Below are positions 1 through 64,000 of a stretch of DNA of 64,000 nt, in pieces. A program made the position numbers and the translations under genes. The DNA lies in NCBI RefSeq assembly GCF_027587195.1, contig NZ_JAPDDP010000003.1, positions 62,001-126,000 on the forward strand, read 5' to 3'. The notes under the pieces are model-generated. The model was not told where the DNA came from. It was given only the letters and a program-made list of their open reading frames with translations, and searched no databases. Numbering within the stretch: position 1 is the first letter of the stretch; every line of letters begins with the position of its first letter. Source of the DNA: Solirubrobacter phytolaccae. GTDB taxonomy: Bacteria > Actinomycetota > Thermoleophilia > Solirubrobacterales > Solirubrobacteraceae.

Positions 1-311
1 CGGCCGAGCTCGACCGCCTCGCGGACCGTCACGCCCGCGGGTACCGGCGCGCGCTGGGGAACGAACGCGCGCAGCCGGGCGATCTTGCGCCCCTTGAGCT
101 CGCCGAGCGGGGTGCCGCCCCAGCGGACGTCGCCCTGCTCCATCGCCTGCAACCCGGAGACCGCGCGCGACAGCGTCGACTTGCCGGCGCCGTTGGGCCC
201 GACGACCGCGAGCAGCTCGCCCGCGTGCACGCTCATCGAGGCGCCGTGCAGGATCGGCGTGTCGCCGATCTTCACGTGCACGTCGGTGGCGACCAGACGC
301 GCCTCGCTCAT
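1..311 (-). CDS. hmuV: Heme/iron ABC transporter ATP-binding protein (HmuV-like), 3' end cut off by the window
   Basis: ATPase subunit that would power the adjacent permease for uptake of heme or another iron chelate. The visible N-terminal part (about 103 residues, starting MSEARLVATD) has a Walker A motif GPNGAGKST at residues 38-46 and a Q-loop-like FVPQ further on; the signature motif and Walker B lie outside the window. The ATG overlaps the permease stop as ATGA (308-311), so the two are probably translationally coupled. Order binding protein, permease, ATPase on one strand, facing HtaA genes, matches the hmuTUV-htaA arrangement of corynebacteria. The exact substrate is inferred from context, because the family also serves siderophores and cobalamin. 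Confidence 0.88.
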   Translation of the reverse strand, partial: MSEARLVATDVHVKIGDTPILHGASMSVHAGELLAVVGPNGAGKSTLSRAVSGLQAMEQGDVRWGGTPLGELKGRKIARLRAFVPQRAPVPAGVTVREAVELG

Positions 312-1294
312 ACGGCTTCGCGCAGGAGCCAGAGGAACAGCGGCACGCCCAGCACGACCATCAGCGGGCCGACGGGCAGCTCGATCGGCGCCAGGACCAC
401 GCGCGCGAGCGTGTCGGCGGCGACGAGCAGCGCCGCGCCGGTGAGCGCCGAGGCGGGGATGACGAAGCGGTGCGACGCCGTCCCGCCCGCGAGCCGCACG
501 AGGTGCGGGATCACGAGCCCGAGGAAGCCGAGCAGGCCCGCGATCGCGGCGGCGGACGACGCCAGCAGCGCGGCCGCGGCGGCCGCCGCGAGGCGCACGA
601 GCCGCGGACGCCCGCCGAGCGACGCGGCGACATCGTCACCCAGCGCGAGCCGGTCGAGCGGCCGCGCGAGGAAGATCGCCATCACGAAGCCGACGCTGAA
701 GTACGGCCAGACGACGCTCAGCGACGACCACCCGTCCGACGACAGGCCGCCCGCGATCCAGAAGATCGCCGACTGCACCCGGTCGCTGTAGGCAACCATG
801 AGCGACGTGGTGGCGGCGCTGAAGAGCGCCGTGATGGCGATCCCGGCGAGGATGACCCGCCCGATCGCACCCGCGTGCGCGCCGGACCAGCCGATCAGGA
901 ACACGATCCCCGCGGCGGTGACGCCGAAGACGAGCGCGCCGACCGGCAGCAGCGCGATCGCGCTCGGCCACACCAGCAGGGTCAGCATCGCGCCGAACCC
1001 CGCGCCGCCCGTCACGCCGATCACGTCCGGCGACGCGAGCGGGTTCGCCAGCGCGCCCTGCAGCAGCGCGCCGGCCACACCCAGCGCGGCGCCCACGACG
1101 ATCGCGGACACCGTCCGCGGGAGCCGCAGCTCGACGACGATCTGCCGCAGCGGCCCTTCCTCGGCCTGCCCGGTCAGCGACTGCCAGATGTCCGAGAACG
1201 GCACGTGGACCGCGCCGAGGATCATCGACGCCGTCGCGGCCGCGAGCAGCGCGACGGTGGCCGTCACGACCACGGAAGATCGGCGGAGCGTCAA
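308..1294 (-). CDS. hmuU: FecCD/BtuC-type ABC transporter permease (HmuU-like)
   Basis: Integral membrane permease of 328 residues, the usual length for the FecCD family, with many hydrophobic helices beginning at the N-terminal stretch VTATVALLAAATASMI. Family-typical segments include VELRLPRTVSAIVVGAALGV and the GLVIPHLVRL loop, which in this family contacts the ATPase. The start is TTG at 1294, one base after the stop of the upstream binding-protein gene; a downstream GTG is an alternative. The stop overlaps the ATPase start by four bases. It probably moves heme handed over by the binding protein. Substrate assignment rests on the neighbouring HtaA and HugZ-like genes. Confidence 0.88.
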   Translation of the reverse strand: MTLRRSSVVVTATVALLAAATASMILGAVHVPFSDIWQSLTGQAEEGPLRQIVVELRLPRTVSAIVVGAALGVAGALLQGALANPLASPDVIGVTGGAGFGAMLTLLVWPSAIALLPVGALVFGVTAAGIVFLIGWSGAHAGAIGRVILAGIAITALFSAATTSLMVAYSDRVQSAIFWIAGGLSSDGWSSLSVVWPYFSVGFVMAIFLARPLDRLALGDDVAASLGGRPRLVRLAAAAAAALLASSAAAIAGLLGFLGLVIPHLVRLAGGTASHRFVIPASALTGAALLVAADTLARVVLAPIELPVGPLMVVLGVPLFLWLLREAV

Positions 1295-1295
1295 A

Positions 1296-2141
1296 TCAGT
1301 AGTTCTTCAGGAACTTGGCGCGGACGCTGCGGATCGTCGCCGCCACGCCCGGATAGGGCTGCAGCAGCTGGTTGCCCGTGGCAACGTACACGCGCTTGTT
1401 CTTGACGGCCTTGGTGTTGCGCCAGTTCGGGTTCGACGCGTAGTACTTCGCGAGCTTGCTGATCGCGCCCGGGTTGCCGTGCGGCACGGCGATGATGATG
1501 TCCGGGTTGCGCTGCACGACGATCTCGTCCGAGATGCGGACGATCCCGCTCGGCGCGGTGAGGCCGTTGGTGAGCAGCTGCCCGCCGGCCTTGGCGACCA
1601 CGTCGCCGCCCCAGGAGTTCGCGAGCATCGCGTAGGGCGTGCGGCCGACGCCGAGGATGAGCAGCACGCGCAGGCGGCGCTTGATGCCCTGCTGGGCGGC
1701 GCGCACGTCGTTCTCGATCTTGGTCGCGAGCGAGTTGGCGGCCCGCGTGCGGCCGAGGAGCTTGCCGATCGCGCGCGTCTCACGGCCGACGGCCGCAACG
1801 CTCGTGGGATCGGACTCGTAGACCTTCATCCCGAGCCGGCGCATCGGCGCGGAGCCACGCTGCCAGGTCTTGCTGGACAGCACGATGCTCGGGTTGTAGG
1901 TGGCGAGCTGCTCCATGTTCGGACCCAGCGGATGCGTGAGCGTCAGCACCGGCACGCCCTTGAGCGAGGCGAGGTACTGGTCGGTGCCACCGAGGGTCTG
2001 GCCGACCACCACCGGGCGCACGCCGAGGCGGGTGATCGTGGAAGCAGAGAAGGGAGTCAGCGCGGCGACGCGGGGAGCGGCCTGCGCGGGAGCGGCAAAG
2101 AGCAGGAGAGCCAGAAAGACGGCGACGACAAGGCGGTTCAT
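1296..2141 (-). CDS. hmuT: Secreted ABC transporter substrate-binding protein, heme/iron-complex type (HmuT-like)
   Basis: Extracytoplasmic binding protein of the FecB/HutB class (281 residues). It starts with a clear signal peptide (MNRLVVAVFLALLLF...AQA) but I see no lipobox cysteine, unusual for a Gram-positive binding protein, so anchoring is uncertain. The mature part has the family pattern: VAALTPFSASTITRLGV at the start, YNPSIVLSS in the first lobe and RNPDIIIAVPHG in the second. I chose the ATG at 2141. An in-frame ATG at 2150 would place the start codon against the iron box that begins at 2150. It is first gene of the minus-strand hmuTUV operon, divergent from the HtaA genes. Confidence 0.85.
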   Translation of the reverse strand: MNRLVVAVFLALLLFAAPAQAAPRVAALTPFSASTITRLGVRPVVVGQTLGGTDQYLASLKGVPVLTLTHPLGPNMEQLATYNPSIVLSSKTWQRGSAPMRRLGMKVYESDPTSVAAVGRETRAIGKLLGRTRAANSLATKIENDVRAAQQGIKRRLRVLLILGVGRTPYAMLANSWGGDVVAKAGGQLLTNGLTAPSGIVRISDEIVVQRNPDIIIAVPHGNPGAISKLAKYYASNPNWRNTKAVKNKRVYVATGNQLLQPYPGVAATIRSVRAKFLKNY

Positions 2142-2149
2142 GGGGCCCA

Positions 2150-2163
2150 TTAGGCTACCCTAA
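2150..2163. promoter_or_regulatory. Iron box: DtxR/IdeR-like operator between hmuT and the HtaA genes
   Basis: Perfect palindrome TTAGG-CTAC-CCTAA. It equals the first 14 positions of the 19-bp DtxR/IdeR consensus (TTAGGTTAGCCTAACCTAA) in the bases that matter. It lies in the 71-bp gap between two divergent transcripts, 8 bp from the chosen hmuT start, so one site could repress both heme operons when iron is plentiful. A further half-site-like TTAGGGT occurs at about 2173. The same 14-bp pattern recurs at 5735 and 30993, both at iron genes. Confidence 0.75.
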
Positions 2164-2212
2164 GCCGGTGTGTTAGGGTCGTTTTCCGTCCACCCAGGTC
2201 GGAATTGGACTG

Positions 2213-3523
2213 ATGTCTTACTGTCGCTCTGTCTTCGCTCTCGTCGTTGCGTTCTGCGCCGTGGTTCCCGCCACCGCTGCGGCCACCCCGGCACCCGCTT
2301 CCATCGAGCTGTCGGCCTCCGGCCAGCGCGCGCTGAAGCAGTCGTCGCTGAGCGTCGCCTCGGTCCCACGCGGCCCGAAGAAGACGACGCTGTGGCTCGG
2401 TCCGGGCAAGACGACGATCGGCTCCTCAGCCACCGTCGAGCTCATCGGCTCGCTCCGGTTCACCGCCGGCAAGCGCAAGGTTGACGCGACCGCGCTCGAG
2501 CTCGCGCTCGGCCGGACGTCGTCGTCGATCTCCGGCAAGGTCGGCAAGCAGCGCGTCAAGCTGTTCGCGGTCACGCCGACCCGGCCCGCTGAGCTCGACG
2601 CCGCGGCCGGCCGCCTGGCGCTCACCCGCGCGAAGATCGCGCTCACGCCGGCCGCCGCGAAGGCGCTGCGCAGCACGCTCAAGCTCAAGCGCACGCCGTC
2701 GACCGCCGCGCTCGGGACCTTCAGCGTCGCGATCGCGCCGGAGCTCGGCACGGTCCCGGCCCCGACGCCGATCGCGGTGCCTGCGCCGGGTCCGTCACCG
2801 ACCGTCCAGGCCTCGCCCACGCCGGAGTCCACCCCCATCGCCACGCCGACGGTGACCGCAACGCCCACCGCCACGGCCACGGCCACCCCGAGCGCGACCG
2901 CGACGCCCGGCCCCGCCCTCGACTGCGCGCAGCGCTTCGACAAGACGCCCGCCGGCGTCGTCGACTGGTTCGGCTGCGCGCTGCCCGGCTCCACCGATCT
3001 CAAGAGCTGGACGAACTACCTGCAGATGCCGTTCCCGCAGTTCCCGTGCCCCGGCTCGGCGGGGAGCATCGTGCCCGGCTTCGGTGCGTCCCAGGTCGTC
3101 GCGGGCGACAAGTACGACCACCGCTTCCCGGTGCTCAGCAGCGAGGTGGGAACCGACGGCTCCGCCACGGTCGTGCTCGGGGGCAACGTGACCTACACGC
3201 TCCCCGTCCACGGCATCAACGAGCAGATCGGCTCGCTGCGGGTCGTCATCAACCCCGGCGGCCTGACCGGGACGGTCTACGCCGATGGCTACGCGAAGCC
3301 GTTCGACACGAGCCCGGCGACCTGCACCGCGGCGCCGACCCCGTACACGGGCCAGCCCGTCCTCTCGCTGAACCTGACGGGGATCACGCCCGTCACCACC
3401 AGCGGTGTCACGCGCTGGATCAGCGTGCCCGCGACGGTCATCGACACCGGCGACCGCATCGGCGGCGGCTCCTACGACGGCTCGGCGTGGGGCACCTTCA
3501 CGATCGCGCTGCCGACGCGATGA
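2213..3523 (+). CDS. Secreted HtaA-domain heme-binding protein, first of three
   Basis: Predicted exported protein of 436 residues with an N-terminal signal peptide (MSYCRSVFALVVAFCAVVPATA). Residues about 30-175 form a beta-rich region resembling half of an HtaA domain (LIGSLRFTAGKRKVDATALE). Residues about 178-232 are a Pro/Thr/Ala-rich linker. Residues about 240-436 form an HtaA-like domain (TPAGVVDWFGCALPGSTDLK ... SYDGSAWGTFTIALP). HtaA proteins of corynebacteria bind hemin at the cell surface and pass it to HmuT. The stop overlaps the next gene's ATG (ATGA), showing an operon. No C-terminal membrane anchor is visible, so it may be released or held by another protein. Expression is probably controlled by the box at 2150. 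Confidence 0.78.
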   Translation: MSYCRSVFALVVAFCAVVPATAAATPAPASIELSASGQRALKQSSLSVASVPRGPKKTTLWLGPGKTTIGSSATVELIGSLRFTAGKRKVDATALELALGRTSSSISGKVGKQRVKLFAVTPTRPAELDAAAGRLALTRAKIALTPAAAKALRSTLKLKRTPSTAALGTFSVAIAPELGTVPAPTPIAVPAPGPSPTVQASPTPESTPIATPTVTATPTATATATPSATATPGPALDCAQRFDKTPAGVVDWFGCALPGSTDLKSWTNYLQMPFPQFPCPGSAGSIVPGFGASQVVAGDKYDHRFPVLSSEVGTDGSATVVLGGNVTYTLPVHGINEQIGSLRVVINPGGLTGTVYADGYAKPFDTSPATCTAAPTPYTGQPVLSLNLTGITPVTTSGVTRWISVPATVIDTGDRIGGGSYDGSAWGTFTIALPTR

Positions 3524-4668
3524 AGCGCCTCCTCGGCACGGCGCTGGCCTTCGCGGTGCTGGCTCCGTCCGCGCAGGCCGCCACCACCGGCTCGCTCACG
3601 CTCACGGTCACCGCGAAGGCCGACCGCGCTCTCGACGCGCGCGGCGTGACCCTGGGAACGACGGGCAAGGTCTCGCGCAGCGGCCGCACGCTCTCGCTCC
3701 CGCTCAGCGCCGGGGACGCCAAGTCGCTGCGCACGGCGGGCGGGTTCCGACTGCGCGCGAAGCGCCGCTCGATCACGCTCACGGCCCCGCGTCTGGAGCT
3801 GGGCACCAACCCGCGCGTCACGGCCGTGCTCGGCGGCAAGCGCAGCACGCTCTTCACGCTCGCCGTCGCGCCCAACCAGACCGCCGCCGGCGTCTCGCTG
3901 GAGCGCACGGGCGCGACGCTGGGCGCCGCGGCCGCCCGGACGATCGCCCGCAAGCTCAAGGTGCGGGCGCTCCCGCGCTCGAGCTTCGCCACCGTCGCGG
4001 CCGCCGCCAGCTTTGGCGCCCCGGCGCCGACGGCGCCGCAGCCCGCGCCGACCGGCCCCTGCGTCACGACCACCGCCGGTGGCACGCCGCCGACGCCGGG
4101 CACGACCGAGCCACCCGTGAAGGCCCGGCCCGCCGGCGCCCGCACGGTCACCGGCGCGACGCTCACGTGGCGCGTGCGCGAGTCGTTCATCCGCTACATC
4201 GCGGCCGGCGAGGGCACCACGCCTTCACGCGGCGCCGCCGGGACGGCGCCCGAGTCGCTCGAGGGCGCCCCGCCGCTCGTCTACGCCTTCACCTTCCCGT
4301 TCGCCGAAGGCTGGTGCGACCCGGCGACGGGTGCCGCGCGCATCGCGTTCACCGGCACCGTCGCCTTCCGCTATCAGCAGCACACGATCGACCTCGTGGT
4401 CAACGACCCCGAGGTCGAGCTCGACGGACCGGCCTCCCGCGTGATCTTCCGGATGACCGGTTCGGACGGCACAGCCGGAGGCAACAAGCGGGCCGTCGTC
4501 GAGACGCTCGACGTCTCCAAGGCCACCGTCACCGGCGGGGGCAACGCCTTCGCCTACGAGCGCATCCCGGGCGCGATCCCGCCCGGGGCTGCCAGTTCGC
4601 TCTTTGCCGGCTACTACCTCCCGGGCGAGCCGTTCGGGTCGGTCTCCATCTCCTTCAACACCGAATGA
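3520..4668 (+). CDS. Secreted HtaA-domain heme-binding protein, second of three
   Basis: Exported protein of 382 residues starting at the ATG that overlaps the preceding stop (3520-3523); signal peptide MKRLLGTALAFAVLAPSAQA. The N-terminal half repeats the beta-rich pattern of the first protein (GKVSRSGRTLSLPLSAGDAK), followed by a short Pro-rich linker near residue 170-200. The C-terminal part is the clearest HtaA domain of the locus: GATLTWRVRESFIRYIAAGE, then a core with FRYQQHTIDLVVNDPEVEL and a final GEPFGSVSISFNTE. The W-x-V-x-E-S-F-x-x-Y pattern is the HtaA hallmark. It probably acts with its two neighbours in taking heme from host or environmental proteins for the HmuTUV-like transporter. 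Confidence 0.82.
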   Translation: MKRLLGTALAFAVLAPSAQAATTGSLTLTVTAKADRALDARGVTLGTTGKVSRSGRTLSLPLSAGDAKSLRTAGGFRLRAKRRSITLTAPRLELGTNPRVTAVLGGKRSTLFTLAVAPNQTAAGVSLERTGATLGAAAARTIARKLKVRALPRSSFATVAAAASFGAPAPTAPQPAPTGPCVTTTAGGTPPTPGTTEPPVKARPAGARTVTGATLTWRVRESFIRYIAAGEGTTPSRGAAGTAPESLEGAPPLVYAFTFPFAEGWCDPATGAARIAFTGTVAFRYQQHTIDLVVNDPEVELDGPASRVIFRMTGSDGTAGGNKRAVVETLDVSKATVTGGGNAFAYERIPGAIPPGAASSLFAGYYLPGEPFGSVSISFNTE

Positions 4669-4694
4669 TCCCGCGAAAGGACTCACGGACTCAC

Positions 4695-5738
4695 ATGCGC
4701 AAGCTCTTCCTGGCGCTCGGCGCGACGGCGCTGCTCGTCGCCCCGGCCACGGCCTCGGCCGCCGACTACAAGGTCACGGGCGGCAAGGTCGACTGGACCA
4801 TGGCCAACGCCTACGCCTCCGGCGCCACGACGAACACGTGGTTCGGCTACATCACCAACGCCACGGGCGGCTTCCCGTCCAACGGCTCCGTGACCGCGAA
4901 CGCTCCCGCGACGATCACCGGCCCCGCCGGCGCGATCACGACGATCGACCCGGCCTCGCCGAAGGGTCTCGACCAGATCTACACGCTCGGCTTCCCGGTC
5001 GACGCCGGCGGCACGTACAGCGACCTCGGTGTCGGCACGGTCAACCTGACCGGCAAGCTGGACCTCGTCTCCCACGCATGGAACGGCACGTTCGTGAATC
5101 CGCGGATCACGCTCAACGGCCTGACCGGCACCATCACCTCCACCGGGACCACCATCGCGGCGACCCCGGTGGCCGTGGATCACTCGAAGGTCCAGTTCAA
5201 CCTGGACCTGTCCAACGCGACGGTCACGCAGCGCGCCGACGGCTCCAAGCGCATCAGCAACATCGTCCCGATCGGCACCGCGGACAGTATCCTGGCCGGC
5301 TACGCGGGCCAGGCTCGCTACGGCGCGATCACGCTGACGCTCGCGGTCGAGTACCCGGAGCCGGGCACGGGTCCGCAGGGCCCGAAGGGCGACACGGGCG
5401 AGACGGGTAACGCCGGCGCGGCCGGCACGACCGTGCTGGGGTCCCCCGGCGCCGTCGGTCCGCAGGGTCCGGCCGGCCCGCAGGGTCCCGCCGGCAAGGA
5501 CGGCAAGAACGGCACGAGCGCGAAGATCAGCACCTTCACGCTGAAGTCGGCGCCGTTCACCGGCACCGCGACGCGCAAGGTCCGCGTGCTCCAGCGCAAG
5601 ACCGGCAAGGTCCTCGCCACCGGCACGCTCAAGGGCCGCAAGCTCCGCGTCAGCCACCTGACGACGACGAGCCTCAAGGGCAGCTACGTCGTGAAGCTCA
5701 CGAGCGGCACGCGCCGCGCCCTCATCACGCTCCGTTAG
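4695..5738 (+). CDS. Secreted HtaA-like protein with a collagen-like Gly-X-Y stretch, third of three
   Basis: Exported protein of 347 residues; signal peptide MRKLFLALGATALLVAPATA. I chose ATG 4695, which has AAAGGA upstream, although an ATG at 4665 overlapping the previous stop would add ten residues. Residues about 25-220 are HtaA-like (VTGGKVDWTMANAYASG ... YAGQARYGAITLTLAVEYPE). From about residue 226 to 270 comes a Gly-X-Y collagen-like segment (GPQGPKGDTGETG, later GPQGPAGPQGPAGKDGKNG), then a basic beta domain with many Lys/Arg-Val repeats. A collagen-like stalk would trimerise and extend the domain from the cell surface. The last codons overlap the second iron box. Confidence 0.78.
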   Translation: MRKLFLALGATALLVAPATASAADYKVTGGKVDWTMANAYASGATTNTWFGYITNATGGFPSNGSVTANAPATITGPAGAITTIDPASPKGLDQIYTLGFPVDAGGTYSDLGVGTVNLTGKLDLVSHAWNGTFVNPRITLNGLTGTITSTGTTIAATPVAVDHSKVQFNLDLSNATVTQRADGSKRISNIVPIGTADSILAGYAGQARYGAITLTLAVEYPEPGTGPQGPKGDTGETGNAGAAGTTVLGSPGAVGPQGPAGPQGPAGKDGKNGTSAKISTFTLKSAPFTGTATRKVRVLQRKTGKVLATGTLKGRKLRVSHLTTTSLKGSYVVKLTSGTRRALITLR

Positions 5739-5748
5739 GGTCACCTAA
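5735..5748. promoter_or_regulatory. Iron box upstream of the HugZ-like gene
   Basis: Perfect palindrome TTAGG-GTCA-CCTAA, overlapping the stop codon of the third HtaA gene and 57 bp upstream of the HugZ-like start. Extended match to the DtxR/IdeR consensus includes the C after CCTAA. It suggests that the heme-handling gene has its own iron-controlled promoter in addition to any read-through from the HtaA genes. Confidence 0.72.
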
Positions 5749-5756
5749 CAATCTTG

Positions 5757-5791
5757 GCGACAGGTGTCTTGATCTTGGAGACACCTGTCGC
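5757..5791. repeat. Perfect 13-bp inverted repeat between HtaA-3 and the HugZ-like gene
   Basis: Arms GCGACAGGTGTCT (5757-5769) and AGACACCTGTCGC (5779-5791) with a 9-base spacer. There is no T-run on either strand after the stem, so a terminator is possible but not convincing. TTGATC in the spacer (5769-5774) and TAACGT (5793-5798) are placed 18 bp apart like -35 and -10 elements, so the repeat could be an operator for a second regulator. Either role is inference. Confidence 0.6.
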
Positions 5792-5805
5792 TAACGTGCC
5801 GGGAC

Positions 5806-6627
5806 ATGGCCGCTCCCGCGTTCCCGACTGACCACATCGCGCCCGCTGACGCCTACATGGGCGCCGCGCCGCTGACTCCCGTCACTCCCTCTCAGACGCG
5901 CACCGCGGCTGAGGAGGCCCGGACGCTCGTCGCCCAGGGCAAGATGGCCGCCCTCGCGACCACGAGCGAAGACGGCACGCCGTGGGCCTCGGCCGTCCTG
6001 TACGCGGCGCTCGCGGACGGCACGCCGATCCTCTGCCTCTCCACGCTGGCCGAGCACGGCCGCAACCTCACGCGTGAGCCGCGCGCGTCGCTGATGATCG
6101 GCGAGGCCGATCCCGTCGGCGACCCGCTCGACAACGGCCGCGTCACGCTCGCGGGTCGCGTCGAGGTGCTCGCCGGCGCGGCCGAGGAGGAGGCGAAGGA
6201 GGCCTACAAGGCCGCTTCGCCCGCGTCCGGCCTGTACGGCGGCTTCGGGGACTTCACGTACTACGCGCTGCGCGTGGACCGGGTGCGCTGGGTCGGCGGC
6301 TACGGCCGCATGGACTCCGCCGACGCCGCCGACTACCACGCCGCCGAGGCCGACCCCACGGCCGCCGGCGCCGCCTACGCGATCAAGCACCTCAACGAGG
6401 ACCACGCCCAGAACCTGCTGGACATGGTCCGCGTGCTCGGCGGCCACCCGGACGCGACCGAGGCGACCTGCTCAGCGATCGACCGCTACGGCATGAACCT
6501 CAACGTGCAGACGCCGCGCGGCTTCACCACCACGCGGATCGCGTTCGCGGAGACGGCGAACAAGCCGGGTGACCTGCGCGGCGCGACGGTGGAGCTCGCC
6601 CGCCGCGCCCGTGGCGAAGCGGTCTAA
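5806..6627 (+). CDS. HugZ-like heme-handling protein (PNPOx-like fold plus DUF2470)
   Basis: Cytoplasmic protein of 273 residues. Residues about 25-165 have the split-barrel pyridoxamine-phosphate-oxidase-like fold (VAQGKMAALATTSEDGTPWA, then LCLSTLAEHGRNLTREPRAS). The C-terminal third is DUF2470 (AIKHLNEDHAQNLLDMVRVL, RYGMNLNVQTPRG). This two-domain layout is that of HugZ/HutZ heme oxygenases and of proteins that bind heme for degradation or storage. Position beside HtaA and HmuTUV genes and an iron box supports use of imported heme as iron source. Its stop overlaps the stop of the convergent next gene by four bases. Enzymatic heme cleavage is inferred; some family members only bind heme. 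Confidence 0.8.
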   Translation: MAAPAFPTDHIAPADAYMGAAPLTPVTPSQTRTAAEEARTLVAQGKMAALATTSEDGTPWASAVLYAALADGTPILCLSTLAEHGRNLTREPRASLMIGEADPVGDPLDNGRVTLAGRVEVLAGAAEEEAKEAYKAASPASGLYGGFGDFTYYALRVDRVRWVGGYGRMDSADAADYHAAEADPTAAGAAYAIKHLNEDHAQNLLDMVRVLGGHPDATEATCSAIDRYGMNLNVQTPRGFTTTRIAFAETANKPGDLRGATVELARRARGEAV

Positions 6628-8237
6628 CCCCCGCGCTTGAAGGTCACGTTCTTCTTCAGGACCTGCTTCGGCTTCTTGGTGCCCTTGACCGTCTGAGTCA
6701 CGGTCAGGGTCGCCTTGAAGGACTTGAGCTTCTTGCGGAGCTTCTTTCCCTTGCTGTTGAGCTTGATCGTGACCTTCTTGCTCTGACCGCCGTTGAGCGT
6801 CACGGTCGCCTTGCCGATCGTCGTGAGCTTCGCCGCCGAGCTGTGCGCGCCCGGGAAGCCCTTGACGTACTCGCGCGTCTGGACCAGGTAGACCAGGCTG
6901 CACTTGTCCTGCGGCGGGCCGACGCAGATCTGGTTCGCGGTGATGCTGTCGCCCTTGACCGAGGGCTTGGACACGCTCGCCGTCGCCACGGTGCCGCCGG
7001 TGAGGACGGTCGTCGTGGTCGGGGTGGGCGCGGTGCCCGGGGGCGTCACGACCGTTCCCTCGCCGCCGGTCTCGGGCCCGCCGCCGCCACCGCCACCGCC
7101 GGTCGGCGGTGCGATGCCCTCGAGGCCGACGAGCCGGCCGATCGCCGTCCCGCCCGCGCCGGCGCCGCCGACGAACCAGACCGTGCCGCGCGCCGTGTCC
7201 GGCACGGCGTTGAGCGGAGCGTTGGCGCTGCCGAGCCGGTAGAGCGTGGCCTGCAGGCTCACCGCGTCCACCCGGACGATCGCGTTCGCGCTCGCCGCAC
7301 CGCCGACCGCGAGCCAGAGCCCGCCGTCCGCGCCGACCGCGATCGACCGCGGGATGCCGCCGACCAAGCCCATCGCGTCGAGCGGGTACTCGACCTGGGA
7401 GGCGCCCGGCACCATGCGCGTCACCGCGCGCTTGAGCTCGTTCGTGTACCAGACGGCTCCGTCCGGGGCGACCGCGACGTCGGTGAGCCCCGTGCCGGTG
7501 TGGCTGCCCGAGCACGGCGACCCGGCGCCGCACGGCGCGTCGTACTCCACGTAGCTGCCGCCCGTCACCTTGGCGACCCGATAGCCGGCGTTGCCCGGGT
7601 TCGCCTGCGTGAACCACGGCGTCCCGTCGGGCGCGACCGTCACGCCGCGCGGCAGCGCGTCGAACCGGATCGAGTAGTAGGTGCCGGTGTAGGTCTGCAG
7701 GCTCGGCAGCTCGCCGAGCGTGAGATCGGGCGCGACGAACGCCATCCGGCTGCCGAGCCGCTGGAACGGGTCCGCAGTCCCCGGCCCGGCGGAGTACTCC
7801 GCCATCCAGGCGCCGCCGCCGGGCGCCGCGGCGATGCCCCAGGGCGCGACCGGCACGGTTCCGAGCGTGACCGTGTCGCCGACCAGCTTGCCGACCGTGC
7901 GGTCGCTGCGGGTGAAGTACAGCCGCGCGTCCTTGGCCGACCAGGTCATGTCGCGCAGCTGCGAGGAGCAGCAGCCTTCGGCGTCCGGCGTCTTGAGGCC
8001 GGTGATCCCGGTCGAGGTCCCCGGCGTGACCTGCGCGGTGTTCACGCGGCCGATCGGCGGCTCCTCGGTGTTGTCGCTGCCGCCGAAGAAGACGTTCCCG
8101 TCCGGCGTGACCTCCAGGGCACCCGTAGTGCTCGCGATCCCCGCCGGAAGCGCGAAGTATTGGGTGGTGACGTCGGCGTGGGCAGCCGGTGTCGCGACCG
8201 CCAGACCCAGCGCCGCGACGACGAACATGGCTCTCAT
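6624..8237 (-). CDS. Secreted virginiamycin B lyase/NHL-type beta-propeller protein
   Basis: Exported protein of 537 residues with signal peptide MRAMFVVAALGLAVATPAAHA. Residues about 30-350 show repeated propeller blades of the streptogramin-lyase family (GVTVAPDGTPWFTQANPGN, DVAVAPDGAVWYTNELKRA, SIAVGADGGLWLAVGG). A Gly-rich linker near residue 380-400 is followed by a Lys-rich beta domain ending in VTFKRGG, a style of C-terminus common in secreted proteins of this kind of organism. Real antibiotic lyase activity is not implied, since most such proteins are uncharacterised sugar or ligand binders. The gene is divergent from the TetR gene 64 bp away, which may regulate it. Confidence 0.7.
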   Translation of the reverse strand: MRAMFVVAALGLAVATPAAHADVTTQYFALPAGIASTTGALEVTPDGNVFFGGSDNTEEPPIGRVNTAQVTPGTSTGITGLKTPDAEGCCSSQLRDMTWSAKDARLYFTRSDRTVGKLVGDTVTLGTVPVAPWGIAAAPGGGAWMAEYSAGPGTADPFQRLGSRMAFVAPDLTLGELPSLQTYTGTYYSIRFDALPRGVTVAPDGTPWFTQANPGNAGYRVAKVTGGSYVEYDAPCGAGSPCSGSHTGTGLTDVAVAPDGAVWYTNELKRAVTRMVPGASQVEYPLDAMGLVGGIPRSIAVGADGGLWLAVGGAASANAIVRVDAVSLQATLYRLGSANAPLNAVPDTARGTVWFVGGAGAGGTAIGRLVGLEGIAPPTGGGGGGGGPETGGEGTVVTPPGTAPTPTTTTVLTGGTVATASVSKPSVKGDSITANQICVGPPQDKCSLVYLVQTREYVKGFPGAHSSAAKLTTIGKATVTLNGGQSKKVTIKLNSKGKKLRKKLKSFKATLTVTQTVKGTKKPKQVLKKNVTFKRGG

Positions 8238-8301
8238 GGCACCGACTCTCTCGCGGCCGCCACCCGCTGTGCGCCCCCCGACCGCCTAGCATTTCGCGTT
8301 C

Positions 8302-8877
8302 ATGCCCCAGATTGACGCGCCCACAGTCGTCGAGCACCGCGCGCAGCAGCGCGAGGCGCTGCTGGACGGCGCCGAGCAGATCCTCCTCGAGGAGGGTCAC
8401 AGCGCGCTCAACTTCGGGCATCTCGGCGAGCGCACCGGGCTCGCCCGCAACTCGATCTACCGCTACTTCAAGAACCGCGACGAGCTGATCGCGGCGCTGT
8501 GCGAGCGCGACATGCCTCGCTGGCTGGAGGAGCTGCGCACCGCCATGGACGCCGCCCCGGACCCGGACGCGCGCATCGCCGCCTACGTCTCGATCCAGCT
8601 CCGGCTCGTCGTCGCGGGCGCCCACCGGCTCGCCCAGCTGCTGGGCGACGCGCCGCTCGGCCCGGCCGTCCGCGCGCGCATCAACGCGCTCGCCTACCGT
8701 CCCGCCGCGCTGCTCGAGCCCGAGCTGCACGGTGACCCCGACGCCCGGCTCGCCGCCCAGCTCGTCCAGGGCGTTGTCAACGCGGGCGTCCGCCTGCTGC
8801 ACTCGGCGTCGATCGACGACGTCGAGCCGCTCACCGTCGCCCTCGCGCAGACGCTGGTCGCCTCCCGCCGCGCATGA
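8302..8877 (+). CDS. TetR-family transcriptional regulator
   Basis: DNA-binding repressor-type protein of 191 residues. The N-terminal helix-turn-helix is clear: LDGAEQILLEEGHSALNFGH then LGERTGLARNSIYRYFKNRD at residues about 35-55, the typical TetR recognition helix region. The C-terminal ligand-binding part is all helical and not family-diagnostic. It faces the propeller gene across 64 bp, and is followed by a membrane PH-like gene through a chain of ATGA overlaps, so these are its likeliest targets or partners. Ligand unknown. Confidence 0.88.
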   Translation: MPQIDAPTVVEHRAQQREALLDGAEQILLEEGHSALNFGHLGERTGLARNSIYRYFKNRDELIAALCERDMPRWLEELRTAMDAAPDPDARIAAYVSIQLRLVVAGAHRLAQLLGDAPLGPAVRARINALAYRPAALLEPELHGDPDARLAAQLVQGVVNAGVRLLHSASIDDVEPLTVALAQTLVASRRA

Positions 8878-8908
8878 AGCCCGCGCTCGAGATCCGCTAC
8901 CGCCGGGC

Positions 8909-9349
8909 ATGACCGGTGAGGCGCTGGTCGAGCAGACGACCTTCGAAGGCGAGGAGGCGACGCGGTATCCGCTCGCACGCGCCAAGCAGGGCGTGCTGGT
9001 GGCCGGCATGCTGGTTTTGACGGCCGCCGGGAACGTCATCGCGCTCTTGGGCGAGCCGCTGATCGGCGGGTCCATCGCCGTCGCCGGCGGCGCCATGGCC
9101 GTCGTCAACGGGGTCGCGCTGCTGCGCCCGCGCGGAATCGTGCTCACCCCGACCCGGCTCGTCGCGGTGCTCAACCGCCGGCACGAGCTGTCCTGGGATG
9201 AGGTCGAGGGGGTCGAGCTCGACTCGAGGCGCTCGCGCGTGATCGTGATTCGCACCGCGAGCCAGGCGATCAGGCTGCCTGCCGACGTGTTCACCTCGCG
9301 CCCCGAAGAGATCGTCGCCGCGATCGAGGATCGTGCTGGGCTTCGCTGA
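8909..9349 (+). CDS. Small membrane protein with PH-like C-terminal domain
   Basis: Protein of 146 residues with two hydrophobic segments (GVLVAGMLVLTAAGNVIALL and IGGSIAVAGGAMAVVNGVAL) followed by a PH-like strand pattern (GIVLTPTRLVAVLNRRHELS, VIVIRTASQAIRLPADVF). Function unknown; such proteins are often annotated as PH-domain membrane proteins. The ATG at 8909 overlaps the TGA of a 12-codon frame (8874-8912) that itself begins inside the TetR stop, so translation could pass from TetR to this gene by two successive ATGA couplings. Its 3' end overlaps the next gene by 17 bases. Confidence 0.65.
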   Translation: MTGEALVEQTTFEGEEATRYPLARAKQGVLVAGMLVLTAAGNVIALLGEPLIGGSIAVAGGAMAVVNGVALLRPRGIVLTPTRLVAVLNRRHELSWDEVEGVELDSRRSRVIVIRTASQAIRLPADVFTSRPEEIVAAIEDRAGLR

Positions 9350-10325
9350 CCTGCCCGCGCGGATCGACGCGCTCGCGGCGGAGCAGGATCAGCTCGGCGT
9401 CGTGCTGCTGGACGCGTTCGGGTGGGCGTTCGTGCAGCGCCACGCCGACCATCCGTTCCTGAAGGGCCTGGAGATCGAGCCGATGCGCTCGCAGTTCCCG
9501 TCGACGACGACCGCGCACCTGACGACGCTCTACAGCGGGTTGCCGGTGACCGAGCACGGGTTGTACGAGTGGCGGTGCTTCGAGCCGGTCGTCGGCGACG
9601 TGATCCGGCCGCTGCGGTTCGCGTACGCCGATCGCGACGAGCCGCTGACGATCGCGCCGGCCGAGCTGTTCCCGTGGCCGAGCCGCTGCGCGGGCGCCAC
9701 CGTCCTCCAGCCCGCACAGATCGCGGACACGCCGTACGGCTCGGCGGCGTTCGCGGGCGCGACGATCATCCCCTTCGAGACGATCGAGGAGGGCGCGGCG
9801 CGGCTGGGCGCGCTGCCCGGGCTCACCTTCCTCTACTGGGACGCGATCGACGCCACCGGCCACCGCGAGGGACCGTCGAGCCAGGCGTTCGTCGACGCCT
9901 CGCTGCGGGCGCTCGACGCGCTGGCGACCGTGAAGACCCCGCTGCTCGTGACCGCCGACCACGGCCAGCTCGACGTGCACACCACGGACCACCTGGACCT
10001 GTTCTGGCCGGAGGTCACGCGCCACCTGACGCGCCCGCCCGCCGGCTCCGCGCGCGACCTGTTCCTGCACGTCGACGACCCGGACACCGTCGTGCGTGAG
10101 CTGCAGGCCCGGCTCGAGCACCGCGCCGAGGTCCGCCTCGCGCACGAGCTGTTCGAGCAGCTCGGCCCGCGCCTGCGCGACCGCCTCGCCGACGTCTGCG
10201 TGCTGCCGGCGCCCGGCCGCATGGTCGGCCTGACGAGCGCGCCGAGCCCGGAACGCCGCTTCAAGGGCCACCACGGCGGCCTCACGCCCGAGGAGTCCGA
10301 GACCTGGATCGGCATCCAGGCATGA
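9333..10325 (+). CDS. Alkaline-phosphatase-superfamily phosphodiesterase/nucleotide pyrophosphatase
   Basis: Protein of 330 residues with the metal-site pattern of type I phosphodiesterases: LLDAFGW near residue 25, catalytic Thr in SQFPSTTTAHLTTLYSGLPV, FLYWDAIDATGHREG in the middle, LLVTADHGQLDV, and a C-terminal FKGHHGGLTPEE supplying the last His. These families hydrolyse nucleotide or phosphonate-type phosphodiesters using two zinc ions. No signal peptide, so probably cytoplasmic. The start is GTG 9333, overlapping the previous gene; the first residues fit the family. Substrate unknown. Confidence 0.8.
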   Translation: MLGFADLPARIDALAAEQDQLGVVLLDAFGWAFVQRHADHPFLKGLEIEPMRSQFPSTTTAHLTTLYSGLPVTEHGLYEWRCFEPVVGDVIRPLRFAYADRDEPLTIAPAELFPWPSRCAGATVLQPAQIADTPYGSAAFAGATIIPFETIEEGAARLGALPGLTFLYWDAIDATGHREGPSSQAFVDASLRALDALATVKTPLLVTADHGQLDVHTTDHLDLFWPEVTRHLTRPPAGSARDLFLHVDDPDTVVRELQARLEHRAEVRLAHELFEQLGPRLRDRLADVCVLPAPGRMVGLTSAPSPERRFKGHHGGLTPEESETWIGIQA

Positions 10326-10344
10326 AAGTGACGGGGCGGAGGAG

Positions 10345-10596
10345 GTGTTCCTCGTGCTCGCCGGCACGCTCACGCTCGGCATCGAGGGCGAAGAGCGGGC
10401 GCTGGAGCAGGGCGAGATCGTGCGCGTCGCGCCTGACGTACGGCGCCAGCTCGTCAACCGCGGCCCCGCCGACTGCCTGCTGCTCGCGCTCGGCGGCGCG
10501 GGCGAGCACATCGGCCGCGACGGCGAGGCCTACGAGGCGTGGGACGCCGAGACCGGCGCCCCACCCCAGCAGGTGCCGCTACCCGGCGATCTCTGA
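10345..10596 (+). CDS. Truncated cupin-domain protein, possibly a pseudogene
   Basis: An 83-residue frame with a good cupin second half ([19 protein letters not shown], then [20 protein letters not shown]). A normal small cupin has about 30 more residues before EEVF carrying the HxH metal ligands. The same frame continues upstream as [11 protein letters not shown] but without any start codon, while an ATG at 10322 overlapping the previous stop is in another frame. A one-base insertion in the G-run near 10333 would join ATG-AAA-GTG-ACG to GAEEVF. The gene may be a real short protein starting at GTG 10345, a frameshifted gene or a remnant. Its 3' end overlaps the convergent kbl by 18 bases. Confidence 0.45.
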
Positions 10597-11757
10597 GCGG
10601 ACGTCGACGAACGCGTCGATCGCGCGGTCGATGTCCTCGAGCGAGTGCGCGGCCGACATCTGCGTGCGGATGCGGGCCTGCTCGCGCGGGACGACCGGGA
10701 ACGAGAACGCGATCACGTAGACGCCGCGCTCGAGCATCGCCTCGGCCGTGCGACCGGCCAGCACCGCGTCACCGAACATGACCGGCGCGATCGGGTGATC
10801 GCCTGGCAGCACGTCGAATCCGAGCTCGGTCATGCGCGAGCGGAAGCGCTGGGTGTTGGCGCGCAGCTTCTCGCGCAGCTCGCCGCCGCTCTCCAGCAGC
10901 TCGAGCGCCTTCAGCGAGGCGGCCACGATCGGCGGCGCGAGCGTGTTGGAGAACAGGTACGGGCGCGAGCGCTGGCGCAGGAGCGCGACGATCTCGGCCT
11001 TGCCGCTCGTGTAGCCGCCCGACGCGCCGCCGAGGGCCTTGCCGAGCGTGCCGGTGATGATGTCCACGCGGTCCATCACGCCCTTGAGCTCCGGCGTGCC
11101 GCGGCCGCCCTCGCCGACGAAGCCGACGGCGTGCGAGTCGTCGACCATGACCATCGCGTCGTACTTCTCCGCGAGGTCGCAGATCTCGTCGAGCTTGGCC
11201 ACGTAGCCGTCCATGGAGAAGACGCCGTCGGTCGCGATGAGCCGGCGCCGGGCACCGGACGCGGCCTTCAGGTGCGCCTCGAGCTCGTCCATGTCCGAGT
11301 TCGCGTAGCGGTAGCGCTGGGCCTTGCAGAGGCGGATGCCGTCGATGATCGACGCGTGGTTCAGCGCGTCGGAGATGACCGCGTCCTCAGGCCCGAGGAG
11401 CGTCTCGAAGAGCCCGCCGTTGGCGTCGAAGCAGGAGCCGTAGAGGATCGTGTCCTCCATGCCGAGGAACGACGAGATGCGCGCCTCGAGCTCCTTGTGG
11501 ATCTCCTGCGTGCCGCAGATGAAGCGCACGGACGCCATGCCGAAGCCCCAGCGGTCCAGGGCCTCCTGCGCGGCCTCGATCAGCGCGGGATGATCCGCGA
11601 GCCCGAGGTAGTTGTTCGCGCAGAGGTTCAGGACCTCACCGCCAGCGACCGTCACGTTGGCCTGCTGGGGCGAGCCGATCACACGCTCGGCCTTGAACAG
11701 GCCCGCGGCGCGGATCTCGTCGAGCTCACCGGCGAGCTGCTCACGAACCGAGTACAT
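10579..11757 (-). CDS. kbl: Glycine C-acetyltransferase (2-amino-3-ketobutyrate CoA ligase)
   Basis: Cytoplasmic PLP enzyme, 392 residues, full length for Kbl. It cleaves 2-amino-3-ketobutyrate with CoA to glycine and acetyl-CoA, the second step of threonine breakdown. Diagnostic segments: [32 protein letters not shown], the aspartate pair [11 protein letters not shown], and the PLP lysine in [15 protein letters not shown]. It lies three bases after the stop of tdh, so both form a two-gene operon. The AONS synthase family is similar, but the tdh partner decides the assignment. Confidence 0.95.
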
Positions 11758-11760
11758 GCC

Positions 11761-12789
11761 CTAGTCCCTCCAGTGCAGGATGACCTTGCCCGCCTCGCCG
11801 CTCGCCGCCGTGGCGAAGGCTTCCTCGTGGTCGGCGGCGGAGAAGTGGTGCGTGATCACGGGCGAGATGTCCAGCCCGCTCTGGACCATGACGGTCATCG
11901 CGTACCACGTCTCGTACATCTCGCGGCCGTAGATGCCCTTGATCGTGAGCATGTTGAACACGACCTGGTTCCAGTCGATCGCGAACTCCTCGGGCGGGAT
12001 GCCCAGGAGCGCGATCTTCCCGCCGTGCGACATGTTGGCGATCATGTCGCGCAGCGCGCTGGCGTTGCCCGACATCTCCAGGCCGACGTCGAAGCCCTCG
12101 TCCATGCCCAGCTCGTGCTGGACGTCGGCGAGCTTCTCGGTGCGCACGTCGACGGCGCGCGTGACGCCCATCTTGCGCGCGAGCTCGAGCCGGCTCGGGT
12201 TGACGTCGGTGATGACGACGTGGCGCGCGCCGGCGTGGCGGACGACCGCCGCGGCCATCGCGCCGATCGGGCCCGCGCCGGTGATCAGCACGTCCTCGCC
12301 GAGCACCGGGAACGCCAGCGCCGTGTGGACGGCGTTGCCGAACGGGTCGAAGATCGACGCCACGTCGCGGTCGATGTTCGCGCCGTGATGCCAGACGTTG
12401 GTCATCGGCAGCGCGATGTACTCGGCGAACGCGCCGGTCCGCGAGACGCCGATGCCCTCGGTGTGCGCGCACAGATGGCGCCGGCCCGCCATGCAGTTGC
12501 GGCAGCGGCCGCAGACGAGGTGGCCCTCGCCGCTGACGTGGTCGCCGGGCTTGAAGCCGGTGACGTTGTCGCCGACGGCGACGACGTCCCCCGCGAACTC
12601 GTGCCCGATCACGAGCCCGACCGGGACGGTCTTCTGGGCCCAGGCGTCCCAGTTGGAGATGTGCAGGTCAGTGCCGCAGATCCCCGTGCGGTCGACGCGG
12701 ATGAGCACGTCGTTGATCCCGATCTCAGGCTCGGGTACGTCCTGGAGCCACAGACCGGGCTCAGCGTGTGCCTTGACAAGTGCGCGCAT
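11761..12789 (-). CDS. tdh: L-threonine 3-dehydrogenase
   Basis: Zinc-dependent medium-chain dehydrogenase, 342 residues, oxidising L-threonine to 2-amino-3-ketobutyrate with NAD. Visible features are the catalytic-zinc cysteine in [26 protein letters not shown], the structural-zinc four-cysteine loop [15 protein letters not shown], and the nucleotide-binding [10 protein letters not shown]. The match to Tdh is close through the C-terminus ([11 protein letters not shown]). It is the first gene of the tdh-kbl operon, divergent from an amidase gene 35 bp away. Confidence 0.95.
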
Positions 12790-12824
12790 AAAGCGGCGAC
12801 GACACTAGTAGGTAGGGTGCCCGG

Positions 12825-14252
12825 ATGGTGGACACCGCGTTCGCTTCCGCCGTGGAGATCTCTGCGCTCGTCCGGAGCGGGGAGGCCAGCGCGCGGGAGG
12901 TCACCGAGGCGGCGCTGCGCCGGATCGAGGCGCTGAACCCGGCGATCAACGCGTTCACGGCCGTCGAGGCCGAGCGGGCGCTCGCCGCGGCGGACCGGGT
13001 CGAGCCCGGCGACGGGCAGCCGTTCGCGGGCGTGCCGATCGCCATCAAGGGCAACGTGCCGGTCGAGGGCTATCCGCTCAGCAGCGGCTCGAAGTTCCTC
13101 GACGGCTTCCGGCCCGATCACTCGGCCTTCCTGGTCCAGCGCCTCCAGGAAGCGGGCTTCGTGGTCGTGGGCATCACGAACCTGCCGGAGTTCGCGATCC
13201 TGCCGACCACCGAGCCGCGCTTCGACGGTCCCACGCGCAACCCGTGGAACCTGGAGCGCACGCCGGGCGGCTCCAGCGGCGGGTCGGCGGCGGCGGTCGC
13301 GGCGGGGCTGGTGCCGATCGCGCACGGCAACGACGGTGGGGGCTCGATCCGGATCCCCGCGGCCTGCTGCGGGCTGGTGGGGCTGAAGCCGAGCCGCGGC
13401 CGCGTGTCGGTCGGCCCGGACATGGGCGAGTCCTTCCTGGCCTGCAACGGCGTGCTCACGCGCACGGTCGCGGACACCGCGCACGCGCTGGACGTGATCG
13501 GCGGCTACGAGGTCGGCGACGCCAACTGGGCGCCGAAGCCGCCCGAGCCGTACGCGACGGCGATGCGGCGGGACCCGGGGAAGCTGCGGATCGCCGTCAC
13601 GGCCGCGAACCCGCTCGGCGTGGAGCCGCCCGCGGACGCGCTCGCCGGCGTGCGCACGGCGGCGGAGATCCTCCAGGGCGTCGGCCACGAGGTCGAGGAG
13701 GTCACGCCGCCCTTCCCGCCCGCCGAGGTACTGGACGCGTTCATCAACGTCTTCGGCCCGGCGATCGCGCTCGGGATCGAGTCGGCGGTGCGGATCAACG
13801 GCCGCGAGCCGGGAGAGGACGAGATCGAGCCGCTCTCCCGCGCGATCCTCGACCGCGCCCGCACGACCCCCGCCGTCGCCTACCTGAGCACGCTCGCCCA
13901 GCTGCAGGGGCTCGCGCGGCGGCTCGTGGCCTTCTTCGCCGACTACGACGTCCTGCTCACGCCCGCGCTGGGCGAGCGGCCGCTGAAGATCGGCGAGTGC
14001 CACGGCTGCGGCGAGGAGCCGATGCGCGACCTCTCGCGCTCCGGCGTCTTCACGCCCTACACGTCGCTGTTCAACGTGACCGGGCAGCCCGCGATCGCGG
14101 TGCCGATCGGGCTCGGCGCCGACGGCCTGCCGACCGGCGTGCAACTCATCGGCCGGCCGCTGGCCGAGGATCGGCTCCTGCAGCTGGCACGGCAACTCGA
14201 GTACGCGAATCCCTGGGCGCACCTAAGACCGCCGACATCGGGCGCGGGGTGA
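12825..14252 (+). CDS. Amidase-signature-family amidase
   Basis: Protein of 475 residues with the Ser-cisSer-Lys amidase signature: catalytic Lys in VPIAIKGNVPVEG, the GGSSGGSAAAVAAGLVP motif, and the nucleophile region GNDGGGSIRIPAACCGLVGL. It hydrolyses an amide bond, but the substrate cannot be read from sequence. It is unlikely to be GatA because no gatB or gatC neighbours exist here. No signal peptide. The last 107 bases overlap the 3' part of the convergent next gene, although the amidase fold appears complete to about NPWAHLRPP. Confidence 0.88.
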   Translation: MVDTAFASAVEISALVRSGEASAREVTEAALRRIEALNPAINAFTAVEAERALAAADRVEPGDGQPFAGVPIAIKGNVPVEGYPLSSGSKFLDGFRPDHSAFLVQRLQEAGFVVVGITNLPEFAILPTTEPRFDGPTRNPWNLERTPGGSSGGSAAAVAAGLVPIAHGNDGGGSIRIPAACCGLVGLKPSRGRVSVGPDMGESFLACNGVLTRTVADTAHALDVIGGYEVGDANWAPKPPEPYATAMRRDPGKLRIAVTAANPLGVEPPADALAGVRTAAEILQGVGHEVEEVTPPFPPAEVLDAFINVFGPAIALGIESAVRINGREPGEDEIEPLSRAILDRARTTPAVAYLSTLAQLQGLARRLVAFFADYDVLLTPALGERPLKIGECHGCGEEPMRDLSRSGVFTPYTSLFNVTGQPAIAVPIGLGADGLPTGVQLIGRPLAEDRLLQLARQLEYANPWAHLRPPTSGAG

Positions 14253-15087
14253 CGCCGAGCGCGCGGGCGTCCTCGGTCCCGCGCGTGGAGAGCATCTCGA
14301 TCGCGAGCAGCTGCGCCTCGTCCCACGTGATCAAGGACGTGGGCCCGGCGAGCGTCTCCTCGGCCCGCAGCGCGGCCCGCAGGCCCGCCAGCGGCAGCGG
14401 GAGCGGGCGGCGTCGCCTTCCGGCCGCGGCCAGCACGAGCCGGACGACCTCACGCTGCGTGAGGGTCTCCGGGCCGGCGAGCTCGAACCGGCGGTGCCCG
14501 TCGGCGCCGTTCAGCGTGGCGAGCACCGCGTCGGCCATGTCCTCGGCCCAGATCGGCTGCGTGCGCGCGATCCCGCGACCGACCAGCGGCACCACGGGCA
14601 GGTAGCCGAGCCGCTCGATCCACAGCAGGTGGCGGTCGCCGGGAGCGTAGATGAGCGAGTGGGCGAGCGTCGTGGTCGGGATCTCGGCCTCCTCCACCAC
14701 CGCGCCGGCGAGCGCCTTCGCCCGCTGCATGCGCATCGGGTGGTGGGGCGTCGCGCCGAGCGGCGTGATCCACACGAAGTGCTCCACGCCCACCCGCTCC
14801 GCGGCCTGCAGCAGCCGGAAGGTGGCGAGGCCGTTGAGCTCCTCGACGGACGCGCGAGCCTGGTCGCGCGCACCGCCCGCGAGGTGGATCACGGTGTCCA
14901 CACCACGCAACGCGTTGCGCCACGAAGACGGATCGGCCAGATCTCCGATCGCCAATTGCACCCTTACGCGCTCGGGTCCCAGACGGCGCGGATCCCGCAC
15001 CAGACAGCGCACGGGGACGCCTCGCGCGACCAGACGTCGCACGACGGCGTGACCCAGCAGGCCAGTGGCACCGGTCAGAAGCAGCAA
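14146..15087 (-). CDS. NAD(P)-binding NmrA/atypical SDR-like protein
   Basis: Protein of 313 residues opening with a Rossmann motif [20 protein letters not shown] and the SDR-like [11 protein letters not shown] and [14 protein letters not shown] segments. Such proteins bind NAD(P)H and act as reductases, isomerases or redox sensors; no catalytic YxxxK is evident, which favours the NmrA-like/ubiquinone-assembly type. The start is TTG 15087, as no ATG or GTG fits. The conserved fold ends near [11 protein letters not shown] and the remaining ~26 residues lie wholly inside the overlap with the amidase gene, suggesting a run-on C-terminus. Confidence 0.75.
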
Positions 15088-15119
15088 GTCGATCTTCAGC
15101 CTATGCGACCATTGACGCC

Positions 15120-15383
15120 ATGGCCTACGTGATCGCCGAGCCCTGCATTGGAACCAAGGACAACTCCTGCGTCGAGGTCTGCCCCGTCGACTGCATCCAC
15201 CCGACGCCCGACGAGCCGGACTACGACAAGGTCGAAATGCTCTTCATCGACCCGGACGAGTGCATCGATTGCGACGCCTGCGTCGAAGCCTGCCCCGTAG
15301 ACGCGTGCTTCGCTGAAGATCAGCTGCCGGAGGAGTGGGCTCCCTTCGCTGAGCGCAACGCTGCGTACTTTGCCGGTCGCTAG
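15120..15383 (+). CDS. fdxA: Seven-iron ferredoxin (FdxA type)
   Basis: Small electron carrier of 87 residues. The N-terminal [18 protein letters not shown] supplies the 3Fe-4S ligands plus one ligand for the second cluster, and [12 protein letters not shown] supplies the rest of the 4Fe-4S cluster. The HPTPDEP and [16 protein letters not shown] segments match actinobacterial FdxA proteins. Its redox partner is not visible here. The gene overlaps the TTG start of tyrS by 14 bases, so the two are probably co-transcribed. Confidence 0.93.
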
Positions 15384-16623
15384 CACCCAGAGCGTCCTCG
15401 ACGAGCTTCACGCCCGCGGTCTCTTCGACGAGTGCACCGACGAGGAGGCGCTGCGCGCCCGCCTCGCCGAGGGCCCGCTGAAGCTGTACTGCGGGTTCGA
15501 TCCGACGGCGTCCAGCCTGCACGTCGGCCACCTGCAGGGCCTGGCCGTGCTGCGCCTGTTCGCGCGCTTCGGCCACCGGCCGATCGCGCTCGTCGGTGGC
15601 TTCACCGGCATGGTCGGGGACCCGTCGGGCAAGAGCGCCGAGCGCAACCTGCTCGGCGAGGAGGAGCTGGACCGCAACCGGGCCGGGCTCTACGAGCAGA
15701 TGTCACGCCTGCTCGAGGGCTCGGAGCCGATCATGGCCGACAACCGCGACTGGTGGCTGCGGATCTCCGCGCTGGAGCTGCTGCGCGAGATCGGCAAGCT
15801 GGTCTCGGTCAACGACATGCTCAACCGCACTTCGGTGCGCACGCGGCTGGCGTCGGACGCCGGGCTCTCCTACACCGAGTTCAGCTACCAGATCCTCCAG
15901 GCCTACGACTTCGTGCACCTGCGCAAGGCGGAGGAGTGCGAGCTCCAGGTCGGCGGCTCGGACCAGTACGGGAACATCACGGCCGGCACGGACATGATCC
16001 GGCGCCGCGGCCTCGGTCGCGCGTTCGGGCTTGTCTGGCCGCTGATGACCAAGGCCGACGGCACCAAGTTCGGCAAGACCGAGGGCGGGAGCGTCTGGCT
16101 CGACCCCGAGCGCACCTCGCCCTACGCGTTCCACCAGTTCTGGCTCAACAGCGCCGATGACGACGTCCGCTCGCTGCTGCTGAAGTTCACGCAGCTGAGC
16201 GCCGAGGACGTCGACGCGCTGATGGCCGAGCACGAGGAGAACCGTGGCCGGCGCTTGCCGCAGGCGCGGCTCGCCGACGAGCTGACGTCCTGGGTGCACG
16301 GCGAGGAGGCCACGGAGGCCGCCAACCGCGCCCGCGCGGCGCTGTTCAGTGGCACGCTGGAGGAACGCGACCTCGACGTGCTGGACGGCGAGATCCCGAC
16401 GTTCCGGTTCACCCGCACCGAGCTGGCCGAGAAGAACACCGCGGGCCTGCTGCAGGCCACCGGCCTCGTCTCGAGCTACTCCGAGGGCCGCCGCACGGTC
16501 GAGTCGGGCGGCGCCTACGTGAACGGTGAGCGCGCCGAGGCCGAGCTGGACGCGGCAGACGCGACGTTCCTGCTGCTGCGCCGCGGTCGGCGCAACCACG
16601 CGCTGGTGCGGATCGAGGACTAG
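15370..16623 (+). CDS. tyrS: Tyrosyl-tRNA synthetase
   Basis: Class I aminoacyl-tRNA synthetase of 417 residues that charges tRNA-Tyr. The HIGH-box equivalent is [10 protein letters not shown] and the KMSKS equivalent is TKFGKTEGG, the form used by the TyrRS subgroup with a C-terminal S4 domain. Tyrosine-site residues occur in [14 protein letters not shown] and [12 protein letters not shown]. The last 60 residues ([20 protein letters not shown]) are the S4-like RNA-binding domain. The start codon is TTG 15370 inside the end of the ferredoxin gene. A strong hairpin follows the stop. Confidence 0.96.
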
Positions 16624-16625
16624 CC

Positions 16626-16651
16626 GAGGCGGCGGCCCCCGCCGCCGCCTC
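16626..16651. terminator. Bidirectional terminator-like hairpin between tyrS and mrp
   Basis: Perfect 11-bp stem GAGGCGGCGGC / GCCGCCGCCTC with a CCCC loop, three bases after the tyrS stop and 12 bases from the stop of the convergent mrp. A short T-containing stretch (GAAGCTTCTTGCT) follows on the plus strand. Position between convergent genes strongly supports termination for both. Confidence 0.78.
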
Positions 16652-16662
16652 GAAGCTTCTTG

Positions 16663-17835
16663 CTAGCCGGCCATGGGGAGGGACATCCCCACGGGCTGCG
16701 GCGGGCCGGCCTGGACGACCTGGAGGGCCGGAGCCGGGGTGGAGTCCAGCACGGGCAGGGCGATCGGCTTCGCGGGCGCGAGCGCGATGAGGCCGCGTGC
16801 GGCGTGGAAGATCGCCTGCGCGGCGGCGTCGTCGGGATCGACGGCCACCAGCGGGATGCCGGCGTCCGCGTGGGCGCGCAGCGGCATCGTCAGCGGCACC
16901 TGGCCGAGCAGCGGCACGTCGAGCTCGTCGGCCAGGTTCTGGCCGCCGCCCTCGCCGAAGATCGGGAAGCGCTCGCCGGACGGCGTCGTGAAGCCGGACA
17001 TGTTCTCGATCACGGAGCTGATCGTCAGGTCGACCTTGTCGGCCATCTGCGCGGCGCGGCGCGCGACCTTCTGGGCGGCGTCCTGGGGCGTCGTGACGAT
17101 CATGAACGTGGCCTGCGGGAGCAGCTGGGAGAGCGTCATCGAGACGTCGCCGGTGCCCGGCGGCAGGTCGATCAGCAGGTAGTCCAGCTCGCCCCAGGCG
17201 ACGTCGTCGAGGAACTGCGTGAGCGCCTTGTGCAGCATCGGGCCACGCCACACGACCGCCTCGTCCTCCTTGAGGAAGAAGCCGATCGAGATGACCTTCA
17301 GGCCGTGCGCCTCCAGCGGGAGGATCTTGCGCTCGGGAGAGACCTTGGGACGCTGGCCGCCGAGGCCGAGCATGCGCGGGATCGAGTAGCCCCACACGTC
17401 CGCGTCCAGCACGCCGACCGTCTTGCCCTCGGCCAGCAGCGCGGCGGCGAGGTTGACCGTCAGCGTGGACTTGCCGACGCCGCCCTTGCCCGAGCCGATG
17501 CAGACGACGTTCGCGACCTGCGCGAGTGCGCCCTCGGGCAGCCCCGCGGCACGACCGAGCTTCTTCTGCAGGCCCTGCTTCTCGACGTCGGACAGCACGT
17601 CGAAGCCGACGCTGACGGCGGTGACGCCTTCGACGGACTTGACCGCGGCGGCGACGCCGGTCTGGAAATGGCCTTTGATCGGGCAGCCGGGGGTCGTCAG
17701 CGAGACCGTGACGTTCACGGCACCGGACTCCGCGATGTCAATCGAGCGGACCATCCCGAGCGTGACGATGTCTTTGTGGAGCTCGGGATCGATGACGACC
17801 TTAAGCGCCTCGAGGATCTGGTCTCTCGTGGGCAT
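16663..17835 (-). CDS. mrp: Mrp/NBP35-family P-loop ATPase, Fe-S cluster carrier
   Basis: Protein of 390 residues. Residues about 1-95 are a DUF59/MIP18 domain (PTRDQILEALKVVIDPELHK), then a deviant Walker A GSGKGGVGKSTLTVNLAA and typical Mrp segments VLDADVWGYSIPRMLGL, LLIDLPPGTGDVSMTLSQL and VIENMSGF. These proteins carry or insert Fe-S clusters. The CxxC usually found after VIENMS is absent here (GFTTPSGERFP), a variant seen in part of the family. The C-terminal 40 residues are a Pro/Ala-rich tail. Monocistronic, ending at the hairpin shared with tyrS. Confidence 0.9.
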   Translation of the reverse strand: MPTRDQILEALKVVIDPELHKDIVTLGMVRSIDIAESGAVNVTVSLTTPGCPIKGHFQTGVAAAVKSVEGVTAVSVGFDVLSDVEKQGLQKKLGRAAGLPEGALAQVANVVCIGSGKGGVGKSTLTVNLAAALLAEGKTVGVLDADVWGYSIPRMLGLGGQRPKVSPERKILPLEAHGLKVISIGFFLKEDEAVVWRGPMLHKALTQFLDDVAWGELDYLLIDLPPGTGDVSMTLSQLLPQATFMIVTTPQDAAQKVARRAAQMADKVDLTISSVIENMSGFTTPSGERFPIFGEGGGQNLADELDVPLLGQVPLTMPLRAHADAGIPLVAVDPDDAAAQAIFHAARGLIALAPAKPIALPVLDSTPAPALQVVQAGPPQPVGMSLPMAG

Positions 17836-17858
17836 GCCGCCTATTTTGGCAGGGTGCG

Positions 17859-18419
17859 CTAGGCGGCCGCGAGGGGTCGGCGCCCCGACAGCCGCGCGAG
17901 CATCTGCTGACGCCGCGTAAGCGCCGACTGGAGCGAAAGGCCGAGCGTCGACGCCAGCTCCTCCTCGGATACGCCGTGGGCGAGCATGCCCAGGATCGCG
18001 AGGTCCGACGGCTCCAGCCGCTCCCCGACGGCCCGCAGCGCGCGCGGGTCCAGCGCCGGGCGCAGCTCGCCACGCAGCACGGACGTCAGCGCGCGCGGCG
18101 ACGCCGACTTGGCGAGCACCGCGTAGGCCCCGGCGATGGCCGCCCGCACGCCGAGCGCCGCGTCCGCGAACGCGCTGTAGATGACGACCCGCGGCGGCTC
18201 CGGCAGCGCGCGCGTGCGCAGGGTGAGCGAGAGCCCGTCGTCGTCGGGCAGGTGCAGATCCACGAGCGCGACCGCCGGACGCAGGTCCGCGATCGCCTCG
18301 AACCCCTCGCGCGCGGTGGCCGCGGTGGCCACCACGCGCAGCCCGTCCTCATCGTCGAGCAACCCGCGCAACCCCGACCGGACCGCGGGATGGTCATCGA
18401 CGATCACGAGATCCAGCAT
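17859..18419 (-). CDS. Response regulator with divergent LuxR-type helix-turn-helix
   Basis: Protein of 186 residues. The receiver domain starts at the ATG 18419 (MLDLVIVDDHPAVRSGLRGL) with the phospho-acceptor in AVALVDLHLPDDDG. The C-terminus, ALRAVGERLEPSDLAILGML and ASTLGLSLQSALTRRQQMLA, is a weak LuxR/NarL-like HTH with a shortened DNA-binding domain. It follows a full NarL-type regulator and histidine kinase on the same strand with a 59-base gap, so it may be a second output or a phosphate sink for the same kinase. DNA target unknown. Confidence 0.78.
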   Translation of the reverse strand: MLDLVIVDDHPAVRSGLRGLLDDEDGLRVVATAATAREGFEAIADLRPAVALVDLHLPDDDGLSLTLRTRALPEPPRVVIYSAFADAALGVRAAIAGAYAVLAKSASPRALTSVLRGELRPALDPRALRAVGERLEPSDLAILGMLAHGVSEEELASTLGLSLQSALTRRQQMLARLSGRRPLAAA

Positions 18420-18478
18420 CCGCCGAGGATGCGGGAGCGGCGGGGCCCGGTCTATCCGGGCCGCCCCGTATTTCGCGA

Positions 18479-19132
18479 CTAGGGCTCCACCAGTCCACGC
18501 CGGATGGCGTAGCGGACGAGCTCCACGCGGTCGCGCATCCCGAGCTTGGCGAGGATGTTCGTGCGGTGGCGCTCGACCGTTTTCTCGCTCAGCACGAGAT
18601 CGCCGGCGATCTCCCGCGTCGTCCGCGCCTCGGCGATCAGCTTCACGATCTCGACCTCGCGCGGGGTGAGCGGATCGTCGGGCGGCGTCTCGCCGCGGCG
18701 GGCGCGGTCCACGAAGTCGCGCATCAGCGCGCGGACCGCCCCCGGGTACAGGAACGGCTCCCCACGCATCGTGGCGCGGCAGGCCTCGACCAGATCCCGG
18801 TCGGCGACGCTCTTGAGCACGTAACCCGACGCGCCCGCCCGCAGCGCCTCGAACAGGTACTGCTCGTTGTCGTGCATGCTGAGGATCAGCACCCGCAGGC
18901 CCTCGCGCCGGTTCGTCAGCTCGCGCGCGGCCTGCAGGCCGGTCATGCGCGGCATCGAGATGTCCAGCACGGCGAGGTCCACGTCGTCCTGCAGCCCGCG
19001 CTCGACGGCCTCGGCGCCGTCGCCGACCTCCGCGACCACGCGCAGGTCCGGCTCGCCTTCGAGCACGAGGCGGAGGCCGCGGCGGACGACGGCGTGGTCG
19101 TCGGCGAGCATGATTCGGGTCTGGAGGCTCAT
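18479..19132 (-). CDS. NarL/LuxR-family response regulator
   Basis: Protein of 217 residues with receiver domain (RIMLADDHAVVRRGLRLVLE; phospho-acceptor in LAVLDISMPRMTG; switch residues in GASGYVLKS) and a canonical LuxR HTH (LTPREVEIVKLIAEARTTRE, LSEKTVERHRTNILAKLGM). It is a transcription factor activated by the adjacent kinase: its ATG overlaps the kinase stop by four bases. Signal and regulon are not visible. Confidence 0.92.
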   Translation of the reverse strand: MSLQTRIMLADDHAVVRRGLRLVLEGEPDLRVVAEVGDGAEAVERGLQDDVDLAVLDISMPRMTGLQAARELTNRREGLRVLILSMHDNEQYLFEALRAGASGYVLKSVADRDLVEACRATMRGEPFLYPGAVRALMRDFVDRARRGETPPDDPLTPREVEIVKLIAEARTTREIAGDLVLSEKTVERHRTNILAKLGMRDRVELVRYAIRRGLVEP

Positions 19133-20142
19133 GAGGGAAGCTCAAGGGTGACGCGTGTGCCCCCGAGTGGGCTGCGGGCCACCTTCAGCGTCCCACCGAC
19201 GAGTACCGCCCGCTCGCGCATGCCGAGCACCCCGCCGCCCTCCTGGGCTTCGCCCGGGACGCCGCTGCCGTCGTCGTCGACCTCGAGCCGCGACCGCCCG
19301 GCGGCGCGCTCGAGCCGCACCTCGGCGCGCTTGGCGCCGGCGTGGCGGGCGACGTTCGTCAGCGCCTCCTGCGCGACCCGGTAGAGCACGAGCTCCTCGT
19401 CGGCGCCGAACTCCAGGCTGGGCTGGACGTGGACGTCGACGCGCAGCTCCGTGTGCTCGGCCACCCGCTCGCCGAGCACGTGCAGCGCGCTGGCGAGCCC
19501 GAGGTCGTCGAGCGCCTCCGGCCGCAGCCGGCGCGCGATCCGGCGCACCTCCTCGAGGCTCTCACGCGCGGTCTCCTGGGCCTCGACGACGCGCGGGCGG
19601 GCGCCTTCGTCGACGTCGCGCACCACCCGCCCGAGCTGGAGGACCACGCCGGTGAGGCTCTGCCCGACGCCGTCGTGCAGCTCCTGCGCCACGCGCAGCC
19701 GCTCACCTTCCTGGGCCGCGAGCGCACGGCCGACGCTCGCGCGCCGCTCGGCCTCCAGCCGGTCGAGCATGTCGTTGAACGCGTCCGCGAGCTCGGTGGC
19801 CTCGGAATCGCCGCCCGTCACCTGCAGGCGCAGGCCGGGCTCGAGCGGGTCGATCCGGCGCGCGAAGCTGGTCAGCTCCCGCAGCGGGCCGAGCGCCCTT
19901 CGCAGCAGCAGCAGGTTGATGGCGAGCATCGACGCGAGGCCGCCGAGGAAGATCGCGAACTCGCGCAGCGCGATGTCCGTCTCGCTCGGGGCGAACACGA
20001 ACGCGGTGATCACGCACGCGACGGCCAGGACTGCGGCGTTGCCGATGGCGACGCGCCAGAACAGTGCCGGGCCGCGAGAACGTGGGGTCACGGCGCTCAG
20101 TCTGACGGCAACCGAGGCGACGGAGTCGGGCGCCACCGGCAC
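19129..20142 (-). CDS. Membrane sensor histidine kinase (NarX/LiaS type, HisKA_3)
   Basis: Protein of 337 residues with two transmembrane helices (VAIGNAAVLAVACVITAFVF and FAIFLGGLASMLAINLLLLR) separated by only a short loop, a HAMP-like segment, the HisKA_3 phospho-acceptor helix RVAQELHDGVGQSLTG, and a C-terminal HATPase domain (VLYRVAQEALTNVARHAGAK; VDDDGSGVPG; GVLGMRERAVLVGG). The tiny extracellular loop suggests it senses membrane or cytoplasmic signals. The start is GTG 20142, and a perfect 7-bp inverted repeat (GCACGCT / AGCGTGC, 20139-20158) overlaps it. Partner is the NarL-type regulator downstream. Confidence 0.9.
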   Translation of the reverse strand: MPVAPDSVASVAVRLSAVTPRSRGPALFWRVAIGNAAVLAVACVITAFVFAPSETDIALREFAIFLGGLASMLAINLLLLRRALGPLRELTSFARRIDPLEPGLRLQVTGGDSEATELADAFNDMLDRLEAERRASVGRALAAQEGERLRVAQELHDGVGQSLTGVVLQLGRVVRDVDEGARPRVVEAQETARESLEEVRRIARRLRPEALDDLGLASALHVLGERVAEHTELRVDVHVQPSLEFGADEELVLYRVAQEALTNVARHAGAKRAEVRLERAAGRSRLEVDDDGSGVPGEAQEGGGVLGMRERAVLVGGTLKVARSPLGGTRVTLELPS

Positions 20143-20316
20143 GCTAACCGAAGCGTGCTCGAGGGGGTCTGGCCGCGGGCACGCCGCCAGTGAAACGGCT
20201 AGCGATGCCGGTGGGCCCTACGTCCATGTCGCAGGGTGGATACTCACACGTCCGTCTCATCTGTGCCATGAGGGTTACCCCGCATATGCGGTCGGGGGCG
20301 CCCCGCTAAACGGCTC

Positions 20317-21252
20317 CTAAGCGAAGGTGACGCCGGTCAGCTGCTCGGACAGCGTCCACAGACGCTCGGCCGCCCGCTCGTCGGCGATCGGCTTGTAGGG
20401 CTTCTGCTCGGCAGGCGCGCCCGCGAGGTGTTGGAAGCCCTTGGGGCCGTAGAACCGGCCGCCCTCGGCGTCTGGGCTGGTCGCGGCGTAGAGCGCGGGC
20501 AACGCGCCTTCTCGGGCGGTCTGCCCGAACGGGAGGCGGCTCGTTGCCACGCGACGGATGATGCGGACCGCTCGCGTGTCGCTCTCGCGGCCCAGCTCGG
20601 GATGTGACGCGAGCAGGTTGGTGGCCGAGATGCCCGGGTGGGCGACGTTGCTGGTAAGCCCCCAGCCGTGCTCGCGGCTGAGGCGGTCGAGCTGCAGGCC
20701 GAACAGGGAGACGGCGATCTTCGAGCTCGCGTACGCCTTGTCCGTGTCGTAGCCGCGCTCCCACTGCGGGTCGTCCCAGTGGACGCCGCCACTGCGGGCC
20801 GCCACGCTGGACTGCGTCGTCACCCGCGCGGTGCGCAGCAGCGGCAGCAGACGGCCGGCGAGCGCGAAGTGCCCGAGGTGATTGGTGGCGAGCTGGAGCT
20901 CGAAGCCGTCGACGGTCTCCCGGCGCTCCGGCGGGGTCATCACACCCGCGTTGTTGACCAGGATGTCGATCGGGCGGCCCTCGGCCACCAGCTCGGTGGC
21001 AAGCCGCCGGACCGAGGCCAGCGAGGCGAGATCCACCTCCCGCACGTGGACGACCGCGCCAGGGACGCTCGCGCGGATGCGGTCCGCCGCCGTCATCCCC
21101 TTGGCCCGATTGCGGACCGGCATGAGCACTTCGGCGCCGGCCCCGGCCAGGCGCTCGGCGAGGACCAGGCCGAGGCCGTCGCTGGCGCCGGTGACGAGTG
21201 CGAGCTTGCCGGTCAGACGGGGGACGTCGATGTCGACGAGGGTGCGAGGCAT
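20317..21252 (-). CDS. Short-chain dehydrogenase/reductase
   Basis: NAD(P)-dependent oxidoreductase of 311 residues resembling retinol-dehydrogenase-like SDRs. Cofactor motif TGASDGLGL near residue 21, the NNAG motif ([15 protein letters not shown]), and the active-site Tyr/Lys in [13 protein letters not shown]. Substrate unknown. It lies downstream of an XRE-family regulator on the same strand with a strong palindrome (21296-21324) just upstream of it, suggesting control by that regulator, an arrangement often seen for MmyB-type regulators and SDR genes. Confidence 0.88.
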
Positions 21253-21295
21253 ACGACGAGCGTCGCGCGCCGCGGGCGCCGGTTGAAGAGAGCGC

Positions 21296-21324
21296 TGATC
21301 CAGGGATCGCCGCTCCCTGGATCA
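21296..21324. promoter_or_regulatory. 11-bp inverted repeat upstream of the SDR gene, probable operator
   Basis: Arms TGATCCAGGGA and TCCCTGGATCA with a 7-base centre. It overlaps the stop codon of the XRE gene and lies 44 bp upstream of the SDR start. No T-run follows, so an operator is preferred over a terminator. A CCAGGGA half-site also occurs upstream of the XRE gene at about 22192, consistent with autoregulation. Confidence 0.6.
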
Positions 21325-22155
21325 GGAGAACTGCTGGGTCCCGATCACCGACAGCAGCTGGAGCTTGTCGTAGTCGTCGGTGCCCGGCGTAGCGGTGTAG
21401 ACGAGCAGCACCTGGCCCTCGTCGGCGGCGATCAGCTCCTGGCAGTGGAGGTCCAGAGTCCCGACGCGGGGATGCACGAAGCGCTTGCGCTCGCTGAAGT
21501 CGACGGCCACCTCGTGCTCGTCCCAGAGGGCGGTGAACTCGGGGCTGTGGAGCTTGAGCAGCTCGACGATCTCGCCGGCGCGCACATCCGCGGGGTCACG
21601 GGCGAGGACGCCGCGCGCGTAGGCCACGTAGACGCGGGAGTGCTGCAGGTGCTCCTCCGGCGCGTAGAGCGCGCGCTCGGCGGGATCGGTGAACCAGCGG
21701 TGCAGCAGGCTGCGCGCCGGGCCGGTGAAGCGCGTCTGATCGCCGACGAGCGCGACCGCCAGCGGGTTCTGGACGAGGGTCTCGCCGAGGTCGGACATGA
21801 CCTGGGCCGGCGCGTCGATCCGGTCCAGCACCCGCATCAGGGCCGGATTGACGTGGTCGGTGCGCCGCGCCCGCGGACCGGGCGTCTTGCCCCCGAGCCG
21901 GAACAGGTGATCCCGCTCGTCCTGACTGAGCCGGAGGGCACGGGCGAGCGCCGCGAGCATCTGCTCGGACGGCTGCGGGCTCCGCTGCTGCTCCAGCCGC
22001 GCGTAGTAGTCGGTGGACATGTGCGCGAGCATCGCCACCTCCTCGCGTCGCAGGCCCTTGGTGCGGCGCCGCGCACCGGAGCCGAACCCGACATCCTCGG
22101 GCCGGAGCGCCTCGCGCCGGGTGCGTAGGAAGTCGGCGAGCTGGACGCGATCCAT
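21322..22155 (-). CDS. XRE-family regulator with MmyB-like ligand-binding domain
   Basis: Protein of about 277 residues. The N-terminal HTH (ADFLRTRREALRPEDVGF; GLRREEVAMLAHMSTDYYAR; LEQQRSPQPSEQML) is followed by the MmyB-like PAS-related domain (VQNPLAVALVGDQTRFTGPA; VYVAYARGVLARDPAD; LDLHCQELIAADEGQVLLVY). Such regulators typically control an adjacent oxidoreductase, here the SDR gene downstream. I prefer ATG 22155 (MDRVQLADFL) as start because family members begin there and a GATACT -10-like element lies just upstream; ATG 22176 is the longest alternative. Confidence 0.88.
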   Translation of the reverse strand: MDRVQLADFLRTRREALRPEDVGFGSGARRRTKGLRREEVAMLAHMSTDYYARLEQQRSPQPSEQMLAALARALRLSQDERDHLFRLGGKTPGPRARRTDHVNPALMRVLDRIDAPAQVMSDLGETLVQNPLAVALVGDQTRFTGPARSLLHRWFTDPAERALYAPEEHLQHSRVYVAYARGVLARDPADVRAGEIVELLKLHSPEFTALWDEHEVAVDFSERKRFVHPRVGTLDLHCQELIAADEGQVLLVYTATPGTDDYDKLQLLSVIGTQQFS

Positions 22156-22222
22156 CATCAGACCAAGTATCGACATCCCAGGACCGCCGAACCAGGGAGC
22201 GTGGATCTCCCCTTAAACACCA

Positions 22223-22249
22223 CCGCCGCCCCCAAAACGGGAGCGGCGG
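22223..22249 (-). terminator. Terminator-like hairpin downstream of the putative RNA
   Basis: On the minus strand CCGCCGC-T-CCC-GTTTT-GGG-G-GCGGCGG forms a 10-bp stem with one mismatch, followed by TGGTGTTT. This is the best terminator candidate for a minus-strand transcript coming from the histone-like gene or from the structured element at 22258-22348. It also lies 68 bases upstream of the XRE start. Confidence 0.55.
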
Positions 22250-22257
22250 CTGAGGGA

Positions 22258-22348
22258 GGAGAGGGTGCTACACCCACTGGTGGACCCAGTGAGTCCCACC
22301 GACGGGATATGAGGTCGGCAGGCTTACCCGCAAGGCCGCACCCTCTCC
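22258..22348 (-). ncRNA. Candidate structured RNA of about 91 nt, class unknown
   Basis: The segment is closed by a perfect 11-bp pair GGAGAGGGTGC (22258-22268) and GCACCCTCTCC (22338-22348). Inside are a 6-bp hairpin CACTGG / CCAGTG (22275-22291), a 5-bp hairpin CCGAC / GTCGG (22299-22318) and a GGC..GCC arm, a multi-branched fold. It has no T-loop or anticodon logic of a tRNA and no SRP or RNase P signature I recognise. The strand is inferred as minus because a terminator-like hairpin follows on that strand; it would then be the 3' UTR or a processed product of the histone-like gene, or the XRE leader. Confidence 0.4.
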
Positions 22349-22371
22349 GGTGCGGGCGGGGGAAATCGGTC

Positions 22372-23007
22372 CTACACGAGCGCGGTGACCCGGTCCTTCG
22401 CGAGCGTGCCCACGCGGGAGACGGTGGCGACGCCGACCTGGGCGACACCTTCGACGCGCGAGGAGACGCCGGCCAGCTGCTCCGTGACCACGTTGCCGCG
22501 GCGCGAGGCGTCGCGCTCGACGGCGTTGCGGTTGCGGCGCACGGTGCGCTCGACGCGCGTGCGGGCCTTCTTGACGTCGCGCTCGAGCTGGTTGCGAGCC
22601 TTCACGCCACGGCGCTCGGCGCGGCCCTGCAGCTTGTTGAGCTCACGCTCGGCCGACTTGCGGCTGCCGAGCGTGTCGACGACCGTCGTGGCGGCGCCGA
22701 GGACGCGATCGCGCACCTCGAGCGTGGCGCCGACGTAGGTGAGCGCGGCGCGCTCGGCCAGCGACTTGCCCTGCTCGGCCGTGATGCGAGCGGCGCGCGC
22801 CTGCGCCGAAGCGGCGGTACGCGTCTCGTTCTTGGCCTGCGTGCGGACCCGACGACCCGTGGTGCGCGACGGCGTGGTCGCCGTCGCGCGGCGCGCGGCC
22901 GACTTACGCTTCGCGGCGGCCTTCGCCTTCGGCGTGCGCTTGGCAGCCGCCGGCTTCTTGGCGCTCGGCTTCGTCGTGGTGGAAGTGGTGGTGGTGTTCT
23001 CGGCCAT
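22372..23007 (-). CDS. Basic Ala/Lys-rich histone-H1-like protein
   Basis: Protein of 211 residues. The start is ATG 23007 (MAENTTTTSTTTKPSAKKPA). Residues about 15-75 are a Lys/Ala/Pro/Arg-rich tail of the kind seen in bacterial H1-like DNA-binding proteins. The rest is predicted helical and highly charged with Arg/Lys heptad-like spacing (RNQLERDVKKARTRVERTVR). Such proteins usually compact DNA or bind polyhydroxyalkanoate granules (PhaF-like); neither can be proven here, and no pha genes are nearby. The upstream region is conspicuously AT-rich for this genome. Confidence 0.6.
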   Translation of the reverse strand: MAENTTTTSTTTKPSAKKPAAAKRTPKAKAAAKRKSAARRATATTPSRTTGRRVRTQAKNETRTAASAQARAARITAEQGKSLAERAALTYVGATLEVRDRVLGAATTVVDTLGSRKSAERELNKLQGRAERRGVKARNQLERDVKKARTRVERTVRRNRNAVERDASRRGNVVTEQLAGVSSRVEGVAQVGVATVSRVGTLAKDRVTALV

Positions 23008-23038
23008 ATGGCTCAACCCCTGCCCTTGTTCGCGTTCA

Positions 23039-23084
23039 GAAACTATGTTCGCCTCGCTCACAGATACGGGCCGAACATATGTAC
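23039..23084. promoter_or_regulatory. Two imperfect GAAC-N4-GTTC boxes upstream of the histone-like gene
   Basis: GAAA-CTAT-GTTC at 23039-23050 and GAAC-ATAT-GTAC at 23073-23084 each match seven of eight positions of the Gram-positive LexA (Cheo box) consensus. They lie 32 and 66 bp upstream of the start codon in an AT-rich 182-bp gap between the histone-like gene and the 3' end of the DUF2342 gene. The match is suggestive only, as each has one mismatch. Confidence 0.3.
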
Positions 23085-23189
23085 GTAAACCGAAGCCCTG
23101 GACGGGTTACAACTGCGTGCCTCAGTTTGTAGCACTAACTGGGATACCAGCCGTGAACGAGCCGTAAACTCCCCAAAAGTTTGTGCGGA

Positions 23190-24230
23190 TCAGAACGCGG
23201 GTTCGACCGGCTGCGTGCGGTTGAGCCACCCGGACGGATCGCTGAGCTCAGACCACGCGGGCATGGTCTCGGGCGAGATCCAGACCCGGTTGAGACCGTC
23301 GATGCCGGCCTGCGCGACCACCGCGTCGCAGAACTCCTTGCCCAGCTCGTACTGGCGCAGCTTGAGGTCCATGCCGATCAGCCGTTCCAGCAGCTTCAGC
23401 AGGCCAGAGCGGTCCCGGCGCCGGCGCTGCAGGGCGCTGCGGAGCGCGGGCAGGTCGTCGAGGACGTCCGCGCCGACCGCGTCCATGACGTGCTCGGCGT
23501 ACCCCTCGAGCACGGCCATGAAGGCCTGGACGCGATCGAGCGTCTCACGCTTGTCCTCACCGATCATCACCGTCGCGAGCCCGTCCTCGCGCAGCCGCTC
23601 GACGAGCTTCTTGAGGTCTGTGACATCCGGCACACGCAGCAGCGAGCCCGGGTTCATCTGCAGCGCGTCCAGCAGCTCGCGCAGCATCCCGGCGAGGTGC
23701 TCACGCAGCCACGGGACGCCACCGAACTGCAGCGCGTGCGTCATCTCGTGCAGCGCGACCCAGCGCAGGAGCTGGTCGGCGGGCGCCTCGAGCGCCTCCG
23801 CGGCCTGCGCGAGGTTCGGCGTGACGAACAGCAGCCGCGCGGGGCGGTCGGGCTCGAGTACGGGGAACTCGTACTGGCCGAGCACGCGCCCGGCGAGGAA
23901 ACCGCTGATCGCGCCCGCCTCGATCGCCATCACGCCGCCGGCCACGACCCCGAGCGGGCCGAGCTTGCCGCCGATCCGCTGCGTGGTCGGCTCGAGCACG
24001 GTCCCCAGCGAGGCGAGGTTGGCGTCGATCCAGCCGGGCCGTTCGATCGCCTCGGCGACCGGGACCGGCTGCGCGGGCACGAGGCCGGTGTAGGCGGAGA
24101 CGAGACGCTCGGCCTCCGCGGCCGGCCCGGCCAGCTGCTCGAACGGTCCCGGGTTGCCGGCGGGCTGCAGGTTGGCGACGCCGCGGGCGACGGTGCCGGC
24201 GAGCTTCCAGTCGATCACCTGGCCCAGCAT
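23190..24230 (-). CDS. Zinc-dependent metalloprotease-like protein, DUF2342 family
   Basis: Protein of 346 residues matching the actinobacterial DUF2342 family (annotated as zinc metalloprotease or F420-associated hydrolase). The zincin motif is HEMTH in WVALHEMTHALQFGGVPWLR near residue 163, with a downstream glutamate in FMAVLEGYAEHVMDAVG. Two hydrophobic stretches (PLGVVAGGVMAIEAGAISGF) precede it. Substrate unknown. It follows the inositol phosphatase gene on the same strand with a 22-base gap. Confidence 0.85.
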   Translation of the reverse strand: MLGQVIDWKLAGTVARGVANLQPAGNPGPFEQLAGPAAEAERLVSAYTGLVPAQPVPVAEAIERPGWIDANLASLGTVLEPTTQRIGGKLGPLGVVAGGVMAIEAGAISGFLAGRVLGQYEFPVLEPDRPARLLFVTPNLAQAAEALEAPADQLLRWVALHEMTHALQFGGVPWLREHLAGMLRELLDALQMNPGSLLRVPDVTDLKKLVERLREDGLATVMIGEDKRETLDRVQAFMAVLEGYAEHVMDAVGADVLDDLPALRSALQRRRRDRSGLLKLLERLIGMDLKLRQYELGKEFCDAVVAQAGIDGLNRVWISPETMPAWSELSDPSGWLNRTQPVEPAF

Positions 24231-24252
24231 GCCAGGGCGGGCTTCGCGAACC

Positions 24253-25095
24253 CTAAGGCCAGGCGGGTACGCGACGCATGTCCTCGATGCCCGCCTGCGT
24301 GCGTGCGGCGATCACCGGCGAGCGCGGCTCGAGGTCCAGCGGCGCGGCCAGCGGGTCGTCGTAGGTGACGAACTCGACGATCCCGCCCGCCTCGCGGACG
24401 ATCAGCTGCGCCGCGGCCGCGTCCACGGCCCGGCAGCGCTTGAGCGAGGCCATCGCGTCGAAGCGACCGGCCGCAACCTGGCATAGGGACACGGCGATCG
24501 CGCCGATCGCGCGCAGCCGGTGCGCGGTCTCCACCAGCACGTCGGCGGACTGCGCGACCCAGCGCGGATCGGCCGACTCGATGCCGAGCACCTCGAGCTT
24601 GCCGTCGCGCGTGCGGCGCTCGACGATCGAGCCGTCGAGGGGGACGCCGTCGAGCAGCGCGCCCTCGCCGCGGGTCGCGACCCACTCCTCGTCGGGCCCG
24701 AAGTCCTGTACGAACCCGAACACGACGTCAGCCATGGTTGCGCCCTCGGCCACCGCGATCGACAGCGCGTGATGCGGCAGTCCGCGCTTGGCGTTGACCG
24801 AGCCGTCGATCGGGTCGATCACGACGAGCCGGTGCGGATCGCCGAAGTCCACGGTCCCGCGCTCCTCGCTGATCGCCGTGAACCGGGCGCCCGCGTCGTG
24901 GAGCTTCTCGAGCTCGGCGAAGACGAAGTCCTCGGCCGCCGCGTCGATCAGCAGCGTCTTGTCACCGCCCTCGCCGCGGGTGCCGGTCTCCTTGACCCGC
25001 TCGGCGATCGTCGGGCGGTCGGCGAGCATCGCTCGGATGGCATCGGCGGATCGCCGACACGCTCCAAGCCAGTCAGGGGCTGAGTCGGCGGCCAT
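24253..25095 (-). CDS. Inositol monophosphatase-family phosphatase
   Basis: Protein of 280 residues, magnesium/lithium-sensitive phosphatase fold. Metal ligands are in TAISEERGTVDFGD (Glu), LVVIDPIDGSVNAKRGLP (the DPIDGS motif) and the late CRAVDAAAAQLIVREAGGIV. Likely substrates are inositol phosphates, PAP or fructose 1,6-bisphosphate; the family cannot be resolved by eye. The ATG at 25095 shares its CATG with an ATG of the divergent helicase frame, so the two promoters must overlap the coding starts. Confidence 0.85.
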   Translation of the reverse strand: MAADSAPDWLGACRRSADAIRAMLADRPTIAERVKETGTRGEGGDKTLLIDAAAEDFVFAELEKLHDAGARFTAISEERGTVDFGDPHRLVVIDPIDGSVNAKRGLPHHALSIAVAEGATMADVVFGFVQDFGPDEEWVATRGEGALLDGVPLDGSIVERRTRDGKLEVLGIESADPRWVAQSADVLVETAHRLRAIGAIAVSLCQVAAGRFDAMASLKRCRAVDAAAAQLIVREAGGIVEFVTYDDPLAAPLDLEPRSPVIAARTQAGIEDMRRVPAWP

Positions 25096-25114
25096 GCGGG
25101 CCTATCCTACGGCG

Positions 25115-28100
25115 GTGCCTGCCGTGCTCGAGCCGACCTCCGCCCAGCGCGAGGCCGTCGAACATGCCGGCGGCCCGCTCCTCGTCCTCGGTGGCGCCGG
25201 CACGGGCAAGACGACCGCGCTGGTCGAGCGCTTCGTGCGCCTCGCGGCCCTGCGCCCGCCGGACGAGCTGCTCGCGCTGACGCTGGACGCCGACGCCCTG
25301 CGTGAGCGGATCGAGTCGCGCCTGACGGTCTCCTACGACGAGCTGTCGGTCACCACGTTCAGCGGTCTGTGCGCGCGGCTCCTGCGCGACGAGGCGCTCG
25401 AAGCGGGCGTGGACCCATTCGCCACGCCGGTCGCGGCCGCCGACCGGCTCGCGATGCTGCTCGAGCACATCAACGCGCTGCCGCTGCGCCATCACGACCT
25501 GCGCGGCAACCCGTCGGCGACGCTCGGCGAGATCGTCCGCCGGATCGACCACCTGAAGGAGGAGCTGGTCTCCGCGGCGGACTACCGCGCCTGGGCCGCG
25601 CGACTACCGGAGGACCCGCTCGGCGCCCGCGAGCGTGAGTTCGCGGCGCTGTTCGCCGCCCACGACGCGCTGCTGGGCGAAGCGGGCGCGCTGGACACGG
25701 GCGACCTCGTCCTGCACGCGTTCCGGCTCCTGCGCGAGAAGCCACACGTCCGCGCCCGGCTCGCCCAGCGCTACCGGCACGTGCTGGTGGACGAACTCCA
25801 GGACGCCAGCTTCGCCCAGGGCCTGCTCCTGCGGCTGCTCGTCGCCGAGCACGGCGGGATCAGCGCGTTCGCCGACGACGACCAGGCGATCCACCGCTAC
25901 CGCGGCGCGGCGACCAAGAACGTCCGCGACTTCCGGGCCGAGTGGCCGCTGGCGACGATCGTGCGGCTGGACACCTCGCTGCGCTCGTCCCGCCAGGTGG
26001 TCGTGGCCGCCCAGGCGGTGGTCGAGCCGATCGAGGACCGGCTGGAGAAGACGCTGCAGCCGGCCGAGGACGCCGCCGAGGGTGAAGTCGCGTTCTGGCG
26101 CTGCGCGTCCGAGCGCGCGCAGGCCCAGGCCGTCGCGGCGGACGTCGAGCGGCTGATCGCCCGCGGCGCGTGCGCTCCGGAGGACATCTGCGTGCTGGTG
26201 CGCTCCGTCCGCGCGGAGGGTCAGGCCGTGGGGGTCGCGTTCGAGGAGCGCGCCGTGCCGTACTACCTGTCCGGCGCCGCCGCGTTCTTCCAGCGCGCCG
26301 AGATCCGCGACCTGATCGCGTGGCTGCGGCTGCTGGTCGACCCGGGTGACGCGGGCGCGGTGGTGCGGGCGCTGGCGCGGTCGCCGGTGGAGCTGCGTGC
26401 GGTCGACCTCGCGCGGGTGACCCAGATCGCGCGCCGGCGCAAGCTGGACATGGTCGCGGCTTTGAGCGCGGCGCTCGAGTCGCCGCAGATCCCGCCCGAG
26501 GCGCGCGACCGCATCCAGGTCTTCCTCAAGCTCTACCGGAGCGCCGCGGGCGCGATCGACACCACGCGCCCGGACCTCTACGTGCACCGGCTGATCGAGC
26601 GGCTCGGCCTGCGCCGGCAGCTGCTGTTCGCGGCCACGACCGAGGTGGTCGAGCGGCTGCGCAACCTCGCGCGCTTCGCGGAGATCGCCGCCGCCTACGT
26701 GCGCCGCGCGCCGAACGCCACCGCACGCGAGTTCGCCCGCTCGATCGCGGCCGTGGCGGACGCGGGGCTGCGCGAGGAGGAGGCGACGGGCGCCGAATCC
26801 GCGCGGGGCGTGCGCGTGATGACGATGCACGACGCGAAGGGCCACGAGTTCGAGCACGTCTTCGTCCTCGGCCTCATGAGCGCGCGGATGCCGGGCCCGC
26901 GGCGCCAGACGCTCGAGCCGATCGCCGACGCGCTGCTCAAGGAGTCGCTCCCGCGCGCCTCGCGGTCGACCCACGCCGCCGGGATGCGGCGCCTGCTGCA
27001 CGTGGGGATGACCCGCGCGCGGACGCGGCTCGTGCTCGCGTACCCGGAGAAGACGGACAAGGGCGCCGTACAGCAGCCGTCGCCGTTCGCCGAGGACGCG
27101 CGGCTCGCGGTCGGCGGCGAGTGGGAGCCGCGCGAGGAGGAGCTGTTCGGGCCGGCGGAGACGCTGCAGTCGACGTTCCGGCTCCTGCGCGACGAGCTGC
27201 TGACGACGGTCGCGCAGGTCGGCGGGCGGCTCGGCGAGCTGCGCTTCGACACCGACTTGGACGTGTCGCACGCGGTCGTGCGGTACCTGGAGCTGCTGAA
27301 GCTCAGCGCGCTGCTCGAGCGCACGCGGTCCGGCGAGCTGTCGGTCGAGGAGGCGCTGCCCGAGGTCAACATCCGGCTGCTGCAGGCCGCGACCTCCGAG
27401 CAGAAGGAGATCTTCGAGACCAGCGCGCTGGACGAGTACCTGCTGGACGCCGAGCGCGACGAGCAGGCGCGGGCGCGCGCCGTGGCCAAGCGCAACGAGC
27501 CGTCGCTGGAGCCGTTCCTGCCCCGGCGCGGCGACGGGCTGCTGCTGAGCGCGACCGACATCGAGAGCTACCGCTCGTGCCCGCTCAAGTACAAGTTCGC
27601 GCGCGTGTTCCGGATCCCGAGCGAGCCGACCATGAACCAGCGGTTCGGCATCCTCGTCCACCAGGTGCTCGAGCGCTACCACGGCGCCACCGACGCCGGG
27701 CTCCCGGAGATGCTCGGGCTGCTCGAGGCCGGCTGGCGGCGCGGCGGCTTCGGCGACTCCGAGGAGGAGCGCCAGTTCCGCGCGAAGGCCACCTCGGCGC
27801 TCGTCCGCTACCACGACCGCTTCAAGGAGGAGGACGGCGAGCCGATGTGGTTCGAGCGCTCCTTCCAGTTCCGGATGGGGCCGCACGTGCTGCGCGGCCG
27901 GGTCGACCGGGTCGACCGCAAGCCGGACGGCGGCTACGAGCTGATCGACTACAAGACCGGGCGCCCGAAGACCCCCGCGCAGCTGCGCGAGGACGTGCAG
28001 CTGTCCCTGTATGCGGTCGGCGCGCGCGAGTCGTGGGAGCTCGACGCCGCCTCCCAGGCCTACTACTACGTGCTCGACGACGAGAAGGTGCCCGTCGAGC

Positions 28101-28246
28101 GCTCCGAGCGGGACCGCGACTGGATCACCGAGACGGTGATGACGGTCGCCGACGGGATCCTGTCGCAGGGCTTCGAGCCGACCCCGTCGTGGGCGGCCTG
28201 CTCGATGTGCGACTACCGGATCGCGTGTCCGGCCGCCGAGCGCTAA
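25115..28246 (+). CDS. UvrD/Rep-type helicase fused to a PD-(D/E)XK nuclease with Fe-S cluster (AdnB-like)
   Basis: Protein of about 1043 residues. Superfamily 1 helicase: Walker A GGAGTGKTTALVERF near residue 26, Walker B VLVDELQDAS, AFADDDQAIHRYRGA, and the late motif VRVMTMHDAKGHEFEHVFVL. The C-terminus is a RecB/Cas4-type nuclease with LIDYKTGRPK near residue 943 and Fe-S ligand cysteines split between SYRSCPLKYKF (~820) and ACSMCDYRIACP (~1028). AdnAB complexes process double-strand breaks; no second subunit is adjacent. I chose GTG 25115 because TATCCT 7 bases upstream could drive a leaderless transcript; ATG 25094 is the alternative. Confidence 0.87.
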   Translation: MPAVLEPTSAQREAVEHAGGPLLVLGGAGTGKTTALVERFVRLAALRPPDELLALTLDADALRERIESRLTVSYDELSVTTFSGLCARLLRDEALEAGVDPFATPVAAADRLAMLLEHINALPLRHHDLRGNPSATLGEIVRRIDHLKEELVSAADYRAWAARLPEDPLGAREREFAALFAAHDALLGEAGALDTGDLVLHAFRLLREKPHVRARLAQRYRHVLVDELQDASFAQGLLLRLLVAEHGGISAFADDDQAIHRYRGAATKNVRDFRAEWPLATIVRLDTSLRSSRQVVVAAQAVVEPIEDRLEKTLQPAEDAAEGEVAFWRCASERAQAQAVAADVERLIARGACAPEDICVLVRSVRAEGQAVGVAFEERAVPYYLSGAAAFFQRAEIRDLIAWLRLLVDPGDAGAVVRALARSPVELRAVDLARVTQIARRRKLDMVAALSAALESPQIPPEARDRIQVFLKLYRSAAGAIDTTRPDLYVHRLIERLGLRRQLLFAATTEVVERLRNLARFAEIAAAYVRRAPNATAREFARSIAAVADAGLREEEATGAESARGVRVMTMHDAKGHEFEHVFVLGLMSARMPGPRRQTLEPIADALLKESLPRASRSTHAAGMRRLLHVGMTRARTRLVLAYPEKTDKGAVQQPSPFAEDARLAVGGEWEPREEELFGPAETLQSTFRLLRDELLTTVAQVGGRLGELRFDTDLDVSHAVVRYLELLKLSALLERTRSGELSVEEALPEVNIRLLQAATSEQKEIFETSALDEYLLDAERDEQARARAVAKRNEPSLEPFLPRRGDGLLLSATDIESYRSCPLKYKFARVFRIPSEPTMNQRFGILVHQVLERYHGATDAGLPEMLGLLEAGWRRGGFGDSEEERQFRAKATSALVRYHDRFKEEDGEPMWFERSFQFRMGPHVLRGRVDRVDRKPDGGYELIDYKTGRPKTPAQLREDVQLSLYAVGARESWELDAASQAYYYVLDDEKVPVERSERDRDWITETVMTVADGILSQGFEPTPSWAACSMCDYRIACPAAER

Positions 28247-29115
28247 GCGTCAGATCCGCGTTGGCGCAGGAAGCGCTGGAACTCGCGGGCGATCACGTCG
28301 CCGGACGGGAGGCTGCCCGGGTCGGGACGGCCGGATTCCTCGTCGGCGGCGCGCTCGAGGCGTTCCACGAACGCCTGCACGTCGGGGTCCAGCTCGACGG
28401 CGCGGGAGACCTGGGTCTCGTACTCGGTGGCCGCGTCCTCGAGGTCGGTCGCGTCGACGGTCACGCCGACGAGCGATTCCAGGCGCCGCAGCAGCGCGAG
28501 CGCGCCCTTCGGGTTCGGCGCGACGGCGACGTAGTGCGGCACGGCCGCCCACAGCGAGGCGGCGGGCAGGCCGGCGTCCGTGAAGGCCTGGTGGAGCACG
28601 CCGACGATGCCGGTCGGGCCCTCGTAGGTCGGCGGCGTGAGCGCGAGCCGCTCGACGAGGCCCGGATCGGACGCGTGGGCCGTCACCGAGACGGGACGCG
28701 AGTGCGGCACGTCGGCCAGCAGCGCGCCGAGCAGCACGGCCATCTGGACGCCGAGCGCCTCGGCCAGATCCACGACCGTGCGGCTGAACGTGCGCCAGCG
28801 GAACGCGGGCTCGGGGCCGGAGAGCAGCACGAGGTCACGCGGCGCGCGCGGGATCCGCACGGCGTGCAGCTCGTACTCCGGCCAGTCGATCCTGCGCGTG
28901 ACGCCGTCCTCCAGCCGCACCAGCGGGCGCGTGTTCTGGAAGTCGACGAACTCCTCCGGGTCGATCTTCGCGAACGACTCGGCACCGAGGCTCGAAGCCA
29001 CGAACGTAAGGGCCGACGTCGCGGACTCACCCGCGTCGTTCCAGCCCTTGAAGGCACAGACGAGCGCGGGTGCTCGCAGACCATCTGGACGGCGCTCCCA
29101 GCGCAGCGGCTGCAT
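28243..29115 (-). CDS. PAC2-family protein
   Basis: Protein of 290 residues of the PAC2 (proteasome assembly chaperone 2-like, DUF75) family. Typical features are MQPLRWERRPDGLRAPALVC, AFKGWNDAGESATSALTF, then LVLLSGPEPAFRWRTF and the GPTGIVGVLHQAF segment. In actinobacteria the role is unknown, possibly chaperoning or ATP-grasp-related. ATG 29115 gives the family-typical N-terminus; a TTG at 29136 would add seven residues. The stop overlaps the convergent helicase stop by four bases. Confidence 0.85.
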   Translation of the reverse strand: MQPLRWERRPDGLRAPALVCAFKGWNDAGESATSALTFVASSLGAESFAKIDPEEFVDFQNTRPLVRLEDGVTRRIDWPEYELHAVRIPRAPRDLVLLSGPEPAFRWRTFSRTVVDLAEALGVQMAVLLGALLADVPHSRPVSVTAHASDPGLVERLALTPPTYEGPTGIVGVLHQAFTDAGLPAASLWAAVPHYVAVAPNPKGALALLRRLESLVGVTVDATDLEDAATEYETQVSRAVELDPDVQAFVERLERAADEESGRPDPGSLPSGDVIAREFQRFLRQRGSDA

Positions 29116-29153
29116 GAGTTCACGGTACCGCGTCAAGATGGAGCCCTTCCGCG

Positions 29154-30017
29154 ATGACCGCCCCCACCGAGACCACGATCGCCTCCCTCCGCGCCGGAGA
29201 CAACGTCGACGCGGTCTTCGCCTGCTCGCGCAAGGACCGCCTGACCGCCCGCTCCGGCTCGCCCTACCTGGCGCTGGAGTTCCGCGACAAGACCGGGACG
29301 ATCCCGGGCCGCGCGTTCCGCGACGCCGACGTGCTGGCGGGCCGCTTCGAGAAGGGCGACCTGGTCCGTGTCGCGGGCCGCGTCGAGCGCTTCCGCGAGG
29401 AGCTCCAGCTCGAGGTCCGGGCGATCATGAAGGTCGAGGCCTCGGACCCGTCCGCCTTCCTGCCGGTCGCCTACCGGGACCTGGACGAGCTCGACGGGTT
29501 CCTCGAGCACCTGGCGCGCGAGGTGCACGATCCGGCCTACCGGGGACTGCTGGACGCCTTGCTGGGCGACGCGACGCTGCGGGCCGAGTGGCGCCGCGCG
29601 CCGTGCACGCGGGCCGGCCATCACGCGTATCTGGGCGGCTTGCTCGAGCACACGGTCGCGGTGGGGACTCTGGCTCTGGAGGCGTGCCAGCTGCACCCGC
29701 GGCTGAACTCGGACCTGCTCATCACGGCCGCTTTGGTGCACGACCTCGGCAAGACGCGCGAGTTCACGTACGGCGCCGAGATCGGGTTGTCCGACGCGGG
29801 CCGCCTACTGGGCCACATCGTGCTGAGCCAGCAGTTGCTCGAGCCCTACTCGTTGCCGGACGACCGGCGGCTGGCGCTGCTGCACTGCGTGTTGACCCAC
29901 CACGGGGCTGACGGTGCCCCGGGGCGGCGGTTCGGCTCGGCGGAGGCGCTCGCGCTCTACCGGCTCAATGCGCTGGACGCTTCGGTGAAGGGCGCGCTCG
30001 AGCACGGACTCCCGTAG
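29154..30017 (+). CDS. OB-fold plus HD-domain 3'-5' exoribonuclease (YhaM-like)
   Basis: Protein of 287 residues. Residues about 8-100 form an OB fold for nucleic-acid binding (VDAVFACSRKDRLTARSG, YLALEFRDKTGTIPGRAF). The second half is an HD metal phosphohydrolase domain (HHAYLGGLLEHTVAVGTLAL; LITAALVHDLGKTREF; LLHCVLTHHGADGAP). The order OB then HD is that of YhaM/CBF1 nucleases, which trim RNA or DNA 3' ends. Divergent from the PAC2 gene with a 38-bp gap. Activity is inferred from architecture. Confidence 0.82.
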   Translation: MTAPTETTIASLRAGDNVDAVFACSRKDRLTARSGSPYLALEFRDKTGTIPGRAFRDADVLAGRFEKGDLVRVAGRVERFREELQLEVRAIMKVEASDPSAFLPVAYRDLDELDGFLEHLAREVHDPAYRGLLDALLGDATLRAEWRRAPCTRAGHHAYLGGLLEHTVAVGTLALEACQLHPRLNSDLLITAALVHDLGKTREFTYGAEIGLSDAGRLLGHIVLSQQLLEPYSLPDDRRLALLHCVLTHHGADGAPGRRFGSAEALALYRLNALDASVKGALEHGLP

Positions 30018-30019
30018 GC

Positions 30020-30043
30020 ACGCGCAACTGATAAGTTGCGCGT
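30020..30043. promoter_or_regulatory. 10-bp inverted repeat ending one base before a start codon
   Basis: Arms ACGCGCAACT and AGTTGCGCGT with a GATA centre. The centre with flanks reads TGATAA/GATAAG, placed about nine bases before the ATG at 30045, as a -10 element of a leaderless gene would be. It could be an operator over the promoter, or a hairpin ending the YhaM-like transcript three bases after its stop. Confidence 0.5.
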
Positions 30044-30044
30044 C

Positions 30045-30986
30045 ATGGAACTGCTCGTCCTCGGCGGCACCGTGTTCCTCGGCCGCCACGTCGTCAACGA
30101 GGCTGTTGCTCGCGGCCACGACGTCACGATCTACACGCGCGGACTGCACGGCGCCGCGCATCCGGACGTCGAGCACGTCAAAGGCGACCGCGCCGACCTC
30201 ACCCCGCTCCACAACCGTCATTGGGACGCCGCGATCGACACGTCCGGCTTCGATCCCGAGCCGGTGCAGGCCAGCGCGAGCCTCGATCTCGGGCACTACG
30301 TGTTCGTCTCCAGCTGCAACGTGTACCCGGACTGGCCCGACAAGCCGGTGGACGAGGACTCGCCGACGTGGCAGGACGGCGAGGGCTACGGGCAGGGCAA
30401 GGCGGCGGCCGAGCGCGCGGCGCACGCCGCGATGGACGGGCGCTTCGCGACCGTGCGCGCCGGGCTCATCGTCGGCCCGCACGACAACGTGTTCCGGCTG
30501 CCGTGGTGGGTGAGCCGGATCATGCGGGGTGGGAAGGTCCCGGCGCCCGGCGCCCCGGAGCGCAGCATGCAGATCATCGACGCGCGGGACCTCGCGCGGT
30601 TCCTCGTGGACCTGGCCGAGCAACGCGTCAGCGGGACGTTCAACGGGACCGGGCCGATCGGGCAGACCTCCTGGGGCGAGCTGCTCACGGCCGCCGGCGA
30701 CGCGGAGCTGGTCTGGCTCCCCGACGAGAAGCTGATCGAGGCCGAGATCGAGGAGTGGACGGAGCTGCCGATGTGGCTTCCGGCGAAATATGAGGGAACC
30801 TGGCGCGTCGACACGACCCGGGCACAGGCGGCCGGGCTGACCACGCGACCGGTCCTCGAAACCGTGCGGGATGTCCGCTCCTGGCTGGAAAACGGCGGCG
30901 CGGACGAGCTGCACGACTGGCGCTCGGAGTTCCGGCCCAAGCCGATGAGCGCCGAGCGTGAGGCAGCGCTATTCCGACTGGTCTGA
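30045..30986 (+). CDS. NAD-dependent epimerase/dehydratase-family protein
   Basis: Extended SDR of 313 residues. Rossmann motif LVLGGTVFLGRHVVNEAVAR at the N-terminus, FVSSCNVYPDWPDKPVDEDS, and active-site Tyr/Lys in EGYGQGKAAAERA. The GTFNGTGPIGQTSWGELL segment is common to a reductase/epimerase subfamily related to nucleotide-sugar enzymes. Substrate unknown. The ATG 30045 follows a strong palindrome; an iron box lies just after the stop but belongs to the next gene. Confidence 0.82.
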   Translation: MELLVLGGTVFLGRHVVNEAVARGHDVTIYTRGLHGAAHPDVEHVKGDRADLTPLHNRHWDAAIDTSGFDPEPVQASASLDLGHYVFVSSCNVYPDWPDKPVDEDSPTWQDGEGYGQGKAAAERAAHAAMDGRFATVRAGLIVGPHDNVFRLPWWVSRIMRGGKVPAPGAPERSMQIIDARDLARFLVDLAEQRVSGTFNGTGPIGQTSWGELLTAAGDAELVWLPDEKLIEAEIEEWTELPMWLPAKYEGTWRVDTTRAQAAGLTTRPVLETVRDVRSWLENGGADELHDWRSEFRPKPMSAEREAALFRLV

Positions 30987-30992
30987 TAGGTA

Positions 30993-31006
30993 TTAGGCCG
31001 CCCTAA
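30993..31006. promoter_or_regulatory. Iron box upstream of the EfeO-like/FTR1 operon
   Basis: Perfect palindrome TTAGG-CCGC-CCTAA, 24 bp before the ATG of the lipoprotein gene. The same 14-bp pattern occurs at the two heme-gene sites near 2.15 and 5.7 kb, 25 kb away. Placement right at the expected promoter start argues for repression by an iron-bound DtxR/IdeR-family regulator. Confidence 0.75.
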
Positions 31007-31030
31007 CACGCTCCGTCCCCCGAGGGGTCC

Positions 31031-32131
31031 ATGTCGCGCTCCATGTTTGCCGTTGTCGCCTGCCTCGCCGCGTTCGCCAGCGCGTGCGGAGGCGATGAAG
31101 AACCCAATGCGTCCGCCGAGTCCACGCCTGCCGCCACGCAGACGGCGGAGGCGGCGGCGAACCTCGACGCGATCAAGACGTACCTGCTCGAGCACACGGA
31201 GCGGCTGGTGACGGACACGACCCAGCTGCAGACCGACGCGCAGGCGTACTACGACCTCGCCAAGGCCCAGGACTTCGACTACGCGAAGCTGCTCGAGGGC
31301 GATCGCGAGTCGGTGCAGGCCGCGGTCACCAAGATCCAGGAGGACCACGTCAAGGCCAACCCGGCCTACGAGGAGATGGAGGGCGTCGTCGCGGGCGTGC
31401 CCGAGCTCGCCGACTACGACGTGATCATCGACGCCGGCAGCGACGGGTCCGACCCCGAGAGCGCGGTGCCGTTCAGCTTCAAGACCCAGGACGGCCGCGA
31501 GTTCAAGCAGCCCGGCAACTTCTTCGCCCTCGTTGAGACGAGCGCGTTCGGCACCGAGCCCAAGTTCGTGGCCAAGGATGTCGAGCCCGACCTCGACGGC
31601 GACGGCAAGGTCGCGTTCCCGGAAGCGCTGCCGGACGCGGACTTCCTGCTGGCCGCGACCACCGAGTTCGTCAAGTACGCGAAGGAGCTCGACGAGGCCG
31701 CGAAGGCCTGGGCGCCCAAGCCCGAGGACGCGTTCACGGCCGTGGTCGTGATGACGCCGACGATGTCGGAGTACTTCGACGCCTGGAAGAACTCGCGCTT
31801 CATCGCCGGCGAGAAGGCAGATGAGAAGGGCTTCGTGGCAACGTCGCGCCTCTCGGACATCCGTGACATCCTCGGCGGCATCGTGCTGATCTACGAGAAC
31901 CTGCGCCCGAGCATCGAGGCCGTCGACCCCGAAGGCGCCGGCCAGACCGCGCAGCAGCTCACCGAGCTGCACCAGTTCGCCGAGCGGCTGCTCACCGAGG
32001 AGCAGGGCGGCAAGAAGTTCACGGCCGAGGAAGCCGACACGCTCGGCTCGGAGGCGCAGCGCAAGGCGGAGGCGATCGCGGGCCAGGTCTCCCAGCAGGC
32101 GGGCAAGCTGAACCTCCAGCTGGAGAACTGA
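31031..32131 (+). CDS. EfeO/EfeM-like (imelysin-related) iron-uptake lipoprotein
   Basis: Predicted lipoprotein of 366 residues: signal sequence MSRSMFAVVACLAAFASAC with the lipobox cysteine at residue 19, then a low-complexity Thr/Ala tether. The body is helical and acidic (TYLLEHTERLVTDTTQLQTD, QEDHVKANPAYEEMEGVVAG, IRDILGGIVLIYENLRPS), the style of the M75 domain of EfeO/EfeM. It would deliver ferrous or ferric iron to the permease that follows. The last base of its TGA is the A of the permease ATG. The usual peptidase-M75 HxxE motif appears as NPAYEE, so metal ligands must differ. Confidence 0.7.
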   Translation: MSRSMFAVVACLAAFASACGGDEEPNASAESTPAATQTAEAAANLDAIKTYLLEHTERLVTDTTQLQTDAQAYYDLAKAQDFDYAKLLEGDRESVQAAVTKIQEDHVKANPAYEEMEGVVAGVPELADYDVIIDAGSDGSDPESAVPFSFKTQDGREFKQPGNFFALVETSAFGTEPKFVAKDVEPDLDGDGKVAFPEALPDADFLLAATTEFVKYAKELDEAAKAWAPKPEDAFTAVVVMTPTMSEYFDAWKNSRFIAGEKADEKGFVATSRLSDIRDILGGIVLIYENLRPSIEAVDPEGAGQTAQQLTELHQFAERLLTEEQGGKKFTAEEADTLGSEAQRKAEAIAGQVSQQAGKLNLQLEN

Positions 32132-34545
32132 TGCGGTTCGCGCTGGCCCTCCTGGCAGCGCTCCTCCTCACCCCGGCCGCCGCACAGGCGGCCGAGCCGT
32201 GGCAGGACGCCGGCAAGATCACGGACGGACTCTTCGACGCGCAGACGGAGCTCGTCCTGTCAGGCCCGAAAGAGGCGGCGCGCGACGCCACGCGTGCCCG
32301 CGCCGCCTATGACGGCGCGTTCGCGAGGACGATCGCCGCCGCCGACCCCGAGACCGACGAGGCGATCACCGAGGGCCTGCGGGAAGCCGCGCGCGCCGTC
32401 GAGGAGAACGACCAGACCGCGCTCGCCGGCGCCCGCGGCGCCGTGCGCGCCGGGCTGTTCCGCGGCGCCTACGCCGTGACGACCGAGGCGACCGCGCGCG
32501 GCGACGCGGACACCGCGCGCCGCTGGCTGCTCCTGCGCGAGTACCGGACCGCCACGCGCTTCACGCGCCCAGGCGCGCACGCGACGCTCGCGCTCGACCA
32601 GCTCGAGCGCGGCAAGACCTCCCCGAAGGCCGCGTCCCAGGCGGTCACCAAGGACCTGCTCGACGCCTACCAGGCGCGCCTGCGGGAGCTGCTCGCCGAC
32701 GTCCAGCGCGGGATCGAGCAGGACTTCGCGACGCGCCAGGCCGAGGCGTCCGCGCAGGCCGCGGGCTACTTCGCGATCCTCGCCGACCGCTACACGGCCG
32801 ACCGCGGCGCCGCCGCCACCGAGCAGGCCACCGCCGCCTTCGCGGGCCTCCCGGACACGCTCGCCCAGGCCCAGGCCGCGCTCACCGGCTTCACCGCCGC
32901 CCCGTTCACGCCCGAGGAGGCCGCGCGCCGCGCCCAGCAGCTGCTGCAGTTCCTCGAGCTCGTCCCGGTCGAGTACGGCCGCGGCGTCAAGGACGACAAC
33001 GTCACGCGCGACTTCGAGATCCAGGAGGCCGTCGCCTTCCGCACCGGTGCGGTCGGGGCGTTCGCCGACCTGCGCGACCAGCTCGCCAAGCGCGATCCGC
33101 AACGCACGCAGCTCGCCGCCGACGCCATCACCGAGCTCGGCCGGATGGTCGAGAACGCGAACAAGACCAAGCAGGGCGTCGCGACGCACGAGCAGGTCGA
33201 GCAGGTCGAGCTGCGCGCGGAGAACGCGCTCAAGGCCGCCATGCCGAAGGCGTGGACCGAAGAGACCGACGAGTCCGACTACGACCTGATCGCCCTCACG
33301 CTCGACCGGATGGAGGCCGCCGTCGGCGCCGGCCAGTACCGCCAGGCCGAGCAGGCGCGGCTGGAGGCGTACGCGTTCTTCGAGTTCGGCCCGGAGCGCC
33401 GGCTGCGCTCCTTCGACCCCGGGCTCGCGCTCGACATCGAGGGCCTGATCTGGTTCGGCGCGGGCGGGAAGGACGGGCTCGCGACCCAGATCGCCGACCG
33501 CGCGGGGCGGCGCCAGATCCGCGAGACCCGCCTCGCGCTGGACACCAAGCTCGGCGACGCCGCCGCCACGCTCGGCGACTCCGCCAACAAGGCGACGGTG
33601 GTCACCAACAGCGCGATCATCGTCTTCCGCGAAGGCCTGGAAGGCGTGCTGATCCTCGCCGCGATCACCGCCTCGATGGTCGGGCTGCGACGCCGGCTGC
33701 GACGCCCGGTGTTCATCGGCGCGTTCGCCGGGCTGATCGTCTCGATGATCACCTGGGTCCTGGCGATCACGATCCTGCAGTCGCTCGAGCGCTACGGCGA
33801 GAAGCTCGAGGCGGTGGTCGGGCTCATAGCCATCGGCGTATTGCTGCTGATCACGAACTGGTTCTTCCACAAGGTCTACTGGTCGGAGTGGATCGCCAAG
33901 TTCCACCGCCAGCGCAAGCGCTACGAGAAGCTGGAGCGAACCGGCTTCATCTCCGCGCAGGCGATCGGCCTGTTCGTGCTCGGCCTGACGAGCGTGTACC
34001 GCGAGGGCTTCGAGACGGTGCTCTTCCTGCAGTCGCTGCAGCTCTCAGCGGGCACCGCGACCGTGCTCGAGGGCGCGGGCCTGGGTCTCGCGCTGACGTT
34101 CGCGGTCGGCGCGGTCACGTTCTTCCTCCAGCGCAAGCTCCCCTACAAGAAGATGCTGATCGTCACCGGCGTCTTCATCGGGTTCGTGCTGGTCGTGATG
34201 GTCGGCCAGACCGTGCGCACGATGCAGGGCACGGGCTGGGTGCCGATCACGCCGATCGACATCACCCTCCCCTACTGGCCCGGGCTGTGGCTCGGCGTCT
34301 ACCCGACCGTGGAGACGATCGGCGCGCAGGTCGCCGCCGCCGTGTTCGTGATCGGCTCCTACTACCTCGCGCAGGAGATGAAGGTCAAGCGCCCGCGCCG
34401 CAAGTCAATGCGCAAGCGCGCCGACGCGGCGGGTGCGGTCGAGCGGCCGGCGGTAGCGACGAACGGGCAGGGGCTCGACCGCGGCGAGGCGCAGCCCGAG
34501 CCCGTGCTTCGCGGCGACGCGCCCGATGAGGCCCGCGTCGAGTGA
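32131..34545 (+). CDS. efeU: FTR1-family iron permease with large extracytoplasmic N-terminal domain (EfeU-like)
   Basis: Protein of 804 residues. A signal peptide (MRFALALLAALLLTPAAAQA) precedes about 460 residues of helical, imelysin-like domain. The membrane part begins near residue 490 and carries the two iron-binding RExxE motifs, REGLE (residues ~500-504) and REGFE (~624-628), in about seven transmembrane helices. Plain EfeU proteins are about 280 residues, so this is a fusion of binding domain and permease. No EfeB peroxidase gene is present nearby. The last 141 bases overlap the 3' end of the convergent gene, and the final 60 residues are a charged tail outside the conserved fold. Confidence 0.86.
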   Translation: MRFALALLAALLLTPAAAQAAEPWQDAGKITDGLFDAQTELVLSGPKEAARDATRARAAYDGAFARTIAAADPETDEAITEGLREAARAVEENDQTALAGARGAVRAGLFRGAYAVTTEATARGDADTARRWLLLREYRTATRFTRPGAHATLALDQLERGKTSPKAASQAVTKDLLDAYQARLRELLADVQRGIEQDFATRQAEASAQAAGYFAILADRYTADRGAAATEQATAAFAGLPDTLAQAQAALTGFTAAPFTPEEAARRAQQLLQFLELVPVEYGRGVKDDNVTRDFEIQEAVAFRTGAVGAFADLRDQLAKRDPQRTQLAADAITELGRMVENANKTKQGVATHEQVEQVELRAENALKAAMPKAWTEETDESDYDLIALTLDRMEAAVGAGQYRQAEQARLEAYAFFEFGPERRLRSFDPGLALDIEGLIWFGAGGKDGLATQIADRAGRRQIRETRLALDTKLGDAAATLGDSANKATVVTNSAIIVFREGLEGVLILAAITASMVGLRRRLRRPVFIGAFAGLIVSMITWVLAITILQSLERYGEKLEAVVGLIAIGVLLLITNWFFHKVYWSEWIAKFHRQRKRYEKLERTGFISAQAIGLFVLGLTSVYREGFETVLFLQSLQLSAGTATVLEGAGLGLALTFAVGAVTFFLQRKLPYKKMLIVTGVFIGFVLVVMVGQTVRTMQGTGWVPITPIDITLPYWPGLWLGVYPTVETIGAQVAAAVFVIGSYYLAQEMKVKRPRRKSMRKRADAAGAVERPAVATNGQGLDRGEAQPEPVLRGDAPDEARVE

Positions 34546-35184
34546 GCCGTGGCGCTCGAGCACCAGCTCGGCGCCGTCGAACCCGATGATCGAGGTCGAG
34601 CACGGCCGGTGGTGCGGGTAGCGCCGCCGGTTCGCGCGCTCGTTGCGGTGGCCGATGAAGACGACGTCGTCGCGGTGGCCGAACTCCTTGCGGATCTCGG
34701 CGATCGCGTAGTGCGTCTGATCCTTGTTGGCGTTCGCGGAGGTGATGTAGAGGATGTCCTCGCCGATCAGGTCGAGGACGTTGCCGACGAGCGCGTTCGA
34801 CGGGCAGGCGTCGCCGGGCGTGATCAGCTGCACGGTGCCGTCGACGGTCAGGTGCGCGGGGATGTGCTTCGCCGCGGGGCCGCGGAAGCCGATCGGGCCG
34901 AGCGCGTGCAGGTCGGCCATCGTGCCCATTAGCGCGCTCCACAGGAGCTGGACGGCGTCCCAGTCGAAGACGCGGTTGCCGAGCTCGGGCGTGGTCGTGA
35001 CGCTGCCCACCTGGTCGCGCGGGCGGCCCTTGAGCGCGTTCATCGCGTGCAGCGTCTCCAGGTCGGGCTTGGCCGCGAGCGCGCAGAAGTTCCCGAAGGC
35101 GTAGAAGAGCGCGGCGCCGTCCGCGACGGCCTCGGCCGCCTCCCGCCGGTGGGCCAGGTCTGAGATGTCGAGGATCGGCTGCAT
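34405..35184 (-). CDS. Sua5/YciO/YrdC-family protein
   Basis: Protein of about 259 residues with the YrdC fold that binds tRNA-like ligands or ATP in threonylcarbamoyl-adenylate synthesis: LHAMNALKGRPRDQVGSVTT (substrate lysine/arginine region), LITPGDACPSNALVG, ILYITSANANKDQTHY (the SAN motif) and CSTSIIGFDG. Whether it makes tRNA t6A precursor is uncertain, since this divergent subgroup differs from Sua5/TsaC at the lysine motif. I chose ATG 35184 (MQPILDISD); ATG 35202 is six codons upstream. Both starts lie in the arms of a 13-bp hairpin. The C-terminal tail overlaps the FTR1 gene. Confidence 0.72.
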   Translation of the reverse strand: MQPILDISDLAHRREAAEAVADGAALFYAFGNFCALAAKPDLETLHAMNALKGRPRDQVGSVTTTPELGNRVFDWDAVQLLWSALMGTMADLHALGPIGFRGPAAKHIPAHLTVDGTVQLITPGDACPSNALVGNVLDLIGEDILYITSANANKDQTHYAIAEIRKEFGHRDDVVFIGHRNERANRRRYPHHRPCSTSIIGFDGAELVLERHGSLDAGLIGRVAAKHGLGLRLAAVEPLPVRRYRRPLDRTRRVGALAH

Positions 35185-35207
35185 GTGGGATGTCTCCCAC
35201 ATGCAGC
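35178..35207. terminator. Perfect 13-bp hairpin covering the start of the YrdC-like gene
   Basis: Arms GCTGCATGTGGGA (35178-35190) and TCCCACATGCAGC (35195-35207) with a TGTC loop. It begins 28 bases after the stop of the metallophosphoesterase gene, the usual place of a terminator for that transcript, but each arm also contains one candidate ATG of the YrdC-like gene. It may end the upstream transcript and also hide the start codon in read-through RNA. Confidence 0.6.
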
Positions 35208-35235
35208 TTGGCCTCTTCTTGACTGCTTCTTGGCG

Positions 35236-37701
35236 CTACGGGGTGCTGGTCGCCAAGGTGAACGTCAGCGAGCGCGTGTAGGCGCCGGTGCGCAGCGCGT
35301 CGGTGTCCTTCACGAGCTGCTTGAAGGCGATGTCCACGTCCTCGTTGGTCGTGGGCGCGTTCCAGCTCGTCTTGGCGAGCTCCACCCGCAGCGGCTCCGG
35401 GAGGGAGAAGGCGCCGTTGGCGAGGTGGCCCGGCTCGGAGACGGACAGCGTCGCGTCGGCGGCGGTGGACACGACCGTGGCCTTCGTCTGCGCCGTGTAC
35501 TCCTTCGTGACGCCGGGGGTGAACGCGCCGAACGTCGGCGTGCCGGCGAGCGTGAGCGACAGCGTGGCCGGGACCGTGCCGCCCGCGGTGCTCGGCTTGG
35601 TGTCCGTGGCCGTCGGCTGGACCGGCTTGCCGTCGGCGCGCAGGTGCAGCGTGGCGTTCGGCTTGCCGTCGAGCGCGACCTCGACGCGCGCGCCGTCACC
35701 CAGCGCCGCGTGCTGCAGGTCACTGATCGGGAAGCGGGCCTTGCCGTCGGTGACCGTGGCAGTGCCGAGGTCGAAGCGGTCGCCCGTGTGCGGCTCGACG
35801 ACCTGCGTCGCGGCCGTGGTGGCGGCGCCGGTGACGGCGACCTCGATCGTGCGGCCGGTCAGGGTGGCGGTGGTCGCCTCGCTGGTGACCGGCGTACGCG
35901 CGGCGTTCATGAACTTCGTCGCCGGGAGCGCGTGGTCGACGATGCGGACGTCACCGATCAGGCCGTTGAAGGTCTGCTCGACCACGTTGGCGTAGTCGGT
36001 GGCGCCGAGCATCCAGTACTTGCCGGTGCTGCCGAGGCCGATCGCGGGCGAGAGCGGGTTGCGGCCCATCAGCGCGCCGTCGATGTACAGGTCGGTGTAG
36101 CGACCGTCGTTGACCGCGGCGACGTGCGTCCAGCGCTGCGACGCCATGCCGTGGCCCCAGGCGGTGATGTTGCGGTCGGTGTTCGTCGGCCAGACGGCCC
36201 ACTGCAGCTCCGCGCCGCCGGACAGCGCCAGGGCGATCGCGGACTCGTCCGGATCGTCCTTCGTGCGACCGAGGTCGCGCCCCGTGCCCTGCTGGCCGAG
36301 GATGCCCATCCAGCTGTTGCTGTTGCAGCAGCTCGCGGGGAGCTTGACGAACGCCTCGATCGTGTAGCCGTTCTTGAACTCGTTCGTGTTCAGCGGCGCG
36401 CCGTCGGCCGTGCGCAGGTACGTGCCGCGGCGCTGGCTCTTGTTGGCCGTGAACTTGAGGGAGCGTGCCGACGGCTGGTCGTCACCGTGGTCCTCGTTGA
36501 CGCTGATCTGCGCCTGCTCGCCCGTGGAGCTCGCAAGCGTCGTCGGCGTCAGGTCGTTGCCGTTGCCGGAGAGGTCGTCGAGCTTGGTGACGGTGCCGGT
36601 GCCGGTCGGGCGCCACAGCGCGACCGTGCCGGGGACCTTCAGGGCGTCGGTGGCGACCTCGGCGGGCGCCGGCTTCGGGTCCAGGCGCTGCGCGAGCGCC
36701 TTGAAGTCGAGCGGGATCGAGAAGCGGCTCTGCGGCTCGGTCTTCTCCATCATGAGCCGCTCGTGCAGCGAGCGGTCGGCCTCGTTCTGCGCCAGGATCC
36801 ACGGCGAGAAGGTCTCGACGTCGATCGTGTCGCGGTCCAGGTCGAACTGGTACGTGCGGATCATGCCGGCGCCGCCGTAGTACATGTCCTGGTAGTCGGC
36901 GAGGTTCAGGTACACGTCGTGCCCGAAGTCGTTCTTCTGCGTGACGCGCCCGACCGGCCAGTTGTGCCCCGAGAGGCTGAGCACGATCTGGTCGTTCTTC
37001 CTGATCAGGTTGTTCCACAGCGTGGTGCCGTAGGACGTGAGGGAGGCGTTGCCCTCCGCGTTGCTCGAGAGCGTCTCGTGCGTCGTGACGATCGTCGGGA
37101 CGGTCTTGTTCGCGTCCAGGACCGACTGCGCCCACGCCGTGCCGGCCGTCGAGAGGCGCCAGTCGAGCGCGAGGATCAGCCACTGGCGGCCGCCCGCCGT
37201 GAACTTGTGCGCACTGTTGTACCCGTTGGCCGAGGAGCCGAGATACGTCGGCATGCCCGTGTAGCGCTGCGGGCCGAACGCCTTCGAGAACGGCGTCTCG
37301 CCACGCGTGTCGTTCGTGCCCGAGTTGATGTCGTGGTTGCCGGCGAGGACGCTGTACGGCAGCTTCGCCCGGTCGAGGATCTTGTACGCGTGATCCGCGC
37401 GATCGACCTCGTTCTGCAGGCCATCCTGGGTCACATCGCCCAAGCCCGCCGCGAACGCGATGTTCTCGCGCTCGCGGTTCTCGACCATCCAGTCGAACGC
37501 GGCCGCCACCGGCTCGGTGTCCCCCCGGTCGTCGTCGAACAGGTACTGCGTGTCCGGGACCACCGCGATCGTGAAGCGATGGCTCGTCGGATCGAAGCTC
37601 GGCGCGGAGGCTCCGCCGCCGGTCTGGGCGTTCACAGCCACCGCGACCAGCAGCGTGAGCACGAAGCTCAACGCCGCCGCGGCGCGCACGGGTCGGGTCA
37701 T
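35236..37701 (-). CDS. Secreted metallophosphoesterase with LamG-like domain and shared C-terminal module
   Basis: Exported protein of 821 residues; signal peptide MTRPVRAAAALSFVLTLLVA, start ATG 37701 preceded by AAAGGA. Residues about 30-330 are a calcineurin-like phosphoesterase (IAVVPDTQYLFDD, AAGLGDVTQDG, VLAGNHDINSG, LSLSGHNW). Residues about 350-600 are a concanavalin/LamG domain (ALWRPTGTGTVTKLDDLSGN; YIDGALMGRNPLS). The last ~115 residues (GTVPATLSLTLAGTPTFGAF ... LRTGAYTRSLTFTLATSTP) nearly repeat the end of the S15 peptidase at 49909. The enzyme probably hydrolyses an extracellular phosphodiester. The upstream 50 codons in frame lack support. Confidence 0.85.
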   Translation of the reverse strand: MTRPVRAAAALSFVLTLLVAVAVNAQTGGGASAPSFDPTSHRFTIAVVPDTQYLFDDDRGDTEPVAAAFDWMVENRERENIAFAAGLGDVTQDGLQNEVDRADHAYKILDRAKLPYSVLAGNHDINSGTNDTRGETPFSKAFGPQRYTGMPTYLGSSANGYNSAHKFTAGGRQWLILALDWRLSTAGTAWAQSVLDANKTVPTIVTTHETLSSNAEGNASLTSYGTTLWNNLIRKNDQIVLSLSGHNWPVGRVTQKNDFGHDVYLNLADYQDMYYGGAGMIRTYQFDLDRDTIDVETFSPWILAQNEADRSLHERLMMEKTEPQSRFSIPLDFKALAQRLDPKPAPAEVATDALKVPGTVALWRPTGTGTVTKLDDLSGNGNDLTPTTLASSTGEQAQISVNEDHGDDQPSARSLKFTANKSQRRGTYLRTADGAPLNTNEFKNGYTIEAFVKLPASCCNSNSWMGILGQQGTGRDLGRTKDDPDESAIALALSGGAELQWAVWPTNTDRNITAWGHGMASQRWTHVAAVNDGRYTDLYIDGALMGRNPLSPAIGLGSTGKYWMLGATDYANVVEQTFNGLIGDVRIVDHALPATKFMNAARTPVTSEATTATLTGRTIEVAVTGAATTAATQVVEPHTGDRFDLGTATVTDGKARFPISDLQHAALGDGARVEVALDGKPNATLHLRADGKPVQPTATDTKPSTAGGTVPATLSLTLAGTPTFGAFTPGVTKEYTAQTKATVVSTAADATLSVSEPGHLANGAFSLPEPLRVELAKTSWNAPTTNEDVDIAFKQLVKDTDALRTGAYTRSLTFTLATSTP

Positions 37702-37927
37702 ACGTCGTCCTTTCAAGGTCATTGGCGGGGCGACGCTATGCCCGCTGTGCGCGCGGGTTGTGACGGGTCCGTGTCCGACCCGTGAACGCCTGGTTAGCCG
37801 CGCTGCGGGACCGCCTAGACAAGCGCCGGCCCCGACAACTACGTCTGCCACATGGCCGCCGACCGGACTCGCCGTTCACGGTCGAGGGTGAGCGGCCGCG
37901 AGCACGGCTGACGCCGCGCGACGAAGG

Positions 37928-38010
37928 CCCTGAACGACATGCACTGTTTTCTGTTGGTGGCGGGATTCCCTCTAGGTCCCGCCGATTCGCGGCAGTCTGG
38001 CATTAATGAG
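37928..38010 (-). repeat. Leader copy B: diverged duplicate of the toxin-gene leader
   Basis: 83 bp aligning with 41221-41302 at about 60 matching positions by hand, with one single-base gap. The ends are near-identical (CCCTGAACGACATG and GCAGTCTGGCATT-ATGAG on the plus strand) while the middle differs. Yet both copies form a hairpin at the same place: here GGCGGGA (37959-37965) with TCCCGCC (37977-37983). Confidence 0.7.
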
Positions 38011-38042
38011 CACTTCTAGTGTGCCTTACGTGCCGGGTCGGT

Positions 38043-38072
38043 GGTGGGTGCCCACGGGAGTAGGCACCCACC
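38043..38072. terminator. Terminator-like hairpin after the toxin-like gene
   Basis: Perfect 10-bp stem GGTGGGTGCC / GGCACCCACC with a 10-base loop, nine bases beyond the stop of the minus-strand AHH-domain gene. No T-run follows, as is common for stems in this window. It would separate the gene from the decayed duplicate beyond it. Confidence 0.65.
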
Positions 38073-38080
38073 AGACGCTG

Positions 38081-41000
38081 CTAGTCGACGAACTCGAACT
38101 CGCCGTTCAACAACTCCTGCTTCATGTCTCGCATGATGTTGGCCGCCTCGACCTTGTCACAGCCGGTGCCCACGACCGCCGCCACCAGGCGGACGTTGAC
38201 CGACGTCCAGTAGCGGTTCGTGTGGAGCCCGGGATGGTAGGTACGCCGCTTGTCTCGGTCCGAGAGGAGCGCGTAGCCGCCGCGGGTATCGGCCACGTGG
38301 CGATACCGGTTCCGCAGATACACGCCGTTGACGACGTCATTGGGCTCGATCTCGCACTTCGAAGCGATGATCCGAGCCCAGACCGCTTTGCGATGGTGGG
38401 CGCCGACAATGTGATGGGCCGCGAACCCCTTCCGGACGTTGTTCGTGTCCGCAGGGGCGTCCCCGAGCTCGAGCCGGAGAGCCTTTGACGCGCTACTACG
38501 GACGATGCTGCCGCCAGGCTGCAGCTTCACCCGGTCCTTCCACCACTGCGGCGTGTGCGGCCGGTTGGCCTCGGTGCAGTGGCCGAGCAGCTGGCACACC
38601 TCGATGAGCTCGCAGTTGTGTGCCGGCGGCGGAACCTCGCAATCGTCTACCAGCGGAGTGCTTCCCCGGGAAGCGGACGTGGTGTCTCGGAGCGCGACGA
38701 AGAGGTCGTGTGTCATGGCCTCGAATCCGTCCCCGGTGCCGTCGCCCGTCCAGGTGGACGGGCTGCTGCTGTACCCGGTCTGTTCCTCGACGAACGCTTG
38801 GTCGGCCGGACTCAGCAGGTTCCATATCTGCTCGGCAGCGGACTGGCTGCTCGCGTTGTCGATCGCGTCAGCAACGTCCTCCGCCTCCGAATCCGTGTTC
38901 ACGACGTGATCGGGACCACCGTGGTTCCACGACGTCGGGTAGATCAGCGGCTGCTCGTTGGGTGCGAGCCCGGTCCACAGGTGGCTGTCCGGCCTCCCAT
39001 AGTGCGTGGTACCGAACACATCACGGACGTTCTGGATGTCTTGAGCCGTGTCGATGACGTTGGGGTAGCCACCACCCGAGTTGCCGTGTACGTAGGACGT
39101 GGCGTAGATCCACGGGATGTCCGAGAGGTCGACGTTGGTCCAGATGTACGGGTTGTGGTAACCGGTCGGTCCGGCCAGGGCACGGATGCAGGCCTGCTCC
39201 GCGGGTACGGTCTCGTCGACGGTGCCGGTGGTCGGCAGCTCGGTGTCGCAGGTGATCGACCAGGGGTGGTCGACGGCGTTGCCTGGAGGGCTGCCGTCCG
39301 TGCGCACGATGCCGGGCATGTCGCGAGGGTCCGCATCCTTGATCCAGTCACCGACAACGGGGTAGTCGCCCGGGTTGCCATACGTGAACGAGACGTGGGG
39401 TGCGGTGGCCGGAGTCTCGTGGTCGTTGCGCAGCTTCCACGTTGCGTTGGCCGGGTTGTAGATGCCGATGGTGTCGGTGCCGTTCCCGTCCCAGTCGCCG
39501 GCCAGCGGGATGACGCCGCTGTTGGGATCGCCGAAGTGGACGATGTGGTGGGTCGTACCGCTGAAGTCGTTCGACAGATAGAAGCGCGCCTCCCCGATGC
39601 GATAGACGCCTGGGGTGTCGGTGCCGTTGCCGTCCCAGTCACCGACGATCGGGATGTCTCCGACCCAGAGCCCGTAGACGACAAACCGATTGTGGTTCAC
39701 GTCCCAGTGGTGGTCCTGCAGGTACCAGCCGCGGTAGTGCGTGTCGTGCTGGCGGACCACGCCCTGGGAGTCGTACTTGTCGGCGTTCCAGTCGCCGGCC
39801 ACGGGGTAGTCGACCGAGTTCCACCCGAAGCTGAAGCTGAAGGTGGCGTCCAGCTGGCGGAGCCAGTCGTTCCGCCCCAACCACGAGAGCAGTCCGTTGC
39901 TGCCGCTGCGGACCACCAACGGCGTGTCGACGTCATCGGCATTCCAGTCCCCCGCCCGGAAGACGTCGCTCGGCCAGCCGTATTGCGTCCAGGTGAAGCC
40001 GTACCCCGGTGCCTGGGAGTTCTTCGGATACCACGTCGCGCGCACGGGTCCAGGCGTCGGGGTAGCGGTCGGCGTGGCGATCGGCGTCGCGGTCGGCGTC
40101 GCGGTCGGCGTCGCGGTCGGCGTGGATGTCACGGTCGGAGTCGGAGTCGGCGTCGGGTTCGGGTTCACCGGCGGGTTCGTCGCGTTTGCGGCCACCGTCA
40201 CCGTGATCGGATCCGGCCATTCAGCAACCTCGACTTCGATGACCCCGTGAGTCCCTAGGAAGTGCAGGTTGCAGTCGTCGATCCACGGCTCGAGCGTCTC
40301 GTCGAGGCACCAGTTCCCAGCGTTGGGGTCTTCAGTGAGGTTGCCGGACGTGATCGTCACGCCCTCGATCGATACCGAGGTGGTGCCCGTGTTCGTCAGC
40401 GTGAGCGTCGAGGCGTCCCACCAAGCCTGCAGCTTCGGCTTGGCGGCGGCGTTGGTGGGCACCGTCACGAGGATCGGCTCCGGCCACTCGTACACGTCCA
40501 CCTCGAGGGTCCCGAAGCCACCCGTGATGCTCGTGTAGCACGTGCTGCTCGACGGAGTGAGGACCTGCCAGCGGCAACCATTGCCCGCGCCCTCGCCGAG
40601 GGGTCCGGACGTGATCCGGATGTCATTGATCGACAGCGTCATGTCGCTGTTGTTGCTCAGCGCGAGGACGCCGTCGTCCCAGAAGGCTCCGATCTCAGGG
40701 GCCGCCGGGGTCGGAGTCGCCGTCGGCGTGGACGTCGGAGTCGCCGTGGGCGTGGACGTCGGAGTCGGCGTCGACGTCGGCGTGGGAGTCGGCGTCGGCG
40801 TGGGAGTCGGCGTGGGCGTGGGAGTCGGCGTGGGAGTCGGTGTCGGTGTCGGCGTCGGGCCGGGATTGGTCGGCGGGGAGGTGTCGGACCCGACGACGAC
40901 CTCGATTGGGAACGGATGCTGGAACGTGTCGACCTCGAGCGTTCCGTAAGAGCCGAAGAAGTGCAGATCGCACGCCGGCCCCCAGGGCTCGAGCGTCTCG

Positions 41001-41233
41001 CCGACGCACCAGTTCCCGGCGATCCAGTCCTCCCACAGGTCTCCGGAGGTGATTCGCACCTCGGTGACCGTCAACGGAGTCGAGCTGGTCGACATGAGCT
41101 GCAGATAGCCACTGGTTTCCCAGTACGCCGACAGCTGAGGGTCGGCGGATGCAGCCGCCGGAGCCCCCGCCATGCCAACGAGCATGGCAACGAACGCGGC
41201 TATCGCCGCGCGAAAACTACCCCTGAACGACAT
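38081..41233 (-). CDS. Secreted modular protein with C-terminal AHH nuclease domain (polymorphic-toxin-like)
   Basis: Protein of 1050 residues. Signal peptide (MSFRGSFRAAIAAFVAMLVG), three related beta domains of about 80 residues (AYWETSGYLQL..., AFWDDGVLALS..., AWWDASTLTLT...; each with ITSG and a cysteine pair) joined by a long Pro-Thr linker after the first and another after the third, then a propeller region with repeats such as GDWDGNGTDTPGVYR. The last ~112 residues hold the AHH-nuclease pattern: FAAHHIVGAHHRK (AHH at 939-941), EPNDVVNGVYL, and YHPGLHTNRYW (His ~1000 and ~1004). AHH is a HNH/EndoVII-type nuclease found at the C-terminus of bacterial toxins. Start ATG 41233 has AGAAGG upstream. 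No immunity gene is recognisable. Confidence 0.78.
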   Translation of the reverse strand: MSFRGSFRAAIAAFVAMLVGMAGAPAAASADPQLSAYWETSGYLQLMSTSSTPLTVTEVRITSGDLWEDWIAGNWCVGETLEPWGPACDLHFFGSYGTLEVDTFQHPFPIEVVVGSDTSPPTNPGPTPTPTPTPTPTPTPTPTPTPTPTPTPTSTPTPTSTPTATPTSTPTATPTPAAPEIGAFWDDGVLALSNNSDMTLSINDIRITSGPLGEGAGNGCRWQVLTPSSSTCYTSITGGFGTLEVDVYEWPEPILVTVPTNAAAKPKLQAWWDASTLTLTNTGTTSVSIEGVTITSGNLTEDPNAGNWCLDETLEPWIDDCNLHFLGTHGVIEVEVAEWPDPITVTVAANATNPPVNPNPTPTPTPTVTSTPTATPTATPTATPIATPTATPTPGPVRATWYPKNSQAPGYGFTWTQYGWPSDVFRAGDWNADDVDTPLVVRSGSNGLLSWLGRNDWLRQLDATFSFSFGWNSVDYPVAGDWNADKYDSQGVVRQHDTHYRGWYLQDHHWDVNHNRFVVYGLWVGDIPIVGDWDGNGTDTPGVYRIGEARFYLSNDFSGTTHHIVHFGDPNSGVIPLAGDWDGNGTDTIGIYNPANATWKLRNDHETPATAPHVSFTYGNPGDYPVVGDWIKDADPRDMPGIVRTDGSPPGNAVDHPWSITCDTELPTTGTVDETVPAEQACIRALAGPTGYHNPYIWTNVDLSDIPWIYATSYVHGNSGGGYPNVIDTAQDIQNVRDVFGTTHYGRPDSHLWTGLAPNEQPLIYPTSWNHGGPDHVVNTDSEAEDVADAIDNASSQSAAEQIWNLLSPADQAFVEEQTGYSSSPSTWTGDGTGDGFEAMTHDLFVALRDTTSASRGSTPLVDDCEVPPPAHNCELIEVCQLLGHCTEANRPHTPQWWKDRVKLQPGGSIVRSSASKALRLELGDAPADTNNVRKGFAAHHIVGAHHRKAVWARIIASKCEIEPNDVVNGVYLRNRYRHVADTRGGYALLSDRDKRRTYHPGLHTNRYWTSVNVRLVAAVVGTGCDKVEAANIMRDMKQELLNGEFEFVD

Positions 41234-41302
41234 GGACCGCCTTCTGTTGTTGACGCAACCCCCTACGGTTCCGTCGGGCGCGCGCAGTCTGGCATTCATG
41301 AG
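41221..41302 (-). repeat. Leader copy A: 5' leader of the toxin-like gene with a hairpin
   Basis: 82 bp ending 13 bases inside the gene. It pairs with copy B at 37928-38010. In this copy the hairpin is GACGCAACC (41252-41260) with GGTTCCGTC (41267-41275), one C-C mismatch. The stems of the two copies differ in sequence but keep pairing, for example GACG/CGTC here against GGCG/CGCC there, which argues for a conserved RNA structure in the 5' UTR just before the ribosome-binding site. Confidence 0.65.
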
Positions 41303-41322
41303 TGATCAGTGGGAAATTGGTT

Positions 41323-41344
41323 AGTGTTGAGATAGCTCAACACT
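41323..41344. promoter_or_regulatory. 9-bp inverted repeat between divergent genes
   Basis: Arms AGTGTTGAG and CTCAACACT with an ATAG centre, in the 185-bp gap between the toxin-like gene (minus) and the flavin-reductase-type gene (plus). It is a plausible regulator site for either promoter. No regulator gene is adjacent. Confidence 0.45.
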
Positions 41345-41418
41345 CATGACGACGCCGGTCCAGTCGAGCTGGGGAGACGGAACTCGGCTGACTTGGACCG
41401 AGTGCTCATCATGGGCTC

Positions 41419-41799
41419 GTGAACACGATGCTGCGCGACCTCGCCGACGAGTCGTTCGTCTCCCTGACCACGTTCCGCCGCACCGGTGAGGGCGTTCCCA
41501 CGACGGTGTGGGTGGCCGCCGACCCTGACGGCGACGGGCTCGTGGTGATGACCATCGACGGCAGCGGCAAGGTCAAGCGGGTGCGCAACGACCCGCGCGT
41601 GACGCTGCGGCCGTGCGGGCGGCTCGGGAACGTGGACGACGACGCGGCGACGGTGGAGGCGACGGCGCGGGTCGGGGCGTTCACCGAGCGGATCGAGCAG
41701 GCGTTCAAGGACGCCTATGGCGCGGAGTACGCGGTCGTCCGCGGCGTGGAGCGGCTGACGAGCGACAAGCGGCGCGTGGCGTTGCACCTGACCGCTTAA
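41419..41799 (+). CDS. PNPOx-like / F420-dependent PPOX-class protein
   Basis: Small split-barrel protein of 126 residues (SFVSLTTFRRTGEGVPTTVW, LVVMTIDGSGKVKRVRNDPR, VTLRPCGRLGN). This pattern is that of the actinobacterial PPOX-class F420- or flavin-dependent reductases, which act on small aromatic or heme-like compounds as homodimers. Start GTG 41419. Nothing in the sequence links it to the neighbouring toxin-like gene, so it should not be taken as an immunity protein. Confidence 0.8.
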   Translation: MNTMLRDLADESFVSLTTFRRTGEGVPTTVWVAADPDGDGLVVMTIDGSGKVKRVRNDPRVTLRPCGRLGNVDDDAATVEATARVGAFTERIEQAFKDAYGAEYAVVRGVERLTSDKRRVALHLTA

Positions 41800-41878
41800 C
41801 GAGTTGAGCCGCCCGGTCGGGGGCGGCTCGTCAATCGGGTTATCGGCAAAGCCACGCCCGGGCTTTAGCCCCTCGCGT

Positions 41879-42166
41879 ATGCTTGGCGCGTTGCCACTCG
41901 GAACGCTTGAGACGCTCGATCGCTGGAGCCGCTATCCGGTTCCCCGCATGGTGCGCGAAGCGGCCATCGGTGCCCTGCTGTTCGGGCTCATCTGGGTCCT
42001 CGGAAGCCACTTCATCTTCGATCGCGATGCGAGCTGGGCGAGGAGCGCGCTGATCGGCGCGTTCGCGGGCGCCGGGATGTTCGTCCTGGACTTCGGGCGG
42101 ATGCTGTGGGCGCGGCGCCAGGCGCGCCGCGGTGAGTTCACCGCGCTCACCGAAGACGACGGCTGA
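41879..42166 (+). CDS. Small two-helix membrane protein, unknown function
   Basis: Protein of 95 residues from ATG 41879, with transmembrane stretches EAAIGALLFGLIWVLGSHFI and ALIGAFAGAGMFVLDFGRML, and a basic then acidic C-terminus (WARRQARRGEFTALTEDDG) probably inside. No family recognised. An in-frame upstream ATG at 41804 would add 25 residues with no conserved look. Confidence 0.6.
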   Translation: MLGALPLGTLETLDRWSRYPVPRMVREAAIGALLFGLIWVLGSHFIFDRDASWARSALIGAFAGAGMFVLDFGRMLWARRQARRGEFTALTEDDG

Positions 42167-42235
42167 CCGCCTCGACTTACGAAGTTCCCAGGTTCCTCAT
42201 AGCTGGCTCTGACGGACGGCCGGAAGGCTGGGGCC

Positions 42236-42556
42236 ATGTCGACCATGACCTCCGCCCAGCCCCTCACGCTCCGGCCGCCGACGCAGCTCGCCGGGCGACT
42301 GTTCGTCGGGAACGCCGACGACGCCGGCACGTGGACGCTGCACGTGCTCTCCGACGCGGGGAGCGACACGCTGCTCGTCACCCGCGAACGCCGTGATCTC
42401 GCGGAGGCGATGCTCCGCGACGCGTTCCCCGGTCATCTGATCCGCGCCGACCTGATCGACGCGCTGAGCCGCGAGTGGGAGCCGCCGGACGGTGGCTTCG
42501 TGTTGCCGGCCGATCTCGTGGCGGGCTGGGCGCTCCGCTGGGCCCTCGACCACTAA
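42236..42556 (+). CDS. Hypothetical protein
   Basis: Protein of 106 residues, unrecognised. It has a possible beta core (GTWTLHVLSDAGSDTLLVTR) followed by helices (RDLAEAMLRDAFPGHLIRAD, LPADLVAGWALRWALDH). No signal peptide or membrane helix. The stop overlaps the stop of the convergent lipoprotein gene by four bases. Codon use is like its neighbours. Confidence 0.6.
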   Translation: MSTMTSAQPLTLRPPTQLAGRLFVGNADDAGTWTLHVLSDAGSDTLLVTRERRDLAEAMLRDAFPGHLIRADLIDALSREWEPPDGGFVLPADLVAGWALRWALDH

Positions 42557-42939
42557 CCGTCGCACTGGGTAAGGCCGAGGTCGCCGGCGAGCGCGGCGGC
42601 GCGGTCGAACCGGTCGAGCACGCGGTCGCGGGCGTCCTCGTTGCCGGCGTCGGCGGCGTAGCGGCGCCAGGCCTGGACCAGGTCGGCGTTCGCGCGCACC
42701 CACTTGGCGTGCGCGGCGCGGTCCTCTTCCGGCGGCTCGAGGGCGCGCAGGACCTCGAGCTCCTGCTCGTAGAGCCGGGTGGAGGCGTCGAGCAGCTCGT
42801 CGGCTTGGAGCTCGGCGAGCGCCTCCTGCCCGGCGGCGCGGTCACGGCAGGCAGAGTTGGCCTCCCGGACGAACGTCTCACGGTCCGGGCCGCCGCAGCC
42901 GACGACCACCAGCCCGAGGAGAAGCGCACACCGCCGCAT
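42553..42939 (-). CDS. Small helical lipoprotein, unknown function
   Basis: Protein of 128 residues with lipoprotein signal MRRCALLLGLVVVGCG (lipobox VVGC, Cys at residue 15). The mature part is helical with two further cysteines (ANSACRDRAAG and the final TQCDG) that could form a disulfide. No family recognised. It starts very close to the divergent next gene, so the shared promoter region is tiny. Confidence 0.65.
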   Translation of the reverse strand: MRRCALLLGLVVVGCGGPDRETFVREANSACRDRAAGQEALAELQADELLDASTRLYEQELEVLRALEPPEEDRAAHAKWVRANADLVQAWRRYAADAGNEDARDRVLDRFDRAAALAGDLGLTQCDG

Positions 42940-42965
42940 CGGGGGTGTGGTACCCGTTCAGGGAC

Positions 42966-43928
42966 ATGCTGGACGTGCTTCGCAGCTGGGCGGTGCAGGA
43001 CTCCCCGCCGGGAGCGGCGGTCGCGGCGCTCGTCGCGCGGACCGACCTCGAGGTGGGTGCACTGGACCGCGCGCTGTATGAGGAGCGGACCGCGGTCGCG
43101 CTCTACAACGCCCGGTCGGCGACGGCGATCGTGCCCGCGGACGAGGTCGCGGCGTACGCGACCGCGCAGCTCCCGGAGGGCGACGACCAGCTCGGCCCGC
43201 TCTTCAAGAACGCCGCGCCGGAGGGCGGGTACGCCGACGCGTTCGCGCTCGCGACCGACGCCATCAGCGACGCGCTCGACGGCCGCGCGCTGAGCCGCGA
43301 CGACCTGCACGAGGCGCTGCGCCAGCGGCTCCCGGAGGCGCTGCTGCCGTGGTGCGAGGGCTGCCAGAGCCATCACGCGCGGCGCGGGCTGCTGATCATC
43401 GCCGGGCTGCGCGGGCGGCTGTGCCTCTCGGGGCGGGTCGGCCGCCAGCCGGAGTTCGCGCGCACGGACCAGCTGATCGGCTGGGACGCACCCGCGCGCG
43501 AGGAAGCCGGCAAGGCGCTGGTCGACCGTTATCGGCGTCAGTACGGCGCGTCGAGCGCGACCGAGTTCGCGCAGTGGTCTGGGCTCGCGCCCGCGCACGC
43601 GCGTGAGCTGTGGGCGCTGAGCCGCGTGAAGGGCGGCGTCGAGCAGCTCGACGGCGTCCGGCTGCTCGCCCCCGGCGACCCGCAGCTGCAACGCCGCGAC
43701 CGCGAGGCGTTCATCGAGGACGCGGCCTGGCGCAAGAAGGTGTGGGCCGCGTCGGGCGGAGCCGGCGTAGTCACGGAGGACGGCCAAGTGGTCGCCCTGT
43801 GGCGCGCGCGCAAGAAAGGAAAGAAGCTGGAGGTAACGGTCGAGGGCGCGGAGATCGACGTGACCGAGCAGGCCGAGGGGCTCGCCCCGCACCGCGGTTG
43901 TGTGACCGCCGTCATCCAGTTCGCCTGA
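42966..43928 (+). CDS. Winged-helix DNA-binding protein, AlkZ/HTH_42-like
   Basis: Protein of about 320 residues resembling the AlkZ/DUF1006 (HTH_42) family of DNA glycosylase-like proteins: VQDSPPGAAVAALVARTDLE, LYEERTAVALYNARSATAIV, then RTDQLIGWDAPAREEAGKAL, YRRQYGASSATEFAQWSGLA. Members excise bulky or cross-linked bases, or are self-resistance proteins in antibiotic clusters. The catalytic glutamine motif of AlkZ is not obvious to me, so activity is uncertain. I chose ATG 42966 (MLDVLRSWAV); GTG 42945 would add seven residues and leave five bases to the divergent gene. Confidence 0.68.
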   Translation: MLDVLRSWAVQDSPPGAAVAALVARTDLEVGALDRALYEERTAVALYNARSATAIVPADEVAAYATAQLPEGDDQLGPLFKNAAPEGGYADAFALATDAISDALDGRALSRDDLHEALRQRLPEALLPWCEGCQSHHARRGLLIIAGLRGRLCLSGRVGRQPEFARTDQLIGWDAPAREEAGKALVDRYRRQYGASSATEFAQWSGLAPAHARELWALSRVKGGVEQLDGVRLLAPGDPQLQRRDREAFIEDAAWRKKVWAASGGAGVVTEDGQVVALWRARKKGKKLEVTVEGAEIDVTEQAEGLAPHRGCVTAVIQFA

Positions 43929-43983
43929 ACACCTCACCCCGCCGAGTGAGAAATATGGGTCGAGCGCGGAGTACTTGCTCACC

Positions 43984-45399
43984 GTGACCCGCTCTCTCCT
44001 CGCCGCCTTCGCGGCCCTCCTCATCGCCGCCGTCCCGGCCGACGCGGCCCCGCGGACCGTCCAGTCCGTGGTGACGCTGTCCTCGCCGACGCTGACCGTG
44101 CAGCTGGCCTCCGGCTCGCGCGTGAAGACCGTACGGGGCGGCACCGTGAAGGTCCGCGGGCGGGTGGCGACGATCGCCGCGCGCGGGAAGACCGTGCGGC
44201 TGACGACGACGAGCGCGCCCAAGGCGTTCCGCGTCGGCGCGACGCAATGCACGATGAAGAAGGCCGGCAAGCGCAAGCTCGCGGTGACGTGCCCGGCGCC
44301 GCAGGGCGCGAACGGCGGCGCGCCGGGCGCGGGCGGCAACGGCGGCACGGGCGGCAACGGCGGCACGGGCGGCAACGCCGGCACGGGCGGCAACGGCGGC
44401 AATGGCGGCAATGGCGGTGGCGCAACGCCGGGCGGCGGCCCGACGACCGGCGGCGACGACACGCCCGGCGGCGAGCCGGCTGACGCGGCGGCGCCGTTCC
44501 GCTTCGCGCCCTACGTCGACATGTCCCTCCCGCCCTTCCCGGACCTGCCGGCGCTCAGCGCGACGACGGGCGTCAAGCACTTCTCGCTCGGCTTCGTGGT
44601 CGCGGACAGCACCTGCGCGCCGTCCTGGGGCGGCTTCAGCGAATACCCCGCGACCGGCGACAGCGCGTTCCGCAAGGACAACATCGCGCAGCTCAAGGCC
44701 GCGGGCGGCGACGTCGTCATCTCCTTCGGCGGCGCCGCCGGCAAGGAGCTCACCGACTGCCACACCGGCGTGAAGGCGCTCGCCAACGCGTACGACGCCG
44801 TGATCACGACGTACGGCGTGACCCACCTGGACTTCGACATCGAGGGCGGCGCGCTGGACACCAGCAACCACGACCTGCGCGCGAAGGCGATCCGGCAGCT
44901 GCAGGTCCGCCACCCCGGGCTCGTCGTCACCTTCACCGTGCCCACGCTCACGACCGGGCTGCTGACGAACGCGAAGACGATGCTCGCCAACGCGGTCGGC
45001 AACAGCGTGGACATCGCCGCCGTGAACATCATGGCCATGGAGCTGGAGGTCTCCAGCACTGCGGGCAAGCTCGGCCAGCACGTGATCGACGCCGGCAACG
45101 GCCTCTATGGCAACCTCGTCGAGCTCTACCCCGGCCTCACCCCCGCCCAGCGCTGGCGCAAGGTCGGCATCACCCCGATGCTCGGCATGAACTGGAACAC
45201 CGAGCAGGTGTTCACGCCCGCGGACGCCCGCAAGGTCACCGACTGGGCCAAGACGCAGCACATCGGCATGCTCGCGATGTGGCAGCTCGGCATCGACAAG
45301 GCGTGCCCGGCCCCGACGACGATGCCGCAGCTCACCTGCTCCGGCACCGCTCAGCAGCCGTTCGAGTTCGCGAAGATCTTCAACGAGTTCACCGGCTGA
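43984..45399 (+). CDS. Secreted glycoside hydrolase family 18 (chitinase-like)
   Basis: Exported protein of about 471 residues: signal peptide VTRSLLAAFAALLIAAVPADA, a basic beta domain, a Gly-rich linker near residues 110-165 (GGNGGTGGNGGTGGNAG), then a GH18 barrel. The catalytic motif is HLDFDIEGGALD (DxxDxDxE form DFDIE), preceded by GGDVVISFGGAAG and followed by VNIMAMELEV and MLAMWQLGIDK. It should cleave chitin or another N-acetylglucosamine polymer outside the cell. Start GTG 43984 gives the best signal peptide; TTG 43975 is possible. Confidence 0.85.
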   Translation: MTRSLLAAFAALLIAAVPADAAPRTVQSVVTLSSPTLTVQLASGSRVKTVRGGTVKVRGRVATIAARGKTVRLTTTSAPKAFRVGATQCTMKKAGKRKLAVTCPAPQGANGGAPGAGGNGGTGGNGGTGGNAGTGGNGGNGGNGGGATPGGGPTTGGDDTPGGEPADAAAPFRFAPYVDMSLPPFPDLPALSATTGVKHFSLGFVVADSTCAPSWGGFSEYPATGDSAFRKDNIAQLKAAGGDVVISFGGAAGKELTDCHTGVKALANAYDAVITTYGVTHLDFDIEGGALDTSNHDLRAKAIRQLQVRHPGLVVTFTVPTLTTGLLTNAKTMLANAVGNSVDIAAVNIMAMELEVSSTAGKLGQHVIDAGNGLYGNLVELYPGLTPAQRWRKVGITPMLGMNWNTEQVFTPADARKVTDWAKTQHIGMLAMWQLGIDKACPAPTTMPQLTCSGTAQQPFEFAKIFNEFTG

Positions 45400-45417
45400 C
45401 CCGGTTAGGCTCGCGCC

Positions 45418-45924
45418 GTGCGGCGCGTCGCGATCATCGCCTCGGCATCCGGGAACGGCAAGACCACGCTCGGGCGGGAGCTCGCCTCCCGCCTGGACGT
45501 GCCGTTCGTGGAGCTGGACGCGATCGTGCACGGCCCGAACTGGACGCAGATCTCCGACGACGGGCTGCGCGCGGCACTCGAGCCGATCCTGCCGCAGCCC
45601 GGCTGGGTAATAGATGGCACCTACCACGGCAAGATCGGCAACCTGGTGCCGGACGCGGCCGACACGATCGTGTGGCTGGACCTGCCGGTGCACGTGTGGC
45701 TGCCGCGGCTGCTCCGGCGCACGTACCGCCGCATCCGGGGCCACGAGCGGATCTTCAACGACAACCGGGAGTCCTGGCGGACCGCGCTGGTCGGCCGTGA
45801 CGCGCTGATCCCGTTCGCGCTCCGCAGCCACTTCCGCCGCCGGCGCGAGTGGCCGCAGCGCTACTCGGGACGCAACGTGATCCGTCTACGGACCCCGCGC
45901 GAGGTCGCCGAATGGCTGAGCTGA
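45418..45924 (+). CDS. P-loop nucleoside/adenylate-kinase-like protein (FlaR-like)
   Basis: Protein of 168 residues with Walker A SASGNGKTTLGRELASRL at the N-terminus and features of the 'DNA topology modulation/FlaR' kinases (VPFVELDAIVHGPNWTQIS, GWVIDGTYHGKIGNLV, TIVWLDLPVHVWLPRLLRRT). Probably a small-molecule kinase; substrate unknown. Start GTG 45418. It overlaps the following kinase-ATPase gene by 13 bases. Confidence 0.8.
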   Translation: MRRVAIIASASGNGKTTLGRELASRLDVPFVELDAIVHGPNWTQISDDGLRAALEPILPQPGWVIDGTYHGKIGNLVPDAADTIVWLDLPVHVWLPRLLRRTYRRIRGHERIFNDNRESWRTALVGRDALIPFALRSHFRRRREWPQRYSGRNVIRLRTPREVAEWLS

Positions 45925-48900
45925 GTCCCGGCACCGAGTTCGCCGATCACGTCATCCGTGACGTGATCGGCCGCGGCGGGATGGGCGTCGTGTACCGCGC
46001 GACGCACGTCCCGCTCGACCGCGACGTGGCGCTGAAGGTGATCGCGCCGGGCTTCTCGGACGACCACGAGTTCCGGCGCCGATTCCGGCGTGAGTTCCGC
46101 GCCACGGCGTCGATCCAGCACCCGAACGTGATCCCGATCTTCCACGCCGGTGAGGAGGACGGGCAGCTGTACGTGACGATGCGGTACGTCGACGGCACGG
46201 ACCTCGCGCGGCTGCTCCGGCAGGAGAAGCGGCTCGACCCGGTGCGGGCCGCGCGCCTGATCGCGCAGGTCGCGAGCGCGCTCGACACCGCGCATCGGGC
46301 CGGGATCGTCCACCGCGACGTCAAGCCCGCGAACGTCCTGATCGACGGGGACACCGCGGTGCTGACCGACTTCGGGCTGATGAAGGACGTACGCGCGACG
46401 ACGCAGCTGACGAACGCCGGCACGGTGATCGGCACGTTCGACTACGCCGCGCCCGAGCAACTGCGGGAAGGCCCGGTGGACGCGCGCGCCGACGTGTACG
46501 CGCTCGGCGGCGTGCTCTACCAGGCGCTGACGGGCAAGGTCCCGTACCCGCGCGAGACGGCCGCGGCGACGATGCTCGCGCACCTGGACTCCCCGCCGCC
46601 CTCGGTCCTCTCGATCCTGCCGGACGCGAGCGAGCGGCTCGGCGAGGTCGTGCGCCGCGCGATGGCCAAGGACCCGAACGCGCGCTACCCGTCGGCCGGC
46701 GACCTCGGCCGAGCCGTGCTCGCCGCGGTGGAAGACCACGACGGCGCGCCGCAGCCCGAGCGCAGCATCGCCACCGGCCCGGCCGCGGGCGCCGCCACCG
46801 CCGCGCTGCCGCTCCCGCCCACGCTCTCCACCGAGACCACGCGCGGCGCGTTCGCCGGCCGCGCCGAGCCGCTGCGCGCGCTCGAGACCCGCTACGCCAC
46901 CGCCGAGGCCGGCCAGCGCCAGTTCGTGCTGATCGCGGGCGAGCCGGGGATCGGCAAGACGCGCCTGGCGACCGAGTTCGCGCGCCGCGCGCACGAGGAG
47001 GGCGCGACCGTCCTCTACGGCCGCTCGGACGCCGAGTCGCTCATCCCCTACCAGCCGTTCATCTCCGCGCTCGCGCACTACGTGGACGAGAGCGAGCGGC
47101 TGCGGCTTCCCAATGGCCTCGACCTGGAGCTGTGGGAGGTCGCGCAGTTCGTGCCCGGCCTGCGGGCGCTGCTGCGCGAGCCGAGCGACGCGGGCAGCGG
47201 CGCCGACGTCCGCCGCTACCGGCTCTTCGAAGGCGTCGCGCGGCTGCTGGCGAGCGCGGCGGCCGAGCGCCCGCTCGTGCTGATCGTCGACGACCTGCAG
47301 TGGGCCGACACCGGCACCCTGCAACTGCTCGGCCACGTGCTCCAGGACGCCGCGCGAGCCCGGTTGCTGGTCGTCGGCACCGCCCGCGCCGCCGACCTAG
47401 GCGAGCTCCTCGGGCGTCTGCGCCGGCTCTCTTCGTTCGAGCAGGTCACGCTCGAGGGCCTCACCGCCGACGAGACCCGCGCGCTGATCGGCGACCAGGC
47501 CAGCTCGGGCTTCGTGCGCCGCCTGACCGAGGAGACGCAGGGCAATCCGTTCTTCATCGAGGAGACGCTGCGCTCGCTGCCGGAGCTGGAGGAGCGCGCG
47601 CTGAGCCGGATCGCGGTGCCCGAAGGCGTCAAGGAGATGATCTCCCGCCGGCTCGCCCAGCTGTCCGCCACCGCCAACCAGGTGCTCGGCATCGCGTCGG
47701 TCGTCGGGCGCCAGTTCGACCTCCCGCTGTTGGAGGAGCTGCTGCCCGGCGAGGCGGTGCTCGACGCGCTGGAGGAGGCCGTCGCCGCCGGGCTGATCCG
47801 CGAGGCCGACGAGATCGACCACTTCACGTACGCGCACGCGCTCGTGCGCGAGACGCTCTACGAGACGCAGTCCGCGAGCCGCCGCGCGCGGCTGCACCTG
47901 CGGATCGGCGAGGCGCTGGAGGGCACGTCCACGCCCGCTGAGCTCGCCTACCACTTCGCCGAGGGCCGCTCCGACAAGGCGGTCGCCTACGCGCTCGCGG
48001 CCGGTGACGCCGCGGTCGCCGCCTTCGCCTACGACGAGGCCGCCGAGCACTACCGCCGCGCCGGTGACGAACTCCCCACGCTCCTCAAGCGCGGCGCGGC
48101 CGAGCTGCGCGCCGGGGACGCCGCCGCCCGCGCGACGTTCACCGCGGCGGCGGCCGCAGCCCGTTCGGCGCACGACCGCGACGCGCTCGCCCAGGCCGCG
48201 CTCGGGTTCGCGGGCCGCCACGCGGAGGCGGGCGTGATCGACGACGACGGCATCGCGCTGCTCGAGGAAGCGCTCGCCGCCTACGACGAGGACCACCTGG
48301 TCGCGATCCAGCTGCGTGCCCGGCTCGTCGACCGGCTGCAGTTCGCGAATCAGCCTGAGCGGCGGGAGGCGCTGAGCGAGCAGGCGCTGGCGATGGCCGA
48401 GCGGCTCGGCGACCCGCGCGGGCGCGTCGCCGCGCTCGAGTCACGCCACGGCGTGCGCATGCACATCGACCACGTCGACGAGCGCCTGCGGCTGAGCGAG
48501 GAGCTGCTGATGCTCGCCAAGCGGGTCGGCGAGCCCGAGCTGGAGGCGCTGGCGCAGCACTGGCGCGTCTACGACCTGCTCGAGGCCGCGCGCGTGGACG
48601 AGGCCCGCCACGCGCACCGCCGCCTCGCGGTGCTTGCCGCCGAGCTCCGTCAGCCACTCTACAGCCACTTCTCCGTCGGCTGGGAAGTCGTGTGGGCGCA
48701 GATGGCCGGCCGGGTCGAGGACGCCGAGCGGCTCGCGCGCGAGAGCTTCGACCTCGGCCGCCGCGCCCAGGCCCGCGACGCCACGACGATCCTCGCCGCC
48801 CAGACGCTGATCCTGCGCCGGCGCGAGGACGCGCTCCAGGACTTCGTGGGCGCGATCGAGCACCACATCGCGCAGAACCCGGCGCTCGTCGCCTGGCGCT

Positions 48901-49421
48901 CGATCCTGCCCATGGCCCACCTGCTGGGCGGGAACACGGCCGCGGGCGTCGCCGCGTTCCGCGAGCTCGCGCCGGACGACTTCGCCGCGATCCCGCGCGA
49001 CATGTTCTGGTTCACCGCGATCGCGTTGCTCGGCGAGACGTGCGCGCTGATCGGCGACACCGAGCAGGCCGCCGTCCTGTACCGGCTGCTGCACCCGCAC
49101 AGCGAGCGCATGGTCCAGGTCACGCAGGCCGCGAACCTCGGCTCCACGCACCGCTTCCTCGCGCTGCTGAGCGCCGCCTGCGGCGACCTCGGCGCGGCCG
49201 AGCACCACTTCGAGACGGCGCTGGAGGTCAACCGCCCGCTGCGGCCGGTGGTCGCGCTGATGCGGCGCGAGTACGCGGAGATGCTGCTCGCGCGCGACGG
49301 CGACGGCGACCGCACGCGGGCCGAGGCCCTTCTGCGCCAGACGCTTCGCGAGGCGCAGGAGGGCGGCATGTCCCAGCTCATCAGCCGGATCGAGTCACGC
49401 CTGGCCGAGCTCGGCGCGTAA
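45912..49421 (+). CDS. Ser/Thr protein kinase fused to AAA ATPase and helical repeats (PknK-like without LuxR domain)
   Basis: Protein of 1169 residues. Kinase domain residues ~12-270: VIGRGGMGVVYRA, VALKVI, IVHRDVKPANVL, LTDFGLMKD and AAPEQL, all catalytic motifs intact. ATPase domain ~314-640 (FAGRAEPLRALETRYA; Walker A GEPGIGKTRLATEFA; Walker B VLIVDDLQWAD). The remaining ~500 residues are TPR-like helical repeats (AYHFAEGRSDKAVAYALAAG; GDLGAAEHHFETALEVNR). Mycobacterial PknK has a similar kinase-STAND layout. Here no LuxR DNA-binding tail is visible, so output is probably by phosphorylation and partner binding. Start ATG 45912. Confidence 0.88.
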   Translation: MAELSPGTEFADHVIRDVIGRGGMGVVYRATHVPLDRDVALKVIAPGFSDDHEFRRRFRREFRATASIQHPNVIPIFHAGEEDGQLYVTMRYVDGTDLARLLRQEKRLDPVRAARLIAQVASALDTAHRAGIVHRDVKPANVLIDGDTAVLTDFGLMKDVRATTQLTNAGTVIGTFDYAAPEQLREGPVDARADVYALGGVLYQALTGKVPYPRETAAATMLAHLDSPPPSVLSILPDASERLGEVVRRAMAKDPNARYPSAGDLGRAVLAAVEDHDGAPQPERSIATGPAAGAATAALPLPPTLSTETTRGAFAGRAEPLRALETRYATAEAGQRQFVLIAGEPGIGKTRLATEFARRAHEEGATVLYGRSDAESLIPYQPFISALAHYVDESERLRLPNGLDLELWEVAQFVPGLRALLREPSDAGSGADVRRYRLFEGVARLLASAAAERPLVLIVDDLQWADTGTLQLLGHVLQDAARARLLVVGTARAADLGELLGRLRRLSSFEQVTLEGLTADETRALIGDQASSGFVRRLTEETQGNPFFIEETLRSLPELEERALSRIAVPEGVKEMISRRLAQLSATANQVLGIASVVGRQFDLPLLEELLPGEAVLDALEEAVAAGLIREADEIDHFTYAHALVRETLYETQSASRRARLHLRIGEALEGTSTPAELAYHFAEGRSDKAVAYALAAGDAAVAAFAYDEAAEHYRRAGDELPTLLKRGAAELRAGDAAARATFTAAAAAARSAHDRDALAQAALGFAGRHAEAGVIDDDGIALLEEALAAYDEDHLVAIQLRARLVDRLQFANQPERREALSEQALAMAERLGDPRGRVAALESRHGVRMHIDHVDERLRLSEELLMLAKRVGEPELEALAQHWRVYDLLEAARVDEARHAHRRLAVLAAELRQPLYSHFSVGWEVVWAQMAGRVEDAERLARESFDLGRRAQARDATTILAAQTLILRRREDALQDFVGAIEHHIAQNPALVAWRSILPMAHLLGGNTAAGVAAFRELAPDDFAAIPRDMFWFTAIALLGETCALIGDTEQAAVLYRLLHPHSERMVQVTQAANLGSTHRFLALLSAACGDLGAAEHHFETALEVNRPLRPVVALMRREYAEMLLARDGDGDRTRAEALLRQTLREAQEGGMSQLISRIESRLAELGA

Positions 49422-49850
49422 CGCCTCGAGCACACGCTCGGCCTCGTCGCGATCCGCATCGACGATGTGGATCTTGCGGCCGCCGTACTGAAAAGCGAGC
49501 TGACCCGGGATGCGCAGGTTCGCGAAGGGCACGACCCAGGACAACGTGTGGCCCTCCTCGAGGCGGAGGTCCTCGATAGCCGCGCGCTCATATTCTCGCC
49601 GCAGCCGGAGTGGACCGAGGCCGCGGATGCGCACCAGGCGCCGGGGATCGACGAGCAGCCGCTCGCGGTACAGCGCCTGCCAGAAGGCGACGACCAGCGA
49701 CACGACGCCCACGCCGAGCCAGATGATGCGAACGTCCGTCGCCTTCGTCTCGACGAACAGGGCGCCGATCGTGATCAGCACGATCAGCACGACCACGGTG
49801 ACGAACCGCCCCGCGAGCGGCTTCCGACGCACGTCGATCCGGTGCGGCAC
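49395..49850 (-). CDS. Membrane protein with PH-like domain
   Basis: Protein of 151 residues with two transmembrane helices (FVTVVVLIVLITIGALFVET and IIWLGVGVVSLVVAFWQALY), then a PH-like beta region (LLVDPRRLVRIRGLGPLRLR, LRIPGQLAFQYGGRKIHIVD). It resembles the small membrane PH protein at 8909 in layout. Function unknown. Its 3' end overlaps the kinase gene by 27 bases. Confidence 0.65.
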   Translation of the reverse strand: MPHRIDVRRKPLAGRFVTVVVLIVLITIGALFVETKATDVRIIWLGVGVVSLVVAFWQALYRERLLVDPRRLVRIRGLGPLRLRREYERAAIEDLRLEEGHTLSWVVPFANLRIPGQLAFQYGGRKIHIVDADRDEAERVLEALRAELGQA

Positions 49851-49866
49851 CCCGGACCAGTTACCC

Positions 49867-49900
49867 CAGCGGCCCGCCCAGCGAACCGGGCGGGCCGCTG
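49867..49900. terminator. Terminator-like hairpin after the S15 peptidase gene
   Basis: Perfect 13-bp stem CAGCGGCCCGCCC / GGGCGGGCCGCTG with an 8-base loop, nine bases beyond the stop of the minus-strand S15 gene and 16 bases before the start of the next minus-strand gene. No T-run. Confidence 0.7.
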
Positions 49901-49908
49901 GACCGCGG

Positions 49909-52368
49909 TCACGGGTTCGTGGTCGACAGCGTGAACGTCAGCGTCTTCGAGTAGGAGCCCGTGCGCAGCGGCTCCTTGTCCCCGATCGCCTGCTTGAACG
50001 TGATCGGCACCTTCTCGTTCGACGTGGGCGCGCTCCACGTCTTCACGACGCCGAGCCCCTGCAGCGGCTGCGCGAGCTTGAACGCGCCGTTGAGCAGGTA
50101 GCCCGGGCTCGGGCCGGTGTCGGCGACGCTGAGCGTCGCGTCACCCGCGGTGGAGACGACGGTGGCGTCGGTCGAGGCCGTGTACTCCCTCGTGACGCCC
50201 GGCGTGAACGCGCCGAACGACGCCGGAGCGCCGAGCGACAGCGACAGCGTCGCCGGGACCGTCCCGCCGACCGTGCCCTCGTCGCCGCCGGTCGCGTTCA
50301 GGAACGCCTCCGAGCCCCCGACGACCGGGAGCGAGAGCGACGTGCCGGCCAGGTCGACGGAGACCTCGGTGCCCGGCTGCGGGCGCAGCGTGAACAGGCG
50401 GTCGCTGGAGAAGACCATCAGCGCGAGCTGCTGGCCCGCCAGGACGACCTTGTCCGTCGGCTGCAGGTTGAAGTTCACGTCGACGAACTCGCCCGGGACG
50501 AGCGGGGCGCCGCCGGAGATTCCGCCGCGGTTCTGCGGGTCGGCCCAGCCGCGCGTGATCACGTGCGACGTGTTGATCGTGGTCGACGTGCAGGTGAGCG
50601 ACGGCGTGAACGGCAGCGCGACGAGGTAGACCGACAGGTTCGCGGCCGCCTTGCTCGCCGCCATCCGCACCTTGATGCGCGGCGTGCCCGAGAGGTGCAC
50701 CGGCGCCGTGAGGAAGTTCGTCGAGTACAGGAGCCGCTGCGGGCCCGCGTTGACGAAGTTGCCCGGCTGGCAGGAGACGTCGTCGACGAGCTTCTCCGTC
50801 CCCGTGCCCGCGGGCGCGACCGACAAGCCGCCCGTCGTGTTCCCGCCCGCGCGCGGACGCAGCTCGACCGCCTTGGAAGCCGGGTTCGGGTAGTCCCCGT
50901 ACGGCGTCGGGTTCGCGGTCGAGCAGACGATGCTCACGGTGGCGCCACCCGCGACCTTGTCGCCCGCCGCGGTCGCGACCGCCGAGTCCAGCAGGACCGT
51001 GGTCGCGCTCGGGATCGCCAAGATCGCCCGCGTGACGTTGGCGGTCGTCCCGGCCGCGTTCGTCTGCGGGATCGTCAGCGTCATGCCGACCTGCAGCTGG
51101 CTCGTGCTGCCGACCGTGAGCGTCGCGGTGTTGGTCTGGTCGCCGGTCACCGTCGCCGTACGCGGCGGGCAGGCCGCCGTCTCACGCGTCACCCACGCCT
51201 TCGGGTCGTTCTCGACGCCGTTCTGGACGCCGTACAGGTAGCGCGTGAACCAGCGGTTGCGCAGGCCGAGCGGCGGCGCCCCGCCGTGCCCACCCTGGTG
51301 GTAGAACTGCTGCAGCGGCACCTTGCCCTTGAGCGCCTCGGCGATCCGCACGCTGTGCTCGGGCACGACGTTCCAGTCGTTGAACGCGTGCGCCATCAGC
51401 GTCGCGGCCTTGACCTTGGCGAGCTGGTTGAGCTGGTCGCGGCCGGCCCAGAAGTCGTTGGAGTCGCCGGTGGTGCGGTCCTGGCGGACCTTCATCAGCC
51501 CTTCGCGGACGGTGTCGATGCAGTACTGGCGCCGCGCCGGATCGCCGCTGTTGATGTAGTCGAACAGGTAGTCGATGTCCTCGCCGACCCAGCCGCCCGG
51601 GTTCCGCACCATGCCGTTGGAGCGGTAGTAGTGGTAGTAGGACGTGTTCGGCGCGATCGGGATGATCGCCTCGAGCCCGTCGACGCCGGTCGTCGCGGCG
51701 GAGATCGGCAGCGTGCCGTTGTAGGACGTGCCGGTCATGCCGACCTTGCCCGTGGACCAGCTCGCCGCGACCTCGGTGGTGCCGTCGATCGTCGTGTAGC
51801 CCTTCGCGCGGCCGTTGAGCCAGTCGACGACCGCCTTGGGGCCGTCGTTCTCGTTGCTGCCGCCGACCGTCGGGCAGCCCTGCGAGAGCCCGGTGCCCGG
51901 CGACTCCGAGTGGACGACCGCGAACCCGCGCGGCACCCACGTGTTGACCTCGCTGGTCGAGATCGAGGTCCGGTTCGGGTTCCACGAGATCGCCGGCGGA
52001 GACGTGCGCGGCGGCGGCGGCGTGCCGAGCTCGTGGTTCGGGTTCCAGAAGTACTGCGACGCCGTCGAGGCCGTGCCCGCGTAATACGGGCTCGTCTCGT
52101 AGACCACCGGCACCTTCAGGTTCTCGGTGTTGGTCTGCGCCGGCCGCGTGACGTCCACGTGCATGCGGTCGCGCTTGCCGTCGCCGTCGCTGTCGAACTC
52201 GGTCTCGACCCACAGCCGCTGGCGGATCCAGTCGGCCGACACGCTGAAGGCCGGCACGACCTGCGCCTGGCCGTTGACGAACACCGGCTGCGTCTGCGCC
52301 GACGCGGCCGCGGTCGGCACCACCGCGAGCACCGCGGCCAACAGCCCTACACGACTTCGAATTCCCAT
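49909..52368 (-). CDS. Secreted S15-family X-Pro dipeptidyl-peptidase/CocE-like hydrolase
   Basis: Exported protein of 819 residues; signal MGIRSRVGLLAAVLAVVPTA. The alpha/beta-hydrolase has nucleophile Ser in GKVGMTGTSYNGTLP, Asp in LMAHAFNDWNVVPE and His in FYHQGGHGGAPPL. Residues about 400-478 are an extra beta segment (GDQTNTATLTVGSTSQLQVG ... TTVLLDSAVATAAG) inserted before the jelly-roll domain. The last ~120 residues (GTVPATLSLSLGAPASFGAF ... LRTGSYSKTLTFTLSTTNP) nearly match the end of the metallophosphoesterase at 35236. It probably cleaves proline-containing peptides or esters outside the cell. Confidence 0.87.
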   Translation of the reverse strand: MGIRSRVGLLAAVLAVVPTAAASAQTQPVFVNGQAQVVPAFSVSADWIRQRLWVETEFDSDGDGKRDRMHVDVTRPAQTNTENLKVPVVYETSPYYAGTASTASQYFWNPNHELGTPPPPRTSPPAISWNPNRTSISTSEVNTWVPRGFAVVHSESPGTGLSQGCPTVGGSNENDGPKAVVDWLNGRAKGYTTIDGTTEVAASWSTGKVGMTGTSYNGTLPISAATTGVDGLEAIIPIAPNTSYYHYYRSNGMVRNPGGWVGEDIDYLFDYINSGDPARRQYCIDTVREGLMKVRQDRTTGDSNDFWAGRDQLNQLAKVKAATLMAHAFNDWNVVPEHSVRIAEALKGKVPLQQFYHQGGHGGAPPLGLRNRWFTRYLYGVQNGVENDPKAWVTRETAACPPRTATVTGDQTNTATLTVGSTSQLQVGMTLTIPQTNAAGTTANVTRAILAIPSATTVLLDSAVATAAGDKVAGGATVSIVCSTANPTPYGDYPNPASKAVELRPRAGGNTTGGLSVAPAGTGTEKLVDDVSCQPGNFVNAGPQRLLYSTNFLTAPVHLSGTPRIKVRMAASKAAANLSVYLVALPFTPSLTCTSTTINTSHVITRGWADPQNRGGISGGAPLVPGEFVDVNFNLQPTDKVVLAGQQLALMVFSSDRLFTLRPQPGTEVSVDLAGTSLSLPVVGGSEAFLNATGGDEGTVGGTVPATLSLSLGAPASFGAFTPGVTREYTASTDATVVSTAGDATLSVADTGPSPGYLLNGAFKLAQPLQGLGVVKTWSAPTSNEKVPITFKQAIGDKEPLRTGSYSKTLTFTLSTTNP

Positions 52369-52468
52369 CCCGTCATCCCTCCGTCAGAGCTGATGCACCC
52401 TCTCGGGGCGACCGTACGCCAGTCGCGCGGCGCGCTCATCCAACGGTTGTCGGAAGCCCAGGTCCCGC

Positions 52469-54004
52469 TCAGAGACGGTCGTCGCGATGCACCACACGCC
52501 CGCCGACCACGGTCAGCCAGACCGGGGTGTCCGGGAGCTCCGCGGCGGGCGTGTCGATCGGGTCGCGCGCCAGGCCGGTGAGGTCGGCGCGCATCCCTTC
52601 GCGGATGCGGCCGGTCCACTCGTCGCCGGCCACGAGCGCGGGCGCCGTCGTGTAGCCGGCCAGCGCTTCCGTCGCCGTGATCCGTTGCGCGGGAACCACG
52701 TCGCGGAGCTGGGCGGCGGCGAGGCCGCGGCGCGGGTCGGCGTCGGCCACGGGCCAGTCGGATCCCAAGGTCAGGAGCGCGCCCGCGTCGAGCAGGTCCC
52801 GCATCCGGAACGCGCGGGCGGCTCGCTCCGGCCCCAGCCGCTCGTTCCAGACGCCGGTGCCGTCCGCGCGGACCGAACTCACGTGGACCGGCTGCATCGA
52901 GGCGACCACGCCCGCGCGCGGGATCGACCGGACGAGGTCGTCGGGGATCGCCTCCAGGTGCTCGAGCCGGTGCCGGACGCCGGGCGCCGCGCCGGCGCGG
53001 ATGTAGGCGCCGAGCGTGAAGCGCACGGCGGCGTCGCCGATCGTGTGGGTCGCGAGCTGGAAGCCCGCCACGGCGAAGCGCGCCATCACCGCCGCCATCC
53101 GCTCCGGGTCGGGCCAGAGCGGCGCGTGGCTCTCGCCGTGGGTGTCGGGCGCCTCGAGCCAGGCCGTGCCCGCGTCGATCACGCCGTCGGCGAAGCACTT
53201 CACGACGCCGCCGCGCCAGAGCCGTCCGCGGACGTCCTTCAACGTCAGCAGGTGCTCGATCTGCTCGTCGGTGACCTCCGGCGTGATCCAGAACGGGACG
53301 CGCAGGCGCATCGTCAGATCGCCCGCGCCTTCGAGCTCGCGGAGCATCTCGAGCGTCGAGAGGTCGCCGTCCATCATGTGCCCGCCGGTCAGCCCGAGCG
53401 CGTTCAGCTCTCGCAGGATCTCGGCGTGGCGGGCCCGCAGCTGCGGCCAGCGCAGCTTCGGCGCGGCGCGCAGCACGAGGTCGCCCGCGGTCTCGCGCAG
53501 CACGCCGGTCGGGGCGCCGTCGTCGTCGACCACGACGGACTCGTGGTCGCCGGTGACGTGCGCGAGCTGCAGCGCCCGCGGGGAGGCGAGCGCCGTGTGC
53601 AGGTCCGCGAGCTGGACGAACACCGCGGCGCCGCGGCACGCCTCACCGATCTCGACCGGCGTCGGCGCGACGTCGTAGTCCAGCCCCCAGGCGAACAGCC
53701 AGCCGCGCTGCGGTTCCGCGGCCGCGAGCCGCTCCAGCGCCTCGGCCGGCGATGCGCACCCGCGCAGGTCCACGCCGCGCGTGACCTCCGCGCCCCAGAA
53801 CGGGTGGATGTGCGAGTCGACGAGCCCGGGGATGAGGGCCGCGCCGCGCGCGTCGATCACCTCCGTGCGGGCGTCGCAGGCCGCGCGCACCTCGTCCCCC
53901 ACGGCGACGATCGTCCCGCCGCGCACCGCCACCGCACGGGCGAACGGGCGCTCCGGGTCCAGCGTGCGCACCCGCGCGCCCACGATCGCGAGATCAGCGG
54001 CCAT
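52469..54004 (-). CDS. Amidohydrolase (YtcJ-like, amidohydrolase_3)
   Basis: Cytoplasmic metal-dependent hydrolase of 511 residues. N-terminal strands (LAIVGARVRTLDPERPFARA) lead to the metal motif LVDSHIHPFWGAEV, with later GGVVKCFADGVIDAGTAWLE, QLATHTIGDAAVRFTLGAYI and HRLEHLEAIPDD, and the closing TLGSDWPVADADPR. Substrate unknown (the family acts on formamides, ureas and similar). I chose ATG 54004 because the longer frame would run past the promoter of the divergent gene at 54081. Confidence 0.85.
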   Translation of the reverse strand: MAADLAIVGARVRTLDPERPFARAVAVRGGTIVAVGDEVRAACDARTEVIDARGAALIPGLVDSHIHPFWGAEVTRGVDLRGCASPAEALERLAAAEPQRGWLFAWGLDYDVAPTPVEIGEACRGAAVFVQLADLHTALASPRALQLAHVTGDHESVVVDDDGAPTGVLRETAGDLVLRAAPKLRWPQLRARHAEILRELNALGLTGGHMMDGDLSTLEMLRELEGAGDLTMRLRVPFWITPEVTDEQIEHLLTLKDVRGRLWRGGVVKCFADGVIDAGTAWLEAPDTHGESHAPLWPDPERMAAVMARFAVAGFQLATHTIGDAAVRFTLGAYIRAGAAPGVRHRLEHLEAIPDDLVRSIPRAGVVASMQPVHVSSVRADGTGVWNERLGPERAARAFRMRDLLDAGALLTLGSDWPVADADPRRGLAAAQLRDVVPAQRITATEALAGYTTAPALVAGDEWTGRIREGMRADLTGLARDPIDTPAAELPDTPVWLTVVGGRVVHRDDRL

Positions 54005-54080
54005 CCACCCAATGATGGTGGAGGCCGTTCCCACCCCAGGGTGAGGCGAGCGACCCCGCGCGGCGGCGAGGATCAAGCGC

Positions 54081-54710
54081 ATGATTCGCCCCCTCCTCCC
54101 CGTGCTCTCCGTCCTGGCCGTGTTCGCGGCCCTCGCTCCCTCCGCCCACGCCGCTTCCAAGAGCTGCACCCGCGACGGCGCGACGCTGCTCGCCGCCTCC
54201 GGCAAGGTGCGGGTCGTGTCCGTCAAGGAGAAGCCGCAGAACTCCGAGTCGCGCCGCGACCGGATCTACGGCTGCTGGACGACGACCGGCCGCCGCTTCA
54301 CGCTCTTCCAGTCGCGCGACTTCGGCCTGGACTCGATCGAGCGCGACCACTTCGAGATCGTCGACGGGCGCTTCATCGGCGCGATCCGCAGCTTCGAGGG
54401 CGGCGCGAGCGAGTCGCGCACCGCGGCCACGTTCGACGCTCAGAAGCACAAGGCCGTGCACGACACCGATCCGTGCGACGAGGTCTCCGCCGGCGACTTC
54501 ACCGGGGTCGAGGACGCGGTGTTCTTCCGCAATGGCGGAATCGCCTACACGTGCTTCAAGCAGTCCCGGATCGTCGACGGCAAGGGCGACCGTGTGCTGG
54601 AGCCCAACGGGGTCGTCGTCACGAGCCTCGCCGTCTCGGCCAACTCCAACAGCTTCAGCGAGCGGCTCTTCTACCTCGCCGACGAGGCGCCGAAGAGCGT
54701 GCAGCTCTAG
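54081..54710 (+). CDS. Secreted hypothetical protein
   Basis: Protein of 209 residues with signal peptide MIRPLLPVLSVLAVFAALAP. The mature part has four cysteines spaced as two likely pairs (SKSCTRDGATLLA, IYGCWTTTGRRFTL, DPCDEVSAGD, AYTCFKQSRIV), suggesting a compact disulfide-bonded beta fold. No family recognised. It marks the left edge of the high-GC region before the island. Confidence 0.65.
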   Translation: MIRPLLPVLSVLAVFAALAPSAHAASKSCTRDGATLLAASGKVRVVSVKEKPQNSESRRDRIYGCWTTTGRRFTLFQSRDFGLDSIERDHFEIVDGRFIGAIRSFEGGASESRTAATFDAQKHKAVHDTDPCDEVSAGDFTGVEDAVFFRNGGIAYTCFKQSRIVDGKGDRVLEPNGVVVTSLAVSANSNSFSERLFYLADEAPKSVQL

Positions 54711-54786
54711 GTCTCTGCCAACGCGCTGTTAAGGGCGCCGCACAAACACGGACCAGCCACGATGACCAGACTGTGCCTGAGAGCGA

Positions 54787-55638
54787 TTATGTCAAGGCGA
54801 TTTCGACGTTGTGCCTCGAGACGCGCCCAGGAAGGATTGGCGCGTCGAGCGCGGCGGACATCCCAATATCCGAGATGGGAGTCGTGTACAGATCGCGACC
54901 GAACCAGGCGCGGTATCGGTCGATGATTCGCTCTGAGTCATCGACCGACGTCCCCTCGCGGGCGAGCCTTTCCTTCTGGTAGGCGACATGGCCGGTCAAC
55001 GTGCCGCGAGAGGTCAGAACTCGATGACCCGGCAGCCCCGCTGCCTCGGCGCGCTTGACGTATGCGGGGAGCGCTCGCACGTACGCGCGCTTTCCGCCGA
55101 TGAGCCTCAGCAGGATGTCGTACGTCAACACGTTGCCCGCCGGCACCTGACCTAGCACCCACGCGGCTCGGCTCGCCATTGCGTCCGGGACAACAGGGAA
55201 CCGCGCGTGATCGTCGAGCACCACCCGTCCGCCCCTAAGAATTGCGCCGTCGCGCACGACGACCCCTAGGGCGCCTCGCTCGCCGACGAGTGCCCTGTAC
55301 GTGGCGGCGTCGACGAATTTGCGGAGCGCAGAGCAGATCTCGCAGGCGTGGGTTATACGGACGACGGCGCCCGATTCGAATACAAGAACCCGACCTGAAG
55401 TCAGGTCTTCCTCGCCGAAGCCCGCCACGACGGCGTTCGCACGAAGAGAGCACGCGTCGGTGCCGAGACGATCTAGCACTTCCTGCCGGCAGATCAGTAC
55501 CTGTCGCGGCCCGAGTGGACCTCCATTGCAATCGCCGAGCAACCCGACCCCGACTCGAGCGTCTAGCGCCGGCCGCGGTTCCATTGGACAACCCGCCTTG
55601 GGCTTCACAAGTACCTCAGTGACCGTTCCGACCTGCAC
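54787..55638 (-). CDS. MOSC domain fused to an alkyltransferase-like (ATL) domain lacking the acceptor cysteine
   Basis: Protein of 283 residues. Residues about 1-140 are a MOSC domain (GVGLLGDCNGGPLGPRQVLI; NAVVAGFGEEDLTSGRVLVF; VVRITHACEICSALRKFVD), a fold that binds molybdenum cofactor or moves sulfur. Residues about 150-235 resemble the O6-methylguanine methyltransferase DNA-binding domain (RAAWVLGQVPAGNVLTYDIL; then GLPGHRVLTSRGTLTGH). The active-site PCHRV is PGHRV, so it cannot accept an alkyl group, like ATL proteins that flag lesions for repair. Start GTG 55638. It is the last of three minus-strand genes in the low-GC island. Confidence 0.75.
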   Translation of the reverse strand: MQVGTVTEVLVKPKAGCPMEPRPALDARVGVGLLGDCNGGPLGPRQVLICRQEVLDRLGTDACSLRANAVVAGFGEEDLTSGRVLVFESGAVVRITHACEICSALRKFVDAATYRALVGERGALGVVVRDGAILRGGRVVLDDHARFPVVPDAMASRAAWVLGQVPAGNVLTYDILLRLIGGKRAYVRALPAYVKRAEAAGLPGHRVLTSRGTLTGHVAYQKERLAREGTSVDDSERIIDRYRAWFGRDLYTTPISDIGMSAALDAPILPGRVSRHNVEIALT

Positions 55639-55680
55639 GAGACAACTGTTCGCCGGGTGAGGCGTGCGTCCTCCGTTCGT

Positions 55681-56058
55681 CTACTTGACTGAGAACACGA
55701 TCGGCGCAGGAGACAGATCGAGATCGATCACGCGTTGCCCGGCCGACTCTGCAATTCGTCTGGCGACGGCCCGGCGCGACTCGTCCGGACCGCCGATGAG
55801 ACACGTGCGGTGCCTAAGGGCAAGCCCAGCCGCCCAGGTGTCGCCCTCTCTGCCTTTCGCCTCCAACAAGGAGGGCCGCGAAACGTAGTACGTATCGATC
55901 TGTACACACGTCCGCGCGATCTGAATCCCTTCGGCCTCAGATCGAAGATCTAGGACAAGTTCGATGTCTTCCCCCGAGAACAACTGCGCGAGTCGCTCGT
56001 CGTCGCCGGCCTGCGCCGTAAACAACGAGCGATTGAAACGAGCCTGATGCCCTGTCAT
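55681..56058 (-). CDS. Small protein resembling a degenerate DUF488 domain
   Basis: Protein of 125 residues from ATG 56058, whose first bases overlap the stop of the upstream gene (ATGA). By eye its start (RSLFTAQAGDDERLAQLF... IELVLDLRS) parallels the DUF488 start of the divergent neighbour (TIGHSHHDVALVVSLL... IKRVVDIRS). Its end (TCLIGGPDESRRAVARR) parallels that neighbour's TALFCLEEEPERCHRY, but without the Cys-His. It may be a non-catalytic partner of that DUF488 protein. This is my inference from pattern only; no database support. Confidence 0.55.
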   Translation of the reverse strand: MTGHQARFNRSLFTAQAGDDERLAQLFSGEDIELVLDLRSEAEGIQIARTCVQIDTYYVSRPSLLEAKGREGDTWAAGLALRHRTCLIGGPDESRRAVARRIAESAGQRVIDLDLSPAPIVFSVK

Positions 56059-56873
56059 TCGCCGGTCACCTCTCTCCAGGTTGCCCGTGGGACGGCAAGG
56101 GTGACCCTGGCTTTCCCACGCGCGTCGTACTCGGCGCCGAGCCGCGCCTCGCGGCTCAGTTTCGTTTCGCGCCACCATTCGGCCCGAACCTGAGGCCTTA
56201 CTCCCGTGAGCGGAACATCATCCATGTTCGCGCGCAGATCCGGGTCTGGCCGAGCTGGCTCCTTTGCTCGAATAGCGAGTTCGCTGAATGGCGACCATCG
56301 AGTCGGAGCCTGCCCGGGGTGCCTCCCGAAGCCGAGAATCTCCGACCAGTGGTCGAGTGCAACCGCCGTGCGGAGGCTCACACGCACGATCTCGCCGAGG
56401 TCGGCGTCTTGGTCGGCTCCAAGGACACGCAAGTCCCATCCTTCCACGGCTCCGAGCGCCGCGACAAGACTCGCCAGCTCAAACCCCGCATCGTCCGCAC
56501 GCGGCACGATCAGACTCAGGATGTCGGTTTCGGGCGCTCGAATACGCGCCGCGACATATGCAGCGAGACTTGCCACGTCGCCATCAGCATCGACATCAAT
56601 TGCCTCCCAGCCATGTTGCGGGCGTGTCTCGGAGAGATAGCCCGCGAAAAGGCAACCGCTGTGACCCCCGGAGTACCAGTGCGCCTGCACGGCCACGACC
56701 AGTTCATCGTCCGAAACAAGATCGCGCTCACACCGGACGAGTCCACGACGTCGCAGTGCGACGACATAGTCGTGTCGAGTCGGGTACACGAACTCATTTC
56801 CAGCGCCGCTGTCGTAGACCCCCGTCGGGACAAGGGCTTCGAGCGCAGATTGGATTTCGTGGTTCGTCCTCAT
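56055..56873 (-). CDS. Hypothetical protein, first gene of the island operon
   Basis: Protein of 272 residues from ATG 56873 (MRTNHEIQSALEALVPTGVY). Not recognised. Visible features: an N-terminal helical part with a possible winged-helix look (RHDYVVALRRRGLVRCERDL), a central acidic region (WEAIDVDADGDVASLAAYVA), a strand-helix stretch (DILSLIVPRADDAGFELASL), and an Arg-rich C-terminal beta tail (ARVTLAVPRATWREVTGE). Base composition is lower in GC than the genes outside the island. Coupled to the 125-residue gene by ATGA overlap and divergent from the DUF488 gene across 48 bp. Confidence 0.6.
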   Translation of the reverse strand: MRTNHEIQSALEALVPTGVYDSGAGNEFVYPTRHDYVVALRRRGLVRCERDLVSDDELVVAVQAHWYSGGHSGCLFAGYLSETRPQHGWEAIDVDADGDVASLAAYVAARIRAPETDILSLIVPRADDAGFELASLVAALGAVEGWDLRVLGADQDADLGEIVRVSLRTAVALDHWSEILGFGRHPGQAPTRWSPFSELAIRAKEPARPDPDLRANMDDVPLTGVRPQVRAEWWRETKLSREARLGAEYDARGKARVTLAVPRATWREVTGE

Positions 56874-56888
56874 CGATCGGTACGATCG
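56874..56888. promoter_or_regulatory. CGATCG-GTA-CGATCG double palindrome in the island divergent promoter
   Basis: Two CGATCG hexamers separated by GTA, in the 48-bp gap between the divergent 272-residue gene and the DUF488 gene, directly against the start of the former. GATACA at 56911-56916 could be a -10 element for a leaderless DUF488 transcript. A regulator site is plausible but unproven. Confidence 0.4.
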
Positions 56889-56921
56889 TTTTGAGGAGAC
56901 TTTACGTAGCGATACAGACAG

Positions 56922-57521
56922 ATGCCGAAACGACGAGAGCAACATGGGTCCACGCGGATCTGGACGATTGGACACTCTCACCACGATGTGGCGCTGGTCG
57001 TATCGCTACTGCGAGCGCATGACATCAAACGCGTCGTCGACATCCGCTCCCGTCCGGCATCGCAGTGGGCGCATCAGTTCGACAAGGTCCGCATAGAACC
57101 GACACTGCACGCCGCCGAGTTCGCCTATAGCTGGCGTGGCGAACTGCTAGGCCAGCGTCCTGAGGGAACGGAGTTCTACGACGAGGACGGATGCACGCTG
57201 TATGACCGCGTAGTCGCTAGACCGGGATTCTCGGATGAATATGACGCGCTAAAGGCAACTGCTAACGAACAGCGGACTGCGCTGTTCTGCCTTGAGGAGG
57301 AGCCCGAGCGCTGTCATCGCTACCACATGCTGGGCATCATGCTCACGCGCGATGGGTTCGAGGTGCTCCATATTCGCAAGACCGGTCGCGTCGAGTCTCA
57401 GAAGGACGTTTTCCTTCGACTGGGCGGTGAGCAGCGGTCACTGCTGGACGCCCCCAAACCGTGGCGTTCGCCGATGCCCATGGAAGGCGGGCACGGCGTG
57501 GCCGGAAAACCAACTCGCTGA
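56922..57521 (+). CDS. DUF488-family protein
   Basis: Protein of 199 residues, a Rossmann-like fold of unknown activity. Family hallmarks: TRIWTIGHSHHDVALVVSLL, KRVVDIRSRPASQWAHQFD and the Cys-His motif in LEEEPERCHRYHMLGIML. The extra C-terminal 30 residues are unconserved. It belongs to the island of lower GC (hand counts: 57% and 60% in two 60-base lines) and is divergent from a gene pair that includes what looks like a degenerate DUF488 copy. The gap to the convergent Crp gene holds a 6-bp GTCCGT/ACGGAC stem. Confidence 0.82.
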   Translation: MPKRREQHGSTRIWTIGHSHHDVALVVSLLRAHDIKRVVDIRSRPASQWAHQFDKVRIEPTLHAAEFAYSWRGELLGQRPEGTEFYDEDGCTLYDRVVARPGFSDEYDALKATANEQRTALFCLEEEPERCHRYHMLGIMLTRDGFEVLHIRKTGRVESQKDVFLRLGGEQRSLLDAPKPWRSPMPMEGGHGVAGKPTR

Positions 57522-57628
57522 GGTAGAGAGGCTCCGCCGTCCGTGATCGACGAGCGACGGACACGCGCCACCGCATTGCGTTTCTCTCCGCCCGCCAATT
57601 TTATCCCGACCACAGGCAGTAAAGGCGA

Positions 57629-58357
57629 CTAAGACAGCGCCGCCGCCAGCTTGTGGTGGCGCAGCTTCTCCGGCGGATCGCCGTGGAGGAGCCACGCGCC
57701 GTCGTCGCGGCGACTGACCTTGCCGGACTTGGCCAGCGCGCCCATCGCCGTCGTCACGGACGGGCGGTGGGCGCCGACGATGCTCGCCAGCCGCTCGTGG
57801 GAGAGCGGCAGCGGCACGACGATCCCGTCCGGCGTGACCTTGCCCCAGCGCTCCGCGAGGTGCCAGAGCGTCAGCAGCAGCCGGTCCTCGACCCGGTTGT
57901 GATGGGCGATCGCGAGCGCGACCGCGAGATGGTGCGCGCGCCGCGTGCCGCGGTTGAAGAGCTCCACGCCGAGCTGCGGCCACGGGTTGATGCGGGTGAC
58001 GAGCGCGTGGTCGAGCACCGCCAGCTTCGTCGGCTCGAGCACCTCCCAGCCGACCTCGGCGCGCACGTGCGAGCCGGCGTCGTCCCAGCTCCAGGGCCGC
58101 ATCACGTCGCCGGGACCGATCAACTCGATGCAGTGGCGGCCGAGCACGTCAACCTCACGCGACAGCAGGCCTTCGGCGATCATGAACCCGCGGTGGTGCA
58201 CGTCGGGCTCGAGCGCGTTCGCGACGTCCCACTCGCCGGGGCTCAGACGTTGCACGCGGGTCAGCGCCTCATGGCGCGCCCGCTCGAGTTGCTCGTCGTC
58301 GAGCTGCTCGGCGAGGTCCGGGTCGGCGTCGACGATGGAGATGGTCGATGCGCTCAC
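57629..58357 (-). CDS. Crp/Fnr-family transcriptional regulator
   Basis: Protein of 242 residues. A cNMP-binding-like barrel (HRGFMIAEGLLSREVDVLGR, CIELIGPGDVMRPWSWDDAG) is followed by a winged HTH (LSHERLASIVGAHRPSVTTA MG region). The ligand-binding arginine-serine pair of true CRP is not apparent, so the effector may not be cAMP. Start GTG 58357. The gene is divergent from the esterase operon with a 216-bp gap containing GC-rich hairpins, and may regulate that operon. Confidence 0.82.
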   Translation of the reverse strand: MSASTISIVDADPDLAEQLDDEQLERARHEALTRVQRLSPGEWDVANALEPDVHHRGFMIAEGLLSREVDVLGRHCIELIGPGDVMRPWSWDDAGSHVRAEVGWEVLEPTKLAVLDHALVTRINPWPQLGVELFNRGTRRAHHLAVALAIAHHNRVEDRLLLTLWHLAERWGKVTPDGIVVPLPLSHERLASIVGAHRPSVTTAMGALAKSGKVSRRDDGAWLLHGDPPEKLRHHKLAAALS

Positions 58358-58573
58358 GCCGGGTGTAGTACCCGACCACGCGACGCGCACACTGCGGCCG
58401 GAAGGGGAGCCGGTCGCAGGACGGAGGTAAATGCGCGTCGCGTGGTGGGGAGGGGAGGAGAGCGGGATTCGGAGGTGCTCACCCTCAAGTTCGGCCGCCG
58501 GCGACGGGTTGCTGACCCGCCCCACCCCCGCACGGGGGACGGGTGCGCACCCCAGCGCTAGGGTTCGGCCGCG

Positions 58574-59599
58574 ATGCCCGTCGTGCTGCGACTGGATGAC
58601 CCGGACGCCCGCTTCAAGGCCGTCCGCCTCGCCAGCGACCTTCACCTCTCGCACGAGCAGCGCTCGTTCACGCGCAACGGGGAGAGCTGGAAGCTCGAGG
58701 TCGAGCTGCCCGACGTGCAGCGGCTCGAGTACAAGCTCGAGGTCGAGCATCCCGACGGCGGTACCGAGCACATCCTGGACCCGGCCTCCGACAAGCGTGC
58801 GCCGGGGGCGTTCGGCGAGAAGTCCGTGCTCGAGCTCGACGGCTACGAGGCGCCCGCCTGGCTGGAGGCCGAAGGCGTGCCCGGCCGCTACGACGACGCC
58901 GAGATCCGCGGGCGCGGGCTGGGTGGCAGCGTCGCCCTGCGCGTGTGGAGCCCCGAGGACGCGCCGCCCGGCACGCCGCTCCGGCTGCTCCTCGCCAACG
59001 ACGGCCCCGAGTACGACGCGCTCGCCCAGCTCACGCGCTACGCCGCCGCGACGATCGCCGCCGGGACCGTGCCGCCGTTCCGGGTCGCGCTCCTGCAGCC
59101 CGGCGACCGCGACAACTGGTACTCGGCGAGCGCCGCCTACAGCCGCGTGCTCGACTCGGACGTGCTGCCCCAGCTGCGCGGCGCGTTCGGCGTGATCGGC
59201 GCGCCGGTCGGGATGGGCGCGAGCCTCGGCGCGCTGGCGATGCTGCACGCGCAGCGGCGTTTCCCGCGCATGTTCAGCGGCCTGTTCCTGCAGTCGGGCT
59301 CGTACTTCATCCCGCGCTACGACCGGCACGAGAGCGGGTTCAGCCGGTACACGCGGATCACGCGCTTCGTCCGCGACACGCTGCGAGACGGTGAGTACGC
59401 GATGCCCGTTCCGGTGACCATCACCGTCGGCAAGGCGGAGGAGAACGCGAGCAACAACCGAGATATGGCGCGTGCGCTGGCCGCTCAGGGGTACGAAGTG
59501 AGCTTGGAGGAGGTGCTCGACATGCACAACTACGTCGGTTGGCGGGATGCTTTCGACCCGCACTTGACCCAGCTGCTCAAACGCGCCTGGACACGATGA
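58574..59599 (+). CDS. Esterase-family alpha/beta hydrolase with N-terminal beta domain
   Basis: Protein of 341 residues resembling the enterochelin-esterase (esterase D) group: an N-terminal beta domain (WKLEVELPDVQRLEYKLEVE), then a hydrolase with nucleophile in GVIGAPVGMGASLGALAML (GASLG) and catalytic His in EVLDMHNYVGWRD. No signal peptide. It is first gene of a four-gene operon whose members overlap by one or four bases. Substrate unknown; the cluster suggests a peptide- or ester-bond biosynthetic or processing role. Confidence 0.78.
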   Translation: MPVVLRLDDPDARFKAVRLASDLHLSHEQRSFTRNGESWKLEVELPDVQRLEYKLEVEHPDGGTEHILDPASDKRAPGAFGEKSVLELDGYEAPAWLEAEGVPGRYDDAEIRGRGLGGSVALRVWSPEDAPPGTPLRLLLANDGPEYDALAQLTRYAAATIAAGTVPPFRVALLQPGDRDNWYSASAAYSRVLDSDVLPQLRGAFGVIGAPVGMGASLGALAMLHAQRRFPRMFSGLFLQSGSYFIPRYDRHESGFSRYTRITRFVRDTLRDGEYAMPVPVTITVGKAEENASNNRDMARALAAQGYEVSLEEVLDMHNYVGWRDAFDPHLTQLLKRAWTR

Positions 59600-60333
59600 A
59601 CCACGCCCACCACGAGCTGTACTCGCCTGCCATCGGCACGGCCGGCACGGTTGCGGTCTTCGGGCACTACGGGCGGGCGGTGCTCGCGTTCCCGTCCGAG
59701 GCGGGCAAGGCGTACGACTGGCGTGACAACGGGATGGTCGGCGCCGTCGCCGACCTGATCGACGCCGGCCGCGTGAAGCTCTACTGCGTGGACTCCTACG
59801 ACGCGGCCTCGTGGTCGAACCGCCAGCTGTCGCTCGAGGACCGGGCGCGCGAGCACGGCCGCTACGAGTCGTGGGTCTTCGACCAGGTCGTGCCGTTCAT
59901 CCACCACGACACGGGCGGGGAGATCATGACCACGGGGTCGAGCCTCGGCGCCTTCCACGCCGCCAACTTCGCGCTCAAGCGCGCGGACCTGTTCCCGCTC
60001 GCGCTCTGCATGTCCGGCAACTACGACCCGTCGACCTGGAACGCCTGGGGCGACCGCGGCGAGCAGACCTACTTCAACAACCCGATCGACTACGTCGGGA
60101 ACCTGGGCGGCGACCACCTCGAGTGGTTGCGGTCGCAGCTGAGCCTCCTGCTGGTGTGCGGCCAGGGGCAGTGGGAGGACACCACCGGCGCGCTGTCGTC
60201 CACGCGGCGGCTCGCCGGCATGCTGGCCGAGAAGGGAATCCGCCACGAGCTGGACCTGTGGGGCTACGACGTCCCGCACGACTGGCACTCGTGGCGCGCG
60301 CAGCTCGCCCACCATCTTCCGAGGTTCTGCTGA
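59596..60333 (+). CDS. Second esterase-family alpha/beta hydrolase
   Basis: Protein of 245 residues starting at the ATG that overlaps the preceding stop (59596-59599). The nucleophile motif is IMTTGSSLGAFHAANFALK (GSSLG) and the catalytic His is in YDVPHDWHSWRAQLAHHLP. It lacks the N-terminal beta domain of its neighbour. Paired esterases of this kind next to an ATP-grasp gene recur in some bacteria, but I do not know an assigned function. Confidence 0.78.
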   Translation: MNHAHHELYSPAIGTAGTVAVFGHYGRAVLAFPSEAGKAYDWRDNGMVGAVADLIDAGRVKLYCVDSYDAASWSNRQLSLEDRAREHGRYESWVFDQVVPFIHHDTGGEIMTTGSSLGAFHAANFALKRADLFPLALCMSGNYDPSTWNAWGDRGEQTYFNNPIDYVGNLGGDHLEWLRSQLSLLLVCGQGQWEDTTGALSSTRRLAGMLAEKGIRHELDLWGYDVPHDWHSWRAQLAHHLPRFC

Positions 60334-61589
60334 TGCCTTCCGACGCTTCGCACCTGATCGGCCTCCTGCTCGGCACCGAGGAGGACTGGCCGCGTGCCTT
60401 CGAGACGCTGCTGAGCCGCGTGGGGCAGGTGAAGTACAAGGGCTCCACGCACCACGTGAGCAGCGAGCGGATCACCATCGAGCCCTTCGACCTGCGCGAT
60501 AAGCCGCGCTACGACCTCGTCGTGGACCGGCTTGCGTGGTGGTACTTCGTCCCGCGCGAGTGGCTCAAGAAGGCCGCGCTGATGGACGACGTGTACCTGC
60601 TCAACTCACCGTTCACGTTCCAGGCGATGGAGAAGCACGCGGCCTACGCGGCGATGATCCGGCTCGGGCTCAAGGTGCCGCAGACCGTGCTGGTCCCGCA
60701 CAAGAACCCGCCCGAGAACACGCGCTTCGAGTACACCGCGGCCAAGTACAACAAGCCGTTCGACCTCGGCGCGATCGCCGCCAACATCGGCTACCCGTTG
60801 TTCATGAAGCCCTACGACGGCGGCCAGTGGGTCGGCGTGACGCGGATCAAGGACCACGAGCAGCTGATGGCGGCCTACAACGAGTCCGGCGAGCGGCTCA
60901 TGCACCTGCAGGAGTCGATCGAGGGCTTCGACAAGTTCGCGCGCTCGCTGAGCATCGGCGCCGAGACGATGGTCATGGACTTCCAGCCCGACCAGCCGAT
61001 GCACAACCGCTACTCGATCTCGCACGGCTTCCTCGCGCCGGAGACGGGCGAGGAGATCATCACGATCTCGCGGCTCATCAACGCGTTCTTCCGCTGGGAG
61101 TTCAACTCCTGCGAGACGCTCGTGCGGGGCACCGAGGCGCACCCGATCGACTACGCGAACGCGTCGCCGGACGTGGCGCTGACGTCGCTGCACTACTACT
61201 TCCCGTGGGCGATCTCCGCGCTGCTGAAGTGGACGATCTTCTGCACCGTGACCGGGCGCGACTCGCGCGTGGTGGACATGGACACGCGCCGCTACTTCGC
61301 GGTCGGCGACCGCGAGGACCTCAGCTACGAGGAGAAGCTCGCCGCGTACCGCAAGATGGCCGACGAGCACTTCCAGGTCGAGGAGTACAAGGCGTTCTGC
61401 TCCACGGCTTTGAAGCACGTGGACGAGCTGATGCTCGAGTGGGTGTCCTCCTCGGACTTCGACGGCCTGCTCGCCGGCACCGTGCGGGAGACCTACCCGG
61501 CGCACGAGCACGAGGAGTTCCTCGAGCTGTTCCGTGGCCGCGTCGGGTTGTGGGTGCGCGAACGCGGCCGGACGCCCCAGACGGCATGA
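60333..61589 (+). CDS. ATP-grasp-fold ligase-like protein
   Basis: Protein of 418 residues sharing one base with the preceding stop. ATP-grasp features include AIAANIGYPLFMKPYDGGQW (the lysine-bearing first strand with Gly-rich loop), VGVTRIKDHEQLMAAYNES, LMHLQESIEGFDKFARSLSI and ETMVMDFQPDQ. The metal-binding end motif is not clear to me. ATP-grasp enzymes join carboxylates to amines or thiols through an acyl phosphate. With two esterases in one operon it may make and trim an unknown conjugate. Confidence 0.75.
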   Translation: MPSDASHLIGLLLGTEEDWPRAFETLLSRVGQVKYKGSTHHVSSERITIEPFDLRDKPRYDLVVDRLAWWYFVPREWLKKAALMDDVYLLNSPFTFQAMEKHAAYAAMIRLGLKVPQTVLVPHKNPPENTRFEYTAAKYNKPFDLGAIAANIGYPLFMKPYDGGQWVGVTRIKDHEQLMAAYNESGERLMHLQESIEGFDKFARSLSIGAETMVMDFQPDQPMHNRYSISHGFLAPETGEEIITISRLINAFFRWEFNSCETLVRGTEAHPIDYANASPDVALTSLHYYFPWAISALLKWTIFCTVTGRDSRVVDMDTRRYFAVGDREDLSYEEKLAAYRKMADEHFQVEEYKAFCSTALKHVDELMLEWVSSSDFDGLLAGTVRETYPAHEHEEFLELFRGRVGLWVRERGRTPQTA

Positions 61590-62269
61590 AGGGCTGGGTC
61601 GAGGGACCGGAGGCGCGGGACGACCTCCCGGAGCCCGAGGGCGACACGATCGTCGCCGTGCGGGCGACGTCGGTCAACAACATCGACCGCTTCACGAAGG
61701 GCGTGCTCGGCCATGACTTCGCGGGCGTGACCGACGACGGCTCCGAGGTGTTCGGGGTCGTCTGGGGCGGGGCGTGGGCGGAGCGGATCGTGCCGGGCGA
61801 GCTGATCGCGCCGAAGCCTTCGTCCCTGAGCATGGCCGAGGCGGGCGCCGCAGGCCTCGCGGGGTTGTTCGCGCTGGTCTACGTCGAGTCGCTGGGCCTG
61901 AAGGGCGGCGAGCGGGTGCTCATCGAAGGCGCCAACGGCGGCGCGGGCGCGTTCGCGATCCAGCTGTGCGTCGCGGCGGGCGCGACCGTGATCACCCCGG
62001 CGCTGGCGATCGACGAGGCCTACCTGCGGGGCCTCGGCGCGAGCGAGGTGGTCTCACGCGAGGAGCATCCGGCCACCGATCACGTCATCGACTTCGTGTC
62101 GCCGGCGCGCGGCATCATGGCCTCGAACGGCTCGATGGCGCGGCTCGGCGAGCTGATCGACGCGCACTCGATCCGCGTCCCGATCTGCGAGGCGTTCTCG
62201 TTCGGACAGGTGCCCGAAGCGCTCGAGGCGTTCGGCGAGCACAAGCAGGGCAAGTTGTCGGTCGCCTGA
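61586..62269 (+). CDS. Short zinc-type alcohol dehydrogenase/quinone oxidoreductase-like protein
   Basis: Protein of 227 residues, about two-thirds of the usual 320-340 length. The N-terminal GroES-like part is shortened ([20 protein letters not shown] directly into [20 protein letters not shown]), while the NADPH-binding region is present ([40 protein letters not shown]) and the segment before [19 protein letters not shown] is compressed. It begins at an ATGA overlap with the ATP-grasp gene. It may be a genuine compact reductase or a decaying one. Confidence 0.7.
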
Positions 62270-62332
62270 GCGCGATTTTCGTCCCGCGGTCCAATTGCGG
62301 GCCGCGGAGGCGGGCATTAGCGTGGCGCGAGC

Positions 62333-62635
62333 ATGCTGCTGACGCCTTCAGACCAGGCCAAGCTGCTGCTCGCCGTCGCGGGGATGGTCGCCCGGGATCG
62401 CCTGGAGCGCGGGGTGAAGCTCAACCAGCCGGAGGCGGTGGCACTGCTCTCGTGCTGGGTGATCGAGCGGGCGCGCGAGGGGCGCGCCGTCGCGGACCTG
62501 ATGAGCGAGGGGCGCTCGGTGCTCGCGCGCGATCAGGTCATGGAGGGCGTGCCCGAGCTCGTGAGCGAGGTGCAGGTGGAGGCGACGTTCCCGGACGGGC
62601 GCAAGCTCGTGACGCTGCACGAGCCGATCACATGA
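62333..62635 (+). CDS. ureA: Urease gamma subunit
   Basis: Protein of 100 residues, full length ([20 protein letters not shown] ... [12 protein letters not shown]). With beta and alpha subunits it forms the nickel enzyme that hydrolyses urea to ammonia and carbamate. Start ATG 62333; the stop overlaps the ureB ATG by four bases. Accessory genes would be beyond the window. Confidence 0.96.
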
Positions 62636-62919
62636 TCCCCGGCGAGCTGATCGTGGGTCCCGGCGAGCTCGAGCTCAACGCGGGGCGCGAGACGAAGACG
62701 CTCCGGGTGATGAACGTGGGCGACCGGCCGATCCAGGTCGGCTCGCACTTCGAGTTCTCCTCCACGAACAGCGCGTTGTCGTTCGATCGCGAGGCGGCGT
62801 ACGGGTTCCGGCTGGACGTGCCCGCGGGGACGTCGGTGCGCTTCGAGCCGGGTGCGGAGCGCGACGTGGACCTGGTGGCGCTCGGCGGGTTGAAGACCGT
62901 GCGGGGGCTGCAGCGATGA
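62632..62919 (+). CDS. ureB: Urease beta subunit
   Basis: Protein of 95 residues ([57 protein letters not shown]), typical of UreB. Overlaps ureA and ureC by ATGA junctions, giving tight coupling of the three structural subunits. Confidence 0.96.
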
Positions 62920-64000
62920 GGATCTCGCGGGAGCGCTACGCCGCGCTGTATGGGCCGACCGTCGGCGATCGCGTGCGGCTCGCGGACACCGACCTCTGGC
63001 TCGAGGTCGAAGAGGACCGCTGCGTCGGCGGCGACGAGGCCGTGTTCGGCGGCGGCAAGACGATTCGCGAGTCCATGCTGCAGGGCATCGGACAGGGCCC
63101 GGACGTGGTCATCACCAACGTCGTCGTGCTCGATCACTGGGGCGTCGTCAAGTGCGACGTCGCGATCAAGAGCGGGCGGATCGCGGCGCTGGGGAAGGCC
63201 GGCAACCCGGACGTGATGGACGGGGTCGACATCGAGATCGGGCCGACGACCGAGATCATCGCCGGCGAAGGGCGGATCCTGACGGCGGGCGGGATCGACT
63301 CGCACGTGCACTTCATCTGCCCGCAGATCGTCGACGAGGCGGTCTCGGCGGGCATGACGACGCTGATCGGCGGCGGTACCGGCCCGGCCGAGGGCACGCG
63401 CGCCACGACGTGCACGCCTTCCCCGTGGCAGATCCGCGAGATGCTGCTCGCGCTCGACGAGTACCCCGTGAACGTGCTGCTGCTGGGCAAGGGGAACACG
63501 GTCAGCGAGGCCGGGCTGCGCGCGCAGGCGGCGGCCGGGGTCGGCGGCTTCAAGCTGCACGAGGACTGGGGCACGACGCCCGCGGCGATCGACACGTGCC
63601 TGCGGATCGCGGCCGAGACCGGCGTGCAGGCGGCGATCCACACCGACACCTTGAACGAGGCCGGCTACGTGCAGTCGACGCTCGACGCGATCGCCGGCCG
63701 TTCGATCCACGCCTACCACACGGAGGGCGCGGGCGGCGGCCACGCGCCGGACATCATCACCGTCGCCGGGCAGCCGAACGTCATCCCGGGCTCCACGAAC
63801 CCGACCCGCCCGCACACGGTCAACACCGTCGACGAGCACCTCGACATGCTGATCGTCTGCCACCACCTGAACCCGCGGATCCCCGAGGACCTCGCGTTCG
63901 CGGAGTCGCGCATCCGGGGCACGACGATCGCGGCGGAGGACCTGCTGCACGACCTGGGCGCGATCTCGATCATCGGCAGCGACTCACAGGCGATGGGTCG
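62916..64000 (+). CDS. ureC: Urease alpha subunit, 3' end cut off by the window
   Basis: Catalytic subunit; the first 361 residues are present (full length is about 570). Starts [20 protein letters not shown]. Nickel-site residues are visible: the HxH pair in [13 protein letters not shown], the lysine to be carbamylated in GFKLHEDWG, His in [13 protein letters not shown] and [12 protein letters not shown]. The C-terminal flap cysteine region lies outside. ATG 62916 overlaps the ureB stop. Confidence 0.96.

What the first reader, a model, noticed from the sequence alone, without database searches (positions are those of the whole stretch)
54787..57521. Low-GC island with a possible uncharacterised DNA-directed gene set
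Four genes of clearly lower GC sit in one 2.8-kb block: a three-gene operon (272-residue unknown, degenerate DUF488-like, MOSC-ATL fusion) and a divergent DUF488 gene. Pairing a true DUF488 with a look-alike lacking its Cys-His, together with a lesion-recognition-type domain, hints at a transferred DNA-modification, repair or defence cassette. No integrase, tRNA or direct repeat was seen.
Basis: partly seen in the sequence, partly recalled or inferred. Interest (0 to 1): 0.66.

Follow-up and report, generated by a model that had tools for sequence, protein, structure and literature searches.

The report
Transferred four-gene paired-DUF488 cassette
A four-gene, 2.9-kb block was inserted from elsewhere between two ordinary genes of a GC-rich bacterium, and it is an unusual variant of a suspected but untested anti-phage gene set that probably acts on altered DNA bases.

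Summary
Four genes (UNK, DEG and MOSC-ATL as an operon; a divergent DUF488) form a 2.9-kb block of 62.8% GC in a 71.5% GC window, with GC3 0.66-0.73 against 0.93-0.98 in neighbours. Transfer is now shown: in four same-genus genomes the flanking convergent genes abut and the block is missing.

The exact four-gene set was found nowhere else, but its parts recur in overlapping sets. The DUF488 falls inside the 'B' clade of PADLOC's candidate defence system PDC-M45 (DuOB + DUF488-B + DUF488-C; 10 of 10 closest actinobacterial relatives sit in that triad). The unknown protein founds a rare family. Two Verrucomicrobia-type genomes pair it with both DUF488s, one inside a defence island; another pairs it with a MOSC-ATL relative. 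The MOSC-ATL fusion is an existing family, mostly solo in Nostocales.

DuOB is absent and DEG is only weakly DUF488-like, so this is a variant, not a PDC-M45 member. A weak model of UNK resembles the heme N-hydroxylase AglA. Best reading: a transferred, base-directed candidate defence cassette. Function is unproven; mechanism is inference.

The parts
54714..57628 (.). Inserted island (about 2.9 kb), absent from four syntenic same-genus genomes
   Evidence: blastn of the window against L142-L145: 54713 abuts 57629, flanks 77-91% identical; GC 0.628 against 0.715
54787..55638 (-). MOSC-ATL fusion, 283 aa: MOSC-like N-terminal domain with CExC (C99, C102), alkyltransferase-like C-terminal domain with PGHR in place of PCHR
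   Evidence: Pfam; full-length relatives at 31-38% identity; C102 kept in 63 of 64 and C99 in 62 of 64 aligned relatives
55681..56058 (-). DEG, 125 aa: short protein in the place of DUF488-C, lacking C..E....CHR; possibly a decayed DUF488
   Evidence: No Pfam (passing its cut-off), NCBIfam or PADLOC hit; 4.3 bits with a combined DUF488 profile, 1 of 1000 shuffles as good
56055..56873 (-). UNK, 272 aa: founding member of a rare family with invariant C-x-FA (C74, F76, A77) and TR-x-x-P (T191, R192, P195)
   Evidence: No family hit; relatives L109, L110, L106, L140; AF2 model pLDDT 59.9 with AglA as top five rows
56874..56921 (.). 48-nt divergent intergenic gap between UNK and DUF488, presumed promoters
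   Evidence: read from the sequence; promoters not tested
56922..57521 (+). DUF488, 199 aa, active-type C123 and C131-H132-R133; PDC-M45B clade
   Evidence: PF04343 3.6e-18, PDC-M45B 2.4e-37, tree 97/98
54081..54710 (+). Left flanking gene (secreted-type protein), not part of the cassette; convergent with the right flank
57629..58330 (-). Right flanking gene (regulator-like protein, 93-97% identical in four relatives), not part of the cassette

Best explanation
The block is a recently inserted cassette built on a paired-DUF488 candidate defence module. SHOWN: it is foreign in composition and absent from close relatives; its DUF488 belongs to the clade of the B subunit of PDC-M45; UNK is linked to DUF488-B and DUF488-C in two other genomes and to a MOSC-ATL relative in a third; no DuOB subunit is encoded in the cassette. 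INFERRED: UNK (with MOSC-ATL) stands in for DuOB as the substrate-selecting part. The ATL domain, which cannot transfer alkyl groups because the PCHR cysteine is replaced, flips out and holds altered purines in DNA. The cysteine-bearing DUF488, the MOSC domain and UNK then do redox or sulfur chemistry on that base or on nucleotides, so that foreign or damaged DNA is marked, blocked or repaired. DEG would be a non-catalytic partner or a decaying copy of DUF488-C. I put the identity as a transferred variant of a DUF488-pair module at about 0.8, the defence role at about 0.45, and any specific chemistry below 0.2.
For: Empty site in 4 same-genus genomes; foreign GC and GC3. PDC-M45B 2.4e-37. PDC-M45 is DuOB + DUF488 + DUF488 by PADLOC and Pfam. 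The 10 closest actinobacterial relatives of the DUF488 are all in that triad; the tree places the window DUF488 in the triad-B clade (97/98; 94/89 with actinobacterial triads). UNK beside DUF488-B and DUF488-C in L109 and L110, and beside a MOSC-ATL relative in L106, 32 nt apart on the same strand. Defence surroundings: L111 with CapP, E1/E2/JAB, PDC-S60, ResIII-methyltransferase helicase; triads beside Cas1/Csm6, CBASS, Cas1/Cas2/Cas6. MOSC cysteine C102 and ATL residues R188, P203, H205, R206 conserved.
Against: No genome among those searched (1,953 genome searches) has all four genes. DuOB, a defining PDC-M45 part, is absent from the cassette, and DEG does not match PDC-M45C. PDC-M45 itself has no experimental test that I could find, and two other PDC candidates, PDC-M63AB and PDC-S04, showed no activity when tested (PMC12409345). 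The cassette is not in a defence island in this genome, and relatives were not found in the phage records or viral contigs. DEG may be decay.
Confidence: 0.45

Rival explanations
1. A mutagen-resistance or DNA-repair cassette without any role against phages: the MOSC domain reduces N-hydroxylated bases as YiiM and YcbX do, the ATL domain flags bulky O6-guanine lesions for repair, and the other genes assist.
For: YiiM/YcbX MOSC proteins give resistance to N-hydroxylated base analogues (PMC5818509); the invariant MOSC cysteine is kept; ATL closest to Alkyltransferase-like protein 1, 2.1e-11; MOSC-ATL is solo in Nostocales; DUF488 stands beside a stand-alone ATL in Rhodococcus and Arthrobacter plasmids.
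Against: UNK and DUF488-B/C travel together without MOSC-ATL in a defence island. The DUF488s paired with stand-alone ATLs are in another clade.
Confidence: 0.25
2. A passenger in decay: the block was inserted but is no longer a working system, DEG being a broken DUF488-C.
For: DEG lacks the CHR motif and much of the domain; the cassette is in one of seven genus members; no DuOB.
Against: All four frames are open, UNK and DEG overlap by ATGA, and active-site residues of DUF488, MOSC and ATL are intact.
Confidence: 0.13
3. Small-molecule chemistry: UNK is a YqcI/YcgG-type thiolate-heme N-hydroxylase acting on a metabolite, with MOSC as its reductive counterpart, unrelated to DNA.
For: AglA rows top the structural comparison (Z 5.9-6.6 against 4.8 or less for the rest); invariant C74 aligns with the AglA heme ligand C44.
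Against: Model confidence is low (pLDDT 59.9); sequence profiles do not reach significance (1 of 200 column shuffles as good); no biosynthetic genes beside it; an ATL DNA-binding domain and the DUF488 pair point to nucleic acid.
Confidence: 0.08

Closest known systems
PADLOC candidate system PDC-M45 (DuOB PF22557 + DUF488-B + DUF488-C)
   Same: DUF488 of the B clade (PDC-M45B 2.4e-37; tree 97/98), second DUF488-like protein in the operon, third larger partner, mobile
   Different: DuOB absent, replaced in position by UNK (no profile similarity to DuOB) and MOSC-ATL; DUF488-B divergent rather than in line; DEG lacks the active site
DUF488-B/DUF488-C/UNK sets of genomes G790 and G1028 (L109, L110)
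   Same: UNK and DUF488-B next to each other on opposite strands, DUF488-C close by
   Different: There UNK and DUF488-B are convergent, DUF488-C is intact and lies beyond DUF488-B, a conserved ~105-aa protein stands beside UNK, and there is no MOSC-ATL
MOSC-ATL ('MGMT family protein') of Nostocales plasmids and chromosomes
   Same: Same two-domain fusion, 31-38% identity over 80% or more
   Different: Solo there, without UNK or DUF488
AglA, YqcI/YcgG heme-dependent N-hydroxylase (PDB 9ub3, 9ub5, 9uba, 9ubb, 9ubs)
   Same: Top five rows in structural comparison with the UNK model; cysteine ligand position aligns with invariant C74
   Different: No significant sequence similarity, no Pfam match; heme binding untested
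Alkyltransferase-like proteins (Atl1, PDB 3gva; 2kif)
   Same: DNA-binding domain, arginine finger, P-x-H-R with the cysteine replaced
   Different: Gly (window) or mostly Ile/Val in the cysteine position and fusion to MOSC
MOSC proteins YiiM/YcbX
   Same: Invariant MOSC cysteine, weak domain match
   Different: Short divergent MOSC with an extra cysteine (CExC), fused to ATL; molybdenum cofactor untested

Membership tests
PDC-M45 (PADLOC) | B subunit: DUF488 matching PDC-M45B | tested here: met
   2.4e-37, residues 11-168; tree 97/98
PDC-M45 (PADLOC) | C subunit: second DUF488 matching PDC-M45C | tested here: inconclusive
   DEG has no PADLOC hit; weak DUF488 similarity, 1 of 1000 shuffles as good
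PDC-M45 (PADLOC) | A subunit: DuOB protein in the operon | tested here: not met
   None of the four proteins matches DuOB or PDC-M45A; UNK against DuOB profile E 0.47
PDC-M45 (PADLOC) | Anti-phage activity | not testable with these tools
   No paper in the library names PDC-M45
DUF488 (PF04343) | Pfam match above the cut-off with C..E....CHR | tested here: met
   66.8 bits against 22.2; C123, E125, C131, H132, R133 invariant in A5
DUF488 for DEG | Pfam match or significant profile similarity | tested here: inconclusive
   no Pfam DUF488 hit; marginal shuffle test
Alkyltransferase-like protein (ATL) | AGT DNA-binding domain with the PCHR cysteine replaced | tested here: met
   PF01035 32.9 bits against 27; PGHR at 203-206
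MOSC | MOSC domain with its invariant cysteine | tested here: met
   18.6 bits in the window (below the cut-off of 22.7) but 29.5 in the full-length homologue L099; C102 in 63 of 64; the match of C102 to YiiM C120 rests on motif reading
MOSC | Molybdenum-cofactor-dependent N-reduction | not testable with these tools
   needs purified protein
YqcI/YcgG heme enzymes | Fold of AglA | tested here: inconclusive
   Z 6.6, 171 residues, 5.0 A, model pLDDT 59.9
YqcI/YcgG heme enzymes | Sequence membership (Pfam/HMM) | tested here: not met
   No Pfam hit for UNK or its relatives; profile test not significant
YqcI/YcgG heme enzymes | Cysteine axial heme ligand | tested here: inconclusive
   C74 invariant in five members and aligns with AglA C44; heme binding not testable here

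The most novel reading that the evidence does not exclude
The cassette is a base N-oxidation system: UNK, a divergent thiolate-heme N-hydroxylase, hydroxylates guanine-type nitrogens in DNA or nucleotides; MOSC-ATL finds N-hydroxylated bases in DNA by base flipping and reduces them back in host DNA; the DUF488 pair acts on unprotected modified DNA. This would be a defence or modification chemistry not described before.
Probability: 0.1. Interest if true: 0.88.

Novelty: new variant of a known kind. Interest (0 to 1): 0.55.

Why it matters
PDC-M45-type DUF488 pairs are common in defence neighbourhoods but have no known chemistry. A self-contained 2.9-kb variant, in which DuOB is swapped for a new protein family and a lesion-reading ATL domain fused to MOSC, points to altered bases as the substrate and makes that testable. 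It also defines a new protein family (UNK) and draws attention to an undescribed MOSC-ATL fusion.

Tried and rejected
UNK homologues by peptide-pattern scan of genome contigs: none; by tblastn in plasmids and phages: none. The G120 hit (L002) is a frame artefact. MOSC-ATL in phages and viral contigs: none. DUF488-B and UNK profiles in viral contigs: none. The first UNK model from 4 sequences was useless (pLDDT 41). Foldseek gave no significant match for the second (best 1.3e-2). UNK as a DuOB relative: no support, with shallow profiles, so not excluded. DEG profile tests were circular (DEG was in the profile) and were replaced. PDC-M45A model PDLC04656 rang in no genome, even those with DuOB, so it says nothing. 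PHROGs: nothing for the window proteins. The YqcI/YcgG probe was a family consensus written from memory; only the database sequences it retrieved were used for comparison.

Full report
OBSERVATION. UNK and DEG overlap by ATGA, DEG and MOSC-ATL are 42 nt apart, and UNK and DUF488 diverge from a 48-nt gap. The island is the most AT-rich stretch of its size in the window (0.628; next lowest 0.660; z = -4.6) and its genes have GC3 of 0.66-0.73 against 0.93-0.98 in four nearby genes (the value printed there for the amidohydrolase used a wrong frame and is ignored).

TRANSFER. The regulator-like gene right of the block has 93-97% identical orthologues in four of six other same-genus genomes. In all four the left and right flanking genes abut, with a few nucleotides between the convergent stop codons, and the block is missing. 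The insertion therefore runs from about 54714 to 57628. No target-site duplication, end repeat or tRNA was found, and none of the island's ORFs is an integrase. UNK occurs in none of the six other genus members and in 1 of 396 sampled genomes of the phylum, namely this one.

DUF488. The protein matches PF04343 and PADLOC PDC-M45B at 2.4e-37. PADLOC and Pfam scans of neighbours show PDC-M45 to be DuOB (A), DUF488 (B) and DUF488 (C). The ten closest actinobacterial relatives of the window protein all sit in such triads, while more distant ones are mostly solo. A maximum-likelihood tree places the window protein in the triad-B clade (97/98) and with the actinobacterial triads (94/89). On plasmids, triads lie beside CRISPR or CBASS genes. 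PADLOC 'PDC' systems are candidates from guilt by embedding (PMC12988326); I found no paper on PDC-M45, and two other PDC candidates tested negative in one host (PMC12409345).

UNK. It has no family match. Relatives came in three steps: L106 (Verrucomicrobiaceae MAG; 25% identity, 1e-6) directly upstream of a MOSC relative; L109 and L110 in the same class, each next to a DUF488-B on the opposite strand and close to a second DUF488; and L140 from the class of a Bradyrhizobium MAG. Five members share an invariant cysteine in GC-x-FA or AC-x-FA, and TR-x-x-P. The L111 copy lies in a defence island: CapP, E1/E2/JAB, PDC-S60, ResIII-methyltransferase helicase. The second model (pLDDT 59.9, pTM 0.65) gave no Foldseek match, but the second-look aligner put five AglA structures on top (Z 5.9-6.6; next 4.8). 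AglA is a YqcI/YcgG heme enzyme with cysteine 44 as axial ligand and Arg166 on the heme carboxylate (PMC12866846). In an alignment with real YqcI/YcgG proteins, UNK C74 falls on C44 and R192 on R166, yet profile scores are not significant (1 of 200 column shuffles as good; most members no better than shuffles). I treat this as a lead with a probability near 0.4. Z values of this size are common among unrelated folds.

MOSC-ATL. The fusion is an existing family: nine cyanobacterial plasmids and 46 genome loci, nearly all Nostocales plus a Latescibacterota MAG, without UNK or DUF488 nearby in the stretches fetched, L106 excepted. L106 and L107 have shorter forms with a reduced ATL part. The ATL half carries PGHR instead of PCHR, so it should bind but not dealkylate. 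The MOSC half keeps two cysteines, CExC; the second corresponds by motif to the invariant MOSC cysteine (C120 of E. coli YiiM; PMC5818509). MOSC proteins YiiM and YcbX act against N-hydroxylated purines (same paper).

DEG. In the place where triads carry DUF488-C, DEG aligns co-linearly with the two ends of DUF488 but lacks the CHR motif. Non-circular tests are weak: 4.3 bits with a DUF488 profile, 1 of 1000 shuffles as good. A decayed or repurposed DUF488-C is plausible, not proven.

INTERPRETATION. The set is best seen as two overlapping modules, [DUF488-B, DUF488-C, UNK] and [UNK, MOSC-ATL], joined in one transferred block. Position suggests that UNK with MOSC-ATL takes the place of DuOB. 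DNA-base chemistry follows from the ATL fold and from what MOSC relatives do; it has not been shown here. The block fails one defining feature of PDC-M45 (DuOB) and is inconclusive on another (C subunit), so it is filed as a variant of that kind, not a member.

Noticed in passing
window 54004-54017 (L142-L145): The four same-genus relatives have about 2.1 kb more DNA here, some 700 bp left of the island, so a second indel lies close to the insertion.
   Followed up: no
L153:4998-5818 and L154:4989-5818: On Rhodococcus opacus and Arthrobacter plasmids a DUF488 of a different clade is followed at once by a stand-alone ATL (MGMT family) gene, an independent DUF488-ATL pairing.
   Followed up: partly
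L109:2286-2603 and L110:2262-2585: A conserved protein of about 105 aa without family match stands 77 nt upstream of UNK in both Verrucomicrobia-type genomes.
   Followed up: no
L140:761-1462: Next to the UNK relative of G1171, a gene codes for a 233-aa protein with a GHADGDGH motif that reads like a DHH-type phosphoesterase; Pfam gave no match.
   Followed up: no
L111:1-16204: Dense defence island around UNK/DUF488 of G790: AAA ATPase, NERD protein, CapP, sigma-like, multiubiquitin/E2, ThiF/JAB, PDC-S60, ResIII-methyltransferase helicase.
   Followed up: partly
G000:C124:45643-46086: A second, distant DUF488 (30% identity, one in-frame TAG in the match) exists elsewhere in the window's own genome.
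   Followed up: no
L058-L105: MOSC-ATL fusions are frequent in Nostocales, often on large plasmids, with no conserved neighbour seen.
   Followed up: partly

Follow-up and report, generated by a model that had tools for sequence, protein, structure and literature searches.

A MOSC domain fused to a cysteine-less alkyltransferase-like domain in Solirubrobacter phytolaccae, member of a family found in several bacterial phyla

The fusion gene and its surroundings

In the window (the whole 64,000-nucleotide stretch of Solirubrobacter phytolaccae DNA that was analysed), the reverse strand carries a gene for a real two-domain protein in which an alkyltransferase-like (ATL) domain comes immediately after a MOSC domain (Table 1). 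The base composition of its codon positions is that of coding DNA (GC1/2/3 = 0.72/0.50/0.73). Pfam placed the MGMT DNA-binding domain (PF01035) at residues 161-229 with 32.9 bits (cut-off 27) and the MOSC domain (PF03473) at residues 60-140 with 18.6 bits, which is below the cut-off of 22.7. The MOSC assignment is independent of this weak match, since PF03473 was found in all 27 family members scanned singly (best E 7.8e-11) and the N-terminal half of the structural model corresponds to MOSC structures; the MGMT domain was matched in 25 of the 27 members scanned in the same way.

Table 1. Positions in the window of the fusion gene, of its domains and key residues, and of the genes upstream of it
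Feature	Coordinates	Strand	Details and basis
MOSC-ATL fusion gene	54787..55638	-	283 aa; GTG start at 55638, stop at 54787
MOSC domain, residues 1-145	55204..55638	-	VIA-align; profile-to-YiiM alignment
C99-E-I-C102	55333..55344	-	C102 aligned to the invariant MOSC cysteine, YiiM C120
ATL-like predicted DNA-binding domain, residues 151-247	54898..55188	-	VIA-align; profile match to Atl1
R188, counterpart of the Atl1 R39 arginine finger	55075..55077	-	Family alignment
P203-G-H-R206 where PCHR is expected	55021..55032	-	Sequence; family alignment
Orphan ORF upstream of the fusion (likely start inside)	55681..56178	-	Ends 42 bases before the fusion
Orphan ORF further upstream (likely start inside)	56055..56984	-	Overlaps ORF 55681..56178
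DUF488 gene, divergent	56922..57521	+	PF04343, 3.6e-18; PADLOC candidate PDC-M45B, 2.4e-37

The AlphaFold2 model, built with 27 related sequences, had a mean pLDDT of 87.1 and a pTM of 0.83, and low confidence was limited to the tail, from residue 257 onward. When the model was compared with solved structures using VIA-align 2, where unrelated structures begin at Z 7.9, the N-terminal half aligned with YuaD (Z 18.1, rmsd 2.0, 144 residues), human mARC1 (Z 14.4, rmsd 2.5, 140 residues) and YiiM (Z 14.3, rmsd 3.6, 150 residues). The C-terminal half aligned with the Vibrio parahaemolyticus ATL (Z 12.1, rmsd 2.7, 97 residues), DNA-bound Schizosaccharomyces pombe Atl1 (Z 12.1, rmsd 2.4, 96 residues) and human AGT (Z 10.7, rmsd 1.8, 80 residues). 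At the place where YiiM has its C-terminal three-helix (3-alpha) domain, the model resembles ATL structures, although alignments with YiiM run on into residues 158-165. Atl1 was also the closest solved relative in the sequence-profile comparison (E 1.8e-12). The protein is thus predicted to carry a MOSC fold and a C-terminal fold of the MGMT/ATL type. The original prediction of a MOSC domain and a cysteine-less alkyltransferase-like domain with PGHR in a single ORF is borne out by Pfam, by the model and by the sequence; the same prediction had singled out failure of the C-terminal region to fold like the MGMT domain as what would speak against it, and in the model this region does adopt the MGMT/ATL fold (Z 12.1 against Atl1 in its DNA complex).

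The orphan ORF next to the fusion is probably part of the same transcript. Neither orphan ORF had a match in Pfam (E under 0.1), NCBIfam, PADLOC or PHROGs, nor a relative in plasmids; a comparison of the distal one with 295 other genomes of the phylum found no relative at E 1e-6, and for the proximal one, considered as a candidate degenerate DUF488, there was only an 18-residue match (E 0.046). The four-gene block formed by the fusion, the two orphans and the DUF488 gene (54750-57520) has a GC content of 0.63, against a window median of 0.71, and its GC3 of 0.67-0.73 is lower than the 0.94-0.96 of three coding stretches on its flanks; because of this low GC and GC3, the block was most likely acquired horizontally. 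The repeats flanking the low-GC block are short matches only, possibly due to chance, and the window has no tRNA that would mark an insertion site. The adjacency to DUF488 is local to the window, and the fusion has no neighbour that is shared between phyla: a fixed operon partner was ruled out, as recurrent neighbours were limited to related cyanobacterial genomes or to general protein families.

A family of fused proteins in several phyla

A search for the two-domain architecture, which the original prediction had proposed as a check, revealed a stable family with 51 distinct members in Cyanobacteria, Chloroflexota, Actinomycetota, Bacteroidota and Pseudomonadota. Conservation across several phyla rules out the chance joining of two genes. 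Repeated entries were counted once (L016 = L043, L072 = L060, and L102 and L103 = L052 and L053). Left out of the 51 were L048 and L014, which are the same plasmid gene of Calothrix brevissima NIES-22 with an internal stop codon in the ATL half; L058 of Nostoc sp. FACHB-152, whose C-terminal half is replaced and which coexists with an intact copy (L027); L061, at a contig edge; L104, a frameshifted fusion copy of a Chloroflexota genome; hit H3; and L062, in which a MOSC domain is joined to another domain and a stop lies within the match. The last of these, at about 7335-8426 in an Oscillospiraceae MAG, appears by eye to join MoaC to MOSC, another unusual fusion.

When genomes were scanned with a five-row alignment, 46 loci were obtained, most of them from Nostocales and the others from Herpetosiphon, one Bacteroidota MAG and Pseudomonadota MAGs, and the fused protein was counted at 42 of them; a scan whose only query was the window protein yielded no confirmed relative in 198 genome stretches. 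Within the window's own phylum, Actinomycetota, 396 genomes contained one further full-length fusion (G441, E 1.5e-33), and the fusion was absent from the six other genomes of the same genus that were searched. In the phylum of member L060 (398 genomes, 30 loci examined) the fused form was found only in G454, the genome of L060, and in G748, the remaining loci being mostly stand-alone MOSC proteins plus two ATL/MGMT proteins. The 30 loci examined in the Herpetosiphon phylum (251 genomes) comprised two Herpetosiphon genomes with the fusion, one frameshifted copy and otherwise stand-alone MOSC proteins. No stand-alone MOSC gene adjoining a stand-alone ATL gene was seen within flanks of about 1.5 kb in Chloroflexota or in the phylum of L060; one genome has the halves in two overlapping frames, which looks like a frameshift. 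Small stand-alone MOSC proteins of the CxPC type are frequent in Chloroflexota genomes (L105-L127 and others), some of them being among the closest stand-alone relatives found. Phage records had no match to the fusion, and none of 48 pattern matches in viral contigs was confirmed. On plasmids it occurred in 9 of 72,556 records, every one cyanobacterial, where it is annotated as 'MGMT family protein' in five (four RefSeq records and one other) and as 'hypothetical protein' in four.

In a quick tree built from the MOSC half, with 23 of the 51 fused rows and 53 stand-alone rows, all 23 fused rows fell on one side of one weakly supported branch (SH-aLRT 65), and the window branch was long; this topology allows a single origin of the fusion without proving it. 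Selection was estimated from 33 Nostocales rows, using pairs with dS of 0.1-1.2 (425 for MOSC, 327 for ATL and 398 for the tail, of 528 pairs). The median dN/dS was 0.217 for the MOSC half and 0.189 for the ATL half, so both halves are under purifying selection; the tail gave 0.57.

In the MOSC half, C99, C102, R45, N68 and R94 are present in all 51 members. N68 aligns with N87 of YiiM, a modelled Moco contact, and C102 with YiiM C120, which is reported to be conserved throughout the superfamily (PMC5818509). R94, invariant in the fused form, was found in only 4 of the 53 stand-alone MOSC relatives; F97 is present in 48/51 fused members and 0/53 stand-alone proteins, and K12 in 49/51 and 1/53, respectively. 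The fused MOSC half has therefore its own signature beside the catalytic loop, and judging from these alignments it looks as if it were adapted to its ATL partner.

The window copy deviates from the family at P101, F97 (His in this protein) and E67, and has a long terminal branch in the tree (2.39); together with the foreign base composition of the gene, these traits would fit an acquired gene that is losing a function kept by the family elsewhere. We consider such decay quite unlikely, as the reading frame is open, the codon positions are of the coding type and every family-invariant residue is retained.

The acceptor position of the ATL half was occupied by Ile in 22 members, Val in 18, Leu in five, and Ala, Gly and Ser in one each, with a gap in three; neither Cys nor Trp was seen at this position in any of the 51. 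Since the acceptor residue varies and is never Cys or Trp, the Gly, to which the original prediction had drawn attention, is peculiar to the window copy, the only member of the 51 that has it, and the family trait is the loss of the transfer chemistry. A special catalytic role for Gly was rejected, as the position holds a different residue or is a gap in 50 of the 51 members. Other proteins of this host take care of alkyl transfer, since its genome encodes three PCHR alkyltransferases; it also encodes two PWWR ATL-like proteins. A third cysteine-less ATL-like protein of this genome (L068, contig C91) stands alone and has GAHR at the acceptor motif.

Of the residues with a reported role in Atl1, where R39 is the arginine finger and Y25 the base-flip tyrosine (PMC10779285), the first has a counterpart in 51/51 members and the second, Y173 in the window protein, in 45/51. 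The His of PxHR is kept in 47/51 members and its Arg in 48/51. No counterpart of Atl1 R69 was assigned, as the alignment is uncertain by one column.

Three members on the Pseudomonadota side (L059, L060 and L073) stop before the PxHR pocket and retain the arginine-finger helix and the MOSC cysteines; no PxHR remnant was seen in their downstream frames. In the model of L060 (pLDDT 88.2), the MOSC barrel is succeeded by three helices, where pLDDT is roughly 70 to 85. No ATL chain was listed when this model was run in VIA, which is not counter-evidence because the MOSC half fills the list. These shortened members suggest a division of labour in which MOSC does the work and the ATL part holds or opens DNA.

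A possible N-reductase directed at DNA

MOSC proteins are reported to be common molybdenum enzymes with uncertain physiological substrates (PMC10637980). According to a review on mARC, every MOSC protein tested in vitro was N-reductive, a cysteine binds Mo in mARC and may do so in every MOSC protein, and protection against 6-HAP and similar N-hydroxylated bases is provided by mARC, YcbX and YiiM; the review also cautions that N-reduction might not be the physiological role of these proteins (PMC10637980). ATLs, for their part, bind DNA at O6-alkylguanine, are by themselves without repair activity and contact UvrA and UvrC (PMC10779285). Putting together the reported N-reduction by MOSC proteins and the binding of DNA lesions by ATLs, we tentatively propose, as the likeliest explanation though at somewhat less than even confidence, that the fusion is a Moco-dependent N-reductase kept on DNA by a non-catalytic ATL module and acting on N-oxygenated base damage. 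The ATL half, incapable of alkyl transfer, would bind DNA and push a base out by means of the arginine finger, while the MOSC half, carrying Mo-molybdopterin on C102, would reduce an N-oxygenated (e.g. N-hydroxylated) base, in or near DNA, back to the amine. The binding of Moco, of DNA and of the lesion, as well as the substrate, the electron donor and a reaction on DNA, are what we infer here.

The occurrence of MoaC in 12 of the 13 fusion hosts tested (one host MAG lacked it) lends only slight support to this proposal, because 11 of 14 control genomes also have it. Across the members' neighbourhoods no electron-transfer partner adjoins the fusion gene. A limit on the N-reductase proposal is that one base could not occupy the MOSC and the ATL pockets simultaneously. 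The divergence of the window copy also weighs against it. In its strictest version, which we consider unlikely, the arginine finger would flip N6-hydroxyadenine or N4-hydroxycytosine and the MOSC site would restore the normal base within DNA, a direct reversal without excision. To our knowledge, no molybdenum enzyme acts on bases in DNA, and if true, Mo-dependent direct reversal would represent a new class of repair.

The ATL half might instead be an ordinary lesion sensor that passes damage on to nucleotide excision repair, in the manner of Atl1 and the E. coli ATL, with the MOSC half acting separately on free N-hydroxylated nucleotides or being a mere cap that replaces the missing N-terminal domain of AGT. 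The retained His and Arg of PxHR agree with a sensor, as do the reported properties of ATLs, which bind O6-alkylguanine, do not repair it alone and contact UvrA and UvrC; furthermore, fusions of endonuclease V with AGT or ATL indicate that such modules do join other repair functions (PMC10779285). We nevertheless regard this explanation as rather unlikely, given that a small or aliphatic residue takes the place of the usual ATL Trp in 48 of the 48 members having the position, that three members are without the pocket, and that three PCHR proteins and three further cysteine-less ones are already present in the host. The variant in which MOSC is a cap is further at odds with the conservation, which is highest in the residues around the MOSC cysteine.

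Since in the shortened members the ATL part consists only of helices and the arginine finger, a regulator could also be imagined, in which an ATL-like helix-turn-helix binds DNA sites and MOSC responds to the redox state, to Moco or to an N-oxygenated compound. A regulator seems very unlikely to us, as no constant target gene adjoins the fusion, and the arginine finger, present in all members, and PxHR, present in most, are base-flipping features that would be superfluous for a reader of sequence.

The original prediction had coupled the recognition of a modified base, for example one containing sulfur, to a redox or sulfur step. The redox part agrees in outline with the reported activity of MOSC proteins (PMC10637980, PMC5818509), whereas the sulfur part found no backing. 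That the fusion would read a sulfur-containing DNA base and perform a sulfur step recalls the initial prediction of MOSC as a sulfur carrier, but the MOSC proteins tested are reported to be molybdenum N-reductases (PMC10637980). Nothing was found that points to a sulfur-containing base: no DNA-sulfur gene was recognised beside the window gene and there is no recurring neighbour, and we consider this reading extremely improbable.

Being kept in bacteria of several phyla, the fusion may be an unrecognised DNA-protection enzyme. By its conserved union with a damage reader, one branch of the MOSC proteins would be directed at DNA, and through the fusion the repair of N-oxygenated bases within DNA becomes a question open to direct testing. 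The proteins should be easy to obtain, as the members include cultured cyanobacteria and Herpetosiphon.

Comparison with known systems

The fusion combines two domains of known kinds in an arrangement that we could not find described; most subscription papers lay outside our search, so a description may exist. The available part of a MOSC review names MoaB and XdhC as rare extra fusions, and the MOSC-ATL fusion is not named in the available part of a molybdoprotein survey (PMC6147048).

With YiiM, YcbX, mARC and YuaD, the family shares the MOSC barrel, the superfamily cysteine (C102) and an Asn, N68, at the position of YiiM N87. It differs from them by the additional C99, which forms a CxxC motif, and by the signature R94, F97 and K12, and it has a predicted ATL domain where that superfamily has a 3-alpha, MOSC_N or ferredoxin domain. 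Its likeness to S. pombe Atl1 and E. coli ATL lies in the fold, the arginine finger and, mostly, the base-flip tyrosine and PxHR. In contrast to these proteins, the position of Trp56 is occupied by Ile, Val, Leu, Gly, Ala or Ser, a MOSC domain is attached and three members have no pocket; Trp in place of the cysteine is a trait of most, not all, ATLs, and of none of the 51 fused proteins. MGMT and Ogt share with the family the fold of the C-terminal domain and the His and Arg of PxHR; in the fusion, however, the acceptor cysteine is missing from every member and the N-terminal domain of AGT is absent. A parallel in architecture is provided by the archaeal AGT-EndoV and ATL-EndoV proteins, in which an AGT or ATL module is likewise joined to an enzyme domain (PMC10779285), the partner in the family described here being MOSC and not an endonuclease.
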